Positions 1-64,000 of a stretch of DNA of 64,000 bases are shown one piece after another. The position numbers were made by a program, and so were the translations under genes. This DNA comes from Terriglobia bacterium. Lineage in GTDB: Bacteria > Acidobacteriota > Terriglobia > Terriglobales > Acidobacteriaceae. Position 1 is the stretch's first letter; each line of letters opens with the position of its first letter. The notes under the pieces are model-generated. The model saw only the letters and a list, made by a program, of their open reading frames with translations, did no database searches and was not told the DNA's origin. Location: the NCBI GenBank assembly GCA_021324365.1, contig JAJPJE010000043.1, forward strand, positions 62,001 through 126,000, written 5' to 3'.

Positions 1-1192
1 ACGTGGAGAGGCCCTCCGCGCTCGGGTAGGCATGAAGTTCGAACCAGTTGTCGAGCGGGGGGAAGAAAGCTTCGATATTTTGCGGCTTGCCGGTGCGGAC
101 CGCTTCCTGGAATGCCTTGTCGAACTCGCCCCCAGGATAATCCGGAAATATCTCGGACAGTTTTTTGCCGATTAGCTCATCGCGCGGCCTGCCCAACATC
201 TGTGCGCCGCGCTCATTGACATACACAAATCGGAAGTCATGGTCGAGGGCTACAAAACCTTCAGAGATCGATTCCAGCAGCCTCGCCGTCCGTTCTTGGT
301 CGGCGAGTTGTTCACGCTCAGCGCGCCGGCGCTCGTGGTCGGTCTTCTCCAACTGGTTTGCAGTTCGAAGTACTAGGCCCGCCACGGCCACCACGCTTAC
401 GACCACCAGCACTGCGGTTCCTGAGTCGACATCGAGGACACCAAATTTCTGCAGGTATACGCGCGCCCATCCGAAGATCGTCAGTACCAGAGTGGAAGCA
501 AATAGCAGATTCCGGGCGGCAACTCCTCCAGGCCCGTCGCTGACAATCAGGGACATCAGCCCATACTGCGGGCGCAGACAGAACAATGCAAAGGAGAGAA
601 CTGCGAAGATGACATTCGTCTCCAATGCCATGTCGCCGTGGAAGAACGGCACGCCGAACGCATAGCCGACAAGTCCCAGGAAAGAAATAAATGCGCAGCC
701 ACCGGCCAAGACCTCAGAAATCGATGTTCCTCGATAACGCTTGTCGAGGAACAGCAACGAGAACCCGGCACAGGCAAATGCCATCGCACTCTGAATCGCA
801 AATCGACCCAGCACCCCGGGAGCTCGAACCTTCAGAAGCATGCTGAGGAAGAACAACGTGTCGATGCCGAAATCGAGATGAAACAGGTGCTCGAAAACTG
901 TGAGCAGTCCGATGGCACCTACGATGAGGCCGAGTCCTCTTCCCGCCACGGTGCGGATGCCGGATGTGCTTTTGTCATTCCGCAGAAGGAGTACTGCAAT
1001 CCCGGAAAGCAGGAACAGAATTGCCGTGTTGGGGAGCACTACCGTGCTGTCGCCAGGCAACGAAATCATACTGATGCGTTTGAGCGCCCAGCCTGCAAGC
1101 ACAATACTAGAGGTAGCCGCACACACAACCCCTGCCATAAGTGCGATCCAGGAGAAGCCGGAATAGTCGTTTGTTCGAAAAGGACGCCGCAT
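1..1192 (-). CDS. Membrane-bound PAS sensor protein, C-terminal part cut by window edge
   Basis: Reading the minus strand from an ATG at 1192 gives an open frame of 397 codons that runs off the left edge. An in-frame TAG directly precedes the ATG, so the start cannot lie further upstream. The N-terminal ~275 residues hold about eight hydrophobic segments, like an integral-membrane sensory domain of the MASE type. A short charged linker rich in Glu and Arg follows, then a PAS domain from about residue 300, seen as an FVYVNERGAQMLGR stretch followed by LIGKKLSEIFPDYPG. The output domain lies outside the window; a histidine kinase is most likely, a diguanylate cyclase is possible. No ligand can be named. 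It diverges from the DUF3467 gene at 1398. Confidence 0.8.
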   Translation of the reverse strand, partial: MRRPFRTNDYSGFSWIALMAGVVCAATSSIVLAGWALKRISMISLPGDSTVVLPNTAILFLLSGIAVLLLRNDKSTSGIRTVAGRGLGLIVGAIGLLTVFEHLFHLDFGIDTLFFLSMLLKVRAPGVLGRFAIQSAMAFACAGFSLLFLDKRYRGTSISEVLAGGCAFISFLGLVGYAFGVPFFHGDMALETNVIFAVLSFALFCLRPQYGLMSLIVSDGPGGVAARNLLFASTLVLTIFGWARVYLQKFGVLDVDSGTAVLVVVSVVAVAGLVLRTANQLEKTDHERRRAEREQLADQERTARLLESISEGFVALDHDFRFVYVNERGAQMLGRPRDELIGKKLSEIFPDYPGGEFDKAFQEAVRTGKPQNIEAFFPPLDNWFELHAYPSAEGLST

Positions 1193-1397
1193 CTACAAAC
1201 GCCAGGAAATCAAGACGGACGCAAACGAGTATATCAGCGCAAAGTGCAAACTTTCGTGACAACCATCGTACACTCGATAACAGGAATAAGACACGGGACT
1301 GACCCGTGGGACATGTCCTTGTTGTGCCGTGGTTGCAGTCCGGCAGTTCAAAAACGATTTCTCCTCGGATGCGGAGCGCCCTGTTAGACTCGTCCAC

Positions 1398-1694
1398 ATG
1401 GCCATGCCTACTCAACCGAATATTCAGATCGTTAATGAACCGAATTATCGCGAGAACTATGCCAACAGCGTTCAGGTGCGGGTCAACGTTTGGGATTTCT
1501 TCCTCGTCTTCGGCACCATGCAGCAACGCAGCGAAGCCGAGGTGGAAATTCATAACTTCCAAGGCGTCTACCTTAGCCCGCAGCAGGCCAAGGCACTGAT
1601 GTCGATTCTGCAGCAGAACGTTTCCAATTACGAAAATACTTTCGGCGAAATCAAGCTGGATCCGAAGATGGCAACCGCCGGCCCAATCAACTAG
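1398..1694 (+). CDS. DUF3467 family protein
   Basis: This small cytosolic protein of about 98 residues has the pattern of the DUF3467 family: an NEPNYRENYANSVQV block, then VWDFFLVFG, and a C-terminal LSPQQAKALMSILQQNV helix followed by YE.TFGEI. The function of the family is unknown. I chose the ATG at 1398 (a second at 1404 is equally good) because the family starts just before this conserved block. The frame stays open upstream to 1329, but that extension is not family-like. The gene stands alone between the divergent PAS sensor and the glycosyltransferase, and a short palindrome follows it. Confidence 0.8.
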   Translation: MAMPTQPNIQIVNEPNYRENYANSVQVRVNVWDFFLVFGTMQQRSEAEVEIHNFQGVYLSPQQAKALMSILQQNVSNYENTFGEIKLDPKMATAGPIN

Positions 1695-1732
1695 GGTCTA
1701 AATCTTCAACCGGTTCTGCCGGCATGGGGCAA

Positions 1733-1755
1733 GTCCGCGTGAGCGGACGCTTGAA
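1733..1755. repeat. Short palindromic repeat, GTCCGC arms
   Basis: A perfect 6-bp inverted repeat GTCCGC/GCGGAC encloses a GTGA tetraloop (1733-1748) and is followed by GCTTGAA. The same arms followed by GCTTGAA recur at 31839-31861 with a CTGA loop, and the arms recur at 31907-31922 with a TTCA loop. It lies between the DUF3467 gene and the glycosyltransferase gene. No T-run follows, so a simple terminator is unlikely; it looks like a REP-type element. Confidence 0.55.
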
Positions 1756-1815
1756 GCTTTCACAAAGACTTGGCTTTGCGAGCATCGCTATTGCAATCTG
1801 CTTTCCCTGTAACCC

Positions 1816-3501
1816 ATGAAGACCGCGAAGATTCTTCGCTTCGACGCTCCTAATCAATCGGACGGCTACTTCGCCAGATGGTACGAATCTGATCTCGCGG
1901 TCTTCGTATACATTCTCTCGGCCGAAATCCTGCTCCACATCTCCCTTCTTACTTTGCCGTACTTTTGGGACGAAGCCGGCTACTACATTCCTGCGGCCCG
2001 CGACCTACTCCTCACCGGCAGCTTGATTCCCACGTCCACGCTCACCAATGCGCATCCGCCGTTCGTGATGGGCTGGATCGCGATGTGGTGGAAGGTCGCG
2101 GGATTTCATCCGCTGGTCACACGACTCGCCATGCTGGTCGTCGCTACGCTCGCGTGTTTCGCAGTCTTCCGGCTCGGCTGCCGCGTAGCCAATAGGCAAG
2201 TCGCCCTAATGACGGCACTGTGCACGGGACTGTACCCTGTGTTTTTTGCACAAAGTTCGCTCGCACACCTGGACATGGCGGCTGCTGCCTTTACCATGCT
2301 GGGCCTCACATGCTATCTCCGTGATCGCATGCTCTCGATGGCACTTTTGTTTGCCATCGCCGCCCTCTGCAAGGAAACCGCAATCATTGCGCCCCTGGCT
2401 TTAATCTTCTGGGAACTCATCGCTTTCATCTGGCGTGCAGCGACCGGTAACTCGAAGTTCTGGCTGCGGGAGCCTAGTGTCTGCCGAATCGTCTGGCTGG
2501 CAATACCACTACTTCCCTTGGCCGGGTGGTTCGCATGGCATTACCACTGCACTGGATTTATTTTCGGCAATCCTCAATTTTTGGAATACAACCTGGGCTC
2601 AACACTTCATCCCGCTCGCTTTTTCGCAGCTCTGGCAATTCGAACCTGGCAATTGCTCGGATACATGAACATGTTCGTACTGGTGGTGGCGACGGGCATA
2701 GCAATGACACGGCCACCACTGAAGTTCGCCTCTATCCCAGGTGCTCCTTCCACAAACGGAGGCGGAGCAAATGAGCGCAGACGCATTTCCGTCCCGGCTC
2801 AACTCGTCTTTTATGTTCTGATCTTTGCCTACGCGGTTGCACTCTCTGTTGTCGGCGGAGCCGTACTGGCACGATACCTTCTTCCGGTCTATCCGCTGAT
2901 CATCCTGGTCGCCGTTTCCACAATTTGGCGGCGCATCCCGTGGTGGCCGGCTTTTCTCGCAGTAGTTTGCGCCGCGTTTGTTGTGGCCCTTGTGACAGAT
3001 CCACCTTATCGTGCGGCTCCCGAAGACAATCTTGGCTATGCGAAATATGTCCGCGTGCATCAACAGGCGGCGCAAGTCATCGAAGCCAAATTTCCATCCG
3101 GACTCGTAGTGACGGCATGGCCCGCCTCCGACGAACTCACGAAACCGTACCTTGGATACGTCTCCAAACCCATTAACGTGATCCGCATAGAGAACTTCTC
3201 TCCCGAACAGATCCTGGCACTGCGTGACACACCGGCGAACTACCATGCCGCCCTGGTCTTCTCGACCAAGTACGAACCCATTAGCGGGTACATCATTCGC
3301 CTTACTCGGTGGGACCGTATGCTCGCGCGTTACTTTAACTATTACCGTGATCTACCACCAGGCGTGGTAGCCGAAATGTTGAATGGACGTGTTTTTTGGC
3401 AGCAGCGCATCGGGAATGAATGGGCAGCAGTTCTCGCTTTCGATGTGCCTGTGAATGCACAGAATACATCTGGCACAATGCTGGTTACCTCACGGCGATA
3501 A
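1816..3501 (+). CDS. GT39/ArnT-like membrane glycosyltransferase
   Basis: The 561-residue polytopic protein begins with a short cytosolic tail and a first membrane helix. The first periplasmic loop follows, with the acidic pair in YFWDEAGYY (D52-E53); this is the hallmark of the GT-C fold family that includes protein mannosyltransferases and ArnT. About ten to twelve hydrophobic helices follow, then a soluble periplasmic C-terminal domain of about 160 residues. These enzymes transfer a sugar from a polyprenyl-phosphate donor to lipid, protein or glycan on the outer face of the inner membrane. Acceptor and sugar cannot be read from the sequence. Immediate neighbours are unrelated, so it is probably a single gene. 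Confidence 0.8.
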   Translation: MKTAKILRFDAPNQSDGYFARWYESDLAVFVYILSAEILLHISLLTLPYFWDEAGYYIPAARDLLLTGSLIPTSTLTNAHPPFVMGWIAMWWKVAGFHPLVTRLAMLVVATLACFAVFRLGCRVANRQVALMTALCTGLYPVFFAQSSLAHLDMAAAAFTMLGLTCYLRDRMLSMALLFAIAALCKETAIIAPLALIFWELIAFIWRAATGNSKFWLREPSVCRIVWLAIPLLPLAGWFAWHYHCTGFIFGNPQFLEYNLGSTLHPARFFAALAIRTWQLLGYMNMFVLVVATGIAMTRPPLKFASIPGAPSTNGGGANERRRISVPAQLVFYVLIFAYAVALSVVGGAVLARYLLPVYPLIILVAVSTIWRRIPWWPAFLAVVCAAFVVALVTDPPYRAAPEDNLGYAKYVRVHQQAAQVIEAKFPSGLVVTAWPASDELTKPYLGYVSKPINVIRIENFSPEQILALRDTPANYHAALVFSTKYEPISGYIIRLTRWDRMLARYFNYYRDLPPGVVAEMLNGRVFWQQRIGNEWAAVLAFDVPVNAQNTSGTMLVTSRR

Positions 3502-3519
3502 TCAGCATCATATCTTCTC

Positions 3520-3699
3520 ATGTTGTGGTTGGCAGCCATTTCCGTATACCTTCTCTTGCTAGTCTTGTGCCTGCTCTTCATCGCGGGAGCCGCTAGGGCA
3601 AGCGATCGGCTCGACGGTAGCGCGCCAATTGAAACAAACTCCAATCCGCCGCTGACCGAGAAACACTTCCTTCCGGTGAACTCGATCCCTCAAAACTAA
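3520..3699 (+). CDS. Possible small single-span membrane protein
   Basis: A 59-codon frame starts 18 bases after the glycosyltransferase stop. It encodes an N-terminal hydrophobic helix (MLWLAAISVYLLLLVLCLLF) followed by a polar tail rich in Asn and Pro. Position and direction suggest translation together with the glycosyltransferase. Its last four bases overlap the end of the convergent uracil-DNA glycosylase gene. There is no clear ribosome binding site and no family I recognise, so it could be a chance frame. Confidence 0.35.
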   Translation: MLWLAAISVYLLLLVLCLLFIAGAARASDRLDGSAPIETNSNPPLTEKHFLPVNSIPQN

Positions 3700-4391
3700 C
3701 TCTTTGAAGAGTTGAGGAGCCGCACCGCTTCCCGGAATACTTCCGTGAACATCTCTTCGGTCAACTTCCCAGTTGCCGTGTTCTGATTCGACGGATGATA
3801 AGAAATCAGCATCGTGCGCCCGTCGGGCATTTTATATTTGGCTCCGTTGGCGAACTTGTATTCTGTCTTCGTCTTCAGTAAGCCGCGCCGCTTCAGGTGA
3901 TTCAGGTAAGCATCGAAGCCAATCTTGCCCAGTACGACCACCAATCGAACCTTCTTCAGGATTTCCAATTCGCGATCGAGAAACGATTCGCAGTTTGCAA
4001 TTTCCGACGGCAAGGGCTTGTTGTCCGGTGGAGCGCAGCGGCAGGTCGCAGTGATGTAGATGTCTTTCAGCACAAGCCCATCATCGCGATGAGTAGCATT
4101 TGGTTGTGAAGCAAACCCGGTGCGATGCAGGACCGGGTACATGAAATTACCCGACGAGTCCCCCGTAAAAGGACGCCCGGTTCGATTCGAGCCATGTGCA
4201 CCCGGTGCAAGAGCCAGAATCAGAACGCGCGCGTTCGGGTCGCCGAATCCGGGCACAGGCTTTGCCCAGTACTCCCACTCTCGATAAGCTTTGCGTTTTT
4301 CGCGTCCGATCCGCTCGCGGTACTCTACTAACCGCGGACAACGCACGCAGCGAATGACCTCTTTATTTAGTACTTCGAGTGCAGACCCCAT
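3696..4391 (-). CDS. Family 5 uracil-DNA glycosylase (UdgB type)
   Basis: This 231-residue enzyme removes uracil, and in this family also some other deaminated bases, from DNA. Motif 1 reads LAPGAHGSNRTGRPFTGD at residues 61-78, where family 5 enzymes lack the catalytic Asp or Asn of families 1 and 4. Motif 2 is HPSNQNT at 199-205. Cysteines at 15 and 18 (CVRC), 117 or 119, and 134 fit the four ligands of the structural 4Fe-4S cluster. The length is normal for the family. The gene is monocistronic and converges with the glycosyltransferase region. Related family 4 enzymes are excluded by the AHGSNRTG motif. Confidence 0.88.
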   Translation of the reverse strand: MGSALEVLNKEVIRCVRCPRLVEYRERIGREKRKAYREWEYWAKPVPGFGDPNARVLILALAPGAHGSNRTGRPFTGDSSGNFMYPVLHRTGFASQPNATHRDDGLVLKDIYITATCRCAPPDNKPLPSEIANCESFLDRELEILKKVRLVVVLGKIGFDAYLNHLKRRGLLKTKTEYKFANGAKYKMPDGRTMLISYHPSNQNTATGKLTEEMFTEVFREAVRLLNSSKS

Positions 4392-4432
4392 TTGCCCGAT
4401 TCTAAACTGCAGTCGCTGTCATGGGTCATTCG

Positions 4433-5323
4433 CTAGGTATGCGTGAGTGCGCGCGCATAGCTTCCACGCTCCAGATCTTCGAGCACTCCCGCCTTCCGCG
4501 GACTCCAGCCGAGTTTCGGTGCGACGACGCTGACAATGTCCTGATCGAGTGTGAGTGCATCCGCAAACGGTCCCAGAACAGAACGTGCCTGCTCCACCGG
4601 CCAGTAGACCACCTTTCCCGGCACGCCTGCGCCCTTCGCCGCTGCTTCCGCCATTTTCTTCACTTTCAGTGTCTCTCCCGTCGCGCCATGAACTATCGCG
4701 CCGGGTTCGGCTTTTTCCAGGATCAGGCGATACAGAACAGCCAGATCTTCGACGTGGACCATGGGCCACCTGTTCTCCCCGTCTCCCACCGCCGTTACCG
4801 CGCCTTTTTCCGGCACGCTCCGAGAAAACATCGCCGGAATTCCACCTCCGCGACCATAGACCATCCCTGGCCGAATCACGGCAGTCGGAAACGACTTGGC
4901 GGCTCCAATCACTTGTTGTTCGTGTTTAGCTCGCCATGCCACCAGCGGAATAGGATTTACTGGTGTGTTCTCATCCGCAGCGTTCGCACCCGTCTTGCCC
5001 AATAGCCAGATGCCACTCGTGTAGAGGAAGCGCTGCTTGCCTTCCGCTGCAGCTTTCAGAATGGCGTCGATCGCCGTCTCATCCACCTTCGGCATATCGG
5101 GTCCCATACTGGCAGCCGTATGGATTACCGCTTCGCTCTTGCGTACTGCTGAGCTGAGCGAGTTCGGATTCGAGACGTCGCCGTACACAGGTTCTATGTT
5201 TTTGTATGCGGGAACCTTCTTCCCCTCGCGAACGAAAGCCAATACATGATGGCCATGTTTAGCGAGTTCCTCTGAAACCGCCGATCCGATGTAACCGCCC
5301 GCCCCCGTCACCAAAACTCGCAT
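4433..5323 (-). CDS. NAD(P)-dependent epimerase/dehydratase-like protein
   Basis: The 296-residue protein starts directly with a Rossmann nucleotide-binding motif, TGAGGYIG (residues 6-13), and keeps the extended or atypical SDR layout: YGDVSN after strand 3, a TSGIWLLG segment, and VIRPGMVYGRG in the substrate half. The usual YxxxK is replaced by a WRAKHE stretch, as in atypical SDRs, so a classical epimerase reaction is not assured. A sugar or flavonoid-type ketone reductase, or a regulatory NAD sensor, are both possible. An AGGAGAT-type ribosome binding site precedes the ATG. The downstream neighbour on the same strand is the pseudogene at 5379-5681, which lies upstream in transcription order. 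Confidence 0.75.
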   Translation of the reverse strand: MRVLVTGAGGYIGSAVSEELAKHGHHVLAFVREGKKVPAYKNIEPVYGDVSNPNSLSSAVRKSEAVIHTAASMGPDMPKVDETAIDAILKAAAEGKQRFLYTSGIWLLGKTGANAADENTPVNPIPLVAWRAKHEQQVIGAAKSFPTAVIRPGMVYGRGGGIPAMFSRSVPEKGAVTAVGDGENRWPMVHVEDLAVLYRLILEKAEPGAIVHGATGETLKVKKMAEAAAKGAGVPGKVVYWPVEQARSVLGPFADALTLDQDIVSVVAPKLGWSPRKAGVLEDLERGSYARALTHT

Positions 5324-5378
5324 GACAATCTCCTTTCGCAGAATTCAGATTCCGCAACGTCAGCGTGAGATTCACCAA

Positions 5379-5681
5379 TCAAATCACTTCGAAAATCCAG
5401 ATACGCCTTTCTGATTCCGTGAGTCGTTCGAACTTCGCATCGAGTTCGCGATACTCCTCCGCATGTTTCGAACGAAAATCCTCTTAAGCATCCAGATGAT
5501 CCCAAGTGCCGATCGTGAGAAAGCGAAGCGGATCTTCTCGATCGCGCAGCAGCCTTGTGCCGCGGTAAGCGGGGCTATTGCGGCACAACGTTGCCCACGG
5601 TCCGAGTATTGATTAGTCGATCTGGAAATCGGCGACGTGCTGCGGCGGTTTCACCCGGAATTCCCAAATCACATGGATCAT
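5379..5681 (-). pseudogene. Antibiotic biosynthesis monooxygenase-like pseudogene with two in-frame TAA codons
   Basis: Minus-strand translation from the ATG at 5681 gives 100 codons ending in TGA at 5379-5381, all in one frame. It resembles a small ferredoxin-like-fold monooxygenase (ABM) protein: it begins MIHVIWEFRVKPPQHVADF, then has LGPWATLCRNSPAYRGTRLL and REDPLRFLTIGTWD. Two TAA codons interrupt the frame, at 5613-5615 (codon 23) and 5484-5486 (codon 66). Both sit where I would expect Tyr (before SILGPWA and before EDFRSK). The frame and flanking protein-like sequence are intact, so this looks like a young pseudogene or two sequencing errors. Confidence 0.7.
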
Positions 5682-5843
5682 CTCTACTCTCCCGACTCAG
5701 GTGTTCTTCCTAGCTCGGAACAGAATAGTCGTACACCTCCAACTCATGTGCCCCTCGCGGTTTGACGCTGCGCGCTTGAACTCTTTATATTCAAAGTGTT
5801 GCAGCATGTTCATGTGCTGCCGAATCGAATAGTAAGGACGCCC

Positions 5844-7127
5844 GTGGCTGAAGCCGAAATCAAATCTAATACTCAACGTGAGATTCAGGTCGAAATACCG
5901 GCCGATATCGTCGCCCGCGAGACTGAAGCTGTCGTAAGCAAGTTCCAGAAGCTCGCCAAGCTTCCTGGATTTCGTCAAGGAAAGGTCCCAGCCAGCGTAG
6001 TCCGCAACCGCTTCTCCGAGGACATTAAGAGCGAAGTCGTTGAATCGCTCATCCCCCGCTACTTCCGCCAGGAGACGGAAAAACAGAACTTGCACCCGGT
6101 TTCGCAACCCCGAGTCACCGACCTGCACATCCATGAAGGCGAACCACTGCGCTTCAAGGCGAGCTTCGAGGTTTTACCCGATTTCGATGTCACCGGCTAC
6201 GAAGACATCCATGTAGACAAACCTGACACAGGTGTTACTGACGAAGAAGTAGACAAGACGCTGCAGCAGTTGCGCGAGCAGAATGCCAGCTTCAATGCCA
6301 TCGACGATCGTGCGTTGCAGGACGGCGATTTTGCCCAGGTGGCGTTCAGCGGCACTCCAAAAGGCACGGAAGGCTCCGCAGCGGAAGGACAGCCTGTCAA
6401 CATGGATGACGTGCTGGTCGAAATCGGCGGCAGCAACACTCTGCCGGAATTCACCGAGAACTTGCGCGGTGCGAATCCGAATGACCAGCGCACTTTCGAA
6501 GTCACATACCACGAAGACTTTTCAGACAAGCGCCTTGCCGGCAAAACCTTCGAGTACTCCGTTACCGTGAAGGGCGTTAAGCAGAAGCACCTTCCGGAGC
6601 TGAATGATGACTTCGCCAAGGAACTCGGGCAATTTGCTGACTTCAACGAACTTCGCCAACGCGTGCGCGAGAACCTCGAAGCGGAGAAAAAGCACAACGC
6701 CGAGCACGAGGCCAAAGATAAGATCGTCGACGAATTGCTGAAACGCAATGAGATCGCTGTTCCCGAATCGATGATCGAGCATCAGATCGACGTTCGCCTG
6801 GAACGTGGTTTGCGCGCTCTTGCCCAGCAGGGCATGCGTCCCGAAGACATGAAGAAAATGGATTTCGGACGTTTGCGCGCGGGTCAGCGCGATCAGGCTG
6901 AGCGCGAAGTAAAGATCGCCTTGATGCTCGAGAAGATCGCCGAGAAGGAAGATCTTCTCGTCAGCGACCAGGAAGTTGATCGCGAAGTTGAGGCTCTTGC
7001 GTTGCAGGCAAAACAACCAGTGGAAGCGGTGCGCAATCGTTTGACACAGGATGGTGGCCTAGCTAGAATCCGGTCGAGAATCCGCAGCGAGAAAACCCTC
7101 GACTTCTTATACAACCGGTCCGCGTAA
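5844..7127 (+). CDS. tig: Trigger factor, ribosome-associated chaperone and prolyl isomerase
   Basis: Trigger factor binds the ribosome exit tunnel and protects nascent chains. The product (427 residues from the GTG at 5844) has the N-terminal ribosome-binding domain with the signature LPGFRQGKVPASVVRNRF, an FKBP-type isomerase domain in the middle (DFAQVAFSG to VTVKGVKQK), and a long helical C-terminal arm domain. I prefer the GTG at 5844 (AAGGA five bases upstream; product begins AEAEIKSN) over an in-frame ATG at 5796. It leads the tig-clpP-clpX-lon group, the usual bacterial order of nascent-chain chaperone followed by protease genes. Confidence 0.95.
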   Translation: MAEAEIKSNTQREIQVEIPADIVARETEAVVSKFQKLAKLPGFRQGKVPASVVRNRFSEDIKSEVVESLIPRYFRQETEKQNLHPVSQPRVTDLHIHEGEPLRFKASFEVLPDFDVTGYEDIHVDKPDTGVTDEEVDKTLQQLREQNASFNAIDDRALQDGDFAQVAFSGTPKGTEGSAAEGQPVNMDDVLVEIGGSNTLPEFTENLRGANPNDQRTFEVTYHEDFSDKRLAGKTFEYSVTVKGVKQKHLPELNDDFAKELGQFADFNELRQRVRENLEAEKKHNAEHEAKDKIVDELLKRNEIAVPESMIEHQIDVRLERGLRALAQQGMRPEDMKKMDFGRLRAGQRDQAEREVKIALMLEKIAEKEDLLVSDQEVDREVEALALQAKQPVEAVRNRLTQDGGLARIRSRIRSEKTLDFLYNRSA

Positions 7128-7141
7128 GCGGGCTATTTTTT
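7118..7141 (+). terminator. Intrinsic terminator-like hairpin at the tig stop codon
   Basis: A 6-bp stem GTCCGC/GCGGGC (one G-U pair) with a GTAA loop is followed by TA and six T residues. The loop contains the tig stop codon, so a terminating ribosome would block folding. It may uncouple tig from clpP, or act only when translation stops early. Confidence 0.6.
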
Positions 7142-7226
7142 CAGGTGTCCGGCTCTCCCAGTAGTGCCGGCAATCGGCCTTCCCCAACTGAAATGAATGT
7201 GGAGAATGGCGTCAGGGCAGGTGGAC

Positions 7227-7817
7227 ATGTTAGTGCCAATGGTTATTGAGCAGACCGGTCGAGGTGAGCGTGCCTACGACATTTATTCCCGGCTTTTGCG
7301 GGACAACATTATCTTTCTTGGCACGCCTATCGACGACACGGTTGCCAACCTCATCATTGCCCAGATGCTTTTCCTTGCAGCCGAAGATCCGGAGAAAGAC
7401 ATTCAGCTCTATATCAACTCGCCGGGCGGCTCGATCACGGCCGGTATGGCGATCTATGACACCATGCAGTACATCAAACCCGACGTGATGACTATCTGCA
7501 TTGGCCAGGCGGCCAGCATGGGTGCGGTACTTTTGGCGGCAGGAGCGAAGGGTAAGCGTTTCGGCCTTCCCAATTCTCGCATCCTTATTCATCAGCCGCA
7601 CATTATGGGCGGGCTTTCCGGCCAGGCCACCGACATTGACATTCATGCGCGGGAAATCCTGCGCATGCGAGAAATTTTGAATCACATTCTGGCTCGGCAC
7701 ACGGGCCAGATTTTGGAAAAAATTGAGAAAGATGTAGAGCGCGACTTCATCATGAACTCCGAGCAAGGAAAAGAGTACGGAATCATAGATGACATCATCT
7801 ACAAACCGACCAAATAG
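7227..7817 (+). CDS. clpP: ATP-dependent Clp protease proteolytic subunit
   Basis: ClpP forms the tetradecameric serine protease chamber that degrades substrates unfolded by ClpX or ClpA. The 196-residue product (from the ATG at 7227, giving the family start [24 protein letters not shown], of which only the first part is typical processing sequence) has the catalytic serine in GQAASMGA, the histidine in HQPHIMGG, and the acidic residue in the [10 protein letters not shown] block. The frame is open upstream to an ATG at 7197, but the family begins at 7227. It lies between tig and clpX. Confidence 0.95.
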
Positions 7818-7852
7818 AGGTATGCTGTCGCATGCGGGTGTGGCGCTGCCCG

Positions 7853-7881
7853 CCTAAAATCCCGGCAGCGGGGATTTTAGG
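7853..7881 (+). other. 11-bp perfect hairpin between clpP and clpX
   Basis: CCTAAAATCCC (7853-7863) and GGGATTTTAGG (7871-7881) form a perfect stem around a 7-base loop. No T-run follows, so it is more likely an mRNA processing or stability element, or a repeat, than a terminator. It would separate the clpP and clpX parts of a shared transcript. Confidence 0.6.
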
Positions 7882-7949
7882 GAACAGCGTCGCTGGCGTT
7901 TCATCCGATCCTTGGGGCCGAAGACGGGGAGAGGATATCAAGGAGTAAA

Positions 7950-9239
7950 ATGAAGTCCAGATCAGGATCAGATGAGCTGTTGCGCTGCTCGTTCTGTCAC
8001 AAATCTCAAGACGCAGTAGCTAAACTCATTTCTTCGCCCAGTGATTATCCTCGGGCCTATATCTGCGATGAATGCGTCGCAGTCTGCAATTCCATTCTCG
8101 AAGACGATCGTACCGAGGCGCACAGCGCTGCTGCCCCCGACCATCTTCCCAAGCCGCAGGAAGTGAAAGCCTTCCTCGATCAGTATGTCATCGGCCAGGA
8201 ACAAACCAAGAAGAAGCTGGCGGTAGCGGTTTACAACCACTACAAGCGCATTCACATGAATCGCCAGCGCACGGATGGTATCGAACTACAAAAATCCAAT
8301 ATCCTGCTGATCGGTCCGACCGGAACCGGCAAGACGCTGCTTGCGCAAACGCTGGCCAAGATGCTCGACGTTCCGTTTGCGATCGTCGACGCCACTACTC
8401 TTACCGAAGCAGGCTACGTTGGCGAAGACGTCGAAAATATCATCCTGAAACTCCTCCAGGCTGCCAACGGCGATGTGGGTCGAACTCAAACCGGCATCAT
8501 TTATATAGACGAAGTCGATAAGATTGGCCGCAAAGACGAGAACCCGTCGATCACCCGGGACGTCAGCGGTGAAGGCGTGCAGCAGGCGTTGCTCAAGATC
8601 CTGGAAGGAACTATCGCAAACGTTCCACCGCAAGGTGGACGTAAGCATCCGCACCAGGAGTTCACGCCTGTCGACACCACGAACATTCTGTTCATCTGCG
8701 GCGGCGCGTTCGTCGGACTGGAAAAGATCGTTGGCCGTCGTGTCGGTAAAAAGGCTCTTGGATTCAAGGCTGGACAACAGGAAGAAGCAGCCGCTGGAAC
8801 TTCCGCGGAAGCCTTGGCTGGGGGCAAACGAGATGTCGAAATGCTGCAGCGTGCCGAACCTCAGGACCTGATTCGTTTCGGCCTCATTCCGGAATTCGTC
8901 GGACGCTTGCCAGTTGTGGGTATTCTGAACGATCTCGACGAAGCAGCGTTGGTTGAAATCCTGACGCGTCCGCGTAACGCCATCACCAAGCAGTACCAGC
9001 GCTTATTCGAGTTCGAGAATGTACGTCTGAAGTTCACAGACGACGCTCTAAAAGCCATCTCGCGTGAAGCGCTGAACCGAAAAGTCGGCGCCCGCGGATT
9101 GCGCATGATCCTGGAAGAGCTCATGCTCGACTTGATGTATCACCTCCCAAGCCAAAAGAAAGTAAAAGATTTCGAGGTGACAAAAGAAATGGTCGAGAAG
9201 CGCGATGTCTCCATCGCCATGATGGAGAAAGCAGGATAA
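7950..9239 (+). CDS. clpX: ATP-dependent Clp protease ATP-binding subunit ClpX
   Basis: ClpX is the AAA+ unfoldase that feeds substrates to ClpP. The 429-residue protein has the N-terminal zinc-binding domain with C13, C16, C39 and C42 (CSFC and CDEC), Walker A GPTGTGKT, Walker [11 protein letters not shown], and the sensor and C-terminal small domain ([17 protein letters not shown]). The ClpP-contact loop reads KALGF rather than the usual IGF, and a low-complexity Ala/Glu insert of about 15 residues follows it. A ribosome binding site AAGGAG lies close upstream of the ATG. A strong intrinsic terminator follows the gene. Confidence 0.96.
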
Positions 9240-9298
9240 ACACAGTTCGGTTGTTTTGAAGCTGTGCTTTCAGGCGCGCCGTCATTCAAATCGTCATT

Positions 9299-9332
9299 TC
9301 CCTGGGTGATTTTTGTCCCCAGGGACTTTTTT
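9299..9332 (+). terminator. Intrinsic terminator after clpX
   Basis: An 8-bp perfect stem TCCCTGGG/CCCAGGGA (9299-9306 and 9318-9325) with an 11-base loop is followed by CTTTTTT. It lies 60 bases after the clpX stop and just before the end of the convergent GH13 gene. Confidence 0.85.
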
Positions 9333-9341
9333 GAAATCCTC

Positions 9342-10820
9342 CTACATCCCTTGCAGCCTAAACCAATGCGCTCCCCACGCTGGCAGATCCACAAATAGAC
9401 CTTGCTCGAACATCTCATTTCCATCCCGATGGGAGAAAATCGTTCCGGATAACAAATCCTGCAGCTCCCACTGCCGGTCGCGTAATTCGCTGAGCGGCAA
9501 CTGCACCCGTCCCTGGCTTGTCTGATCGCAAAAATTCACTACGACGACGTGCCCCTGACCGGAAACATTCCAGCGCCACGCCAGGAGATTGCTGCAGCTC
9601 TGATTGTCGGACCAGCCGCAAACGGAACACAAAATCCAATTCCCCGCACGAAGACTTGTCTCCTTTACCAAGTCAAGCAGCTTCCTGTAGAACTGGCGCA
9701 ACTCTGCATTCACGGCCTCATCGGGCCGCCGCCCCAGTTGTACTGCGACATGCACCTTTCTTCCTTCCAGCTGCCCTTCATGAAGCAGCTTGGCGCCCGG
9801 CAACGTCATCAGCGCAACTGCAGCCGCTCGCTCGCGCGCTGGCGAGAACACGGCAGCAGCTCGCGGCTCGTCGTGATTTTCCAGGAAACGGACCATGTGC
9901 TCCTGATAGGTGACGTCGGCGACTAAATGCGCGTGGATGGAGTCAGCGTTCTCATGAACCAACCGGTCGTACAGTCGCTTGTCGTAGCAATAATCAAACC
10001 CCTGAGCGATTAGCTCAGATTCGAGATCCCAGTAAGCTTCAGCGACAAATAGGAATGCTGGGTATTTCTTCCGAATCGTCGCAATCAAATCGACCCAGTA
10101 ATCCGTGACCGGTATGCTGCCGGCGCGTCCGCCCCAGGTTTGGGCAAAGATACGGTTCATCAGCAGCATTGCCATGTCGCAGCGCACACCGTCGCACTGG
10201 CTCGATATCGAGTTAACCGTCTGGAGCGCCGCCTGCCGCAGTCCTGGGTTAAAGGCATTCAATTGCGCTGTATCGCTCCAGGGAGCGAAGTATGGATCCC
10301 GTCCGTTCGCGATTATCGCGGTGCCTGCCCTGAAGAATTCATCCGGCGCGCGGCGGCAGTCTTCTTCATTTCCTCGAATGAAATACTCCGGGTGCGTAAC
10401 TGTCCATGCATGATCCGGCGCAACATGATTCGGCACAAAATCCAGCAGGAGCGCCAGTCCCCGGCTTCTAAGCTGCGCTCGAGCCGCCGCCAGTCCAGCG
10501 GGACCGCCCAGATATGCATCGACTTTATATTCATGCACACAGTACGGCGAACCAACTACATCGGCGTCTGTGAAATCCGGCAGCTCGCGTTTATATTCCC
10601 CAACCAATTCGGGCTTTGTGGCTGAAATGTTCTGCCCGGCTGGGCTCCTCTCCCAGACTCCCATGAGCCAGACGCCATCAAGATTTAAGTCGGCAATCGC
10701 ATCCCATTCGGAAGCGGGGACATTTCCCAGATGAATTCCGCGTTCATATTTCTTCCGCAGTTCGCCGATCCATATCCATGTGTTAATTTCATAAATAACA
10801 GGTTGTCGAGGCCACGGCAT
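9342..10820 (-). CDS. GH13 alpha-amylase family glycoside hydrolase
   Basis: The 492-residue protein (ATG at 10820 with AAAAGGAA upstream; an upstream in-frame ATG at 10874 is less likely) is a TIM-barrel enzyme of the alpha-amylase family. The conserved regions are DFVPNHVAPDH (region I), GVRCDMAML with the nucleophile Asp (region II), FVAEAYW with the acid/base Glu (region III) and FLENHDEPR (region IV). No signal peptide is visible, so it is probably cytosolic and may act on glycogen, trehalose or maltooligosaccharides; the exact specificity cannot be read. It lies opposite to, and between, clpX and lon. Confidence 0.85.
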   Translation of the reverse strand: MPWPRQPVIYEINTWIWIGELRKKYERGIHLGNVPASEWDAIADLNLDGVWLMGVWERSPAGQNISATKPELVGEYKRELPDFTDADVVGSPYCVHEYKVDAYLGGPAGLAAARAQLRSRGLALLLDFVPNHVAPDHAWTVTHPEYFIRGNEEDCRRAPDEFFRAGTAIIANGRDPYFAPWSDTAQLNAFNPGLRQAALQTVNSISSQCDGVRCDMAMLLMNRIFAQTWGGRAGSIPVTDYWVDLIATIRKKYPAFLFVAEAYWDLESELIAQGFDYCYDKRLYDRLVHENADSIHAHLVADVTYQEHMVRFLENHDEPRAAAVFSPARERAAAVALMTLPGAKLLHEGQLEGRKVHVAVQLGRRPDEAVNAELRQFYRKLLDLVKETSLRAGNWILCSVCGWSDNQSCSNLLAWRWNVSGQGHVVVVNFCDQTSQGRVQLPLSELRDRQWELQDLLSGTIFSHRDGNEMFEQGLFVDLPAWGAHWFRLQGM

Positions 10821-10932
10821 ATCGGTTCCTTTTGTGGCGGGGTACCCAGAGTGCGCGACACGAAAGTAATACACGAACCCAGAGGTTCAATACGCGTGTG
10901 GATAACCTCACGCTCGATCCGGTACTTTGAAC

Positions 10933-10959
10933 TTGTATCTCGAGGGCAGCCATTATAAT
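10933..10959 (+). promoter_or_regulatory. Probable sigma-70 promoter of lon
   Basis: A perfect -10 box TATAAT at 10954-10959 has a TTGTAT hexamer 15 bases upstream (10933-10938), and TTGAAC at 10927 is an alternative -35 with wider spacing. It is 55 bases upstream of the lon start codon. I see no CIRCE-type heat-shock operator nearby. Confidence 0.5.
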
Positions 10960-11013
10960 TAGATAAGAGCTATTGGCGGTGATGTCGGCCATTCCTCTTC
11001 AAAGGCGGTTTAG

Positions 11014-13416
11014 GTGACCCAAGCCAAAGAAAAATTCGAAACCAAGCGGCTCCCGATGATGCCGATTCGCGATGTCGTCATCTTCCCTTACATGATGACG
11101 CCCTTTGTTGTCGGTCGTGAGTCGAGCGTGCGTGCCCTGGAAGAGGCGCTGGCTGGAGATAAGAAGATTTTCCTTGCGACTCAGCACGACGCGAGCGTCG
11201 ACGAGCCCAAGCCCAGCGAAATCTACCAGGTCGGCACGATCGTAAACATCGTGCAGAGTCTGAAGCTGCCCGACGGCAACATCAAGGTTCTGGTCGAAGG
11301 CGTCGAGCGTGGCAAAATCCTTCAGGTTACCGACACGGACGGCTACTTTGAAGCCACGGTTCGCACCGTAAAGTACACCACCGAAGTTACGCCGCAGATC
11401 GAAGCGGCCATGCAGCGGGTCACATCACTCTTCGAGCAATACGTAAAGCTCTGCCAGTCTCTGAACTATGAGACGATGATCGCCGCTGTCCGCATGGAGG
11501 ATCCATCGCGGCTCACCGACACTATTGCCGCCAACCTGCAGCTCTCAATCGAAGAGAAGCAGGAGTTGCTGGAAATCTTCGATCCTGCCGAGCGCCTGAA
11601 CCGTATCGCGGACGTTCTTGACATCGAAATCGAGAAGCTCAACATGGATCGGGCCATCCAGACCCGCGTGAAGCGGCAAATGGAACGTGCGCAGAAAGAG
11701 TACTACCTCAACGAGAAGATCAAGGCCATCCAGAAGGAACTTGGCCGCGGCGAAAAGAGCGAATACGACGAACTGAAGAAGAAGGTCGACAATGCGGGCA
11801 TGCCGAAGGAAGTGCACGAAAAGGCGATCCAGGAGCTGAAAAAACTGGAAGCCATGCCACCGATGTCAGCCGAGTCTACCGTCTCGCGCAACTATCTTGA
11901 CTGGCTGCTCGCAGTTCCGTGGAAGAAGAAATCAAAAGAGATTCGCAACGTCGAAACTGCCGAAAAGGTTCTTAATGCCGATCACTACGGCCTGGAAAAG
12001 ATCAAGGAGCGCATTCTTGAGTTCCTTGCCGTTCGACAGCTGGTGAAAAATCCAAAAGGTTCGATTCTGTGCTTTGTTGGGCCTCCGGGAGTCGGCAAGA
12101 CCTCTCTTGGCATGTCGATCGCGAAGGCCACCGGGCGCAAATTCGTGCGCATGTCACTTGGTGGCGTGCGAGATGAAGCTGAAATCCGGGGACATCGTCG
12201 AACCTACATCGGTGCTCTGCCGGGGCAGATCATTCAGATGATGAAGAAAGCGGGCACTAAGAACCCTGTCTTCATGCTCGATGAAGTCGACAAGATGGCC
12301 ATGGATTTCCGAGGGGATCCGTCGGCCGCTCTACTCGAAGTTCTCGATCCCGAGCAGAACTTCATGTTCGTGGATCACTATCTCGACGTCGAGTACGACC
12401 TGTCCCAGGTCTTCTTCGTTGCTACTGCCAACGTAATGCACACGATTCCTCCGGCGCTGCAGGACCGCATGGAAGTCATTCGCCTGCACGGCTACACCGA
12501 GCCGGAGAAGAAGGAAATCGCCAAGCAGTTCCTGGTTCGCAAGCAGCTCGAGCAGGCGGGCCTCACCGACAAGAACTGCAAGTTCACCGACGACGCAATT
12601 GTTGCCATCATCCGCAACTACACGCGTGAAGCCGGTGTCCGCAACTTAGAGCGCGAGATCGGCAATATCTGCCGCAAAGTCGCACGCCGCGTCGTCAAAG
12701 ACGAGAAGTACGTTGTGAGCATTACTCCAGAAGTTGTGGAAGAGTTGCTGGGAGTTGCAAAGTTCCGCGACACGCTTGCCCACGAGAAGAGCGAAGTTGG
12801 TTTGGTCACTGGTCTCGCCTGGACTGAGGTTGGTGGCTCCATTCTGAGCACGGAAGCCTCGGTTGTGGAAGGCAAGGGCGGCAAGCCGATCCTCACCGGC
12901 AAACTTGGCGACGTGATGCAGGAGTCAGCTCAGGCTGCGATGACTTATGTGCGCTCACGCTGGCAACGGCTGGGGTTGAGTCGCGACTTCTATAGGAACG
13001 TGGATATCCATGTACACGTGCCAGAGGGAGCGATTCCGAAAGACGGCCCCTCCGCCGGTATCACCATTGCTACGGCGATCGCCAGCGCACTGAGTAAGAT
13101 TCCAGTCCGGCGCGATCTGGCGATGACCGGCGAAATCACTCTGCGGGGAAAAGTACTCCCTATCGGTGGCCTAAAAGAAAAGCTGCTGGCTGCTCATCGC
13201 GCTGGAATCTTCGAAGCCCTTCTTCCCAAAGAGAATGAGAAGGACTTGGCCGAAGTTCCCGAAAACCTGCGCAACGAAATGAAGCTGCACTTCGTCGATA
13301 CGATGGACGACGTGCTCGCCCTCGCCCTGGAGCGACCGCTGCCTTCTATGGAAGTCGAAGTGCCCCAACAACTACCAATTTCATCGGCATCTGAAGGCGC
13401 GACCGCCCATCAATAA
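11014..13416 (+). CDS. lon: ATP-dependent protease Lon (LonA)
   Basis: Lon degrades misfolded and regulatory proteins in the cytosol. The 800-residue protein has the LAN substrate-binding domain ([14 protein letters not shown] at the start), a coiled-coil linker, AAA+ Walker A GPPGVGKT, Walker [11 protein letters not shown], and the C-terminal protease domain with the Ser of DGPSAGIT and the Lys of [10 protein letters not shown] forming the catalytic dyad. The start is GTG at 11014; an in-frame TAG directly precedes it and AAAGG lies eight bases upstream. It has its own promoter and terminator, so it is probably transcribed separately from clpX. Confidence 0.97.
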
Positions 13417-13436
13417 CGACCGAGTTTTGCCTCGGG

Positions 13437-13464
13437 GGCGCGCTTTAGGGCGCGCCTTTTCTTT
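13437..13464 (+). terminator. Intrinsic terminator after lon
   Basis: The GC-rich stem GGCGCGC/GCGCGCC (13437-13443 and 13450-13456) with a 6-base loop is followed by TTTTCTTT. It lies 20 bases after the lon stop. Confidence 0.85.
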
Positions 13465-13520
13465 ATCCGATAACCTAATGGAAGAGCGGTGCTTTAGCTT
13501 CCCGTAAAAGGTCTCTTTCT

Positions 13521-13557
13521 GTCATTCCCGAAAGGACTTCAGTCCTTGAGGAATCCC
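13521..13557. repeat. GTCATTCC-type hairpin repeat
   Basis: The element starts GTCATTCC and ends GAGGAATCCC. An outer pairing ATTCC/GGAAT encloses an inner perfect stem AAGGAC/GTCCTT with a TTCA loop (13532-13547). The inner part shares the TTCA loop design with the palindromes at 31907, 53681 and 55821. A weaker copy of the outer motif (TGTCATCCC to GAGGGAA) is at 50677-50702. No T-run follows. Confidence 0.5.
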
Positions 13558-13622
13558 TACCGCATGAGGAGTTCGCATTTCGGTCTGACTACGGCGAATT
13601 CCGACCGCCCTAAGCTTGCAAC

Positions 13623-13871
13623 TCAGTCCAGCTTTAGTGGCCGCTTATCTACATCTTCCGGTTTCACGGGACGGTATTTGTTCCAGAGTCGCAGAACCAG
13701 GGCCGCAATCAGTCCGATTGGAATGCTGATGGCGATGAACCACCGCGCTGCCGACGACATCACCGCGGCCACTAGCACGATGATTAAGGCGAAAATCAGC
13801 CCTGCAGTTCCCTTCGAGCTACGGCCTGCAGGAACCTGAGGTGGGGTCTCCATGCGCAAGCGCATATCCAT
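13623..13871 (-). CDS. Small two-helix membrane protein of unknown function
   Basis: About 82 residues from the ATG at 13871, chosen because GGAG lies six bases upstream; the frame extends to a TTG at 13907. A Pro-rich polar N-terminus is followed by two hydrophobic helices (GLIFALIIVLVAAVMSS and FIAISIPIGLIAALVL) and a basic, polar tail. I recognise no family. It converges with lon and has no partner on its strand. The hydrophobic pattern and the spaced ribosome binding site make it a likely real gene. Confidence 0.55.
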   Translation of the reverse strand: MDMRLRMETPPQVPAGRSSKGTAGLIFALIIVLVAAVMSSAARWFIAISIPIGLIAALVLRLWNKYRPVKPEDVDKRPLKLD

Positions 13872-13907
13872 AGGATGCTCCAGTTCTGCTTGCGAATCAA
13901 ACCTCAA

Positions 13908-14309
13908 CTCAGCGCACTTACGTTGCAGCCGCTAACGGCAGAACTGTTGAACCGCGACGGGCGGCGCCTGAGGAACGGGATCGAATTCGCCAGCCCAACC
14001 GGTGCATCCGTCCGCAACCACGGCGCCTGCTGTTTCACGACTCAACCGTCGTTGCTTCAACTTTTGCTTTCTCCCCGAGCAAAGCATGCCTACGCCCGTG
14101 GAAGCCCCTGACGTGCAACCTCTTCGAACAAGCTACTCGCCTGATCGTAACTGGCACGGTCCAGCTTCACTCTCGCGAGAAGATATTGCCAAAAAAGATC
14201 GCCCTGCTCAGCAGAACACCGTGGCAAGACCTATGAACATGTGATCTTACCGATACGCGAAGGACCACGTACTCGCGAGCGAATCGCGGACCGTCATTGC
14301 TAAAATAGT
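13908..14309. other. Intergenic stretch without a convincing gene
   Basis: Several short frames cross this region on the + strand (for example 14002-14244), but none has a ribosome binding site, a family-like pattern or hydrophobic logic. It separates the small membrane protein gene from the divergent engB gene and presumably carries both promoters. The sequence looks degenerate. Confidence 0.5.
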
Positions 14310-14909
14310 ATGGTGAAAGTCAACGCACGATTCATGCTCGCCGCCACCGACGCGGCGCACTTCCCCGTCCCGGGGCCGCCGGAAGTGGCATTTCTGGGCC
14401 GTTCCAATGTGGGCAAATCGAGCCTGATCAATTCACTGCTGGGAGAAAAGCTCGCCAAAACCAGTTCCACTCCGGGACGCACCCGTTCCATCAACTTCTT
14501 CCAGATCAGGCGTGCGGGCAAACCGGCGCCCGAACTTCTCTTTGCCGATCTGCCAGGATACGGCTATGCGAGAGTCTCCAAAGAGATCTCTGCCGAATGG
14601 CCACGATTCATCGAGCCTTACCTCGAGGAGCGCCCTTCCCTTGTCCTTTCAATCGTATTGATCGACACCAACATCCCCCCGCAGCATAGCGATCACCAAT
14701 TGATCGAATGGTTACGCGCCAAGCAACGTCCTTTTGTACTCGTCGGCACGAAGAGCGACCGCGTATCGAACAACCTGCTCCAGAATTCAATTCGCAAATT
14801 GACCGAGCACTTTGGCGTCGACCGTATCCTCCCCTATTCCACAAAGACCGGCATCGGCAGGAACGAACTCTGGCGCGAGATTGGCGGTTTCGCGCACCTG
14901 CAAGGTTAG
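14310..14909 (+). CDS. engB: Ribosome biogenesis GTPase EngB (YihA/YsxC)
   Basis: EngB is a small GTPase needed for late assembly of the 50S ribosomal subunit. The 199-residue protein has G1 GRSNVGKSS, the G2 region TPGRTRSINF, G3 DLPGYGYA, and G4 GTKSDR, in the order and spacing of the TrmE-Era-EngA-EngB superfamily. Length is normal for a minimal EngB. It stands alone, with no obvious operon partner. Confidence 0.93.
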   Translation: MVKVNARFMLAATDAAHFPVPGPPEVAFLGRSNVGKSSLINSLLGEKLAKTSSTPGRTRSINFFQIRRAGKPAPELLFADLPGYGYARVSKEISAEWPRFIEPYLEERPSLVLSIVLIDTNIPPQHSDHQLIEWLRAKQRPFVLVGTKSDRVSNNLLQNSIRKLTEHFGVDRILPYSTKTGIGRNELWREIGGFAHLQG

Positions 14910-15043
14910 ATCCGCACGGTCTCTTGTGCTCATTTTGGGAAGCCGTCCGTTTTCGGAATTGACTTAATCTCCATCTCAGCGATTCCTGTTACTGAAGTTC
15001 CTCATGCTGCTATGTTGATCGCCGATATCTCAAGTGCAAGCGC

Positions 15044-15259
15044 ATGGGCAAAGTGCAGGAAATCCCGCTGGATGTTTTGAAGGAATGGCACTCCTCTAGA
15101 GACAACCCTTATACCTCCCCCGCCATTCCCGCACGACGCAGGAGCTCCCGATTGGGCTTTCTTGTCACTTGCAAACGCTACTGGAAATTTGCGGCCGTAA
15201 CCATCGCTTATTGGTTGTTGTGGACCAGTTTCGCGCTATACGTAATTTCGAAGCAGTAA
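15044..15259 (+). CDS. Small membrane protein of unknown function
   Basis: This 71-residue product has a polar, basic N-terminal half and one C-terminal hydrophobic helix (FAAVTIAYWLLWTSFALYVIS). I recognise no family. A classical terminator hairpin 50 bases after its stop supports a transcribed gene here. The ribosome binding site is weak. Confidence 0.5.
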   Translation: MGKVQEIPLDVLKEWHSSRDNPYTSPAIPARRRSSRLGFLVTCKRYWKFAAVTIAYWLLWTSFALYVISKQ

Positions 15260-15308
15260 CTGCGGTTTAGGCCAGCATGGCGTTACTACTCCTGATGAAC
15301 TCTTATGC

Positions 15309-15338
15309 GCGGGCGAAACAATTGCCCGCCCCTTTTTT
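15309..15338 (+). terminator. Intrinsic terminator
   Basis: The stem GCGGGC/GCCCGC (15309-15314 and 15324-15329) has a 9-base loop and is followed by CCC and six T residues. It ends the transcript of the small membrane protein gene and isolates the cytochrome operon that follows. Confidence 0.8.
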
Positions 15339-15512
15339 CCGCGCAAAAACTCCATCATTTTGACTTCGGAGTAACGAAAAACATTGAATTCCTCAACAAC
15401 AATCCCGCCGTAAATCACATACTGAGTAAAAATTAATCACTCCCGGCGGTGAGCGCTATCACTGCACCAACCTATCCTCACGAAGAGACTAAGCTACGAG
15501 AGCACACCGATA

Positions 15513-15530
15513 CGGTTACCTGCGTAACCG
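15513..15530 (+). promoter_or_regulatory. Inverted repeat upstream of the cytochrome operon
   Basis: CGGTTAC/GTAACCG (7-bp arms, 4-base spacer) lies 63 bases before the cytochrome c start codon. The place fits an operator for the operon or an untranslated-leader hairpin. I cannot assign a regulator; no sigma-54 -24/-12 element was found next to it. Confidence 0.4.
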
Positions 15531-15592
15531 AAATTGCACCTCATATTCATTCATCAGGAGCTCTCCAAATCGGGATAGGAGAACTCGTACTT

Positions 15593-15901
15593 ATGAAACT
15601 TATGATGCTTACAGTCCTGGTTCTGGCGATCGCTATGGCGCTGTTCATCATGCTGCCGAATCTCGCCTGGGCCCAAGACGGGGGAGCAATCTACAAAGCC
15701 AAGTGCGCTGCGTGCCACGGTCCGGATGGCGCGGGCAAGGTCGGTCCTGCGGTTAAGGGCATCAGCATGAGCGAAGCCCAGATCACCGATCTGCTGACCA
15801 AGGGCGAGGCAGGCAAGAAAGCCCCCCACGGGAAGGCTGTTGCCGGCTTGAGCGTTGACCAGGCAAAGTCGGTTGCAGCATTCGTAAAGAGCTTGAAGTA
15901 A
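15593..15901 (+). CDS. Small periplasmic monoheme cytochrome c
   Basis: The 102-residue protein (ATG at 15593; the frame is open upstream to 15449 but the signal peptide begins here) has a hydrophobic signal sequence ending ALFIMLPNLAWAQ. A class I cytochrome c fold follows, with one CAACH heme motif and the GPDGAGKVGPA loop. The distal half reads KKAPHGKAVAGLSVDQ where class I proteins usually have a Met ligand, so the sixth ligand may be His or another residue. It is the first gene of the operon with the ferredoxin and NrfD genes and is a likely electron partner of that complex. Confidence 0.88.
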   Translation: MKLMMLTVLVLAIAMALFIMLPNLAWAQDGGAIYKAKCAACHGPDGAGKVGPAVKGISMSEAQITDLLTKGEAGKKAPHGKAVAGLSVDQAKSVAAFVKSLK

Positions 15902-15911
15902 CCAGAGAATG

Positions 15912-15944
15912 ACACCTGGGCTCTGCAATCGCGGGCCCAGGTGT
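15912..15944 (+). other. Strong hairpin between cytochrome and ferredoxin genes
   Basis: ACACCTGGGC (15912-15921) and GCCCAGGTGT (15935-15944) form a perfect 10-bp stem with a 13-base loop and no T-run. It could stabilise the upstream cytochrome mRNA segment or partly stop transcription, giving more cytochrome than complex. Confidence 0.6.
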
Positions 15945-16044
15945 AAACCCGGCAGCATTGATTGCCGGCGACAATTGAGCAATTCATTCCCGCCCCGCTC
16001 CAGTTCCCGCCCAACCGCTACGGGGCTTTTCCGGAGCCGTCTTC

Positions 16045-16815
16045 ATGAGCAAGGCACTACTCTACGACGCCACTCTGTGCATCGACTGCAAGCAGTGTGA
16101 AGCGGCCTGCGCAGACCAAAATAAGCTTCCCTACGACGACAACATCGCCAAGGAGGAGCGCCAGTCCGAACACAAGTTCACCGCCGTTCTCAGTAAGAAC
16201 GACAAGTACATGCGGCGCCTGTGCATGAATTGCCAGGAGCCTGCGTGCGTTTCCGTCTGTCCTGTCGCGGCTCTGCGCAAAACCTCGGAAGGTCCAGTCA
16301 TTTACGAAGCCAATCGCTGCATGGGATGCCGTTACTGCATGGCCGCTTGCCCATTTGGGGTGCCAAAGTACGAATGGAGCAGCCTGAACCCGAAGGTCCG
16401 TAAATGCACCATGTGTCCTGACCGCGTACTTGCAGGGCGACAAACCGCATGTGCTGAAAACTGCCCGACGGGCGCAACGAAATTCGGCGACCGCGACGAA
16501 CTAATCAATGAAGCTCGCAAGCGCATCCAGGACAATCCGGCAAACTACATTCATCACATCTACGGTGTCGAAGAAGTGGGTGGAACCTCGGTTCTTCTTC
16601 TGTCGGGCGTTCCCTTCGAAGAGTTTGGCTACCGAACCGACTTCCCGCGCGACCCATTGCCGCTGCGAACGTACCAGGTCCTTTCAAAGATTCCCGATTT
16701 CATTCCGCTGGGCTTCGTAACGCTCGGTGGTATCTGGTGGATCACGCATCGCCGCGAAGCAGTTGCTGCCGCTGAAGGCAGGCAGGCTCATCAAGCAGGA
16801 AAGGAGCTGAAATAA
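16045..16815 (+). CDS. HybA/DmsB-like four-cluster ferredoxin subunit (module 1)
   Basis: The 256-residue protein has four Cys clusters typical of electron-transfer subunits of the molybdoenzyme/NrfC/HybA type: CIDCKQCEAAC, CMNCQEPACVSVC, CMGCRYCMAAC, and CTMC with CAENCPTGA. A C-terminal hydrophobic helix (FIPLGFVTLGGIWWI) followed by basic residues would anchor it to the membrane, as in HybA. There is no Tat signal. It overlaps the NrfD gene by one base (16815), so the two form a complex that passes electrons to or from quinone. No molybdopterin or hydrogenase catalytic gene is in the window. Confidence 0.9.
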   Translation: MSKALLYDATLCIDCKQCEAACADQNKLPYDDNIAKEERQSEHKFTAVLSKNDKYMRRLCMNCQEPACVSVCPVAALRKTSEGPVIYEANRCMGCRYCMAACPFGVPKYEWSSLNPKVRKCTMCPDRVLAGRQTACAENCPTGATKFGDRDELINEARKRIQDNPANYIHHIYGVEEVGGTSVLLLSGVPFEEFGYRTDFPRDPLPLRTYQVLSKIPDFIPLGFVTLGGIWWITHRREAVAAAEGRQAHQAGKELK

Positions 16816-17984
16816 TGAAGATCAAGTTCACCTTCTGGAAAGCAGTCTTCCTGCTGATCGTCGCTGCCGGTGCCTACGGCACATTCGTCCGCTTCTTCCG
16901 CGGATTGGGTGCATCAACCAATCTCAGCGATCAATTCCCATGGGGTATCTGGATCGGGTTCGACGTCCTCTGCGGCGTCATGCTCGCCGCCGGCGGCTTC
17001 ACCCTGACTGCAGCTGTGCACATCCTCAACATACAGAGGCTTAAGCCAATTGTTCGTCCTACGATCCTCACGGCATTTCTAGGTTACGTTCTGGTGAGCG
17101 TCGCACTGCTTTTCGATCTCGGTCGACCCTACAACATCTGGCACCCGCTGATCATGCGCAATCCGCACTCCGTCATGTTCGAAGTTGCGTACTGCGTGAT
17201 GCTCTACACCACCGTGCTCGCACTCGAGTTCTCGCCTATTGTCCTGGAGCGTTTCAATCTGCAGAAACCACTAAAGGTGGTAAAAGCGGTGCTCATCCCG
17301 CTGGTATTGCTCGGCGTTATTCTTTCCACCCTGCATCAATCGTCGCTCGGCACTTTGTACCTCATCATGCCGACAAAGCTGCATCCGTTCTGGTACACAC
17401 CTCTGCTGCCCGTGTTCTTTTTCTTATCGGCGATCGCCGTCGGTCTCGCCATGACCATTTTCGAGTCGTCGATGAGCTCGAAACATTTCGGCCGCGAGTT
17501 AGAACTGCCGATCCTGCAGGAGTTGGGCCGGGTATTGCTCGTGGTGCTCACCGTTTATGCGATCTTGCGATTCGAAGATCTGCTACACCGGGGCGTGTTC
17601 CACCAACTCCTCGTTGCAGGCTACGAACGCAACCTTTTCTTGCTGGAGATTGTGCTTGCCCTGGTCCTTCCCTTAACTCTGCTCGCAATTCCCAAGATCC
17701 GGCAGAGCGCTGGAGGCCTATATCTCGCAGCCGTTTCCGTCGTGCTCGGATTCATTACGAACCGGCTCAACGTAAGCATTACGGGAATGGAGACTGCTGC
17801 AGGCTTGCATTATGTTCCCAAGTGGACGGAGATCGCGATCACCGGCGCCATCATCGCCGTCGGATTCGCTCTCTTTGCACTCGCCGTCAACTATCTCCCG
17901 ATCTTTCCCGAGCACCGGGAGGCTGCGGGACCGGAGGCTCCGGTGGCGGCCAAAGCGGCTGTACTCAGCCATGCCGGAGATTGA
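16815..17984 (+). CDS. NrfD/HybB-like quinone-interacting membrane subunit (module 1)
   Basis: The 389-residue protein is almost entirely hydrophobic, with about ten membrane helices, and matches the NrfD/PsrC/HybB family: an N-terminal GASTNLSDQFPWGIWIG stretch, then LFDLGRPYNIWHPLI, and ILSTLHQSSLGTLYLI. Such subunits exchange electrons between the membrane menaquinone pool and the attached iron-sulfur subunit. It overlaps both the ferredoxin gene (start) and the heme-sensor kinase gene (the kinase ATG at 17971 lies inside its 3' end). The second copy at 25807 has the same motifs. Confidence 0.9.
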   Translation: MKIKFTFWKAVFLLIVAAGAYGTFVRFFRGLGASTNLSDQFPWGIWIGFDVLCGVMLAAGGFTLTAAVHILNIQRLKPIVRPTILTAFLGYVLVSVALLFDLGRPYNIWHPLIMRNPHSVMFEVAYCVMLYTTVLALEFSPIVLERFNLQKPLKVVKAVLIPLVLLGVILSTLHQSSLGTLYLIMPTKLHPFWYTPLLPVFFFLSAIAVGLAMTIFESSMSSKHFGRELELPILQELGRVLLVVLTVYAILRFEDLLHRGVFHQLLVAGYERNLFLLEIVLALVLPLTLLAIPKIRQSAGGLYLAAVSVVLGFITNRLNVSITGMETAAGLHYVPKWTEIAITGAIIAVGFALFALAVNYLPIFPEHREAAGPEAPVAAKAAVLSHAGD

Positions 17985-19674
17985 GACACAATTCGAGCCG
18001 GGATCCCACGATGCGCTCCGATCGACTCTAGGCGGGAGATGGCGGCGTCTTCGTCACAGTCTGAGCGCGAAGCTTATCGCCATGCTCGTCGCGGCGATGG
18101 CGATTACGTTCGCCCTGCTCGGCTATCTCAACATTCGTCTGCATCGCGGTCATCTTGAAGCGGCAACCCTAACGGCGGCGGAGCGAGTCAGCGACACCCT
18201 CCGTCGTACCACCAGCTACGAAATGCTTCGTAACGACCGCGAAGCACTTTACGAAATTATCAAGACTACTGCGGATGAGCCCGAGATCGTAAGCATTCGC
18301 ATCATCAACCAGGAAGGTAGTATTAGCTTTTCCAGCAACGGCGGTGAAGTTGGCACGCACGTTCAGATGGCAACCCAGGCTTGTAACGGTTGTCATGCCG
18401 GACAGAAACCCCTCACAACCCTACAGCGCAACGATCGTTTTCGCATTTATCGATCGGATAAAGGCCGCGTGCTCGGCATCATCACACCCATCGAGAACCG
18501 ACCAGCCTGCAGCAATGCCTCCTGCCATGCGCATCCACCTGAACAGAAAATCCTGGGAGTGCTCGACACCAATCTCTCGCTCCAAAAGGCCGATGAGGGT
18601 TTGGCTCAGAGCACGCGCCGCATGCTCGTCTATACCGCCATCGCTATTGTGCTGGTTGCGTTTTTGACAGGCATTTTCATCTGGGACTACCTCGGAAAGC
18701 CTGTCCGTGAAATCCACGCCGGAACCGAACGGCTCACCGCCGGCGATCTTGGATACCAGATTAAAGTCCACTCGGAAGATGAATTGGGAGAACTCGCCTC
18801 TTCCTTCAATTCCATGAGCCTGCAATTGGAGAAAGCGAACCAGGAAATTACCGCCTGGGCGCGCACACTCGAAGAACGTGTAGACGAGAAGACAGCAGAA
18901 CTCAAGCGTGTGCATGAACACATGCTGCACACTGAGAAGCTGACGTCGCTCGGCAAACTCGCCGCAGTAGTGGCACATGAGATCAATAACCCGCTATCGG
19001 GAATTCTGACCTACGCGAAGCTGCTGAAGAAATGGTTGGAGCGCACACCTGTCGAGGAACCTCGCAAAAAAGAAATGACCGATTGCCTTGTTCTGATCGA
19101 GACCGAGAGCAAGCGCTGCGGAGAACTGGTGAAGAGTCTGCTGACCTTCTCGCGCAACGCTCCTCTGAACATTCAGCGGTCGAATCTGAATTCAGTCCTT
19201 GACCGCTGCGTTCGGCTGGTCCAGCCAAAGGCTGACATGTCCGGCGTCGAGATTCAGACAACAACGGATTCCGACCTTCCTCTGGTGCAGTGCGACCCGG
19301 CCCAGATTGAACAAGTGTTGTTAGCTCTCGTCATGAACGCCTTCGACGCGATGCCACGCGGCGGCAATCTTTGGCTGAAGACCGGAATGAGCGCGGAAGG
19401 CGATTCTGTACAACTACAGGTTCGCGATGATGGCAGCGGCATACCTGAAGAACTCCTGCCCAAGATGTTCGAACCATTCTTCACTACCAAAGGCAGCAAG
19501 GGCGTCGGACTCGGGTTAGCAATCAGCCGCAACATCGTCGATCGCCACAACGGCAAGATTGAAGTCCAATCGAAGCCAGGCCAAGGAACGACTTTCACGA
19601 TTTCTATTCCTGTGGACGCGCAGAAAGCGTCCCCCACGGCCCAGTTTCCCGTAGCTGGCGCCGTATTGAGGTGA
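17971..19674 (+). CDS. Sensor histidine kinase with periplasmic heme c motifs
   Basis: The 567-residue kinase (ATG at 17971, overlapping the NrfD stop by 14 bases) has two membrane helices at about 33-53 and 217-238. The periplasmic domain between them contains CNGCH (138-142) and a CX4CH motif, CSNASCH (180-186). A HAMP domain follows, then HisKA with the phospho-acceptor in VVAHEINNPLSG, and an ATPase domain (DDGSGIPEE, GVGLGLAISRN). The two Cys-His motifs strongly suggest covalent heme c and a redox- or gas-sensing role. The NtrC-type regulator overlaps it by four bases, making a classical NtrB/NtrC-like pair that probably controls this operon or related cytochromes. Confidence 0.9.
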   Translation: MPEIETQFEPGSHDALRSTLGGRWRRLRHSLSAKLIAMLVAAMAITFALLGYLNIRLHRGHLEAATLTAAERVSDTLRRTTSYEMLRNDREALYEIIKTTADEPEIVSIRIINQEGSISFSSNGGEVGTHVQMATQACNGCHAGQKPLTTLQRNDRFRIYRSDKGRVLGIITPIENRPACSNASCHAHPPEQKILGVLDTNLSLQKADEGLAQSTRRMLVYTAIAIVLVAFLTGIFIWDYLGKPVREIHAGTERLTAGDLGYQIKVHSEDELGELASSFNSMSLQLEKANQEITAWARTLEERVDEKTAELKRVHEHMLHTEKLTSLGKLAAVVAHEINNPLSGILTYAKLLKKWLERTPVEEPRKKEMTDCLVLIETESKRCGELVKSLLTFSRNAPLNIQRSNLNSVLDRCVRLVQPKADMSGVEIQTTTDSDLPLVQCDPAQIEQVLLALVMNAFDAMPRGGNLWLKTGMSAEGDSVQLQVRDDGSGIPEELLPKMFEPFFTTKGSKGVGLGLAISRNIVDRHNGKIEVQSKPGQGTTFTISIPVDAQKASPTAQFPVAGAVLR

Positions 19675-21059
19675 GTACAGTGGATAAGGGCAAACTGCTG
19701 ATCGTCGACGATGAGTTGAGCGTAAGAGACTCTCTTTGTAAATGGTTCCAGGAAGAAGGCTACGAAGTTGCCACGGCTGAGGATGCAAGCCAGGCTCTCA
19801 CCCGTCTGGCCCAGAATACATACGACGTTGCTTTACTTGACATTAAAATGCCGGGCACCGACGGCATCGAACTGCAGGCGAAGCTCCGCGAAATCGATCC
19901 CAAGCTCATCACCATCATGATGACCGGCTATGCCTCCGTCGATACTGCGGTCCAGGCTCTAAAGAACGGCGCATATGATTACGTCACCAAGCCGCTAGAT
20001 CCCGATGAGATTGCTCACACCGTCAAGAAAGCTATCTCTCACCGCCACACCGAAGAGGAGAATCAGCGCCTGCGTGAAACAGTCGCCGAAGTCACGCATC
20101 CCGATCTCGTCGGCCAGAGCGCGGCCATGAAGAAGATCTTCGATGCCATTGAGACCGTCGGCCCCACTGACGCAACCGTCCTTATTAACGGCGAAAGCGG
20201 TACAGGTAAGGAACTGGTCGCGCGCGCGATTCACGCCGCCAGCCAGCGCCGCTTCCACCCTCTCGTGACCATTCACTGCGGTGCACTGACGGAAACTCTT
20301 CTCGAGAGCGAACTCTTTGGTCACGAAAAGGGTGCTTTCACCGGGGCCCAGTATCGCAAGAAGGGCAAATTCGAGATTGCCGAGGGTGGAACGGTATTCC
20401 TCGATGAGATCGGGGACATCAGTTTGAAAACGCAAACTGATCTGCTCCGGGTTCTGCAGGAGCGCGAGATTGTCCGCGTCGGAGGAAATCAGCAGATACA
20501 TGTTGACTTTCGCTGTATTGCCGCCACCAACAAAGACTTGGAGAAGCTGATCGAAGAAGGCCAGTTCCGCCCCGATCTCTTTTATCGGCTGAACGTCTTC
20601 CGCATCGAACTCCCACCCCTGCGCGAGCGTCGCGAAGACATTCCCTCCCTTGTCGATCACTTTGTGCGCAAGTTCTCTCTGCAGATGAATAAGAAAATCA
20701 CGCGCGTAGCCCCGGCCGCCATGTACCAGCTCCAGCAATATCAGTGGCCTGGCAATATCCGTGAACTGGAAAACGCTGTTGAACGTGCCATGGTGGTTGC
20801 ACAGGAGCCGGAATTGCGCGAAACCGACTTCATCCTGAAATCACGCAACGGAACCATAGCACCCGGCGCATCCGCAACTTCCGCACCTGAAGCCCGAACT
20901 CTGGAAGAGATTGAAAAGAATCACATCCTCCGCGTGCTGGAAGACTGTGGCTGGAACCAGACGCGTACCGCTGAGATGCTGGATATTGATCGCGTTACTT
21001 TGCACAACAAGTTGAAGAAGTATGGCTGGAGCCGCAATACCGTTGTCGAGAGCAAATGA
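19671..21059 (+). CDS. NtrC-family sigma-54-dependent response regulator (partner of heme kinase)
   Basis: The 462-residue regulator has a receiver domain (LLIVDDE, acceptor Asp in VALLDIKMPG, Lys in VTKPLD), an AAA+ domain with Walker A GESGTGKE, an intact GAFTGA sigma-54 contact loop, and GGTVFLDEIGD. A C-terminal Fis-type helix-turn-helix follows (WNQTRTAEMLDIDRVTLHNK). The start is GTG at 19671, within a GTGA overlap with the kinase stop. It should activate sigma-54 promoters when phosphorylated by the heme kinase. I found no clear -24/-12 promoter in the operon leader, so the targets may lie elsewhere. Confidence 0.94.
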   Translation: MSTVDKGKLLIVDDELSVRDSLCKWFQEEGYEVATAEDASQALTRLAQNTYDVALLDIKMPGTDGIELQAKLREIDPKLITIMMTGYASVDTAVQALKNGAYDYVTKPLDPDEIAHTVKKAISHRHTEEENQRLRETVAEVTHPDLVGQSAAMKKIFDAIETVGPTDATVLINGESGTGKELVARAIHAASQRRFHPLVTIHCGALTETLLESELFGHEKGAFTGAQYRKKGKFEIAEGGTVFLDEIGDISLKTQTDLLRVLQEREIVRVGGNQQIHVDFRCIAATNKDLEKLIEEGQFRPDLFYRLNVFRIELPPLRERREDIPSLVDHFVRKFSLQMNKKITRVAPAAMYQLQQYQWPGNIRELENAVERAMVVAQEPELRETDFILKSRNGTIAPGASATSAPEARTLEEIEKNHILRVLEDCGWNQTRTAEMLDIDRVTLHNKLKKYGWSRNTVVESK

Positions 21060-21598
21060 GGCGCTTGCAAGTGCTTGCGATTGGAGATGTGGACAGCCGA
21101 ACGCTGGAAGCCATGGCCGTCCAGTTGGCGGATCACTTCGCCCTGCCCTGTGAGGTAATGCCCAACTCCATCGATCCTCAGTTTGCGTTCCATCCCGAGC
21201 GCGGCCAGTATCACTCCAGCGAAATACTTGCCGAAATTCGGAAATTTGTTGGACCGAGTTGCTGGCGCCTTCTGGGCGTCGCCAATGTCGATCTCTACAT
21301 TCCTATCCTCACCTTTGTCTTCGGCGAAGCGCAGATGGGTGGCCCGGCAGCAGTCATTTCAACGTATCGCTTACGACAGGAATTCTACGGCTTGCCGAAG
21401 GACGTGAACCTGTTCTACGGCCGCATGCTGAAAGAAGCCGTTCATGAACTTGGTCATACGCTGCACCTGTCTCATTGCGATGACTACTACTGCGCCATGG
21501 CATCGTCGCATTCGGTGGAATGGATCGATCTGAAGGAAAACGCATTTTGCCGCGACTGTGCGAATCGCGTCCTCGCCGAGCTTTCGGAGAAGAGATGA
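21056..21598 (+). CDS. amzA: Archaemetzincin-like metalloprotease (peptidase family M54)
   Basis: The 180-residue protein carries the extended zinc motif HELGHTLHLSHC, followed by CDDYYCAM and two further Cys in FCRDC. This is the archaemetzincin layout (HExxHxxGxxH plus a C-terminal four-Cys site). The N-terminal half matches the family's LVPVGDVD-like start, here LQVLAIGDVDSRTLE. Bacterial members are rare and their substrate is unknown. The ATG overlaps the regulator stop (ATGA), so it is translationally coupled to the two-component genes, which hints at a regulatory or maturation role in this system. Confidence 0.85.
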   Translation: MRRLQVLAIGDVDSRTLEAMAVQLADHFALPCEVMPNSIDPQFAFHPERGQYHSSEILAEIRKFVGPSCWRLLGVANVDLYIPILTFVFGEAQMGGPAAVISTYRLRQEFYGLPKDVNLFYGRMLKEAVHELGHTLHLSHCDDYYCAMASSHSVEWIDLKENAFCRDCANRVLAELSEKR

Positions 21599-21606
21599 GC
21601 TAGACC

Positions 21607-22701
21607 ATGCAAGCAAACACATCTCGAACAGGACGCGATGAGCACTATTACTTTCGCGTGTGGATGATCACCACGGCCACTGCGGCGGGTATTTTCTTGG
21701 TTCCGTTCGTTCTCTTCTGCGCCATCACCAATGTTGAGTCGCAGGCTCTACGCCTCATTCTGGAATGGGGTATTCCGTGCGCGCTGCTCGGCTTAGCTAT
21801 GGCAGCCATTGCTGCCTTTTATGCTGTCCGCTTTCTGAAACGAACTACAGACGAACTGGCGAAGGCGCTGGATATTGCTCATATTCGCGAAAGCGAACGT
21901 GACGTCGCCCAACAGGAGCTCGTCCGCAAGCTCATGGAGGAACGCGAACTGGAGCGCGAGAAGATGCAGTTCGAGGCACAACTCGCGGAATACGAGAAGT
22001 ACGCGACTCTGGCGCAGCTGTCGCTCGGCGCGGCGCACGAGATCAACAATCCTTTGCTCGGCATTCTCTCGCACCTCGAATTGGAGCTAAAGGAGGCGAC
22101 TTCCGACGACGCTCGCATTGAGATCCAGCAGTGCATCGAAGGCACAAAGCGCATTTCTCATACCATCCGTGGTCTGCTGAATTACACTCGCCCAGGTCCG
22201 TTGCTTCTGACAAAGATCAACCTGGACCGCATCGTGAACGACACCTTGGGCTTTCTGAGCCATCAACCGATGTTCCGCAATATCAGGCTGGAAAAACGGA
22301 TTCTGGCAGATCTGCCCGACTTCAACGCCGACGCAAACCAACTGTCACAAATCCTTATGAACCTGCTGCTGAATGCTGCCGAAGCGGCATCGGACGGTGG
22401 CTCCATCACGGTTTCTGCAAAGAAAGCCGACAAAACTGACACTGTGGAGATCAGCATCGCCGACACTGGGTGCGGTATCCCTCCCGACATCCTGCCGCAT
22501 GTGTTTGAGCCTTTCTTCACCACGAAGCACGGCAAAGGTACGGGACTCGGATTAAGCATCAGCCAATCTTATGTCCGAACCCATGGCGGTGAGATTTCCA
22601 TCAGCAGCACGCCATCTCAGGGCACAACCGTGCGCTTCACCCTGCCAGTTGCGCGAGAGAGTGTAATCCTCCGAGAAGACGGCGACGAAGTGGTTGTCTA
22701 G
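21607..22701 (+). CDS. Membrane sensor histidine kinase (second pair)
   Basis: This 364-residue kinase has two N-terminal membrane helices with almost no periplasmic domain, then a coiled-coil segment (roughly residues 78-125, rich in Arg and Glu). HisKA follows with GAAHEINNPLLG, then an HATPase domain with ADTGCGIPPD and GLGLSISQSY. Without an extracytoplasmic input domain, it may sense a membrane partner such as NrfD or the GcvH-like protein, or a cytosolic signal. It sits directly after the archaemetzincin gene and six bases before its cognate regulator gene. Confidence 0.92.
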   Translation: MQANTSRTGRDEHYYFRVWMITTATAAGIFLVPFVLFCAITNVESQALRLILEWGIPCALLGLAMAAIAAFYAVRFLKRTTDELAKALDIAHIRESERDVAQQELVRKLMEERELEREKMQFEAQLAEYEKYATLAQLSLGAAHEINNPLLGILSHLELELKEATSDDARIEIQQCIEGTKRISHTIRGLLNYTRPGPLLLTKINLDRIVNDTLGFLSHQPMFRNIRLEKRILADLPDFNADANQLSQILMNLLLNAAEAASDGGSITVSAKKADKTDTVEISIADTGCGIPPDILPHVFEPFFTTKHGKGTGLGLSISQSYVRTHGGEISISSTPSQGTTVRFTLPVARESVILREDGDEVVV

Positions 22702-22707
22702 CTCACT

Positions 22708-24093
22708 ATGGCATATTCGATCCTTGTTATCGACGACGAATCCCTGACGCTGCGCACCATCAGCCGCGCTCTGCGGGACGAAGGCTTCGACGTCTTCGTT
22801 GCCATGAACGGCGAAGACGGACTCCGCGCGCTTGCGGAGGAAAAGCCCGATCTCGCATTGGTCGACGTTGTGCTCCCTGGAATTGACGGCATCGAGGTTC
22901 TGCGCCAGATCAAAAAGCAATCGCCCACCACCATTGTTGTAATGATGAGTGCCTTCAAGGTCGTTGATCGAGCGGTCGAATCAATGAAGCTCGGAGCCTA
23001 CGACTATCTTACGAAGCCGTTTCACCTCTCTGATATGGCCAACACCATCCGCCGCGCCAGCGAGATGCTGGACTTGCGTATCCGCGTGCGGGATTCGGTG
23101 GAAACTGCAAAAGGACGCTATGACTTCGGGCGCGTTGTCACTAAGAATGCCAAAGTCGCGGACATGCTGGAGATTGCGCGCAAAGCCTCGGAATCTGATC
23201 GTACGACAATCCTGATTCAAGGCGAGAGCGGGACCGGTAAAGGCGTGCTCGCCCGCGCGATTCACTACGGCAGCCCTAGAGCCTCCATGGCTCTCATCGA
23301 ACTGAACTGCGCCGCGCTGCCCGACGCGCTGCTCGAAAGCGAAATGTTCGGATTCGAGCCTGGCGCATTTACCGATGCGCGTCGCCGCAAAGAAGGTCTC
23401 ATCGAGAGGGCGCATAACGGCACCCTCTTTCTTGATGAGGTTGGCAACATGTCCGCCAACGTTCAGGCGAAGCTGCTGCGCGTGCTCGAAGAAGGATCGT
23501 TCATGCGGTTGGGCGGCACTAAGCCAATCAAAGTAGACGTGCGGATCATCACCGCGACCAATGCCAATTTGAAAGAAGAGGTTGCGCAAGGCCGGTTCCG
23601 CGAAGATCTCTACTATCGCCTCAATGTTGTACCGCTATACATTCCGCCTCTGCGCGATCGCAAAGAAGACATCATGCCGCTCGCGCTCGACCTCCTGCAG
23701 CGGTACAACCTCGAACTGAAGAAGAACTTCAGCGGCTTCACGCCTGCAGCCGCCGAGTTGATGGTGAATTATCCCTGGCCGGGAAACATCCGTGAGTTGA
23801 AGAACGTTATCGAGCGCACCATGATTCTCTCTCGCGAAGGCGACATCGACGCGGCTTTTCTTCCTGAGGAAATCCGTGACTACATCCCTGAGGTCGTAGA
23901 AGAAGAATCCCCGTCTCACATGGACGTCTCACCGACAGGCGACCAGTTCGTGAGCCTCCGCGAGTTAGAGGAACGTTACATTCACGAAGTCCTCACTGCC
24001 ACCGGCAACAACAAGGCCCAGACCGCGCGCATCCTAGGCATCCACCCAACCTCACTTATGCGCCGCCTGAAAAAAGAATCTGGAGGGGAGTAA
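22708..24093 (+). CDS. NtrC-type response regulator with altered sigma-54 contact loop
   Basis: The 461-residue protein has a receiver (LVIDDE; acceptor in LALVDVVLPG; Lys in LTKPFH), an AAA+ domain with Walker A GESGTGKG, FLDEVGNM, and a Fis-type C-terminal helix-turn-helix (NNKAQTARILGIHPTSLMRR). The sigma-54 contact loop reads GAFTDA instead of GAFTGA, a substitution known in a subset of NtrC-like proteins. It may still contact sigma-54 weakly or work by another route. It is the likely partner of the kinase at 21607. Confidence 0.9.
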   Translation: MAYSILVIDDESLTLRTISRALRDEGFDVFVAMNGEDGLRALAEEKPDLALVDVVLPGIDGIEVLRQIKKQSPTTIVVMMSAFKVVDRAVESMKLGAYDYLTKPFHLSDMANTIRRASEMLDLRIRVRDSVETAKGRYDFGRVVTKNAKVADMLEIARKASESDRTTILIQGESGTGKGVLARAIHYGSPRASMALIELNCAALPDALLESEMFGFEPGAFTDARRRKEGLIERAHNGTLFLDEVGNMSANVQAKLLRVLEEGSFMRLGGTKPIKVDVRIITATNANLKEEVAQGRFREDLYYRLNVVPLYIPPLRDRKEDIMPLALDLLQRYNLELKKNFSGFTPAAAELMVNYPWPGNIRELKNVIERTMILSREGDIDAAFLPEEIRDYIPEVVEEESPSHMDVSPTGDQFVSLRELEERYIHEVLTATGNNKAQTARILGIHPTSLMRRLKKESGGE

Positions 24094-24337
24094 GAAGTAC
24101 CATTTCTGACCCTTCGTGTCCTTCGTGGTAATTTCTTCGATTCTCACCTCTCCGGTGAAAGTGCACTCCTGCAAAATGCTCCCCTCCCCTGCGAAACGCA
24201 GCAGCCATTTGTGATCTCACACCTCCCGTTTTGGGCAACTCCTTTCTTTTCAATTGCGCATCAATCGTGCCACTTTTGCCCTCCGCGTGCACAACTCCAG
24301 ATGTTCTGTTTGACGAGCCGGCTGCTAGGAGGGCGTC

Positions 24338-25006
24338 ATGTCCATACTGTTCGTACTGCTTACATTTCTCATCATCATCAGCATTAGCTATTTCATGCGG
24401 CACGGGCAGTTACCGCTTGAAGAAGCCGAGCACGCGAAAACCTCCCTGCCGGCCATGAATCCGGTCATGATTCGCGAATCCGGATTCGAAGTTCCCAAGG
24501 GTTTCTGCTTCCACCCCGGCCACACGTGGGCATGTGACGAAGGCCGCCAGAACGCTCGCATGGGGATCGACAGCTTCGCTGCCAGCCTCTTCGGAAGGAT
24601 CGACAAAATCGAAGTCGCCGGTCTGAATCGCTGGGTGCGTCAGGGTCAGAAGCTTTGCACTATCACTCGCGACGGTGTCACCGCCGAATTCCTTTCGCCA
24701 GTCGAGGGCGTAGTCGTTGCGGTGAACCATGATGCCCTGCGCGATCCGAGTCTCGTAACCAAAGACCCCTATAACAGCGGCTGGATCTGTGTCATCAAAG
24801 CCCCGGAAATGGAAGTCAACCTGAAGAACCTCCTCCAGGGCGGAATGATTTCTACCTGGATGCAGAACTCCGTGCGACGTCTGCAGAGCTATGCCGCTCC
24901 TCTCGGCGCGGCAACTGCCGATGGAGGTCTCCCAGTCGAAGGTCTCTTGGCAAAGCTGGAGCCAAGTGTTCAGCGGTCTCTGGTTCGTGAATTCTTCCTT
25001 AACTGA
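24338..25006 (+). CDS. Membrane-anchored GcvH-like protein lacking the lipoyl lysine
   Basis: The 222-residue protein starts with one membrane helix (ILFVLLTFLIIISISYF). A glycine-cleavage H-protein-like domain follows: GHTWACDEGRQNARMGID, FGRIDKIEV, FLSPVEGVVVAVN, DPYNSGWICVIK. In true GcvH the segment before the SPVSG turn carries the lipoylated Lys (ESVKA); here it reads RDGVTA, with no Lys. It therefore cannot be a lipoyl carrier in the usual way and is more likely a structural or assembly part of the ferredoxin/NrfD complex whose genes follow. GGAGG precedes the next gene, and the genes are co-oriented. Confidence 0.8.
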   Translation: MSILFVLLTFLIIISISYFMRHGQLPLEEAEHAKTSLPAMNPVMIRESGFEVPKGFCFHPGHTWACDEGRQNARMGIDSFAASLFGRIDKIEVAGLNRWVRQGQKLCTITRDGVTAEFLSPVEGVVVAVNHDALRDPSLVTKDPYNSGWICVIKAPEMEVNLKNLLQGGMISTWMQNSVRRLQSYAAPLGAATADGGLPVEGLLAKLEPSVQRSLVREFFLN

Positions 25007-25039
25007 CCTTGAGCAGCATGGAAATGTAGGAGGCTTACT

Positions 25040-25804
25040 ATGGCAGAAAATAAGAAGGCGCTGCTCATCGACATCACCAAGTGCATTGGATGCCACTCGT
25101 GCGAGGTAGCGTGTAAGGCGGCGCATGAACTGCCCGGAGATCCCGAACCGAATCTTTCGGAGACCGCATTTACGACGGTTCAAGAGCACGCAGGCAAGAA
25201 CATCCGACGGCTCTGTATGCATTGCGAAGAACCTGCCTGCGCTTCGGCATGTCTGGTTGGTGCCCTGAAAAAGACTTCATATGGACCCGTAGCGTACGAC
25301 AAGACCAAGTGCATTGGTTGCCGGTATTGCATGATTGCTTGCCCGAATAGTGTTCCCAAATACGAATGGAGCAAGTTGGTCCCTTACGTGAAGAAATGCG
25401 ACATGTGCGTCAACCGAGTCGTGCAGGGGCAGCCCACCGCTTGCGCCGAAGCATGTCCCACCGGCGCGACCATGTTCGGAGGCCGCGATCAACTCCTCCG
25501 CGAAGCGCGCCGTCGTCTCGACAACGATTCCAGCTACGTGCAACACATCTATGGAGAGCGTGAATTCGGCGGCACTTCTGTGTTCTTTATTTCTGATGTG
25601 CCCTTCGAGAATCTCGGTTTCACCGTAGCCCCCGCGGAAGAACCGTTACCACAACTGACACAAGCCGCCCTTGGCGAAGTTCCAACTGTCGTTCTCGTCG
25701 GTGGCAGCCTCCTCGCCGGCCTCTACTGGATCACACAGCGTCGTCGTGAAGTAGCGCTCGCTGAAGCCGCGGAAAAAGCTTCGCGCAAAGAAGAAAGGAA
25801 CTGA
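25040..25804 (+). CDS. HybA/DmsB-like four-cluster ferredoxin subunit (module 2)
   Basis: This 254-residue paralogue of the gene at 16045 has the same four Cys clusters (CIGCHSCEVAC, CMHCEEPACASAC, CIGCRYCMIAC, CDMC with CAEACPTGA) and a C-terminal hydrophobic segment (VVLVGGSLLAGLYWI). GGAGG lies just before the ATG. It is followed after two bases by its NrfD partner. The two modules are clearly homologous, so the locus arose by duplication of a ferredoxin-NrfD pair or by joining two related operons. Confidence 0.9.
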   Translation: MAENKKALLIDITKCIGCHSCEVACKAAHELPGDPEPNLSETAFTTVQEHAGKNIRRLCMHCEEPACASACLVGALKKTSYGPVAYDKTKCIGCRYCMIACPNSVPKYEWSKLVPYVKKCDMCVNRVVQGQPTACAEACPTGATMFGGRDQLLREARRRLDNDSSYVQHIYGEREFGGTSVFFISDVPFENLGFTVAPAEEPLPQLTQAALGEVPTVVLVGGSLLAGLYWITQRRREVALAEAAEKASRKEERN

Positions 25805-25806
25805 GT

Positions 25807-26988
25807 ATGCCTGACGACAAGAAACCATTAATCACTCCGTGGCGCGTCATCCTGGCTATCATCTTTGCCGCGGGCCTCTACGCAACCTATCTTCGCTTCG
25901 CCGTGGGCTGGAGCGCTGCAACGAACATGTCCGACGCACAACCCTGGGGCATCTGGGTGGGATTGGCAACACTCTGCGGAGTCGGCCTCTCCGCCGGAGG
26001 TTTCGCCACCGCGGCTGCCGTCTATCTGCTCGGCATGGAGCGCTACCGCCCCATCTGTCGTACTGCAATCATCATCGCATTCTTGGGCTACGGATCAGTC
26101 TGTGTCGGCTACGCCTATGAACTCGGCTTGCCTTGGCGCTTCTGGCATCCGGTCGTCTACTGGAACCGCCACTCGGTGCTGTTCGAAGTCTGCTGGTGCA
26201 TCATCATGTACACCACCGTGCTGGCAATCGAGTTCTCCCCGGCATTGGTTGAGAAGCTGCCATGGAAGAGTCTCCGCGAGTGGTACCTGCACTGGCATCA
26301 CCGCATCGTGATTGCCTTCGTGCTTGCGGGCGTGCTGCTCTCCTCTCTGCACCAGTCATTCCTCGGCGGACTCTTCATCATCACTAAGGGCAAAGAATAT
26401 CCGCTGTGGTACAGCACTCATCTCACTACCCTGTTCTATCTCTCCGCGATCCCGGCTGGATTGGCGATGATCGTCATCGCACTGTATCTATCTGTCCGCT
26501 CTCTCAACGTAAAGATCGATCCGGAAATACTGCGCGAACTTAGCGCAGTACTGGTTCCGCTGCTGGCGATCTTCGCAATTTTCCGTGGAGTCGACCTGGC
26601 TCACGAGGGAGGTCTTGGATACCTCTTCCGTTGGCGCTCTGAAACCGGATACTTCTGGCTGGAAATGGCGCTCTTCGTGTTCATTCCTATCGTGCTTCTC
26701 AATCTGGAGCGCATACGCAACAGCCCCGTCGCCCTGTATTGGACCAGCGCTATCGTGGTCATGGGCTTCATTGCGAATCGTATCAACGTCTCCATTACTG
26801 GCCTGGAGCGCGCTACTCATGCCGGTTACACGCCCAAGTGGTCGGAACTAGCGATTACAGTCATGCTCATGACCTGCGCTGTCCTCGCATTTCGGTATGC
26901 GGTGCTTTATCTCGACATTCTGCCGCGTAGCCTAGCCGAAAAACGAGCCAAGTGGCTGGCCAATGCTGGAGTCGTTGCCAATGCGTGA
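25807..26988 (+). CDS. NrfD/HybB-like quinone-interacting membrane subunit (module 2)
   Basis: The 393-residue polytopic protein has the NrfD family pattern: GWSAATNMSDAQPWGIWVG, ELGLPWRFWHPVV, LLSSLHQSFLGGLFII. About ten helices are visible. It pairs with the module 2 ferredoxin (two bases apart) and is similar along its length to the module 1 NrfD at 16815. A strong hairpin follows 50 bases downstream and probably ends the operon. Confidence 0.9.
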   Translation: MPDDKKPLITPWRVILAIIFAAGLYATYLRFAVGWSAATNMSDAQPWGIWVGLATLCGVGLSAGGFATAAAVYLLGMERYRPICRTAIIIAFLGYGSVCVGYAYELGLPWRFWHPVVYWNRHSVLFEVCWCIIMYTTVLAIEFSPALVEKLPWKSLREWYLHWHHRIVIAFVLAGVLLSSLHQSFLGGLFIITKGKEYPLWYSTHLTTLFYLSAIPAGLAMIVIALYLSVRSLNVKIDPEILRELSAVLVPLLAIFAIFRGVDLAHEGGLGYLFRWRSETGYFWLEMALFVFIPIVLLNLERIRNSPVALYWTSAIVVMGFIANRINVSITGLERATHAGYTPKWSELAITVMLMTCAVLAFRYAVLYLDILPRSLAEKRAKWLANAGVVANA

Positions 26989-27037
26989 TTTTCGCGGAGG
27001 GCCCGTCTGGCTCCATTGAGCCTCGGGCTTGCGGAGA

Positions 27038-27069
27038 AACGGCGGCCGGCTAACCTGCTGGCCGCCGTT
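27038..27069 (+). terminator. Hairpin after NrfD module 2
   Basis: AACGGCGGCC/GGCCGCCGTT forms a perfect 10-bp stem with a 12-base loop. Only CCATTTC follows, so termination would be weak or factor-dependent. A smaller GCCCG/CGGGC pairing precedes it at about 27001-27028. Confidence 0.55.
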
Positions 27070-27193
27070 CCATTTCGGACTCTCTCGGGAAAATTCGTTG
27101 GCCTGAAAAATACAGTCTTCCCCACACCTGCTTTCGGTAGCAAAATGTGCCTTGCTAGGCGCATACAAAGAGCATTTATCAGGAGTATTGCCC

Positions 27194-27559
27194 ATGAATA
27201 AGCACGAAATACCCCATCATCAGTGGGCGCCTTTCCTGGAAAACTTCAGTCTCGAACACTCGGGTAAGATGGTCTCGGTTAAGTGCCGCCTCCCCGAACG
27301 CGGGGTGATTATCGAGGCTGAGAGCAAGCGCTTGGAGGCTTTGATTCAGGAGAGTGTACAGGGATTTGAGCGTATCGCCATCATTCTTGGGCAATCGACC
27401 GAATTGCCGCAGACGCATTTCGTGTCATGCCCGAAGCAAATTCGCCTTCGAGTAACGCTCGATGGAGGTGAAGAAGGTGTAGAGATTGAGGCTGACGACG
27501 GACGCACGGTCATCGTGCAGATTTCCGCAATGGCAAAGTTCGAAATCGAAGCCGCCTGA
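27194..27559 (+). CDS. DUF5335-like small protein
   Basis: The 121-residue soluble protein (ATG at 27194, AGGAG eight bases upstream) begins with an EIPHHQWAPFLENFSLEHSG stretch close to the DUF5335 pattern and is otherwise a beta-rich small domain (VSVKCRLPERGVIIEA, IRLRVTLDGG, VEIEADDGRTVIVQI). The function of the family is unknown. It lies 205 bases after the second NrfD gene and may be transcribed from its own promoter. No signal peptide is present. Confidence 0.65.
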   Translation: MNKHEIPHHQWAPFLENFSLEHSGKMVSVKCRLPERGVIIEAESKRLEALIQESVQGFERIAIILGQSTELPQTHFVSCPKQIRLRVTLDGGEEGVEIEADDGRTVIVQISAMAKFEIEAA

Positions 27560-27595
27560 TTTGCACCACTGTCATTTCACGATAACAACTTTAGG

Positions 27596-27682
27596 GGCGC
27601 CTCATCTGATCGACTGGCCCACGCTTTCGCCCTTTGTTGGCGAAGGGTGGCGAAATAGTCGTCCTATCTTGCCTGAGGCGCC
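27596..27682. repeat. 87-base multi-helix structured element between convergent genes
   Basis: Four nested pairings are visible: GGCGCCTCA/TGAGGCGCC (27596-27604 and 27674-27682), CGACT/AGTCG (27611 and 27657), CCAC/GTGG (27619 and 27647), and TTCGCC/GGCGAA (27626 and 27639). A further small stem AGGGC/GCCCT lies at 27686-27701. It lies between the stop codons of the DUF5335 gene and the crp-type gene. It may be a bidirectional terminator or a repeat element. Confidence 0.55.
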
Positions 27683-27699
27683 GCAAGGGCCCTTCAGCC

Positions 27700-28416
27700 C
27701 TATGACCCTACTAACTTCTCCAGCTCCGGCTTGTTGTGAATCAGGAGCGTCGAGCCTTTCAGAGTTGCGAATTTCTTCCGCTTGAAGTCCGCCAGTAGCC
27801 GGGTCACGGTTTCTCGCGAGGTCCCGATGATCTGCGCGATTTCTTCATGTGTCAGGCCCATCTTCGCGCGAACACCCTCCTTGGTCTTTTCCCCGTCTGC
27901 GCTCAGTTCCAGTAGAAAGCGTGCAAGCTTTTCGCCCGCCGAATGCGAAAGTCCCAGCGACCGAATCAGGTCGTAAGCGCTGTGACAGTTGTCGCTCAGA
28001 TGATGAGCCGCCCGCAGGCAGGCGCTCCCATGCTCATGAAGAAACCTGAGAAAGTCATCGCGGCGAACGAAGTTCACCTGGCAGGGCTGAATCGTTTCCG
28101 CCGTCAATTCGTAATTCAGGCCGGAAACGCAGGCGTGCATTCCCAACACTTCGCCTGGCTCGGCAATCTTCAGAATCAGTGTCCTGCCGTCCGCCGAATT
28201 CACCGAAAGCTTCACCCGTCCTTTACATAACATGTAGATTCCGCGCGAGGGCTGGCCTTCCACGAAAAGAATCGCGCCACGAGGATATGCAGTCGCGAAC
28301 TTAATTTTTTCGAAAGACTCCAGGGCAGCCGGAGGCAGTGCGCAGAAGAAATTATCGGACCTCAGCTTGCAAATGATGCAGTTTTCTACCAGTTGAAGGC
28401 CGTACGGTGAACCCAT
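27700..28416 (-). CDS. Crp/Fnr-family regulator with N-terminal Cys triad
   Basis: The 238-residue protein has an N-terminal cyclic-nucleotide-like beta-roll (RGAILFVEGQPSRGIYML, LKIAEPGEVLGM), a dimer helix and a C-terminal winged helix (MGLTHEEIAQIIGTSRETVTRLLADF). Cysteines at 13, 16 and 25 (CX2CX8C) plus further Cys in the core make FNR-like iron-sulfur or thiol redox sensing plausible. FNR itself uses a different spacing. It is closely similar to the protein at 47995. It sits between the NrfD operon and the chemotaxis genes and is a candidate regulator for the respiratory genes. Confidence 0.88.
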   Translation of the reverse strand: MGSPYGLQLVENCIICKLRSDNFFCALPPAALESFEKIKFATAYPRGAILFVEGQPSRGIYMLCKGRVKLSVNSADGRTLILKIAEPGEVLGMHACVSGLNYELTAETIQPCQVNFVRRDDFLRFLHEHGSACLRAAHHLSDNCHSAYDLIRSLGLSHSAGEKLARFLLELSADGEKTKEGVRAKMGLTHEEIAQIIGTSRETVTRLLADFKRKKFATLKGSTLLIHNKPELEKLVGS

Positions 28417-28652
28417 CTTTCTTGCCTCCGAGGACGGACGAACACAACGCGGGCGGAGGCTCAGAATACCACCTTTCCCAAAATTGCACTCAAAATCTCG
28501 CCATAAATTCCGCGGTTCACATCAGCAATATGTCCAGCCAGAAGACAAAATAGCATCTTGAAGTGATCATCGTCACAGCCAAAGCCGCGCGGACGCGCCA
28601 TCTTATACGTCTACGTGGGGATTTCAGAAATTTCAGAAAAGGTGGCAACATT

Positions 28653-28979
28653 GTGCCAAAAATCCTGTGTATAGATGATGGGCTTTCGTCCTCCTCAATC
28701 CGTCACATTCTGGAACACGCGGGCTGCGAAGTTGTCTCCGTGTCTTCAACTCACGCCCTGAGCATGATCGCCCGCCAGACCATCGACGGCGTAGTGCTGC
28801 CTTATCATCAGGGCGATGTTGATCTTCTGGCATTGCGAAGCAGAATCCGTCATCTCGATCCGAACCTGCCGCTACTATTGCTGTCAGGGGGGAGTGCCGC
28901 TACCGGTTCGCTTCAAATGCTGGCTTCCTTTATTCGCGAGAATCCAATGCGGCAGAAGTTGGCAACCCAGAATGCCTGA
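28653..28979 (+). CDS. Degenerate receiver-domain protein
   Basis: About 108 residues from a GTG at 28653 (AGGTGG upstream). The product starts like a response-regulator receiver (PKILCIDDGLSSSSIRHILEHAGC) and keeps the alternating pattern up to LPLLLLSGGSA, but the phospho-acceptor Asp is absent: the strand reads GVVLPYHQGD. The usual Lys is also not evident. It is therefore probably a pseudo-receiver acting by protein contact. It diverges from the crp-type gene and converges on the cheX-like gene. Confidence 0.65.
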   Translation: MPKILCIDDGLSSSSIRHILEHAGCEVVSVSSTHALSMIARQTIDGVVLPYHQGDVDLLALRSRIRHLDPNLPLLLLSGGSAATGSLQMLASFIRENPMRQKLATQNA

Positions 28980-28985
28980 GCCTGC

Positions 28986-29447
28986 TCATTTGGCTAAGTA
29001 TTTCCTCCGCAAAAGCGACACGGCCAGTGGCTCTCCTTCGCAATGAAACTGGGCTTGCGATTCGAGATTGCTGCCTCGTATCGTGAAGTTGTACTCCGAA
29101 CCATCCGCAACCGACGGCAAGGACAAGTATGAAGGACCAGGCAATAGATTCTTAATCATTCCGGCGCTCATGTTCGCGAGTTCGCCGATCGCATCACGAA
29201 TCTGCTCGATTGACACCTGTTCGGGTTCGCTTCCGACGAACCTTGCGGCCGCCATTCTTGCCAGGGACATCGAAGAGTCGATGCGCACGGCTCCTTCCCA
29301 TCCGCCTGTAATCTGAACGGAAGCACCTATCCCGGGTTCCTGTTGGCCTGGCCCCGACTCCACGGCAATCGGACAGGGGTGCAACTCCAGCATGCTGCTC
29401 CAAATCTGCTCCGTCACCTGCTGAATCTGTTCTTCGCTAACTGACAT
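28986..29447 (-). CDS. cheX: CheX-like chemotaxis phosphatase
   Basis: The 153-residue protein has the CheC/CheX/FliY fold signature: the helix IRDAIGELANMSAGMIKNLLP carries the Glu and Asn that remove phosphate from CheY-P, and only one such helix is present, as in CheX. Its ATG overlaps the end of cheR by 11 bases, so it is the last gene of the cheY-cheB-cheR-cheX unit. It would reset the CheY signal, a role that CheZ plays in enterics. The phosphatase assignment rests on this single motif and on gene order. Confidence 0.72.
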   Translation of the reverse strand: MSVSEEQIQQVTEQIWSSMLELHPCPIAVESGPGQQEPGIGASVQITGGWEGAVRIDSSMSLARMAAARFVGSEPEQVSIEQIRDAIGELANMSAGMIKNLLPGPSYLSLPSVADGSEYNFTIRGSNLESQAQFHCEGEPLAVSLLRRKYLAK

Positions 29448-30273
29448 GATTTACCCCCTTGGGCCGATAGTAAGCAGTCTTTTCAAATGGGACTCGCTCG
29501 AACGCATCGCTCAGACCCATTGTGGTTTCAGCGCCTCCCAGAAATAGGTACCCATCGGGACGCAATCGTCGATGCACCCTCGCAAGGATGTCCGCCTTCG
29601 TCTGGACGTCAAAGTAGATCAGCACATTCCGCAGAAAAATGATGTCTGGCTCCGGAAATTCCGGCCACGTTTCAGCAAGGTTCATCAGACGACAATCCAC
29701 CATGTTGCGAAAACGGGGAGCGATCTCCCATTCCAGCCCATGCTGCACAAAGTGCTTCGCCAGTGCCGTGATCGGCAAGCCACGATTCACTTCCAACTGG
29801 CTGTAGCGGCCCACTTTCACGCGGTCGACCATCGCTTGCGAATAGTCGGTCGCGAGGATGCTCACTTGCCAGTGATTCAGTTCGGGAAAGTTGTCATGCA
29901 GTAGGATCAGCGTGCTGTATGCTTCCTGGCCGCTGGAGGATGCCGCGCTCCAAATGTTCAGGCGGCGGCTCAAGCCTCGTGTCTGGATCACTTCAGGAAT
30001 GACCTTCCGGCGTAACGCTTCGAATGGGACGAGATCGCGAAAAAACCACGTCTCGTTATTCGTCATCGCATCCAGGACTCGCCGGTGCAGCGGACTGAAG
30101 CTCTTCACACGCATCGACTGCAGCAGTTCCGGAACAGATGAGAAACCTTCCTTGCGCAACAAAGGGCTGAGCCGTGCTTCCGCAAGATACTCTTTACCGT
30201 CGTCGATGACGATGGCTGTATGTGTGCGCACCAGGTTGCGGAGATAGTCGAAATCAACACTGCCCAGACCCAT
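29437..30273 (-). CDS. cheR: Chemotaxis protein methyltransferase CheR
   Basis: CheR methylates Glu residues of chemoreceptors with S-adenosylmethionine. I chose the ATG at 30273, two bases after the cheB stop, giving 278 residues that start GLGSVDFDYLRNLV; the longer frame up to 30405 is inside cheB and not family-like. The all-helical N-terminal domain is followed by the methyltransferase domain with FFRDLVPFEALRRKVIP, IWSAASSSGQEAYS and IFLRNVLIYFD. It is coupled to cheB upstream and cheX downstream. Confidence 0.92.
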   Translation of the reverse strand: MGLGSVDFDYLRNLVRTHTAIVIDDGKEYLAEARLSPLLRKEGFSSVPELLQSMRVKSFSPLHRRVLDAMTNNETWFFRDLVPFEALRRKVIPEVIQTRGLSRRLNIWSAASSSGQEAYSTLILLHDNFPELNHWQVSILATDYSQAMVDRVKVGRYSQLEVNRGLPITALAKHFVQHGLEWEIAPRFRNMVDCRLMNLAETWPEFPEPDIIFLRNVLIYFDVQTKADILARVHRRLRPDGYLFLGGAETTMGLSDAFERVPFEKTAYYRPKGVNHVS

Positions 30274-30275
30274 GG

Positions 30276-31364
30276 TTACAGTCCTGCCGATACCTGTGAC
30301 AACTGCGATTGCACTACTTTGCGAACCAGTTCCGGGCCAATTTGATCCAGCGGCAACACAGCATCTGCAAGACCTGCTTGCGCTACGAATCCCGGCATTC
30401 CCCAAACCACCGACGTTGCTTCGTCCTGCACCATGATCTGGCCACCCGCTTCCCTGATCATTTCCGATCCGCGCAGCCCATCCTGCCCCATCCCCGTCAT
30501 CACTACGGCCAACACTGCCGGGCCATACATTTCAGCCACTGAACGGAAGAGTACGTCGACCGATGGACGGCAGGAGTTTTCAGCAGCTTGTTTGGTTGTA
30601 GCCAAACGCATGCGCACACTTTCACGCCGGACGATCATGTGAAAGTCGCCGGGGGCGATCCACACCTCGCCTGGAGCAAGAACTTCCTGCCCACTGCATT
30701 CCCGTACCGGAACTTGGGCAGCTGAGGCGAGTCTCTGTGCAAAGAAACGCGTAAACGTTGGCGGCATATGCTGTACCACGACAACCGGCACCGGGAAGTC
30801 CGCCGGGATGCATGGGATAACTTTCGCCAACGCGTTCGGACCTCCCGTCGATGTGCCGATTGCAACTACTTCAATGGGAACTCGATTGGGCCGATGACTC
30901 ACCCTGGGGACGTGCGGTACTGGAGTTGTCACCCTGGCCGCTGCCGTCGATACTAATCGCGTTATGCACAATGCTTTGACCTTCGGAACCAGTTCGGCGC
31001 GAATTCGATCAATACTGGCTGCGACCGTATTCCCTTCTGGCTTGGTTACGTAATCGCGAGCTCCTAGCGCGAGTGCGTCGAGTGTCGCAAGGGCTCCGCG
31101 CTGCGTCAGCGTACTGAACATAATCACCGGGATTGCGGGATATCGGTCACGGAGTTGCCGCAGCGTTTCTAGTCCATCCATCACGGGCATTTCGATGTCG
31201 AGCGTAATCAGGTCCGGGTTGACCTGCTCGACCATCGCCAGCGCGATCTGCCCATTCGCAGCCACACCGGCAACATCAATGCCATCCTCGGTAGTTAAGG
31301 CCTCGCGCAGTACGCGACGGATGACCACCGAGTCATCGACAATGAGAATTCGCTTGCGGCTCAT
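30276..31364 (-). CDS. cheB: Chemotaxis response regulator protein-glutamate methylesterase CheB
   Basis: CheB removes methyl groups from chemoreceptors. The 362-residue protein has a receiver ([14 protein letters not shown], Asp in [13 protein letters not shown], Lys in YVTKPE) and a C-terminal esterase domain. The catalytic Ser is in [11 protein letters not shown], the His in [11 protein letters not shown] and the Asp in MTGMGQDGL. Its start overlaps the cheY stop by four bases (ATGA), so both are translated together. Confidence 0.95.
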
Positions 31365-31744
31365 GCACCAGCACTCAAACCGAGAATCTGTAGCTTTTCC
31401 TGGATCGTGTCAGGAGTGAACGGCTTCATCACATACTCGTTCGCACCCTTCGCAAGCACCGATTGGATATGACTGATCTCCGATTCTGTCGTCACCATCA
31501 TGATGCGCATACCGTTGTAGCGCTCATCGGAACGAATTTTAGTAACGAGTTCGTATCCGTTCATCACCGGCATGTTCCAATCCACAACCGCTAAATCGAC
31601 GGGAGTGCTGTCCTCTGTCAGCTTGTTCAAGGCCTCGTACCCATTCGCCGCCTCAAGTACTTCAAAACCGGCCTTCTTGAAGATGAGTCGCAGGACTGAC
31701 CGCATCGCCGTTGAATCGTCTACAACTAGTGCGCGCATAAACAC
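31361..31744 (-). CDS. cheY: CheY-like response regulator
   Basis: A stand-alone receiver of 127 residues (a second in-frame ATG at 31738 gives 125): acidic pair in [14 protein letters not shown], acceptor Asp in [13 protein letters not shown], Thr in MVTTES, and Lys in YVMKPFTPD. This is the CheY layout, so it likely carries the CheA signal to the flagellar switch or to a pilus or other output. It is the first gene of the cheY-cheB-cheR-cheX unit and follows the receptor gene on the same strand after about 320 bases. Confidence 0.92.
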
Positions 31745-31838
31745 TCGCTGCCAAACCAGTGGCTGCCTTAACTTTCGGCTGAATGCTTCAGAACTTTAGG
31801 GAGCTAGGGTTGCGATGGGCTACTAGTTGGCAGCTCAC

Positions 31839-31922
31839 GTCCGCCTGAGCGGACGCTTGAAAGTAGCCAAGGACGGAGTCATGTGAGAGAAATCGGAATG
31901 AATCATGTCCGCTTCAGCGGAC
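31839..31922. repeat. Two short palindromes of the GTCCGC family
   Basis: GTCCGC/GCGGAC occurs at 31839-31854 (CTGA loop, followed by GCTTGAA as at 1749) and again at 31907-31922 (TTCA loop, followed by GGTTGGA). They lie in the 320-base gap between the MCP gene and cheY. The rest of the gap holds a GC-rich hairpin at 32029 and no gene that I can see. Confidence 0.6.
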
Positions 31923-32028
31923 GGTTGGAGCCATCATACCGGCTTGTAAGTGCCGGAATGCTGAATTCGAACAAACCCAAAACTCGCTGATGGGACGATA
32001 CGGGTTTTCCGGCGTGCCACGGTACGGC

Positions 32029-32052
32029 GCGGCGCGCCCGAAGACGCGCCGC
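32029..32052 (-). terminator. GC-rich UUCG-loop hairpin after the MCP gene
   Basis: On the minus strand GCGGCGCG/CGCGCCGC forms an 8-bp stem that extends by two pairs to a UUCG tetraloop, a very stable fold. It lies 13 bases after the MCP stop. No T-run follows, so it may protect the mRNA end or pause transcription before cheY. Confidence 0.55.
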
Positions 32053-32064
32053 TTTGCAATTGCC

Positions 32065-34431
32065 CTAGTGAACTGCCGCTTCTTCCATCTCCGCCGTAGC
32101 TTCAATATGTCTGCCGTTCGCTTTGCGGTTGGACGTAGATGTGCTGCGAACCACGCTGCGGGTTTTGCTCTCGCCTTCGCACTTGAATTGTGAAACCAGG
32201 TCCTGGAGTTCGGCTGCCATCCGTTCCAGGCCCTTTGCCGATTTCTGCGTTTCGCCCGCTCCCGCAGTGGTGTTGCGTGCTGCTTCGGCAACCCCCGTGA
32301 TATTCCGTGTAATGTCGACGCCGCCCTTCGCCGCTTCTGCAAGATTCCGGCTGATCTCGTTTGTGGTTGCCGTCTGTTCTTCCACGGCGCTGGCAATCGT
32401 GTTTTGAATATCGTTGATCTGGTTGATCACCGTCGAGATCTGCGCAATAGCATCCACCGCTTCCTTAGTATCACCCTGGATGGTCTCAATCTTACGGCTG
32501 ATATCCTCGGTCGCCTTCGCCGTCTCCTTCGCCAGTTCCTTCACTTCGTTGGCAACCACAGCGAAACCCTTACCCGCTTCGCCGGCCCGCGCCGCTTCGA
32601 TCGTCGCATTTAGGGCGAGCAGATTCGTCTGCTGCGCGATCGTGGTGATGACTTTAATTACCTGCCCGATCTCAGCGCTGCTCTGTCCGAGCTTCTGAAT
32701 CGTCGCGTTGGTCGACTCGGCCGTCGAAACTGCTGCCGTCGCGATGCGCGTAGCTTCGCTGGTATTCTTCGCGATCTCCTTAATGCTGGCTCCCATTTCG
32801 TCCGCGCCGGTGGCAACCGTCTGAACGTTCTTGCTGACCTGCTCACTGGCTGCCGAGACCACATTTGCCTGCGTTGCCGTTTCGTCTGCATTCGCGGTCA
32901 TTTGTTGACTAAGTTGATTAAGTTGCTCCGCGGATGCGACCAGCCCAGCTGTGCTACGCCCGATCTGTTGCATCGCGTTGCGCACCTGGACGGCGAGCGT
33001 GTTCACCGAGCGCTTGAATTCCTCAAAGTCTCCGGCGTATTGCTTCTCGGCAGTGACAGTGAGATCGCCGCCCGCCAAAGCATCCAGAACTTTTGCGAAA
33101 TCGTTCAGCGGGTTGATAACCGCATCCAGCGTGTTGTTCACGCCTTCGACGATCTTGCGGTAATCACCGCTATGTTTCGTCGCATCGGCCCGAGTTGAAA
33201 GACTCCCATTCAGAGCTGCTTTCACCAGCATGTCGGCATCATTGATCAGAGCCTTCAGGTTTGCTCGCAGATGCTCGATATTTTCGTTGATAAACGCCTT
33301 TTTGCCCGGGAATCTCTCGAGGGAAGCTTCAAAATTGCCGCGTGCAAATTCGGCGATGCATGCCATTGCCTTCTTCTTCACCGAGATATGTCCAGCAACC
33401 ATGCTGTTGATCCCCTGTGCTACTTTCTGGTAGTCACCTTCGAAAGTACGCGCTTCGATCATGGCGTCGATCTCGCCTTCATCATGTTGACGCGACATAT
33501 TTGCCATCTGCCGCATCAATTCGTTCAGCACCTCCAGACACTTTCGCAGTGAGAGTGCCAGTACGTCTCGTTCCGACCTGGGTGCTATCTGCACGGAAAG
33601 ATCCCCGGCTGACATCTTTTTAGCCACCTCCACTCGCTCCTTCAGCATGGCAATGATTCCCCGGAATGCCTCTGCCAATTGGCCAACTTCGTCATTGGAT
33701 CGGTGGTCAATATTTTGGGTTACATCTCCCTCAGCCACTCGCTCAGAGATTTCCGTGAGCTTCTTCATCGGACGCGTTATAAGTATCGTTAGTCCAACAC
33801 CAAGTCCAACGGATACCAATACGCAAATACAAACCACTGCGAGGAGTGTGGTGAACGCCGAACTAGCCGATTCAGTCAGATCGGTCGTGAGCTGCCGGCC
33901 CATCTTGATATTCAGTTCGCTGAGTCGGTCGAGCGCCTCCTGCATTGCTGTGCCCTTGGTGCTGCCCGCGACAGATAGCTCGATAGCATCAGTTTTGCGG
34001 CCCTGCTTGAGCGCCGTGATCACCTGATCGAGCATCTCCTCGTAGTCGCGGCTGACCGTCTTGACGGTCGCAAAGATTTGGCGATCGTTATCAACAAACC
34101 GTGTATCGTCACCGTCTATCTGCTGTTCGTACTTCGTCAGCGAATCCTTCATGTGCTCTCGCGCAACTTGCACATCTCGCAATAAACCTTCTCGCCTTTC
34201 GGCATTCTCCAGCGCGAGCAACCGGTTAAGATTCAACCGTACTTCGAGAAAACCAGCTTGGAGCGTAGCAACGGCCGTTATGTTCTGATTGTTCTCTTCC
34301 CAGCCTTTTGAATAGGCTTTATCCGTTTTGCTGAGGCGCATTGCACCAAAAACTCCTACGAAAGCGCACAGTGCCGCTACGATCAGGAACGCCCCGATCA
34401 ACTTCGTACCTAGCTTCATGTTGTTCAACAT
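32065..34431 (-). CDS. Methyl-accepting chemotaxis protein
   Basis: The 788-residue receptor has an N-terminal membrane helix ([21 protein letters not shown]), a four-helix-bundle type periplasmic domain of about 160 residues ([16 protein letters not shown] and following), and a second helix ([19 protein letters not shown]). A HAMP domain and a long stretch with several further HAMP-like repeats follow to about residue 500. The cytoplasmic hairpin carries the highly conserved tip [20 protein letters not shown]. The C-terminus ends EEAAVH without a CheR-tethering pentapeptide. AAGGAG lies ten bases before the ATG. The ligand is unknown. It is co-oriented with cheA/cheW and cheYBRX. Confidence 0.92.
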
Positions 34432-34622
34432 TGGCCGATCGCTCCTTCAATTCCTTTCAGCGTCTGTAGGTCCTGGATAAAAGCGGCACCTGAGCACACG
34501 CGAGATCCGGATCCTTACCTGGACGGTCTGACGTCCATTACTTTCGTGCATCGATGTTGCCAAACCATCTCAGAAACTTCTTACTTCGGCCGATCCCTCC
34601 TTTGGGAACACAAGGGGAATTC

Positions 34623-35732
34623 ATGTTCGTATTTCGGATCATCTGCGCCTTACTGCTCTTATCTACGTCCTGTATTTACGCCCAAATCAATACCCTTACC
34701 AATGCCGCTCACAATCTCGATCGCCGCGGTCTCAGCCTCTCGCTCGATGCCTCGATCGACGCCTTCTTAGGACGCGATCTGGGACACGCGGCACAAACCG
34801 TCCCCGCCTTTATCGACCTGGGTACCACCGCCTTGCTGGACCGCTTTCTCCCAGCACTGAAGGGAACCGTTGCTTTTGCAAGCCTGCACCTTAACCAGTC
34901 TGCAACCGATGGCTTTTCCTCGCTTTTACAGCCGGTTTCAAGTCTTCAGGCGGATTCTGGAGTGTTCCTCGCCGAGTTGTGGTTCGAGCAAGCGATCCGG
35001 CCTGCAATTCATGTCCGTGCTGGAAAACTCGACGCGAACCGCGACTTCGCTTATGTTGAGAACGGAGTAAGTTTCCTGAATGCAGCGGCAGGTTACACGC
35101 CCAGTTTCATTACTCTGCCTAACTACAATGACACCCGGCCGGGTGTCGAACTGCTAATTCATCCAAACAAGTTTCATCTTAACTTCGCCGCTTTCGCGCC
35201 CATTGAAGGCACTGGTCTTCTCCTGATGCAGGAGGCGGGAACAGGCTGGAATCCGCAGGGATGGAATGGACGACTCTCGGCAGGATTCTGGCGCATGACT
35301 GGATCGATGCCAACACTTGACGGATTAGATCGCAAGGGCTCCGACGGAGTCTACGTTGTTGCAGAGCAGAAATTCTGGCGTCACATGCGTAACGGTGGCG
35401 CGGAAGAGCAGTCCCTAGCGGCCTATCTTCAGTGGGGCAAATCCGAGCGGAATTTCAGCTCGATGCCTCAGCAAACCGCGATCGGGTTGCTCTGGAGTGC
35501 GCCCTTTCGCTCTCGTACCGGCGATTCTGCCGGCTTCTCCTGTTCCCGCGGCGATACCCTCGACTACACCGGTAAGGAGGTCGTCTGGGAAAGCTTTTAC
35601 CGCCTTCGCACTTCAAAAACGCTCGCGTTCACGCCTGACTTTCAGTACATCGCCGAATCGCCCGGATATCGTGGCCCGACCTACGCGGTCGGTGCACGAA
35701 TTGCTATAAGCCTGCGTTCCGGCGCGGAATGA
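34623..35732 (+). CDS. OprB-like outer-membrane porin
   Basis: The 369-residue protein (ATG at 34623, AAGGGGAA upstream; frame open to 34554) has a signal peptide (VFRIICALLLLSTSCIYA) and a beta-strand-rich body of the carbohydrate-selective porin type. Visible traits are HVRAGKLDANRDFAYVENG, LPNYNDTRPGVELLI, FWRMTGSM, VAEQKFW, and a C-terminal strand YAVGARIAISLRSG. The substrate is unknown. It is encoded opposite to the chemotaxis genes; its TGA is directly adjacent to the cheW stop, with no base between them. Confidence 0.75.
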   Translation: MFVFRIICALLLLSTSCIYAQINTLTNAAHNLDRRGLSLSLDASIDAFLGRDLGHAAQTVPAFIDLGTTALLDRFLPALKGTVAFASLHLNQSATDGFSSLLQPVSSLQADSGVFLAELWFEQAIRPAIHVRAGKLDANRDFAYVENGVSFLNAAAGYTPSFITLPNYNDTRPGVELLIHPNKFHLNFAAFAPIEGTGLLLMQEAGTGWNPQGWNGRLSAGFWRMTGSMPTLDGLDRKGSDGVYVVAEQKFWRHMRNGGAEEQSLAAYLQWGKSERNFSSMPQQTAIGLLWSAPFRSRTGDSAGFSCSRGDTLDYTGKEVVWESFYRLRTSKTLAFTPDFQYIAESPGYRGPTYAVGARIAISLRSGAE

Positions 35733-36164
35733 TCACCCTGTCTTGATCACCGATTCCGTATCCAGCAGCAGCAGCAATCTCTCGTTCAGCTTGAATGCTC
35801 CACGAATCATCTCGCGAGTGGTTGCATGCAGCGTATCAGGTGGAGGCTCGAATTGCTGCTGCTCGACTTCCACAACGTCGCCAATCTCATCCACCAGCAG
35901 GCTGACCGCTCCCTCTTCTGTTCGGACCACGACATTCATCGGTTCGTTACCCGCGTTGCGTTCCGGCAGTTGAAGACGCTTGCGCAAGTCAACTGCGGTG
36001 ACAATCTGCCCACGCAGGTTGATCAAGCCTCCGATCACCTCCGGAGACAGCGGTACGCGCGTGGTCTCCTGTGGACGGATCACTTCTTGCACCTTCTCAA
36101 CCTCCACACCGAAGAACATGCCGTCGAGAAAGAACGAACAGAACTGCTGGCTCGCTGCCATCAC
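35733..36164 (-). CDS. cheW: Chemotaxis coupling protein CheW
   Basis: The 143-residue protein is a CheW domain: FLDGMFFGVEVEKVQEVIRP, VPLSPEVIGGLINLRGQIVTAVDLR, VSLLVDEIGDVVEV. It links receptors to CheA. The ATG overlaps the cheA stop by four bases (ATGA), so the two are co-translated. Confidence 0.94.
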   Translation of the reverse strand: MMAASQQFCSFFLDGMFFGVEVEKVQEVIRPQETTRVPLSPEVIGGLINLRGQIVTAVDLRKRLQLPERNAGNEPMNVVVRTEEGAVSLLVDEIGDVVEVEQQQFEPPPDTLHATTREMIRGAFKLNERLLLLLDTESVIKTG

Positions 36165-38449
36165 TTCACCTCCTGCGTCGCGGCGCCCCGCACCAGGGCA
36201 CCCAGGTTCAGCAGGTCAGTTACTTTGTCTTGAATCACCGCGGAACCCTGTAGTTCGGCTACAGCACCTTTCTCTTCGATCTCTACCGCCTGCTCCACAA
36301 TATCGACGATCTGATCCACGACTAAACCAACACTGTGTCCAGCTTCGGTATACACAATCACTTGTAAGGTCTCAGGAACCTCGCTACGGTGCCTGATATT
36401 TAACTTCTCAGCCACGTCGATCAATGGCATGATCTGCCCGCGATACTGCACCACCAGGTCACTGCCCGAGTGCTCCAGCGTGTTGGCAGGAAGCTCTTCC
36501 AGGCGAGACACCATCGAGAGCGGTATCGCCATGCGCCGCTGTCCGCCCACTGTGAATACCAGCCACGAATCCTGCCCCAGCGCTCTATCCGTGTGCTTCG
36601 TGGTGGCATCGAGGAGAGCACGCTCGTGGCCTTCCGTGACAACGTTGGCGATCTGCGCGATTCCCATCACGTCGAGAATCAGGGCCACTCGTCCGTCGCC
36701 CATGATGGTCGCACCTGCAAAGCACGAGATCCCCTTTAGTTGCTTGCCGAGGGGCTTTACCACGATCTCTTCAGTGTCGTTGATTTCGTCTACCACCAGG
36801 CCGAACTGTCGGCCATCCGCCTGCAATACAACAATGTTGATCCCGCTGCGCGCGTTTTGGTCATTACTAACCTTCAGTTCCCGATTCAAATACACCAGCG
36901 GCAACAGGTTGCCGCGGAGACGGTAAACGGGCGCGCCGTGAAACTTTTCAATCGCGCGTGCAGCTTGCTCGCCTTCCAGTCTCACCAGTTCCAGCAGGCT
37001 GACCTGCGGAATCGCGAATCGTTCGCCGCCGCTGCTGGCAATCAGCGCCGGAATAATGGCGAGCGTCAATGGAATTTTGATTTTGATCGTGGTGCCTTGG
37101 CCAGTATCGCTGTGCAGATCGACAATGCCACCGATCTTCTCGATATTGGTCTTCACCACATCCATGCCGACGCCGCGGCCTGAAACATTGGTGACCTGTT
37201 GCGCGGTCGAAAACCCGGGCAGAAAAATCAGGTTTAGAAGTTCGCGTTCCGGCATGCGCGCAGCGGCTTCTCCGGTGATCAGTCCTTTTTCCAGCGCCTT
37301 CTGCTTGAGCTTCGCGACATTAATACCCGCTCCATCGTCGCTGATTTCGATATTGACTTGGCCGCCCTCGTGATAGGCGTGCAGGCACAACCTGCCCTCC
37401 TCCGGCTTCCCCGCCGCTGTCCGTTCTACGGGCAGCTCAATTCCGTGATCGACGGCGTTGCGGACAATGTGCGTCAGTGGATCTTTGATTGCCTCCAGGA
37501 TGGTCTTGTCCAGTTCGGTTTCGCTGCCGTCCATCTCAACCCGGACTTTCTTCCCCAGTCCCATGGCCAAATCACGCACTACACGCGGCAGTCGGTTCCA
37601 CAAATTCCCGATCGGTTGCATGCGCGTCTTCATTACGCCTTCCTGCAATTCCGTGGTAATCAGATTCAGTCGCTGAGCTGTACTCAAGAATGTCGTGTCA
37701 GCCTGTCCCGCTGTGAACTGCAAAATCTGATTTCTCGCCAGCACCAATTCGCCGACCAGGTTCATCAGCTTGTCGAGCAGGTTCACGTCGACGCGAAGGC
37801 TGCTGGAAGAGACAGAAGATGAACTCTCCGCTTGCACCTGCAAGGCGTCTAGAACATCGCGAGGCTTCACCGCGCCCTCTGATACCAGGATCTCTCCTAG
37901 TTTGCGTGGATCTCCTTTTGCCTGCTGGGTAACTGCCTTTTCAATCTGCTCGGGCGCCGCAACAGCGGCCTTCACCAGAATCTCGCCAACCCGTGGGGCC
38001 GGCTCTGCCGCCGCAACCGACGACGGTGCAGCCGTTGGCTGCGAGCTCTCTGTTCGAGCTGCCTTCAGAGCAGTAAGCCGCTCCACCAGCGCCGAATAAT
38101 CCCCATCGCCTTCAACTCCTGATCCCTCAATGCTCCGTAGAATCTCGCGGATAGCATCCACCATCGCCAGCAATGCCGAGGTGAGTTCCGGATCCAATTG
38201 CAGCTCACCGTCGCGGAGCATGCTTAGAAGATTCTCACCAACGTGTGCGACCGATTCGAGCTTTGGAAATCCCAGTACCCCGCTGGTGCCTTTGACCGTG
38301 TGAATCGCTCGAAAAATCCGGCCTAGCAGTTCCTTGGACGTGGGATTCTTTTCCAGTTCTATAAAGTCCTGATCTAATTGATCGAGGTTCTCACTGCTCT
38401 CGACCAGAAACTCTTTGATGATCTCGTCCCATTCACCCATTCGATCCAC
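36161..38449 (-). CDS. cheA: Chemotaxis histidine kinase CheA with two CheW-like domains
   Basis: The 762-residue kinase has an N-terminal Hpt domain with the phospho-acceptor in IHTVKGTSGVLGF, and a variable linker with a GEILVSEGAV repeat-like motif. The dimerisation domain (LMNLVGELVLARNQI) and the kinase domain (DDGAGINVAKLKQ, SGRGVGMDVVKTNIE) follow, then not one but two CheW-like regions (about 480-610 and 635-750). The second starts LGQDSWLVFTVGGQRRMAIP. A CheY-binding P2 domain is not obvious. The start is GTG at 38449 with an ATG at 38440 as an alternative. It is the first gene of cheA-cheW. Confidence 0.92.
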   Translation of the reverse strand: MDRMGEWDEIIKEFLVESSENLDQLDQDFIELEKNPTSKELLGRIFRAIHTVKGTSGVLGFPKLESVAHVGENLLSMLRDGELQLDPELTSALLAMVDAIREILRSIEGSGVEGDGDYSALVERLTALKAARTESSQPTAAPSSVAAAEPAPRVGEILVKAAVAAPEQIEKAVTQQAKGDPRKLGEILVSEGAVKPRDVLDALQVQAESSSSVSSSSLRVDVNLLDKLMNLVGELVLARNQILQFTAGQADTTFLSTAQRLNLITTELQEGVMKTRMQPIGNLWNRLPRVVRDLAMGLGKKVRVEMDGSETELDKTILEAIKDPLTHIVRNAVDHGIELPVERTAAGKPEEGRLCLHAYHEGGQVNIEISDDGAGINVAKLKQKALEKGLITGEAAARMPERELLNLIFLPGFSTAQQVTNVSGRGVGMDVVKTNIEKIGGIVDLHSDTGQGTTIKIKIPLTLAIIPALIASSGGERFAIPQVSLLELVRLEGEQAARAIEKFHGAPVYRLRGNLLPLVYLNRELKVSNDQNARSGINIVVLQADGRQFGLVVDEINDTEEIVVKPLGKQLKGISCFAGATIMGDGRVALILDVMGIAQIANVVTEGHERALLDATTKHTDRALGQDSWLVFTVGGQRRMAIPLSMVSRLEELPANTLEHSGSDLVVQYRGQIMPLIDVAEKLNIRHRSEVPETLQVIVYTEAGHSVGLVVDQIVDIVEQAVEIEEKGAVAELQGSAVIQDKVTDLLNLGALVRGAATQEVK

Positions 38450-38663
38450 CCGGTGAAAGTCACACGCCAGTTCTCCGACTCGCTGTTCAGCCTATCGAGC
38501 CAGGGCACACGCGCAAGCTGTCGCGGAACAAAGAGGCAAGGAAGGGGCCACTCGAGATAAGAGCAGCTTAATCACGTTTGTGGGCCGAAAAGAAAAAAGG
38601 GCGCATCCTTCAATGCGCCTGCACGGTGTCATTAGATGGGATGAGTTCGCCGGTGATCGTGCC

Positions 38664-38918
38664 TTAATTCGCGTAGAACGCGGCGTTCTTCGCCACCGCA
38701 TCCGTCATCTCTGCGGGAACTTCATCAAGCGGGAAAATCGAGTTCGACGTGCACACCGCCACACAGGCGCCGCAGTCGATGCAATTCTCCGGGTCAACAT
38801 ACATCTGGGTGGCTTCGGCGAATTTTGGTTCATCCTGTTTCGGGTGAATGCAATCGGTAGGACACGCGTCCACGCAAAGCGAATCTTTGATACAAGCGCT
38901 GGTAATTACGTATGCCAT
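38664..38918 (-). CDS. Seven-iron type ferredoxin (FdxA-like)
   Basis: The 84-residue protein has an N-terminal cluster region (CIKDSLCVDACPTDCI) and a second CIDCGACVAVC motif, the layout of bacterial 3Fe-4S/4Fe-4S ferredoxins. It is a soluble cytosolic electron carrier. It is encoded alone, on the minus strand, divergent from aroF. The partner enzyme cannot be told. Confidence 0.88.
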   Translation of the reverse strand: MAYVITSACIKDSLCVDACPTDCIHPKQDEPKFAEATQMYVDPENCIDCGACVAVCTSNSIFPLDEVPAEMTDAVAKNAAFYAN

Positions 38919-39021
38919 TTCTATATTTCTCCGTGTTGACGTGACACCGGCTATGTCCCCACTCCTCGGTTCCTGACCGGCTCCGTCGCTTCTACCCTAG
39001 AACGCTGCAAACAATGGGTCC

Positions 39022-39035
39022 GTGACGCGCGTCAC
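39022..39035. promoter_or_regulatory. CRP-like palindrome GTGACGCGCGTCAC
   Basis: A perfect 14-base palindrome with the GTGA-N6-TCAC layout of Crp/Fnr-family operators lies between the divergent ferredoxin and aroF genes. Three regulators of that family are encoded in the window. It could control the ferredoxin gene. Confidence 0.4.
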
Positions 39036-39068
39036 CTATGTCGTGTGACGTCCGCTTACCCGGCCTGT

Positions 39069-39098
39069 TTGACAAAGCTGCCGCAGGCCAAGTAAAGT
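39069..39098 (+). promoter_or_regulatory. Probable promoter of the aroF leader
   Basis: A consensus -35 TTGACA (39069-39074) and a TAAAGT -10 (39093-39098) are 18 bases apart. The predicted transcription start (about 39105) is only a few bases before the leader ATG at 39110, so the leader peptide would be translated from an almost leaderless mRNA. Confidence 0.55.
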
Positions 39099-39109
39099 AG
39101 CCCTCATCC

Positions 39110-39217
39110 ATGAATCCGTCGCACGCTTATCGATTTAGCTTCTTTACCTACCGCTACTGGTGGTTTACGGACAGCGGCTCTGGTAAAGCGCGTGCTCGGT
39201 ACCTGTCCAATTTCTAA
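39110..39217 (+). CDS. Aromatic-rich leader peptide of the DAHP synthase gene (attenuator)
   Basis: A 35-codon frame ends 79 bases before aroF and encodes a peptide with the run YRFSFFTYRYWWF: nine of thirteen residues (positions 7-19) are Phe, Tyr or Trp, with two adjacent Trp. Such a run is what classical attenuation needs, since a shortage of any of the three end products of the pathway would stall the ribosome. A pairing GGACAG/CTGTCC (39169 and 39203) may form the pause hairpin, and a terminator follows at 39242. It precedes DAHP synthase, the enzyme that commits carbon to all three aromatic amino acids. Confidence 0.8.
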   Translation: MNPSHAYRFSFFTYRYWWFTDSGSGKARARYLSNF

Positions 39218-39241
39218 TACCAAGCGCAAACGCAATCAGAC

Positions 39242-39272
39242 GCCGCGATCAGATCGCGGCTTTTGCTTTTTT
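39242..39272 (+). terminator. Attenuator terminator before aroF
   Basis: GCCGCGAT/ATCGCGGC (39242-39249 and 39253-39260) is an 8-bp stem with a 3-base loop, followed by TTTTGCTTTTTT. It ends 24 bases before the aroF start. The upstream GCGGC (39174-39178) can pair with GCCGC of its 5' arm and could act as an antiterminator. Confidence 0.8.
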
Positions 39273-39296
39273 AGAGCCGAATCAGGAGACTAGCCA

Positions 39297-40322
39297 ATGA
39301 TCGTCAACATGTCCGAGGGAGCAACGGAAGAGCAAATCCAACACGTAGCCGACCGAATCCGCGAAGCCGGATATCAGGCGCACATTACGCGCGGGGCGCA
39401 ACGCGCCATTGTCGCTGCTGTCGGTAGCGGCCGCCGCAATGAGATCGAAGCCCTCCAGGCCGCGCCCGGCGTAGAAGACGTGGTCCCCATCGCACAGCCC
39501 TTCAAGCTCGTCAGCCGCCAGGTGCATCCGTCCAGAACCATCGTGAACGTTGCAGGTGTGCACATTGGTGGCCCTGAAATTGTTGTTATCGCCGGACCTT
39601 GCTCGGTGGAATCAGAAGAACAGATCCTTTCGACGGCGCGGGCGGTCAAGAAGGCCGGTGCCCGCATGCTCCGTGGTGGAGCCTACAAGCCTCGTACCTC
39701 CCCGTACGATTTCCAGGGCTTGGGGACAGAAGCGCTGCGCCTGCTCGATCGCACGCGCAAAGAAACCGGACTTCCCGTCGTGACCGAGGTGATGAGCACC
39801 GAAGATGTGGACATCATCTGCGAGCATGCCGACATGCTGCAGATTGGCGCTCGCAATATGCAGAATTTCGCCCTGTTGCGGGCGCTCGCAACCATTCGCA
39901 AGCCCATCATGCTGAAACGCGGTCCCTCCGCGACTGTAAAAGAGTGGTTGCTCGCGGCGGAATACCTGCTGGCCGGCGGCAACTCACAGGTTGTACTTTG
40001 CGAGCGTGGAATTCGCACCTTCGAGACTGAAACACGCAACACCCTCGACCTCGCCGCGGTCGCACTGGCGAAGGAGCTGTCACATTTACCCGTGATCGCT
40101 GACCCATCTCATGGTACGGGTCGCCCCAGCCTCATCCCTCCTATGGCGCGCGCTGCAGTCGCTCTCGGCGCCGATGGACTGATGATCGAAGTGCATCCTT
40201 GTCCTGAGCGGGCACTTTCCGACGGCCCGCAGTCGCTCACATTTGAAGGATTCGAGCGGATGATGTCTGGTTTACAGGAACCACTGCACAGGGTCGCGCT
40301 TGCTGCCGCAACCGCGAGCTGA
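39297..40322 (+). CDS. aroF: 3-deoxy-7-phosphoheptulonate (DAHP) synthase
   Basis: The enzyme joins phosphoenolpyruvate and erythrose 4-phosphate, the first step of the shikimate pathway. The 341-residue protein is of the AroA I-beta type: an N-terminal ferredoxin-like regulatory domain (residues 1-70) precedes the barrel, which has [50 protein letters not shown] and [11 protein letters not shown]. The related Thermotoga enzyme is inhibited by Tyr and Phe through this extra domain. AGGAG lies nine bases before the ATG. With the leader and terminator upstream, it is probably controlled at two levels. Shikimate kinase is encoded at 58759. Confidence 0.95.
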
Positions 40323-40324
40323 CG

Positions 40325-41332
40325 TCACTTCTGCATCGCCGGTTGAGTCTCGGCTACCGCCTGACCAGCCGCTGGTTGACTGGTTGACTGACTCATAGCT
40401 GCGAGCGTCTGTTGGACTCTCGCTACCTCGGGGCTCTTCGGGTCGAGCTTCAGAAATTCTTGTAATTCTCCGGCCGCTTCGCCACTACGGTGCAAATCCA
40501 TCAGAATCGCTCCTCGCACCAGGTGGATCTGCGCGAAACCTTTCGGCGCGCCCTGCGCCGCCGCATCCACCTCCGCCAATGCCGACGCAAACTTTCTCTG
40601 GCCGTATAGACTCTTGGCCATTTCAAAATGGCTCTGCCAAAAAGTAGGATCGATCCTCACGGCTTCCTGCAAGGAATTGGCCGCCAGGAGAAATTGGCCG
40701 CTCGCATTGTAAGCAGCGCCGAGTACCGTGTATCCGAAATAGTTCTTGGGATCGATCTCTACCGATTCATTTGCATCCTGCATCGCCATTTTCGGATTGC
40801 CATTTGCCAGGTGCAGCACGGCTCGCAATGAGAGCGCGTCCGCAAATTGAGGCGCGATAGCCAGGGCCCGCTCCAACTCTGATGCCGCCTGCTTGAACTT
40901 ATTATTGTAGAAATACTGCTTCGCCGCATCGAAAGCGCGCCTTGCCTTAGAAGGAACCTTGAGGTTGGTCACCGAAACGGTCGGACTACCGGCATGTTGC
41001 GACTTGGTGCCCGACATTGTGATTTTTAGGTCTGGCGGATTTTGACCGATCGACAACTGCTGCTCGACGACATTCGTCCCTGCCGTCGCGGTAAGCATGT
41101 ATTGGCCAGGTAGGAGACCGGAAATTTGAAAGCTGCCATCCGTTAGCGTGTATGCTCTTCCGACTACTTCAGCGGAACGTGTAGCGCGCAGTTCGATCAG
41201 GACTCCACTGGCGGGACTCGAATCGGAGTCTTCGACAATTCCGCGTACCGTGGTGGAGTTCGGATCAGTCTGAAACTGGGCGAAGGACAGACTAGCGAGA
41301 AACAGCAGAACCAACGAGAACAACCGAGACAT
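40325..41332 (-). CDS. Secreted TPR protein with carboxypeptidase-regulatory-like domain
   Basis: The 335-residue protein has a signal peptide (RLFSLVLLFLASLSFAQ). A beta-sandwich domain of the carboxypeptidase-regulatory type (TVRGIVEDSDSSPASGVLIEL to LSIGQN, residues 26-110) follows, then about five TPR-like repeats (residues 130-300) and a Gln/Ala-rich tail. Such proteins are scaffolds at the envelope. It is co-oriented with the multiheme cytochrome genes upstream and lies 190 bases after the CbcL-like gene, so it may be a part of that locus. Its stop is two bases from the convergent aroF stop. Confidence 0.75.
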   Translation of the reverse strand: MSRLFSLVLLFLASLSFAQFQTDPNSTTVRGIVEDSDSSPASGVLIELRATRSAEVVGRAYTLTDGSFQISGLLPGQYMLTATAGTNVVEQQLSIGQNPPDLKITMSGTKSQHAGSPTVSVTNLKVPSKARRAFDAAKQYFYNNKFKQAASELERALAIAPQFADALSLRAVLHLANGNPKMAMQDANESVEIDPKNYFGYTVLGAAYNASGQFLLAANSLQEAVRIDPTFWQSHFEMAKSLYGQRKFASALAEVDAAAQGAPKGFAQIHLVRGAILMDLHRSGEAAGELQEFLKLDPKSPEVARVQQTLAAMSQSTSQPAAGQAVAETQPAMQK

Positions 41333-41521
41333 CTTGCACTCTTGCCGAGGTCGAAATAACTTTCACCCGATCCGATGAGTTCTCTCCGATCACAAGATGT
41401 CCTCTACACACGTCCTCTGGCAGAAAATTCAGTTCTCACCAGTGACAACACTCGAATCGTCAGCCGCATCACGCTTTGCAGACTGCCACAGACGAGAGCT
41501 GCAGCAATCGCGATTCGTAAC

Positions 41522-43462
41522 TTATTCTTTTTCTGCCGCTCCTTCGATAGAACTTTCTATCGTTTTTCTATCCAGTCCGTGCTCCGCAGCATAATGTTCG
41601 ACCGACATCTTCCCATCCCACCATGCCCAGTTCATCGGGTAAACCTCAGGATCAAAGACAATCTGATAGAAGTGCCACACGACAATCGCCAGTGTCGCCA
41701 GGATAGCTTCGTAGAAGTGAACGGCGGTTGCGACGTCGAGCCACCACCGAGGGAATAGATGGCCCACCGCAACCTTGAACCATAGCATCATGCCGGTTAC
41801 GGCCATTACGATCGTTCCCCACACCAGGGCCCAATACTCCGCCTTTTCCGCGTAGTTGAAGCGCTTGAACTCCGGTTTGGTCGCGCTCAGTCCAAGGTAG
41901 TAGCGGATATTCTGGATCACGTCGCGTGCGTCTTTTGCCTCGGGCAACATGTCAAACAGAAACTGCCTGCCAGATCGTACGGCGGCGACGTACCCAACGT
42001 GATACAGCGACACCAGGATGAGCAACGTTCCTGCACTCCTGTGGATTACGCTCCGAACCGTTTCGTTCACGAATGCCATTCCAAGCACAGACTCGGGATA
42101 CTTCAGCGCGAATCCCGTAACAACGAGAGTGATAAACGAAATAAGCAAGAGAAGATGCTGCATGCGCTGCGTCGAATCCATGCGCACTACAATCCGATGG
42201 GCTGACTTTAGTTGCTCCAGGGCTTTCTTCCGCCAGATCAGGAAATTGTGCAGCAGCATTCCGCCGATCACGCCGAAGATCATGACCAGGTAGAAACGCC
42301 TCACCCAGCGGATCGCGATGCTGCCTCGGTCGCTCGAAAGCGGTGCATCGACGTGTATCTTTCCCAGCACGAACTTCTGCGACGCGCCCGGATGGCACTT
42401 GCCGCACGTCGTAATCAAGTTCGCCTGGTTGATCGTCGAACGCGGATCCGACGACGGCAGAATATTGTGTGCGCCATGGCAACTGGCGCAATTCGCGACA
42501 ACCTTTGATCCCATCTGCGAAGCCAGCCCGTGATAGCTCGAGAGATATGTGCTCGCGCGATGTGCCTCAATTCCAAAATCCTGAGTGAGTCGCACCCCTT
42601 CGTGACAGCGCGCACATGTCGTTGCGGCAAGCGCCTGGGCAGAAACCGACGAGTTCGGATCCAGGTGAGACTTGATTCCGTGAATTCCGTGGCAATCAGT
42701 GCACACTGGCGCCTGCCAGCTTCCCTTCGCAATTGCCTGGCCGTGAATGCTACTCATGAATTGCTGCTTAACATTCTCGTGACACTTACCGCACGTGGCA
42801 GGCACGTTGAATTTGAAGATGGATGATTTTGAATCGCCCGCTGGAAGAATATTGTGTGCGCCGTGGCAGTCGGTGCATACCGCCGCTTTTTCCGAGCCTG
42901 CGGCTACGGCTTTGCCATGAACACTGTCCTGGTAGGAAACAAAAGGAGCTGAACTGAGTCCCGCCGACTCCATCACGAACTTCTGCCCGTGGCACGAGCC
43001 GCACGTTTTTGGAATATTCGTATGGCTAACACGCGAATTCGGATCGGAGGACGGAAGAACCTCGTGGATGTCGCCATGGCAATCGAGACAGGTCGCTGCC
43101 TTCAAATCACCATTCTGGCGGGCGATTGCGTGCAGGCTCGAGTTATAATCCTTCACTTCCTGCTCGTGGCAGGCGGCACAATCAACCTTTGCCGGAGCCG
43201 GATCATGCGGGAAGCCTTTTACATCCTTGTGGCAATCCAGGCACGTAAACATGCTTCCGTGAATGGAAGCTTTGAAGTGCTCTTCGTCAATATGCAGGTT
43301 GATCTGCTTCCCGTTCTCTTCCTTGATCAGAGTCGCGTCACTATGGCATGCAAGGCATTCGGCGCTCTTGTCGGCTGCACTCTCCGCCTTCTTGTTCGCC
43401 GCCAAAGCTGATCCCAATAGCAGACATATGAGGAAAACCACTTTAAGATTGCGCATGATCAT
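41522..43462 (-). CDS. CbcL-like multiheme cytochrome c / cytochrome b fusion
   Basis: From the ATG at 43462 the 646-residue protein has a signal peptide (VVFLICLLLGSALA). Its periplasmic domain holds eleven CXXCH motifs (CLACH, CLDCH, CAACH, CLDCH, CGSCH, CTDCH, CGKCH, CTDCH, CARCH, CASCH, CGKCH) up to about residue 380. The C-terminal membrane domain has about five helices and His residues typical of b-type cytochromes (IVVRMDSTQRMQHLLLLISF, FYEAILATLAIVVWHFYQI). The fusion resembles CbcL of Geobacter, an inner-membrane menaquinol dehydrogenase for electron transfer to low-potential acceptors. It would pass electrons to the MtrA-like protein. Confidence 0.85.
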   Translation of the reverse strand: MIMRNLKVVFLICLLLGSALAANKKAESAADKSAECLACHSDATLIKEENGKQINLHIDEEHFKASIHGSMFTCLDCHKDVKGFPHDPAPAKVDCAACHEQEVKDYNSSLHAIARQNGDLKAATCLDCHGDIHEVLPSSDPNSRVSHTNIPKTCGSCHGQKFVMESAGLSSAPFVSYQDSVHGKAVAAGSEKAAVCTDCHGAHNILPAGDSKSSIFKFNVPATCGKCHENVKQQFMSSIHGQAIAKGSWQAPVCTDCHGIHGIKSHLDPNSSVSAQALAATTCARCHEGVRLTQDFGIEAHRASTYLSSYHGLASQMGSKVVANCASCHGAHNILPSSDPRSTINQANLITTCGKCHPGASQKFVLGKIHVDAPLSSDRGSIAIRWVRRFYLVMIFGVIGGMLLHNFLIWRKKALEQLKSAHRIVVRMDSTQRMQHLLLLISFITLVVTGFALKYPESVLGMAFVNETVRSVIHRSAGTLLILVSLYHVGYVAAVRSGRQFLFDMLPEAKDARDVIQNIRYYLGLSATKPEFKRFNYAEKAEYWALVWGTIVMAVTGMMLWFKVAVGHLFPRWWLDVATAVHFYEAILATLAIVVWHFYQIVFDPEVYPMNWAWWDGKMSVEHYAAEHGLDRKTIESSIEGAAEKE

Positions 43463-43567
43463 ACGGAGCCCGCTTTGCCTTCGGCCAGAAGTCGGCTCCC
43501 GATAGCGCTTTAGACCTGCCGGCCTCTGGCTTCGGCCCATTCTGGGCCTTACTATTCATCGCAGATT

Positions 43568-43598
43568 CATGCCTCACGGGGCTGTGAGCACAGGCATG
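43568..43598. repeat. Nested palindrome between CbcL-like and MtrB-like genes
   Basis: CATGCCT/AGGCATG (43568-43574 and 43592-43598) encloses CTCAC/GTGAG (43573-43577 and 43584-43588); the two cannot both form fully. It lies in the leader of the CbcL-like gene. No function can be assigned. Confidence 0.4.
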
Positions 43599-43684
43599 AC
43601 GGGGGGTGACCGCAATCACCGCGGCTTTGGTCGTACCGCGGCGTAGTGCTGCGGCTCACGAACAACTGTTCATAAACTAAACAA

Positions 43685-43704
43685 GGGCCAGCGCCAACTG
43701 GCCC
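43685..43704 (-). terminator. Hairpin after the MtrB-like gene
   Basis: On the minus strand GGGCCAG/CTGGCCC with a 6-base loop is followed by TTGTTTAGTTT. It lies about 15 bases after the MtrB-like stop and may reduce read-through to the CbcL-like gene. Confidence 0.6.
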
Positions 43705-43718
43705 CGTTTCAAAAAAGA

Positions 43719-46115
43719 TTAGAAGGCAATCGTAACCGACGTGGTCATAAGGTTCGCGTGGAAGTTCCGATAACCGGGCGGTCCGGGAATGTCGCGCTCT
43801 CCATACTGGTAGAAGTTGTAAGCGGTGTTCCAAGTGAAATTCTTCGTCAGCATCACCGAAAAGTTCCCTACCGGCTGGTGGTAGTTGTACGACAGCGACC
43901 CGAGGGGCTGCAGCGGGTTCAGGGTCAGCGTGTTGCCGGAGACGCTCACAATGCTATACCCGAGATTCGCTGATACTCGCTTCATCGGCTTCAGCATCAG
44001 CATGGCGGATCCAAAATTGTCTTTATTGCTGTAATAGCCATTCGCTTCGAGGTAGCCCGAACCATCAGAACAAGGAACCGTCGCGACGGGAACTGCCGTA
44101 GCGGGCGTTTCGACAAAGCAGATGTTCGCGTTTTGCAGATAGCCGTTGTAGTTGTAGGCCAAATCGACACCAACCGGGCCGGAAGGCATCGCCGTGATGT
44201 CGAATCCGAAATTACGATTGTGCTGTCGATACGCAATATCCGCAAAGGAGTTTCTGCTCTCCTGGTCACTGAAGTTCGCGGCAATCGTCAACCATGGCGC
44301 CGGCAAGTAGGAAACACGCGCGCGATAACGTTGCTCGTTGGTGGGCGTGATGCGTGTAAGGAAACTGCGTGCATCCACAAATCCCCCGCTGGCGCTTGTC
44401 AGATAGCTTCCCAGCGAGCTCAGTTCCATATCGTAATTCGCACGTAATTTGTCTGTCGGCCGCGCCCAGATTGCAAACAAAGCCGTGTGCTGCGAAATTG
44501 TGAACTGATCGTCTTCTCCATCGAACTGACCCGTGAAATAGCAGCTTCCGTCGGGATTCGGCGTTCCGCCCGCACAATCGCCGCGCAGAGCGTTTGTCGG
44601 ATAGAAAACCTCGCCATTGCCGCTCGGACCGGGCACAGCAAAGTTTGCAAAGTTATTGTCTTCAACGCGATGGCGATAGCGATAGCCAATGCTTCCGCCA
44701 AGGCGCTTGGAGAAGTCGTACTGCAACTGCGTTGTGTTGGTCTTCTCGTTCTGTCCTTGGAACCACAGATACTGGAACGGGGCGATATCAGCTTCCGAGG
44801 ATGTCGTGTGTGGAAATGGAGGAACGCTGCCAACCGGCAACAGCATGCTCGTCCCGAAATAGCTGTTCTGCAGAGAATTGAAGGCCCCCGGTAGGTGGTA
44901 GTTGTAGAAACGGAACTGATCCACGATACGCAAGTGTCGCGTCAGGCTATACGTTGCTGCCAACTCCAACGTATCCGTATCCCAACGTGTGCTGGCGCTG
45001 CCCGTTGTCGTCGACTGCTGCAAATTGGTGCGCGATTCCCGCCCGTTCAACAGTTCGTTGTACGGTGTATCGGCATGCGCATGGCTGTAGGAATAACGGC
45101 CGGTCAGGTCCAGACGCCGGATCGAAGTCGACTGAAACGAAATCGACTCCTGCGGAATGCTGGTGCGGAAATTCTGAGTTTGCGAGTAATTCAGGAATGC
45201 ATTGCAGGTTGGGTTCGCGATTCCCGCTGCATTGACCGGCGCTGTGCACGGACCTGACGATACTCCCAAGGAAACCGGTGTTCCATTTGCCAACGGGAAA
45301 ACCGCAAAGGGTGCCAGGCTCTGATCGGTTGCATTCGTAGCGCTCTCATACGCGAAATCAAAGCTGACACTGGTCTTCTTCAGCAGGTGATAATCAATCC
45401 CGATACGATAGGTATTGGATGTGGTGTCCCATGGCTGAAACAGCAGTGCCTCAGTGCCCACGTGGTACGACATCAAGCTCGGACCTTCGTTCCGATTGCG
45501 GCTGATACCAAAACGGAAGCTCACCTTCGATTGTGGCAGCAGCCTCATGTCGAAGTCGTACATCCGGCGCCGCGTCTCCATCATGTGCGGAGAGAACGTG
45601 ACCGGCACTCCTGGCAGTGAGGTAGCCGAGTTCAGCGGATTCGCGAGCAGATTGTAATCCCAGTAGTTCTGATCGCGGCGAAAGTTAAAGTTAAGGTTGT
45701 ACCAGCGATTCTTGGAAACGTCCAGGCGCAGAGCATTATTCGGATCTCCACCCCATCCGAAACTGTTCATGTACAACGTGTCGAACAGCAATCCGGAATT
45801 ATTATCCGAGCGCATCGCCAGGCTCTGGTTCAAAATGCGAGGGCCCGAGTGCAAATTGACAAACGTATTGTACGTTTCCGGACTCCCGCTCTGCGACGCG
45901 TAACGATAGCCGAGTTCAATTGACTGTTGAACCTGGTACCCTTCAAACGCAACGCCCGACGTCTCCGCGGGTGGCTGAACTGCCAGGTCCGCCGGTGTCT
46001 GGCCGCGCTCCTGTGCCTGCGCAAACACTGCTCGCGGAACAAACAGAATCCCCACAATCAGACATGCACTGAGCGTTGCAAGCGCCCCAACTCTTCGCCA
46101 TAAAATCGATCTCAT
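43719..46115 (-). CDS. MtrB/PioB-like outer-membrane beta-barrel
   Basis: The 798-residue protein (ATG at 46115 with AGGAAAG upstream; frame open to 46160) has a signal peptide ending PRAVFAQ. A very long run of alternating, aromatic-rich beta strands follows (for example YTFVN-like and YRIGIDYHLLKKTSVSFDF), ending in the outer-membrane signature TTSVTIAF. The size fits the 26-28-strand porin that encloses a decaheme cytochrome in MtrAB-type conduits. It is 55 bases (from this start) after the decaheme gene. Similarity to MtrB is by architecture and gene order, not by a diagnostic motif. Confidence 0.75.
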   Translation of the reverse strand: MRSILWRRVGALATLSACLIVGILFVPRAVFAQAQERGQTPADLAVQPPAETSGVAFEGYQVQQSIELGYRYASQSGSPETYNTFVNLHSGPRILNQSLAMRSDNNSGLLFDTLYMNSFGWGGDPNNALRLDVSKNRWYNLNFNFRRDQNYWDYNLLANPLNSATSLPGVPVTFSPHMMETRRRMYDFDMRLLPQSKVSFRFGISRNRNEGPSLMSYHVGTEALLFQPWDTTSNTYRIGIDYHLLKKTSVSFDFAYESATNATDQSLAPFAVFPLANGTPVSLGVSSGPCTAPVNAAGIANPTCNAFLNYSQTQNFRTSIPQESISFQSTSIRRLDLTGRYSYSHAHADTPYNELLNGRESRTNLQQSTTTGSASTRWDTDTLELAATYSLTRHLRIVDQFRFYNYHLPGAFNSLQNSYFGTSMLLPVGSVPPFPHTTSSEADIAPFQYLWFQGQNEKTNTTQLQYDFSKRLGGSIGYRYRHRVEDNNFANFAVPGPSGNGEVFYPTNALRGDCAGGTPNPDGSCYFTGQFDGEDDQFTISQHTALFAIWARPTDKLRANYDMELSSLGSYLTSASGGFVDARSFLTRITPTNEQRYRARVSYLPAPWLTIAANFSDQESRNSFADIAYRQHNRNFGFDITAMPSGPVGVDLAYNYNGYLQNANICFVETPATAVPVATVPCSDGSGYLEANGYYSNKDNFGSAMLMLKPMKRVSANLGYSIVSVSGNTLTLNPLQPLGSLSYNYHQPVGNFSVMLTKNFTWNTAYNFYQYGERDIPGPPGYRNFHANLMTTSVTIAF

Positions 46116-46169
46116 ATCTTTCCTGCCATTCGCGAACTGCTTCGTCTTTGTCTCCTTCATGGCTATGAC

Positions 46170-47135
46170 CTATTTGAAGAAGAACTCGTTGAAGTTCGAG
46201 CCGTGGATTCGGGTATGGCACAGCGTGCACGCCTGGTATTTCTGCGCCTGGTTGTGGAACGACGGTATCCCGGGAATATTGTTATTAGCCGTTACCGTGT
46301 GACATTGCAGGCACAAGAGATTCACCTGGCTGACACGAAGCATTCGTGGATTCGAAGACCCGTGCGGCATGTGGCAACTGGTGCAGCCCTCGGTGCGCAC
46401 CGGAACATGTTCGAACACGAATGGACCTTGTTTATCGGTGTGACATTTGTAGCAAACCTGCTGGTCACCCGCCGACGTCTCCAACTGCCGCGGAATCGTG
46501 GTGCCATGCGGATTGTGGCAGTCCGTGCAGGTCAGCAGGCCTTCGTTGATACGGTGCCGGAACGGCATTGAAAATTGCGCCTTTTGCGTCGTGTGGCAGC
46601 TATAGCAAAGGTCTAGTTGCGAGTTCTTTACCAGCAGCTTGCGCGGCTCGGCTGCATGGTGGACCGAGTGGCAACTCAGGCAACCGACATCATTGGTCGC
46701 GTGCACCGACTGCGCAAAATGCTGCTGTGCCTTCCCGGACGCATGGCAGCTCAAGCAGCGTTCCGACGCCTGTGCTGTGCTCAATTTTTTGAAGTTGATG
46801 ATCTTGGTGACGTCGCCGCCACCCTCAACATGTGCCGATCCCGGACCGTGGCAGGCCTCGCAATCGACTCCGACGCCGGGTTGACCCGTCTCCGCCTTGC
46901 CTAGGTACTTCATTTTGTAGTGCGGAGTCTGCTGCATGTGGTTGAAAACGTCCTCATGGCACGTCTTGCATGTATCGGCTCCGACATATTGCGCGGCTGG
47001 ACTGGCGGGCGTCGCCGCGGGCTTAGCTTTGGCTTCCTGGGCCACTATCACAGCCTGCATGCCGAACAGAAAAAGTAAAGCCACGACGCCGATCCAATTG
47101 AGCCAGTGTGTTCTTCTTGCTTCCGACGTTTGCAT
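46170..47135 (-). CDS. Decaheme cytochrome c, MtrA/DmsE-like
   Basis: From the ATG at 47135 (GGAG nine bases upstream; alternative ATG at 47156) the 321-residue protein has a signal/anchor helix (WIGVVALLFLFGMQAVIVA) and ten CXXCH motifs: CKTCH, CEACH, CLSCH, CLSCH, CYSCH, CTDCH, CYKCH, CTSCH, CLQCH, CTLCH. This count and length equal MtrA and DmsE, which carry electrons through an outer-membrane barrel. It is encoded just before the barrel, the order seen in known mtrA-mtrB pairs. An outer-surface MtrC-like cytochrome is not in the window. Confidence 0.9.
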   Translation of the reverse strand: MQTSEARRTHWLNWIGVVALLFLFGMQAVIVAQEAKAKPAATPASPAAQYVGADTCKTCHEDVFNHMQQTPHYKMKYLGKAETGQPGVGVDCEACHGPGSAHVEGGGDVTKIINFKKLSTAQASERCLSCHASGKAQQHFAQSVHATNDVGCLSCHSVHHAAEPRKLLVKNSQLDLCYSCHTTQKAQFSMPFRHRINEGLLTCTDCHNPHGTTIPRQLETSAGDQQVCYKCHTDKQGPFVFEHVPVRTEGCTSCHMPHGSSNPRMLRVSQVNLLCLQCHTVTANNNIPGIPSFHNQAQKYQACTLCHTRIHGSNFNEFFFK

Positions 47136-47213
47136 CCTCCACTCCAAAAACTGCATGGCTGTTTCGTTGGCTACTGAATGCCCCTAGTTTCCGACAAGGT
47201 TGACCATGGCACT

Positions 47214-47255
47214 TGTGATCTGGATCACGTTGAGCTGTGAAATCTGTTTCACAGC
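47214..47255. promoter_or_regulatory. Two Crp/Fnr-type operators upstream of the MtrA-like gene
   Basis: TGTGA-TCTGGA-TCACG (47214-47229) matches the Crp/Dnr operator layout with 6-base spacing. A 9-bp perfect palindrome GCTGTGAAA/TTTCACAGC with a 4-base centre (47234-47255) follows. They lie 60-120 bases upstream of the decaheme cytochrome start, where activators usually bind. Regulators of this family are encoded immediately upstream. Confidence 0.65.
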
Positions 47256-47386
47256 AGGACGGTTTTCAATACGGGAGGCCCGGCAGGGCAGCAAGTTACG
47301 TCGAGCCCCGGCGCAAACCAGTATGCCTCAGGAATGGCGAAATCGTGATTAACTATTCTGGGGAATCAAAATTACGAACAACCGAC

Positions 47387-47890
47387 TTAGGCGCGTCCAC
47401 GAAATGGCAACAGTCGTGACCGACGGCTGCGCGTCAACCCCACCGTCCGCACCCGGTCGAATGCGTTGTGCAGATCATCGCTCAACAAATGCACGATCTG
47501 CATGCACGCGTTCTGATTGTCTTTCAGGAATCTGAGCAGGTCCTTGCGGCGAATGAACACCACCTGTCCGTTATCGACCAACTCGGCCGAAAGCTCATAA
47601 GGCTTATTCGCCATGGTGGCGCTCAAGCCTAGCACCTCGCCCGGCCCTGCCACACGCAGCATCAGACGCTTGCCGGAATCGGAACAGACGGAGAGTTTGG
47701 CGCGCCCATGACAGAGCACAAAGACCCCTCGGGACGGACGGCCTTCGCAGAAGAGTACTGTTCCCTTGGTGAGTTGGCTGACTTCCTTGATTTGATCAAA
47801 AGCCTGAAGTGCATCCGGAGGCAGATCGCAGAAGGGCCGGTCCGGCCGCATTTCACATTTGAAACAGCTGTGGTGCGCAATGCTCTCCAT
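47387..47890 (-). CDS. Crp/Fnr-like sensor-domain protein without DNA-binding domain
   Basis: The 167-residue protein matches the N-terminal three-quarters of the neighbouring regulator: Cys triad C9, C12, C21 (CX2CX8C), the beta-roll (KGTVLFCEGRPSRGVFVLCHG, only part typical) and the dimer helix. It then ends GLTRSRRSR plus a short tail, just where the winged helix should begin. No helix-turn-helix is found in any frame down to 47157. Either it is truncated, or it is a natural DNA-binding-free partner that could form mixed dimers with the full regulator encoded about 100 bases upstream. Confidence 0.8.
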   Translation of the reverse strand: MESIAHHSCFKCEMRPDRPFCDLPPDALQAFDQIKEVSQLTKGTVLFCEGRPSRGVFVLCHGRAKLSVCSDSGKRLMLRVAGPGEVLGLSATMANKPYELSAELVDNGQVVFIRRKDLLRFLKDNQNACMQIVHLLSDDLHNAFDRVRTVGLTRSRRSRLLPFRGRA

Positions 47891-47994
47891 GCCGTGTTAA
47901 TTAGCCCCGCATGGGTAATTAAACAGTGACTCTAGTCACAGTTTATCGTGACCCTTTCGTGCATGCGGCATGGAGAACATTACAAGTTCGATGT

Positions 47995-48717
47995 TCAACT
48001 CGCACTCGCGATCTGTTTCAGCGCGGCCTTATTGCGGATAAGCAGCGTCGATCCTTTGGCCTGCACGATCTGTCGCTTTTTCAGATCGGCAAACAAGCGC
48101 GTCACCGTTTCCCGCGACGTTCCGATCATCTGTGCGATCTCCTCGTGCGTGAGCGCAAGTTTCAAACGGGGCTCGACCTTTGCCGCCTCGCCGTTTTTGG
48201 CAGTCCAGTCAAGCAGCAGTTTAGCCAGCTTCTCGGCCGCCGAATGAGAAAGTCCCAGCGAGCGAATTTCGTGGCACGCCGAGTTGTATTTCTCACTTAG
48301 CTGTTCCGCAACGCGCAGGCAAGCCTCGCCATGCTCTTTCAGGAAGCGCAGGAAGTCTTCGCGCTTCACAAAATTCACCTGGCATGGATCGAGTGTTTCG
48401 GCCGTCAGTTCGTAGGCTTTTCCCGAAACGCTGGCACTCAGACCGAGTACCTCGCCCGGTTCGGCGACTTTCAGGATCAGCGTCTTTCCGTCCGTGGAAC
48501 AGATCGATAGCTTCACTCGGCCTTTGCACAGCACGTAAATGCCCCGCGGCGCCTGGCCTTCGACAAACAACACGGCGCCCTTAGGATACGCGGTTGCATA
48601 TTTAATGGATTCAAAAGACTGCAAAGCACCGGCAGGAAGATCGCAGAAGAGCCGGTCGGCTCGGAGCTTACAGGTAAAACAACTTTCTATGATATCGAGT
48701 CCGTATGGTGACAACAC
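47995..48717 (-). CDS. Crp/Fnr-family regulator with N-terminal Cys triad
   Basis: The 240-residue regulator has Cys at 13, 16 and 25 (CX2CX8C), a beta-roll sensor domain (KGAVLFVEGQAPRGIYVL, LKVAEPGEVLGL), a dimer helix and the winged helix LALTHEEIAQMIGTSRETVTRLFAD. It is closely similar to the protein at 27700. FNR-type iron-sulfur sensing is plausible but the Cys spacing is not that of E. coli FNR. It is the first gene on the minus strand before the electron-conduit genes and probably regulates them; two operator-like sites precede it. Confidence 0.9.
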   Translation of the reverse strand: MLSPYGLDIIESCFTCKLRADRLFCDLPAGALQSFESIKYATAYPKGAVLFVEGQAPRGIYVLCKGRVKLSICSTDGKTLILKVAEPGEVLGLSASVSGKAYELTAETLDPCQVNFVKREDFLRFLKEHGEACLRVAEQLSEKYNSACHEIRSLGLSHSAAEKLAKLLLDWTAKNGEAAKVEPRLKLALTHEEIAQMIGTSRETVTRLFADLKKRQIVQAKGSTLLIRNKAALKQIASAS

Positions 48718-48859
48718 TGCACAACCCCCTGTGACACAAGCCCGGGAAGCATGTCCACTCCTGCCTGGGAACGTGGCGCACGATTGTGTGCGTCACCGTC
48801 TGTTGCTTGGCGCCATGTACTTGCTGTACAGGCAGGCTGCGGCTCTCGGGTGACCAGGT

Positions 48860-48924
48860 TGTGATCCGTATCACGCAGCTAGTGTGAAGCTATACAGTCC
48901 AGCCTTTCTGTGACTTATCTCACA
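48860..48924. promoter_or_regulatory. Two Crp-like operators between divergent crp and ybhB-type genes
   Basis: TGTGA-TCCGTA-TCACG at 48860-48875 and TGTGA-CTTATC-TCACA at 48909-48924 both match the TGTGA-N6-TCACA consensus; the second is a perfect match. They are 140-210 bases upstream of the crp-type start at 48717 and about 150-215 bases upstream of the PEBP-like gene, so they may serve autoregulation. The rest of the 357-base gap shows no gene. Confidence 0.65.
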
Positions 48925-49075
48925 TCTCAGTGTGACCGCCTCGGAAAATCGGCACGCCAGCCGCGCCGGTTAGCATTCTGCGCCGCAAATTCAGCGGCTT
49001 GGCCGTGTTCTCTCGAAAGCAGCTGCCTCGGAGTAACATTACTGGTCACTGGAAGCATCCCCTTCGGAGTGACGC

Positions 49076-49630
49076 ATGAAATGGCTATCACCTGTGTTTG
49101 CACTCACCCCAGCCATGCTTATCGCGGCTCTGTCTTTCTCCCAATCCAGCCCCGAAAGGAGCAGCACCATGTCACTTCAGGTCTCGACCACTTCGTTCCC
49201 CGCCGGGGGTACTATTCCGAAAAGGTTCACCTGCTCGGCAGAGGACGTTTCTCCTGCGCTCACCTGGACCGGCGTACCGCCGACCACGCAATCGTTAGCG
49301 CTAATCGTCGATGATCCCGACGCTCCAGCCGGTACCTGGACTCACTGGCTGGTTTACAACCTGCCCGCCGCAGTCCACGAGCTTGCCGAGAACCAGCCCC
49401 GCAGCGAGCAATTGCCCAATGGTGCTGTTCAGGGTCGGAACGATTTTCGCAAAATTGGCTACAACGGACCCTGCCCTCCGTCGGGCAAGCCACACCGATA
49501 TTTTTTCCGTGTTTTTGCCATCGATGCCAAACTTGATCTCAAGCCCGGCGCCAATCGTCAACCCCTCGACCAGGCGATGCAAGGCCACATCGTCGCGCAA
49601 GGCGAGGTGATGGGAAAGTTTGCCAGATAG
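49076..49630 (+). CDS. YbhB/YbcL-type PEBP-like protein, exported
   Basis: The 184-residue protein has a signal sequence (LSPVFALTPAMLIAALSFS) and a phosphatidylethanolamine-binding-like fold: PAGGTIPKRFTCSAEDVSPAL, LALIVDDPDAPAGTWTHWLVYN, and YNGPCPPSGKPHRYFFRVFA. The DPDAP and GPCPPSG(K)PHRY motifs are diagnostic of the bacterial family. Its role is unknown; it may bind small anionic ligands. It diverges from the crp-type gene. Confidence 0.9.
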   Translation: MKWLSPVFALTPAMLIAALSFSQSSPERSSTMSLQVSTTSFPAGGTIPKRFTCSAEDVSPALTWTGVPPTTQSLALIVDDPDAPAGTWTHWLVYNLPAAVHELAENQPRSEQLPNGAVQGRNDFRKIGYNGPCPPSGKPHRYFFRVFAIDAKLDLKPGANRQPLDQAMQGHIVAQGEVMGKFAR

Positions 49631-49762
49631 CGTTGTTGTTAGTTATCGGTGGTTATTGCTGCTCCCTCAAGCGTCCATTTTGTGTGAGGGGCAGCTCCAT
49701 CTTCGAACATTAGCCTGCCGTCGAACTTTTCCGAGCGCCCTGGGTGAACCCCTGACTTGTTC

Positions 49763-50389
49763 TTACTGATTCGTCGTGTGCCGTTTCTTGTGCACCGGCT
49801 TCTCCGGAATATTGTCATCAACAATGATTCGCTTCGGAGCGCGGTTCGTTGAAGACGCCAATTGTGAATTTCTGCTCTCGACCAATGTGGCAGTCCGTTC
49901 TATGTAGTTGGACAACTCTTCCTTCAGCCGGTTCATGTCCGACAGATCATTGTTCAGAGCTGCTAACTCGCCTTTGCCTTCGCGCGAACTCTGTGGAAGC
50001 AGCGTATCCAGCGACTCGCAAACCACAGTCAGGTCCCGATACAGCAGAAACGTTGTCGACAGGCTTCCACCCGAAGCTTGCGTATCGTGCACGAAACTGG
50101 GCACGGCATACTGCAAATTGCGCCGCAATGCTTCCGTTATCTGGGCACTGTGGCCTTTGTCCCCTCGCCAAAACGTGACCCGATGAAGTATTCCGCCCTG
50201 TTGCTGCAGGATGGACAGGTCCTGATTGGTCGCCGGAGCCACACGCATCAGTTCGGCCAACGTCGAATTCAGATCGCGAGCCGGCACTGAAGATGGCTTG
50301 TATTGCGCGAGCGAATCAACGCTGAATGCCACGACGAAAGCTACTGCCAGAACACTCCAATACACTCGACGAATCAGGCTGCTTGACAT
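49763..50389 (-). CDS. Secreted protein of unknown function
   Basis: The 208-residue protein (ATG at 50389; frame open to 50416) has a clear signal peptide (VYWSVLAVAFVVAFSVDSLAQ). The mature part is mostly helical with no Cys pairs and a basic tail (KPVHKKRHTTNQ). A segment LAALNNDLSDMNRLKEELSNYIERTATL predicts a coiled coil, of which only part is quoted by position (about residues 140-170). I recognise no family. It is a single gene on the minus strand. Confidence 0.65.
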   Translation of the reverse strand: MSSSLIRRVYWSVLAVAFVVAFSVDSLAQYKPSSVPARDLNSTLAELMRVAPATNQDLSILQQQGGILHRVTFWRGDKGHSAQITEALRRNLQYAVPSFVHDTQASGGSLSTTFLLYRDLTVVCESLDTLLPQSSREGKGELAALNNDLSDMNRLKEELSNYIERTATLVESRNSQLASSTNRAPKRIIVDDNIPEKPVHKKRHTTNQ

Positions 50390-50557
50390 CACGCACTCCT
50401 TGATCGAACCGCCCAAGCATAGCCTGTCGGCGAAATAATCACGTGTTACGTATGTCTATTTGCTCTGGCGTCACCGAGCATTGTCCGAACGGCCGAATTG
50501 GTCGTGCACGGTAGGCCAAATGACGGGGTGCCCGCCTCATCCCGCTTTGGCAAAAGG

Positions 50558-50629
50558 CCGGCAGACGACAAATAGCTACTGGCGCAGGCAGCACTCTTCG
50601 TGCTCGCAATGACCTGGGTCGTCTGCCGG
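50558..50629. repeat. 72-base hairpin element with 12-bp arms
   Basis: CCGGCAGACGAC (50558-50569) and GTCGTCTGCCGG (50618-50629) are perfectly complementary and enclose a smaller hairpin AGCAC/GTGCT with a TCTTC loop (50590-50604). A GTCATCCC-type motif (50677-50702) follows. The 507-base gap 50417-50923 contains no gene I can support. It may be a small non-autonomous repeat or a structured RNA. Confidence 0.5.
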
Positions 50630-50923
50630 ACTTGCCGTTGGTTGCTTTTCTTAACGGTTCGAGCGCGAGGAAGAACTGTCATCCCAAGCGCCCGCGAGGG
50701 AACCTATTCCCTACTAATGCCACAGGCGCCCTCGCCCGCGCGACATAAGTCACTTCACCAAAGGGAAAAGAAGTTTTGAATGGATGACCGCGCTAGGGAG
50801 GCGAACGTCACGTGTTTTCCCTCACCCGAATCCCGGTCCCCCGTCACAGACCAATTCTTTGCCCAGCAATAACTTGAAAATGCATCGTCGAAGATCTGTG
50901 CTTCGGCGCAGCGGAGGAGTTCC

Positions 50924-53224
50924 ATGGCCATCACCAAGCAGGAAGCTCTCGAATATCACCGTCACGGCAGACCCGGAAAGATTCAGGTCACGCCTACAAA
51001 GTCTTGCCGTACACAACGCGATCTCAGCCTGGCCTACACTCCCGGTGTCGCCGACCCGTGTCTCGAAATCAATCGCAACCCGCAGGATGCCTTTAAATAC
51101 ACCGCTCGCGGCAACCTCGTCGCAGTAGTCACCAACGGGACCGCAGTACTCGGTCTTGGCAACATTGGACCGCTAGCCGGTAAACCCGTCATGGAAGGAA
51201 AGGGCGTCCTCTTTAAGAGGTTCGCCGACATTGACGTCTTCGATCTCGAGATCGCCAGCCTCGATCCTGAAGAAATCATTCGTGTATGCCAACTCCTCGA
51301 ACCGACCTTTGGCGGCATCAACTTGGAAGACATCAAGGCGCCGGAATGCTTCCACATCGAGGAAACCCTGCGCAAGACCATGAAGATTCCCGTCTTTCAC
51401 GATGACCAGCATGGGACTGCCATTATTTCCGGAGCGGCCCTTCTGAATGCGCTGGAAGTCGCCGAAAAAGACATCGCTGAAGTCAGAGTTGTTTTCAATG
51501 GCGCAGGAGCATCCGGCCTGGCATGTGCAGAACACTACCTGCGTTTAGGCGTGCGCCCAGAGAACCTGCTTCTCTGCGACACCAAGGGAGTCCTTTACAA
51601 GGGCCGCAGCGAAGGAATGAACCCTTACAAGGATCGTTTCATCCGTGACACCGCAGCCCGCACGCTGGCCGATGCCATGCGCGATGCCGACGTCTTCGTC
51701 GGATGTTCGGTGAAAGGCGCAGTCACCAAAGAAATGGTAGGGTCCATGGCGCCGAATCCGATCGTCTTCGCCATGGCGAACCCTGATCCGGAGATCACTT
51801 TTGAGGACGCGAAACAGGTTCGGCCCGATGTGATCATGGCCACCGGACGCTCCGACTATCCGAACCAGGTCAACAACGTTCTCGGCTTCCCTTTCATCTT
51901 CCGCGGCGCGCTCGACGTGCGCGCAACCACCATCAACTATGAAATGAAACTTGCCGCTACCCGCGCGCTCGCCGACCTTGCCAAAGAAGATGTTCCGGAC
52001 AAAGTCTGCCGCGCTTACGGCGTAGAACGGTTGCACTTCGGCCGCGATTACCTCATCCCAAAGGCTTTCGATCCTCGTGTACTGGTATGCGAAGCTGGCG
52101 CCGTGGCCAAGGCCGCCATGGATACTGGTGTAGCTCGCGAGCCTATCAATCTCGACGAATACCGCGAGCAACTCGAGCGACTACTGGGCAAGGCTCATGA
52201 GGTCACGCGCTGGTTCATCCATCGCGCCAAAGCGTCGCCGAAGCGTGTGGTTTTTCCCGAAGGAGAGCATGAAAAAATCATCCGTGCCTCGCAGGCAATC
52301 GTGGATGAAGGTGTTGCCCACCCGATCCTGCTCGGCTCGAAGGAAGCAATCGGCAAAACTGCCGAGATGCTCGGCGTTTCCCTGGACGGAATCGACATCA
52401 TTAGTCCGGCAGATTCACCTCGCCGCGACTTCTACGTCGAAGAGTTGTTCCGGCTTCGCCAGCGCCACGGCGTCACCGTTTCCGAGGCCAAGGACCTGAT
52501 CAAGAACCACAACTACTTCGCTTCCATGATGGTCCACCTGGGCGATGCCGACGCCTTGATTTCCGGTATTAACCAGCACTTCCCCGACACCATTCGTCCT
52601 GCATTGCAAGTGATCCGCGTGCGCGAGGGACTGCACCGAGTTTCCGGTCTCTACACCTTGATTACACCTCAGAACGAGCTGTATTTTCTGGCGGACACCA
52701 GCGTCAACATCGAACCCACAGCCGAAGAACTGTGCGAGATCGCGCTGTGTGCGGCGGCGGAAGCTCGCCGCTTCGACGTAGTTCCCCGCGTCGCGATGCT
52801 ATCGTTCTCCAGCTTCGGCAGCACCAAACATCCGTTGTGTGAGAAAGTGCGCAAGGCGGTTGGATTGATCCGCCATGCGGATCCCACGCTCATTGTTGAC
52901 GGTGAAATCATGGCTGACACGGCCGTAATGCCCGACATGATTGCCAAGGAATATCCCTTTTCGGCCCTGCGCGGGGGCGCGAATGTGTTGATCTTCCCCG
53001 ACCTGACGTCCGCGAACATCGCCTACAAATTGCTGATTCGGCTCGGTGGAGCACAGACTATCGGGCCCATCCTGATGGGCATGAGCAAACCCGTGCAACT
53101 TCTGCAAAGAGGCTGTGAAGTCGAGGAAGTGGTCCAGGCCGCTGCGTTGGCTGTAGTCGATGCGCAGGAGCAGGAATGGCCTTCAGCAGCCAGCCCGAAG
53201 CGAATGGTTATCGGAGCCGACTGA
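50924..53224 (+). CDS. maeB: NADP-malic enzyme with phosphotransacetylase-like domain (MaeB)
   Basis: Oxidative decarboxylation of malate to pyruvate with NADP. The 766-residue protein begins with the malic enzyme core ([11 protein letters not shown] with the catalytic Tyr, [13 protein letters not shown] with the Lys, HDDQHGTAI, and [12 protein letters not shown] as the nucleotide fold) and ends with a phosphotransacetylase-like domain from about residue 430 ([11 protein letters not shown]). In MaeB this domain binds acetyl-CoA for regulation but lacks transacetylase activity. GGAGGAG lies just before the ATG. It stands alone. Confidence 0.94.
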
Positions 53225-53378
53225 AATCTTTGGTCACATTACCGCATCAAGGGGAGCCGTTCTGATTCCGATGTAAGCATCGAAATCCAGAGCTCTTTCG
53301 GCTCAGTCACTGGGTCGGTAACTTGCCCGACGTTACGTTCGCCATCTTTACCCCCTGTACTAATGGACGATAGAGTCC

Positions 53379-53561
53379 ATGGCTGAAAGAGTTTTCTGGA
53401 GCCTAGGGCAACAGGCAAAGGACAGAATCATGACAGAGCGGGGAAAAGACATGGTAATGCGCTCGGTTTATATCGCACTGGGGCTTCTGGCAGCCCGCTG
53501 GATCTTCCGCCGTAAACCTGAGACTGATCTGCTGGCTCGTCTGCGCGCCGCCGGAATCTGA
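53379..53561 (+). CDS. Small hypothetical protein with one hydrophobic helix
   Basis: This 60-residue product has a basic N-terminal part, a short hydrophobic stretch (VYIALGLLAARWIF) and a basic tail. No family is recognised and the ribosome binding site is weak. It lies 154 bases after maeB on the same strand. It could be a real small membrane protein or a chance frame. Confidence 0.45.
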   Translation: MAERVFWSLGQQAKDRIMTERGKDMVMRSVYIALGLLAARWIFRRKPETDLLARLRAAGI

Positions 53562-53575
53562 GGCCACAACGCTGT

Positions 53576-53700
53576 CGGCTTTCGGCTCTCGCCTTAGAGA
53601 CCAGCTCTTGCCGTTTGCGATTGGCTGTAGCTCTCGGCTGCTGGCTCTTGCCGTTCGGCTCTCGGCTATTGGTTGGAAAGGGCGCGGCTTCAGCCGCGCC
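53576..53700. repeat. Low-complexity CGGCTCTCG repeats and a TTCA hairpin
   Basis: From 53576 to about 53672 variants of CGGCTCTCG and GGCTCTTGCCGTT recur several times in one direction. A perfect 8-bp hairpin GGCGCGGC/GCCGCGCC with a TTCA loop follows at 53681-53700, then GAAACGGAG. The same design (GCGTGGC-TTCA-GCCACGC followed by CGAAGC) is at 55821. The gap up to 53822 has no gene. Confidence 0.6.
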
Positions 53701-53822
53701 GAAACGGAGCACTGCACGTGAGGGTTTTAGCTCCTGAGGTGTCTTGGGCGGCCACTAACCGCTGAGCTAGCGACTATCTGCAACCAGTCGCGCCAAGAAG
53801 CGCCAATTACTAGCCACTGCTT

Positions 53823-54230
53823 TTACGCTGCTCTCTTCCCGTGATGGCGGCGTTTGTTCTCTGAGACCACTCCGAACTTTCCTTCCGGGCTTCGATAGAA
53901 CCTCTTCTTCGCGCGAGCGCGGATATATAGCATCTGCGGCAACGTGTGAGCCGGACGGACACCGTATTCTTCGCGAATCGCTTCCATCAGTTCTTCAGCC
54001 TTCATCTCACCTCGCTTCTCCAGTACTTTCTGCGCCATGTCGAGAGTGGATGAGGGCACACTTTGCCTCTCGCGCTTGGGCATCTGAAGAAGCTTCGAGC
54101 CGCCATCTCCTCCCGGAGAATAGGTGTTCAACAGACTGATTATCGCTTCCCGCCTTTTTGTCATTTCCTGCATTTGGGTGTCGAGTTGATTTAATTCGCG
54201 ACGCAGAATCTCGGTCAGATTTTCGGCCAT
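53823..54230 (-). CDS. Small protein with coiled coil and winged-helix-like domain
   Basis: The 135-residue protein has an N-terminal coiled coil (ILRRELNQLDTQMQEMTKR), a Gly-rich linker with SPGGDGGSK, and a C-terminal part (LDMAQKVLEKRGEMKAEEL and IREEYG) that looks like a HARE-HTH or winged-helix domain. It ends in a basic tail. It may bind DNA. No partner gene is adjacent; it is divergent from the SDR gene. Confidence 0.6.
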   Translation of the reverse strand: MAENLTEILRRELNQLDTQMQEMTKRREAIISLLNTYSPGGDGGSKLLQMPKRERQSVPSSTLDMAQKVLEKRGEMKAEELMEAIREEYGVRPAHTLPQMLYIRARAKKRFYRSPEGKFGVVSENKRRHHGKRAA

Positions 54231-54358
54231 AAGTTCACCTTGGGATTAGTTAGATGTGAATCACAGCAGAATGGCTTCCCAGACTTGAAAACATCCTGTG
54301 CCGAAGCCTACCCTTTTCGCGTAGCGTGATCTGCGTTGTTTCAAGCGGAGTTCTAAAC

Positions 54359-55207
54359 ATGTTCAAACCTGATTTGTTGGCCGGCAAGTGCGCTCTGATC
54401 ACCGGCGGTGGCACGGGGCTGGGCCGCGCAATGGCCGAGTGCTTTTTACGGCTCGGTGCAACGGTTTACATCTGTGGCCGCCGCACCAACGTTTTGGAAG
54501 CTGCCGTTGCCGAACTGGAGCGCTCTGCCGAGGGGCGAATCTTTCAGCACACCTGCGATGTCCGCGATGCCAGCGCCACCGAGGTGATGCTGAACTCGAT
54601 TTGGGAGACGGCCCCGGTCGACATACTGGTAAATAACGCTGCCGGAAACTTCCTTGCGAAAACCGAGGAGCTATCTCCGCGAGCTTTCGAGGCGGTTATT
54701 GGCATAGTTCTGAATGGCACGCTGAATATGACTCTTGGGTGCGGGCGGCGATGGCTGGCCGCGAATCGTCCGGGAACGGTTTTGAATATTGTTACAACCT
54801 ACGCCACCAGCGGATCCGGTTCCGGCTACGTGGTTCCTTCGGCCATCGCCAAAGCTGGTGTGATGGCGTTAACTACCAGTCTCGCAGTGGAATGGGGTCC
54901 CAGGGGAATTCGCCTCAACGGTATCGCCCCGGGACCGGTTCCCACAGAGGGTGCATTTTCCCGCCTGATACCATCGCGCGACCTGGAGAAGATGGCACTC
55001 AAGCGGGTTCCGCTGCGCCGTTTCGGAACTCCAGCCGAACTGGCCAACCTTGCCGCTTTTCTCGTGAGCGACGGCTGCACATACATCAACGGGGAGATTG
55101 TCGTGATGGATGGCGGCGAGTGGCTGCAAGGCGCCGGCGAATTCAACTGGGCCGGTCAGGTTCTCTCCGACGCAGATTGGGAAGCGATGAAGCCTGGAAA
55201 GAAATAA
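54359..55207 (+). CDS. SDR oxidoreductase, 2,4-dienoyl-CoA reductase-like
   Basis: The 282-residue protein (ATG at 54359, GGAG upstream; frame open to 54326) has the cofactor motif TGGGTGLGR, the NNAAGNF motif typical of dienoyl-CoA reductases, and a PSAIAKAG active-site segment in which the classical YxxxK Tyr is absent, as in that subfamily. It likely reduces 2,4-dienoyl-CoA with NADPH in the beta-oxidation of unsaturated fatty acids. A general enoyl reductase role is possible. It converges with msrB. Confidence 0.82.
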   Translation: MFKPDLLAGKCALITGGGTGLGRAMAECFLRLGATVYICGRRTNVLEAAVAELERSAEGRIFQHTCDVRDASATEVMLNSIWETAPVDILVNNAAGNFLAKTEELSPRAFEAVIGIVLNGTLNMTLGCGRRWLAANRPGTVLNIVTTYATSGSGSGYVVPSAIAKAGVMALTTSLAVEWGPRGIRLNGIAPGPVPTEGAFSRLIPSRDLEKMALKRVPLRRFGTPAELANLAAFLVSDGCTYINGEIVVMDGGEWLQGAGEFNWAGQVLSDADWEAMKPGKK

Positions 55208-55597
55208 TCACCGTCTCTCGTGTTTCAGCGACACAGAATTAATGCAATACCGCAACCCGGTCGGCGGCGGACCATCCGGAAATACATGACCCAAGTGCGC
55301 ATCACAATTTGAACAGAGAACTTCCACGCGCCGCATGCCATGGCTCAGATCGGTTTCTTCCCTGACAGCCTGTTCCGAAACCGGCTGATTGAAACTGGGC
55401 CAACCGCAACCGGAATCGAACTTTGTTTCCGAACTGAATAGTTGAGCACCACAGCACGAGCAGCGATAAACCCCGGGCTCATGGAAATCGCAGTACGCTC
55501 CTGTAAACGGATACTCAGTGGCTTTCTGCCTGCAAACCTGAAATTGCTCGGGAGTTAATTCCTGCTTCCACTCCGATTCAGTCTTGTTGATTTTCAT
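55208..55597 (-). CDS. msrB: Peptide methionine sulfoxide reductase MsrB
   Basis: MsrB reduces methionine-R-sulfoxide in proteins. The 129-residue protein has two CxxC zinc pairs (CSCCGAQLF and CSNCDAHLG), [12 protein letters not shown], and the catalytic Cys in RYCINSVSL. Length is normal and no signal peptide is seen, so it is cytosolic. Its stop lies directly next to the convergent SDR stop. Confidence 0.94.
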
Positions 55598-55820
55598 GGT
55601 TGTTTCGCATCCAATGCTTCAGTCTCACTCAGAAAGGTAACAAGGGTTGGATGTTAAATCTGCCAGATCGTCGCACGGAAGAAGAAATACTTCGCACGGA
55701 TCAACTCACGCGAAGGCAAATAGCGGGGCTTTTCACTATGCGGATTTGTCCTCGTGAAATCTCTTAGCACACTCAGCTTTAGATGTGCGGGAGAAAATCG
55801 GTCTGGCATTGCTTTGGGGA

Positions 55821-55838
55821 GCGTGGCTTCAGCCACGC
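55821..55838. repeat. TTCA-loop palindrome
   Basis: GCGTGGC/GCCACGC with a TTCA loop is followed by CGAAGCAAG. It matches the design at 53681. The surrounding gap 55598-55930 holds only a 60-codon minus-strand frame (55654-55836) that reads through the palindrome and looks spurious. Confidence 0.6.
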
Positions 55839-55930
55839 CGAAGCAAGTTCTTTCTCTTTGTTACCGTCGTCGACTTTAGTCGCCGGGGATCTCGATATCG
55901 AGTTGTTCGGCAGCCAGTTTCGTCGGACGT

Positions 55931-56392
55931 CTAATTCGTCCGCGTCCACTTTTCGGTCCGGCCAATCAGCGAGATACCGACAAACCCACGAAGATTCAAC
56001 TGATCGTGCGAGACCAGCGTTGCCTTGGCGCTATAAGTTTTGCCGGAGTCGGGATCGTAAATCGTGCCGTTCTTCCACAGATTATCCCCGACAAACTGAA
56101 ACCCATGCATGATCTGCATGTTCATAAGAGGAGTCTTACGGAGGCTCGCATCAGGATTCTTCGTGTCCACCTTTGGCGTGCCGGGGGTCCCCTCTTTTGA
56201 GCCTTCTGGATACGTTGGATTCTTCAGCCATACGATTTTTCCGCAGTAATTCTCGCCACACTTGTATACGTCGATCTTGGCGTCCTGCTTCTGATTGAGC
56301 CAGACACCTAGAATCTCATCACTTCCTGCCCACAATGGCATAGCAGCAACAACCAGAACGAACGCAAAGAACACCGGCCTTACGTATCGCAT
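55931..56392 (-). CDS. Exported DUF2147-like protein
   Basis: The 153-residue protein (ATG at 56392 with AAGGAG upstream; frame open to 56437) has a signal peptide (PVFFAFVLVVAAMPLWA). The DUF2147 core follows: ILGVWLNQKQDAKIDVYKCG, YCGKIVWLKNP, ASLRKTPLMNM, and GTIYDPDSGKTYSAKATL. DUF2147 proteins are small periplasmic beta-barrel proteins of unknown function. It is a single gene. Confidence 0.85.
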   Translation of the reverse strand: MRYVRPVFFAFVLVVAAMPLWAGSDEILGVWLNQKQDAKIDVYKCGENYCGKIVWLKNPTYPEGSKEGTPGTPKVDTKNPDASLRKTPLMNMQIMHGFQFVGDNLWKNGTIYDPDSGKTYSAKATLVSHDQLNLRGFVGISLIGRTEKWTRTN

Positions 56393-56583
56393 GACGATCT
56401 CCTTGGACACTGAGCGGCGCTTGGTAAGAACCCGCAAGCTGTTTTCGACTGAATGTGTTTACCGCGCGGGAAGTATATCAGTGGCAATCACCCAGCGAAA
56501 CTCGCGCCAACACCAGCTGTCGACGCCAGCAAGCAGATAGCTGACTGCATAAGACCCACAATGTGATAGATTTCTGTTCCGAA

Positions 56584-58671
56584 ATGGCGCGACTCAAATT
56601 TCCAGCGACTTTAACGTTTCTCTTTGTCTTCTCTTTTTCCATTGCTTACGGCCAAACGCATTGGGTTGCGTCCTGGGGTTCAGCCCAGCAAGTTCCCGAA
56701 CCGCGGAATGCGCTCGCGACGAATGACCTTCGCGATGCAACCTTGCGTCAGATCGTTCATCTATCGCTCGGCGGATCGAAGTTGCGAGTTATCATTTCAA
56801 ATCGATACGGCAGCGCCCCGCTGCATTTCGCGGCGGTTCACATTGCGCGTCCAGAATCGGCAGCATCGCCAAAACTGGTTCCTGGAACGGACACCGCACT
56901 CACCTTTTCAGGCCGTCCCGATGTGATGGTTCCTGCGGGAGCAGATTACGTTTCCGATCCGGTCAACTTTTCTGCTGCGCCGTTGTCGGATGTGGCGGTC
57001 AGCATCTACCTGGACCAGGCTCCTGAACAGCAGACGGGCCATCCAGGGTCGCGTGCGACGTCCTATCTGGCTCACGGTAATCAGGTTGGCGCAGCTGATC
57101 TTCCTGACGCCAAGACTTTTGAGCATTGGTATTTCATTGCCGCCGTAGACGTCGCGGCTCCGCCGGATTCTGCAGCTATCGTGACACTCGGCGATTCCAT
57201 CACCGATGGCCATGGAGCAACCACCAACGGCAACAACCGCTGGCCCGACGTGCTGGCGCGCCGTCTTCAGGCAAACGTCACGACTAAGAGCATTTCCGTT
57301 GTGAACGAGGGTATCGGCGGAAATCGCCTCCTCCTCGATAGTCTCGGCCCCAACGGTCTGGCGCGCTTCGATCAAGACGTGCTCGCTCCTTCCCATGCGC
57401 GCTACGTCATCGTGCTCGAGGGCGTGAACGACCTCGGCATGTTCAATCGCGATGAAGCGCACTCAGCAGCCGAGCACGACCAGATGGTGCACTCGATTAT
57501 CGGCGCGTACGAGCAAATCATCGCTCGTGCGCACACACACGGAATCCGGGCGATCGGGGCGACCATCATGCCGTTCGAGGGATCGCAGTTCTACCATCCC
57601 GGTCCAGAGATTGAAGCTGACCGGCAGAAGATCAACGATTGGATTCGGACGCCCGGCCACTTCGACGCTCTGCTTGACTTCGACAAGCTCACTCGCGATC
57701 CCGCGCATACGGATCGACTGTTGGCGGCGTACGATTCAGGCGATCATCTGCATCCCTCGCCTGCCGGATATGAGGGAATGGCAAATGCGATTCCGCTCAC
57801 CCTGTTCGAACATGCATCGCAATCCGATTCTCCACAGATCGCCTTCACCTTCGATGACCTGCCCTCGCATGGTCCGCTGCCTGCTGGAGAAACGCGAATA
57901 GGCATCATGGCGAAGATCGCCACCGCGCTGCACGACGCGCATATGCCTCCGGTATACGGTTTCGTAAACGGCCTGGCGGTTGAGCAGTTCCCCGGCGATA
58001 TCAAGGCGCTGGAGAACTGGCACGCCGCCGGTAATCCGCTCGGAAATCACACATGGTCCCACATGAACCTGAATCAGAACAGTCTCCAGGCTTTCGAAGA
58101 CAACACGACGGAGAACGAACCCCTCCTTGGCAAATTGATGGACAGCGGCAATTGGCACTGGTTCCGTTTTCCTTATTTAGCCGAAGGAGACACGCCCGAA
58201 AAGCGCGCCGGCGTACGTGCATTCTTGTTACAGCATGGGTACAAAATCGCAGGCGTGACCATGAGCTTCGGAGACTACATGTGGAACGAGCCTTATGCTC
58301 GCTGCGTGGCCAAGGGCGATACCGTTTCGATTGACCTTCTGGAGAAGAGCTACCTGCAGGCGGCCGATGACAGCATCCGCAACTATCGCGAACTTTCACA
58401 CAAGCTCTTGGGCCGCGATATTCCGTACGTTCTGCTGATGCACGTGGGCGCCTTCGATGCGCGGATGTTGCCGCGACTGCTGGATCTCTACAAGTCGCGA
58501 GGTTTTCAGTTTGTGACCTTGGATCAGGCGGAAAGCGACCCGTTCTATCGTGAAGACACCGATCTGAGTCTGCCACCCGGACCCGACATGCTGGAGGGCG
58601 TGGCTTCCGCGCGGCACACCCCGGTGGCACGTCTCGTCCCCGTCTTAGACCTGGCGAATATATGCAAATAG
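56584..58671 (+). CDS. SGNH hydrolase fused to polysaccharide deacetylase-like domain
   Basis: The 695-residue exported protein (signal peptide TLTFLFVFSFSIAYG) has an SGNH/GDSL esterase domain in the first ~420 residues: GDSITDG (nucleophile Ser), GIGGNR, VLEGVNDL, and a late DHLHPSPAG with the Asp and His. A polysaccharide deacetylase (NodB) domain follows from about residue 415: FTFDDLPSHG and NHTWSHMN (metal-binding Asp and His). Both act on acylated sugars, so the protein could remove acetyl groups from polysaccharides. The start is ATG at 56584. The fusion looks continuous, without a stop. Confidence 0.88.
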   Translation: MARLKFPATLTFLFVFSFSIAYGQTHWVASWGSAQQVPEPRNALATNDLRDATLRQIVHLSLGGSKLRVIISNRYGSAPLHFAAVHIARPESAASPKLVPGTDTALTFSGRPDVMVPAGADYVSDPVNFSAAPLSDVAVSIYLDQAPEQQTGHPGSRATSYLAHGNQVGAADLPDAKTFEHWYFIAAVDVAAPPDSAAIVTLGDSITDGHGATTNGNNRWPDVLARRLQANVTTKSISVVNEGIGGNRLLLDSLGPNGLARFDQDVLAPSHARYVIVLEGVNDLGMFNRDEAHSAAEHDQMVHSIIGAYEQIIARAHTHGIRAIGATIMPFEGSQFYHPGPEIEADRQKINDWIRTPGHFDALLDFDKLTRDPAHTDRLLAAYDSGDHLHPSPAGYEGMANAIPLTLFEHASQSDSPQIAFTFDDLPSHGPLPAGETRIGIMAKIATALHDAHMPPVYGFVNGLAVEQFPGDIKALENWHAAGNPLGNHTWSHMNLNQNSLQAFEDNTTENEPLLGKLMDSGNWHWFRFPYLAEGDTPEKRAGVRAFLLQHGYKIAGVTMSFGDYMWNEPYARCVAKGDTVSIDLLEKSYLQAADDSIRNYRELSHKLLGRDIPYVLLMHVGAFDARMLPRLLDLYKSRGFQFVTLDQAESDPFYREDTDLSLPPGPDMLEGVASARHTPVARLVPVLDLANICK

Positions 58672-58758
58672 CGTTTGGCGACAGCCGGTAAAACCAAATC
58701 ATTGCTGGTTATCCTCTATGTCTCTGTGGTTAAGGCGCTCTGCTAGACTCGAACTCGA

Positions 58759-59319
58759 TTGAGTCTCTCATCTCAAACCAAGCCTCTCGCCTGCTTCCTC
58801 GTAGGATTCATGGGTGCGGGTAAGACATCCGTCGGTCAGAAACTGGCGCACGATCTGCAGTGGCGGTTCATCGATCTCGACGATCGCGTGGTTGCTGCCG
58901 ATGGACGCAACGTGCCAGAAATCTTTCGCAGCGACGGCGAGGCCGCTTTTCGTGCCAAAGAAACCGCGGCACTCAGGCAATTAATCCCAGAGCTCGCTTC
59001 GCGACCTTCGATTGTGGCACTTGGTGGTGGAGCTTTTACTCAGCCTGAAAATGTGGCTCTGATCCGCGCGACCAGCTACCCGGTCATTTTTCTTGACGCG
59101 ACCATCGAAGAGCTGATGAACCGTTGCCGTCCGCAGTCGGGACAGCGGCCCCTGTTCCAGAATGAGAACCAATTTCGCCAATTGTACGAACGCCGCCGAA
59201 GCGCTTACATGGAAGCAGACATTCGTGTCGATACAGGCGAATGTGACGTCTCTGAAGTGGCTAGAAAAGTAGCGTCTCTACTGGGATTGGCCGTTGGCGA
59301 TGAGCAAACAAATTCGTAA
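58759..59319 (+). CDS. aroK: Shikimate kinase
   Basis: The enzyme phosphorylates shikimate at O3. The 186-residue protein has the P-loop GFMGAGKTSVG, the shikimate-binding DLD motif (FIDLDDRV), GGGAF, and the lid region RRPLF-like (GQRPLFQ, with RR in ERRRSAYMEADI). The start is a TTG at 58759, the only start codon in frame before the P-loop with suitable length. It overlaps the next gene. The pathway's first enzyme is at 39297. Confidence 0.92.
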   Translation: MSLSSQTKPLACFLVGFMGAGKTSVGQKLAHDLQWRFIDLDDRVVAADGRNVPEIFRSDGEAAFRAKETAALRQLIPELASRPSIVALGGGAFTQPENVALIRATSYPVIFLDATIEELMNRCRPQSGQRPLFQNENQFRQLYERRRSAYMEADIRVDTGECDVSEVARKVASLLGLAVGDEQTNS

Positions 59320-60040
59320 TCTGGCAAAAACTGTTCCCGTAATCTTCCTGCTCGCAACATCTCTCAATTCCTTCGCTTCGAATAAGAAGATTCCCGGCAA
59401 GCTTGTCGACTCCGGCACATTCGACATCATCGTCAACGGCAAACGTGTCGCCACCGAAACTTTTGAGATTGCGCAGGAATCGGACTTCAACCTGGCCAAA
59501 GGCACCCTGAAGACAGACGAAGGCAATAAGGAATCGCAGACGTACGAACTGGAGATTACTCCCACCGGGGACTTGCGGCGGTATGAATGGAATGAGTCAG
59601 GCGCAGCAAAGGGTCAAACCACGGTTGCCCCGCAGAACGAGTTCCTTGTCCAGCGGATTACCTCTGCTTCCCTGCAGAAACCGGTGGAACAGCCGTATGT
59701 GTTGCCGGCCTCCACGGTAGTGCTGGACGATTATTTCTTTAGCCAGCGCGAGCTGTTGTTGTGGCGCTATCTGGGGGAAAATTGCGCGAAACGTACTGAC
59801 AAGGGCTGCCCCATGCCAAAGACGAGCTATGGCGTCCTGGTGCCGCGCCAGCGTAGTTCCATGAGTGTCAGCATGGAATTCAAGGGGCGCGAACGGCTGA
59901 ATATCCATGGCAAAGATATGGAGTTAAGCCGCTTCGACATGCATACGGAAAACGGTGATTGGTCGATGTGGATGGACGACCTGTACAAGCTCCAGCGGAT
60001 CACGGTGGACGCGGACCAGACCGAAGTAATCCGGGAATAG
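59300..60040 (+). CDS. Exported protein of unknown function
   Basis: The 246-residue protein (ATG at 59300 inside the end of aroK; frame open to a TTG at 59294) has a signal peptide (TVPVIFLLATSLNSFA). A beta-rich body follows that starts like lipoprotein or DUF3108-type proteins (DSGTFDIIVNGKRVATETFEI). It has two Cys in CAKRTDKGC that may form a disulfide. It overlaps aroK by 20 bases, so it is likely co-translated with it. The function is unknown. Confidence 0.65.
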   Translation: MSKQIRNLAKTVPVIFLLATSLNSFASNKKIPGKLVDSGTFDIIVNGKRVATETFEIAQESDFNLAKGTLKTDEGNKESQTYELEITPTGDLRRYEWNESGAAKGQTTVAPQNEFLVQRITSASLQKPVEQPYVLPASTVVLDDYFFSQRELLLWRYLGENCAKRTDKGCPMPKTSYGVLVPRQRSSMSVSMEFKGRERLNIHGKDMELSRFDMHTENGDWSMWMDDLYKLQRITVDADQTEVIRE

Positions 60041-60124
60041 CCATCGTCCGACTGGTCAGCAATGTTCCTGCACTTTTGCTCGTAAGAATTCCGCCACCCC
60101 CGGTTAGAATCAACAGCACGGATT

Positions 60125-61201
60125 ATGTCTGCTCAGGGCCAATCCGCAACGCGTTCGGGGCGACGCTCGGAAATCCTCTTTACTCTGGCAATTCTGGCCC
60201 TGCTGGCCGTCGCATGGATGGTGCGCGACGTTCTGCTGCTGATTTACGTCAGCATCCTCTTCGCCGTAGTGCTTAGCCCAGCCATTGATCAGATACGCCG
60301 CATTCATATCGGGCACTGGTGGCCTGGCCGCGGATTTGCGATCTTTGTCATCATCATGGTCGCTCTGCTGGCGATCGCCTCCTTCGCGATTTTCGCGCTG
60401 CCGCCCATGTTGCGCGACTTCCAGGCCTTTACCGCTGACCTTCCCCATCGCCTTGCTGACCTGCACAATCGGCTGAAAGGCTATCCATTCGTCCCAAACC
60501 TTGATGCCGACGTGCTGCAACGGGAGATGGAGGCGTCGCTGGGAGGAGCATTTGGGTTTTTCGCCGGACTGGCGGGGGCTCTGGTTGCCCTGTTCAGTTG
60601 GCTGATCATTACGGCCTATTTCATTCTCGACGGCCACCGAACGTTCTACTGGTTCCTGTCCTTCTTTCCCGATCAGCACCGGCGGCGGCTGCGCACCACC
60701 CTGCTGCGCGGCCAATTGCGCATGCGTCATTGGCTGGTTGGACAAGGGTTGCTCATGCTCATCCTGGGCGTGTGCGCGAGCCTGACGTTCTGGCTCCTGC
60801 ATCTGCGATATTCCTTTGCTCTTGGCATGTTGGCTGGCGCAATGAACATTGTTCCTTTCATCGGCCCCCTGGCGTCATTCGTGCTGGCGGTAACGGTTGC
60901 TGCGCTGGATGGCTGGTCGAAGGTAATTGGAGTTTTGATCTTCTACGCCATTTATCAGCAGATCGAGCAGGCGTATCTGACACCGCGAATCATGACTTAT
61001 AGCGTCAATCTGTCACCGCTTGCGGTGATTATTGCTCTCAGCCTTGGCGCATCACTGGCTGGGGTGCTCGGCGCGCTCGTCGCAGTTCCAACAGCGGCGC
61101 TGATCGCAGTAATCATGGATGAGTATCTGGTGCGATATCGGCCGGAGGTCGCGGTTGAGGAACAACCAAGAGTGGAGCCTCCTGTGCCGATTGCAGAGTG
61201 A
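60125..61201 (+). CDS. AI-2E family transporter (PerM-like)
   Basis: The 358-residue polytopic protein has the PerM/TqsA/AI-2E exporter layout: two N-terminal helices (LLLIYVSILFAVVLSPAID), a soluble middle part, and a C-terminal bundle with GMLAGAMNIVPFIGPL, YAIYQQIEQAYLTPRIM and ALVAVPTAALI. The cargo is not known; some members are autoinducer exporters, others Na/H antiporters. It is on the + strand after the secreted protein gene. Confidence 0.88.
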   Translation: MSAQGQSATRSGRRSEILFTLAILALLAVAWMVRDVLLLIYVSILFAVVLSPAIDQIRRIHIGHWWPGRGFAIFVIIMVALLAIASFAIFALPPMLRDFQAFTADLPHRLADLHNRLKGYPFVPNLDADVLQREMEASLGGAFGFFAGLAGALVALFSWLIITAYFILDGHRTFYWFLSFFPDQHRRRLRTTLLRGQLRMRHWLVGQGLLMLILGVCASLTFWLLHLRYSFALGMLAGAMNIVPFIGPLASFVLAVTVAALDGWSKVIGVLIFYAIYQQIEQAYLTPRIMTYSVNLSPLAVIIALSLGASLAGVLGALVAVPTAALIAVIMDEYLVRYRPEVAVEEQPRVEPPVPIAE

Positions 61202-61322
61202 AATATGTTGGGCCTGAGCCTTCTTTCGCACTGCGCATAATCAAAAAATGTGATCGATGCTGTGATGTGTCGCACCGCGAATGCGAAAAACTCCTAGTGT
61301 AAAATCAGAACTGAAAACTCAC

Positions 61323-62375
61323 ATGGAAACCAAGATACCAGTAGGCATACTCGGCGCTACCGGCGTCGTCGGACAGCGTTTCATACAGTTGTTGGAAGAT
61401 CATCCATGGTTTGAGGTAGCCTGGCTCGCCGCTTCAGAACGGTCGGCCGGCCTGCCTTATGCCGAAGCTGCGAGATGGCGCCTCAAGACACCTCTTCCCT
61501 CGCATATTGCGAAGATGAAGGTCTCTCCCGCCGAACCAGACGGCGCGCCAAAGGTAATCTTTGCTGCGCTAGATGCTGGCATTGCGAAGGAACTCGAACC
61601 GCGTTTTGCGGATGCAGGACACGCTGTCGTATCGAATTCGAGCGCACTGCGCATGTATCCCGACGTGCCGCTTGTCATTCCTGAGGTCAATCCCGATCAC
61701 ATCAAACTGATCGAGTGTCAGAAATGGTGGCGGCAATCGAAAGGCTTCGCCGTGACCAACCCCAACTGCTCGGCAATCGGGTTGGTGCTCGCGCTTGCAC
61801 CCTTGCACCGGGCGTTTGGTCTGGAGAAGGTTTTTGTCGTAACCATGCAGGCGGTCAGCGGTGCGGGATATCCAGGTGTGGCTTCGTTGGACATTCTCGG
61901 TAACGTTATCCCCTACATCGGCAAGGAAGAAGAAAAGATGGAAGAGGAGACGCGCAAGCTGCTCGGGAAGCTGAACGGCGGCGCCGTCCACATGGCCGAG
62001 TTTGGTATCAGCGCGCAATGCAATCGCGTGGCAGTGGAAGATGGTCACACCGAGTCTGTTTCGATCAAGTTGAAAACGCCAGCAAAAGCCGACACCATCA
62101 TTGATTCATGGACGAGGTTCCGAGAGATTCCCCAGGAACTCGGATTGCCTACTGCTCCTCCGCAACCTGTTTATTACGACAACGCGCCCGATCGACCGCA
62201 GCCGCGTTTCGATCTCGAGCGAGGACGCGGAATGGCGACCAGTGTGGGACGGCTACGTCCATGCGGCCTGCTCGACTGGAAGTTCACCGTACTTTCGCAC
62301 AACACGATTCGCGGGGCTGCCGGTGCTGCGCTTCTCAATGCTGAGTTGCTCAAGGCGCAAGGTTATCTGGGCTGA
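61323..62375 (+). CDS. asd: Aspartate-semialdehyde dehydrogenase
   Basis: The enzyme makes aspartate semialdehyde for lysine, threonine and methionine. The 350-residue protein (ATG at 61323; frame open to 61281) has GILGATGVVGQRF, SNSSALRM, the catalytic Cys in TNPNCSAIGL, and the substrate histidine region (VEDGHTESV). Length and motifs match the archaeal/fungal-type branch rather than the enteric type. It is co-oriented with the aspartate kinase gene downstream, with one methyltransferase gene between. Confidence 0.93.
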   Translation: METKIPVGILGATGVVGQRFIQLLEDHPWFEVAWLAASERSAGLPYAEAARWRLKTPLPSHIAKMKVSPAEPDGAPKVIFAALDAGIAKELEPRFADAGHAVVSNSSALRMYPDVPLVIPEVNPDHIKLIECQKWWRQSKGFAVTNPNCSAIGLVLALAPLHRAFGLEKVFVVTMQAVSGAGYPGVASLDILGNVIPYIGKEEEKMEEETRKLLGKLNGGAVHMAEFGISAQCNRVAVEDGHTESVSIKLKTPAKADTIIDSWTRFREIPQELGLPTAPPQPVYYDNAPDRPQPRFDLERGRGMATSVGRLRPCGLLDWKFTVLSHNTIRGAAGAALLNAELLKAQGYLG

Positions 62376-62390
62376 TAGGAGCCGTCTCCC

Positions 62391-63029
62391 ATGTCGAAGG
62401 CAAAATGGCTTCTGCCAATCGTGGCGGGTGTTGCCGCCGGTGCGTTCATCGCACGGCAGTACAAGAAGAAAGCGCTCGCAGAAGAAGCTGATCTGTTGTG
62501 GTCGTTGCTGGGGCTCCGTCCCGGCGCTCGCGTCGGCGAAGTTGGCGCCGGTACCGGATCGATGACGGAGCAGATCGCCGCGCGCCTGAAAACTCCCGGG
62601 CACCTGTTCGCCACCGAAATCGACGACAAGCGCCTTCGCCAGTTGGTGAAAAAGAAGGTCCAGCAGGACTGGAGGAATGTCACGGTCGAGGCCAGCCACG
62701 CCTTCGACTGCCGAATTCCGGCGAACAGTTGCGACGCTATCTACATGCGGGCCGTTTATCACCACTTCACCGACCCTGCCCAGATGAATGGCAGCATCTT
62801 TCGAGCGTTGCGTCCCGGCGGCACGCTTGCGGTTGTCGATTTCACTCCGCGCTGGTGGCTTGCCCCCTGCATGCCCAAGGGCATTCCGGCAAACCGCGGT
62901 GGTCATGGTATCCCGAGCGCTATTCTCGCTGAGGAACTGGAGCAGGTAGGATTTGAGCAGGTCCGCAGCATCGCGAACTGGCCGGGCCGAAAGTTTTGTC
63001 TGCTGTTCCAGAAGCCGATCGCCTCATAG
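62391..63029 (+). CDS. SAM-dependent methyltransferase with N-terminal hydrophobic segment
   Basis: The 212-residue protein has an N-terminal hydrophobic stretch (WLLPIVAGVAAGAFIA) followed by a class I methyltransferase fold: VGEVGAGTGSM, FATEIDDK, CDAIYMRAVYHHF and LRPGGTLAVVDF. The N-terminal helix suggests a membrane anchor. The substrate cannot be told. It starts 16 bases after asd. Confidence 0.82.
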   Translation: MSKAKWLLPIVAGVAAGAFIARQYKKKALAEEADLLWSLLGLRPGARVGEVGAGTGSMTEQIAARLKTPGHLFATEIDDKRLRQLVKKKVQQDWRNVTVEASHAFDCRIPANSCDAIYMRAVYHHFTDPAQMNGSIFRALRPGGTLAVVDFTPRWWLAPCMPKGIPANRGGHGIPSAILAEELEQVGFEQVRSIANWPGRKFCLLFQKPIAS

Positions 63030-63064
63030 CAGAAGGCAAATCTGGCTGACCACTGGCTATTGAA

Positions 63065-64000
63065 ATGATCGTGATGAAATTCGGCGGTACTTCGGTAGAA
63101 AACGCAACCGCCATCAACCGTGTAGCAAAAATCGTATCAAGCCGCGTTTCCGAGAACCCAGTTGTCGTTGTGAGTGCGATGGCCAAGGTTACCGACCAAC
63201 TGGTCGCAATGGCTAACTATGCTGGGGGAGGCGATGCAGAGACTGCCTTGGACCTCTCGCGCAAATTACGAGCCAGGCACATCGAAGCTTCGACCGAATT
63301 ACTCGGCAACTCCAAGAGCAAAGCTTTTCTTGCGGATATTGAGCGTGACTTCAGCGCTCTGGACGATTTGCTGCGCGGAATCTGTGCGGTAGGCGAAATC
63401 ACTCCGCGAACCACCGACAATATTCTCTCTTTCGGAGAACGCGTGAACAGCAAGATCGTGGCAGCCGCGTTCTGTGCTTCGGAGATGAACGCCATGCACG
63501 TGGACTCGCGTGAGTGCATCGTGACCAATAACCAGTTCACCCGCGCCATTCCCGACTTCGATGCGACAAACGACCGCCTTGCAGCCAAAATACGGCCGCT
63601 CCTGAGTAAGGGCGCCATTCCGGTGATGGGGGGCTTCATCGGAGCAACTCGCGAAGGAATCGTGACCACCATTGGCCGTGGCGGATCCGACTTTTCAGCG
63701 GCCATTGTGGGCGCCGGACTTGATGCAACACGCATTGAGATTTGGACAGACGTAGACGGCATGAAAACCACCGACCCCAACCTCTGTCCCAATGCACTGC
63801 GCATCAAGACCATTGCCTTTGAAGAAGCCGCAGAACTCGCGTACTTCGGCGCGAAAGTTCTTCATCCCTCAACGCTGCTCCCCGCAGTGCAGAAGAACAT
63901 TCCAGTGTTGGTATTGAACTCCCGCAATCCGGGAAATGAAGGCACTCGCATCGTAGCGCGTGCCACACACTGCCGAAACCCCTTTAAGGCGATCGCGGCC
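63065..64000 (+). CDS. lysC: Aspartate kinase, 3' end cut by window edge
   Basis: The first 312 codons of aspartokinase, which starts the lysine/threonine pathway: MKFGGTSV, FGERVNSKIV, GGFIGATREGIVTT, TIGRGGSDFSA, and WTDVDGMKTTDP. The C-terminal ACT domains that bind the end-product inhibitors begin near the window edge and are not visible. The frame is continuous up to base 64000. Confidence 0.93.
   Translation, partial: MIVMKFGGTSVENATAINRVAKIVSSRVSENPVVVVSAMAKVTDQLVAMANYAGGGDAETALDLSRKLRARHIEASTELLGNSKSKAFLADIERDFSALDDLLRGICAVGEITPRTTDNILSFGERVNSKIVAAAFCASEMNAMHVDSRECIVTNNQFTRAIPDFDATNDRLAAKIRPLLSKGAIPVMGGFIGATREGIVTTIGRGGSDFSAAIVGAGLDATRIEIWTDVDGMKTTDPNLCPNALRIKTIAFEEAAELAYFGAKVLHPSTLLPAVQKNIPVLVLNSRNPGNEGTRIVARATHCRNPFKAIAA

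Follow-up and report, generated by a model that had tools for sequence, protein, structure and literature searches.

Leader-peptide attenuation is a classical mechanism. In Escherichia coli (trpL, pheL) and Sinorhizobium meliloti (trpL), ribosome-mediated attenuation operates via aromatic codons in the leader (PMC7298713, PMC11802643); each of these leaders is dedicated to a single amino acid and controls trp or pheA genes, not the entry into the pathway, and the leaderless trpL transcript of S. meliloti begins at the leader ATG (PMC7298713). Upstream of aroF in Corynebacterium glutamicum, the AroR leader contains Phe-Tyr-Phe and, according to the account of Neshat et al. (2014) given in PMC11802643 and PMC4046766, responds to limitation of Phe but not of Tyr. 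A single leader that serves several end products of a common pathway is realized in the ilvBNC attenuator of the same organism (PMC11857589, PMC10272879), the transcript of which begins 1 nt before the leader ATG without a ribosome-binding site (PMC11857589). Two further cases are predictions, i.e., the uORFC-13-1 motif before aroF in Acholeplasma (PMC8632094) and the attenuators that Merino placed before operons with aroA I-beta, e.g., in Thermus (Table 7, PMC1173090).

In the window, i.e., the whole 64,000-nucleotide stretch of DNA from a Terriglobia bacterium that was analysed, an aromatic-rich leader is combined with an RNA switch before a gene for DAHP synthase and probably turns the enzyme on when Phe, Tyr and Trp are scarce. 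Like AroR, it would be a leader-peptide attenuator with aromatic codons before a DAHP synthase gene, but while AroR, as described in the sources cited above, is from another phylum and has Phe-Tyr-Phe, the window leader has nine aromatic residues of three kinds including Trp. The likeness to AroR appears to be one of function, the peptides being too short and too divergent for judging descent. A predicted upstream ORF and a terminator before aroF are shared with uORFC-13-1, which differs in that only Phe codons are noted, in its ribosome-binding site and in its restriction to one genus, whereas the Merino predictions share terminator and antiterminator but consist of structures only, with neither leader peptides nor Acidobacteriota described. 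The ilvBNC attenuator resembles what is predicted for the window leader in its integration of several end products and in the position of its transcript start; it differs in responding to branched-chain amino acids and in belonging to the Actinobacteria. The elements of the locus are as follows:

39069-39098, plus strand: predicted sigma-70-type promoter, TTGACA-18-TAAAGT (scan; -10-like boxes at the matching place in relatives)
39110-39217, plus strand: leader peptide ORF MNPSHAYRFSFFTYRYWWFTDSGSGKARARYLSNF, 35 codons, without a Shine-Dalgarno sequence (ORF list, shuffles, counterpart leaders in relatives)
39142-39188, plus strand: protector hairpin 1:2, pairs 39142-39148/39182-39188 and 39151-39155/39173-39177 (minimum free energy fold)
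39174-39184, plus strand: antiterminator segment 2, GCGGCTCTGGT, with its partner at 39235-39246 (fold; counterparts in 65 relatives)
39235-39249, plus strand: segment 3, common to the antiterminator (39235-39246) and the 5' arm of the terminator (39242-39249) (scan and folds)
39242-39272, plus strand: intrinsic terminator 3:4, GCCGCGAT-CAG-ATCGCGGC, with T-rich tail (scan; terminators after 65 of 74 leaders)
39284-39288, plus strand: Shine-Dalgarno sequence AGGAG of the DAHP synthase gene (sequence)
39297-40322, plus strand: DAHP synthase (3-deoxy-7-phosphoheptulonate synthase), type I-beta, with ferredoxin-like domain (PF18152, PF00793, NF006421, TIGR01361)

The leader ORF lies between a minus-strand ferredoxin gene and the plus-strand DAHP synthase gene, the product of which matched PF18152 and PF00793, scored above cut-off with NF006421 and TIGR01361, and carries the ferredoxin-like domain N-terminally. 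Nine of 14 consecutive codons in the leader encode aromatic residues. When the 260 bases upstream of the DAHP synthase gene were shuffled with preservation of dinucleotides, none of 5000 shuffles reached nine aromatics in 14 codons and the maximum was seven; a chance ORF is thereby ruled out, and the aromatic-rich frame of 35 codons to which the sequence-only reading had pointed is confirmed. Profile searches of the leader against Pfam and NCBIfam matched no leader peptide family. The source genome encodes four DAHP-synthase-like proteins (L001-L004), three of which are 50-53% identical to that of the window, and an aromatic leader is present only before the window's gene. Elsewhere in the window, a minus-strand gene for a CheA-type kinase (36161-38449) yielded an above-cut-off match to the MshE-related c-di-GMP-binding motif NF053729, which covers residues 153-206 and precedes the kinase core.

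A comparison of the upstream regions of related genes for conserved aromatic codons had been proposed together with the original reading. We gathered orthologs from named genomes, from relatives and from the class, and compared their upstream stretches after reorienting minus-strand loci; the nearest named relatives of the window are Candidatus Sulfotelmatobacter and other Acidobacteria. An aromatic-rich short ORF was present upstream of 74 of about 88 sampled orthologs in the class, and the comparison was also positive in other phyla (see below); missing conservation of these codons in relatives, which had been named as grounds for refuting the reading, was not observed. Under a uniform rule of at least five aromatics in 14 codons, 65 of 87 ortholog upstreams were positive compared with 8.7% of shuffles, and at least seven aromatics were reached in 28 of the 87 versus 0.4% of shuffles. 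At most three aromatics in 14 codons were present upstream of 14 paralogous DAHP-synthase-like genes, including four of the source genome, and no leader was found before the other DAHP-synthase-like genes of the source genome (L002-L005) or the paralogs of its relatives (L105-L114). Likewise, the listed ORFs at the source genome's own trpE (L176) included no leader with a Trp run. The leader peptides vary in order and length while their make-up of Phe, Tyr and Trp is retained (examples from relatives are MQTLRFTGFFTYRYWFFTSSGSGEARACRRI, MSTRYYYWPSFTYRFPWVGSGQGRIARVSR and MVSSNFAYAFSFSYWYWGFFASIR): among 73 distinct leaders, 62 contain all three residues, seven only Phe and Tyr, and four only Phe and Trp, such that Phe occurs in 73, Tyr in 69 and Trp in 66. 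Of 28 pairwise cases of a changed aromatic codon between close relatives, 14 still encoded an aromatic residue, a comparison within genera that lends weak support as the pairs are few and non-independent. A terminator follows the leader in 65 of 74 cases. About one in seven orthologs is without a leader, several of which lie downstream of pheA or of a gene for chorismate mutase; in one relative (L093), the leader lies farther upstream, behind an insertion. In other classes of the Acidobacteriota (L177-L202), a leader was mostly not found directly upstream of the gene, which follows a pheA-like gene in at least three of them (L179, L180, L183).

The terminator that the sequence-only reading had placed between leader and gene was retrieved at 39242-39272 (stem 39242-39260, T-run up to 39272) by a scan that by itself performs close to chance level, with 1.1 terminators expected in shuffles. 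Two parts of the switch were absent from that reading, namely the protector hairpin 1:2 and the antiterminator 2:3. The arms of the former consist of CTTTACC (39142-39148) with GGTAAAG (39182-39188) and CCGCT (39151-39155) with AGCGG (39173-39177), and its segment 1 overlaps the Phe, Tyr and Trp codons. The antiterminator uses the 5' arm of the terminator, and the two structures are mutually exclusive. When the stretch from segment 2 to the terminator loop (39174-39251) was folded as a whole, -31.5 kcal/mol were obtained (z -4.56), and none of 200 shuffles was as low. Across 65 relatives, pairing between the RNA downstream of the aromatic codons and the 5' arm of the terminator is stronger than in shuffles (mean z -1.8). 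Segments 2 and 3 from the same genome pair with -18.9 kcal/mol, compared with -14.4 kcal/mol when terminators are swapped between genomes (standard deviation of the permuted means 0.37 kcal/mol), and none of 5000 permutations matched the genomes' own pairing. The families have distinct matched sets, i.e., GCGGC/GCCGC in that of the window, GAGTGG/CCACTC in f5 and f6 and GGCGGGC/GCCCGCC in f9. Taken together with the weaker pairing after swaps, these sets indicate that the segments changed together; at the level of sequence, ORF and alternative pairings are thus in place and conserved, and the pairings co-change. One upstream region (L168) bears an apparent compensatory change: its terminator 5' arm reads ACCCGCTC and its segment 2 GAGCGG, while segment 4 is still GAGTGG, accommodated via a G-U pair.

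A promoter at 39069-39098 had likewise been described from the letters of the window. It was recovered by a scan that alone finds promoters at about chance level (0.8 expected in shuffles), and it ends 11 nt before the leader ATG. From the position of the -10 box, transcription would be expected to start at about 39104-39106, i.e., some 4-6 nt upstream of the ATG, and both the spacing of the -10 box and the missing Shine-Dalgarno sequence fit a leaderless type of start. The comparison of the 73 leaders points in the same direction. A -10-like hexamer lies 5-12 nt upstream of the leader start codon in 40 of them, with a peak at 8-10 nt, compared with only 3-6 in control windows of equal width, and a Shine-Dalgarno core precedes 8 of the 73 leaders versus 67 of the 73 downstream genes. 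Spacing and scarcity of Shine-Dalgarno cores together lead us to infer that initiation of transcription close to the leader ATG, at a distance of a few bases, is conserved among the aromatic leaders. It had originally been regarded as unusual, a view that does not hold for attenuators, as ilvBNC of C. glutamicum and trpL of S. meliloti are alike in this respect (PMC11857589, PMC7298713). For three Acidobacteria, about 13% of the genes have been predicted to be leaderless (PMC3160421).

On this basis, we consider it very probable that the locus is a ribosome-mediated transcription attenuator by which DAHP synthase is set according to the supply of charged tRNA-Phe, tRNA-Tyr and tRNA-Trp. RNA polymerase would initiate just upstream of the leader ATG, giving a near-leaderless 5' end on which a ribosome would load. 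With plentiful aromatic amino acids this ribosome would reach the stop codon and hairpin 1:2 (39142-39188) would form behind it, leaving segment 3 free for segment 4, and transcription would end at 39261-39272. Under shortage of an aromatic amino acid, it would instead stall in FSFFTYRYWWF and cover segment 1, whereupon segment 2 (39174-39184) would capture segment 3 (39235-39246) and transcription would read into the gene. In families f5 and f6, the leaders are short and their stop codon overlaps with segment 2, which a ribosome positioned there would block directly. We infer leader translation, stalling and read-through, as well as the amino acids that count, from this arrangement.

Folding with the ribosome footprint masked was consistent with such a switch, in that stalling freed segment 2 in silico and full translation did not, with the strongest effect in the window at W17/W18. 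There, the terminator probability was 0.17-0.24, compared with 0.96 at the stop codon and 0.53-0.95 at the other aromatic codons; the drop was partial at F11, F12 and Y14, and when the sequence downstream of the aromatic codons was shuffled, an equally low terminator probability was reached in 4 of 150 shuffles. Over 65 leaders, segment 3 was sequestered with a probability of 0.78 with the ribosome on aromatic codons versus 0.44 at the stop codon, the value being higher on aromatic codons in 56 of the 65 (p ~1e-10), and varying the footprint between 10 and 15 nt left this contrast unchanged. In the window alone, sequestration of segment 3 before segment 4 is made hardly differs (0.70 on aromatic codons, 0.68 at the stop), and the case for this locus is carried by hairpin 1:2 together with the lower terminator probability at the Trp codons.

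Folding therefore predicts that the Trp codons act most strongly in the window leader, which raises the question of whether the attenuator effectively senses one aromatic amino acid, Trp via W17-W18, with little effect of the Phe and Tyr codons. The restriction of the lowest terminator probabilities to W17/W18 speaks for this, as does the report, seen in the account of PMC11802643, that Tyr availability is without effect in C. glutamicum AroR. On the other hand, nearly all relatives retain Phe and Tyr codons although the order of residues in the peptide changes, and Phe, Tyr and Trp positions score alike over the 65 leaders (0.77, 0.76 and 0.72) in a masking model in which any upstream stall can open the switch and which shows geometry, not amino acid specificity. 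We consider a single-amino-acid sensor unlikely. As for the proposed response of a single leader to the three end products together, the co-occurrence of the three residues in 62 of 73 leaders upholds the make-up and makes joint sensing the natural reading, whereas the inert Tyr codon of AroR (PMC11802643) cautions against assuming that each residue counts.

Action of the leader peptide in trans, with or without attenuation, has a precedent in peTrpL of Sinorhizobium (PMC7298713). However, beyond its aromatic content the leader sequence is hardly conserved, unlike a peptide with a target of its own, and we regard such a function as very unlikely.

The presence of a terminator and an alternative fold would also be compatible with a metabolite-binding riboswitch or a T-box that the short ORF overlaps by accident, and T-boxes do control aromatic genes in other bacteria. 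An Rfam covariance search of 38900-39500 gave no match at E up to 1, eight related loci gave none at the gathering score, and what the families have in common is limited to the aromatic codons and the 2/3/4 pairing, with sequence and folds otherwise differing from one family to the next, the opposite of a conserved aptamer; this explanation is extremely improbable. A simple terminator or processing hairpin that separates two units and has a short ORF beside it by chance, for which only the near-chance counts of the promoter and terminator scans could be adduced, is already contradicted by the conservation observed (0/5000 shuffles, leaders upstream of most orthologs as well as in other phyla, matching antiterminators) and can practically be dismissed.

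The attenuator reading gains from orthologs of other phyla. Among 72 such upstreams, 29 had at least seven aromatics in 14 codons, compared with 0.5 expected from shuffles, and the reverse strand of the 72 yielded none. Among these leaders are ones from Geobacter (MNSNRFYVAFSFYFWFGFYFRPSARVEV), Syntrophobacterales, Clostridium, Lachnospiraceae, Deferribacteres and Planctomycetes, and 15 with terminators showed antiterminator pairing on average (mean z -1.9), 4 of the 15 being without it. TTGACA and a -10-like box lie shortly upstream of the ATG in several Geobacter-type leaders. The leaders from Clostridium (L080) and Lachnospiraceae (L071) instead possess Shine-Dalgarno sequences. In Geobacter and its kin, five loci with these promoter elements near the leader ATG (L037, L044, L057, L058, L065) have leaders of the form xAFSFYFWFGFYFRPSARVEV before aroF, and the TCCCCGG that follows the codons forms pairs with CCGGGG in the terminator. 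Eleven aromatics in 14 codons precede DAHP synthase in L071, L080 and a member of the Deferribacteres (L076). With leaders and terminators conserved across the class and beyond, the candidate attenuator proposed by the sequence-only reading is well supported.

In the literature searched, mostly without subscription journals, no paper on triple-aromatic leaders or a counterpart in Acidobacteriota was found. Ribosome-mediated attenuation itself is known; what is new is the triple-aromatic make-up, the predicted conserved near-leaderless start and the breadth of occurrence. On balance, we lean towards a widespread uncatalogued class of attenuators that sits at the shikimate pathway entry in Acidobacteriota, Geobacter and its relatives, Planctomycetes, Clostridia and Deferribacteres, is often near-leaderless and may integrate the charging of three tRNAs, in which case a lack of any single aromatic amino acid would open the common pathway. 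In 2010, almost no predicted attenuator of the Acidobacteria had an assigned function (PMC2965389); the group now gains a clear case with a predicted function, the signal of which can be read from the sequence. The natural leaders with their varied codon order offer a ready set for relating codon position to sensitivity, and they add a conserved case in which translation of a leader would start without a Shine-Dalgarno site. The arrangement suggests how one enzyme at the pathway entry may be coupled to three products at once with no need for a separate isozyme or repressor for each of them.
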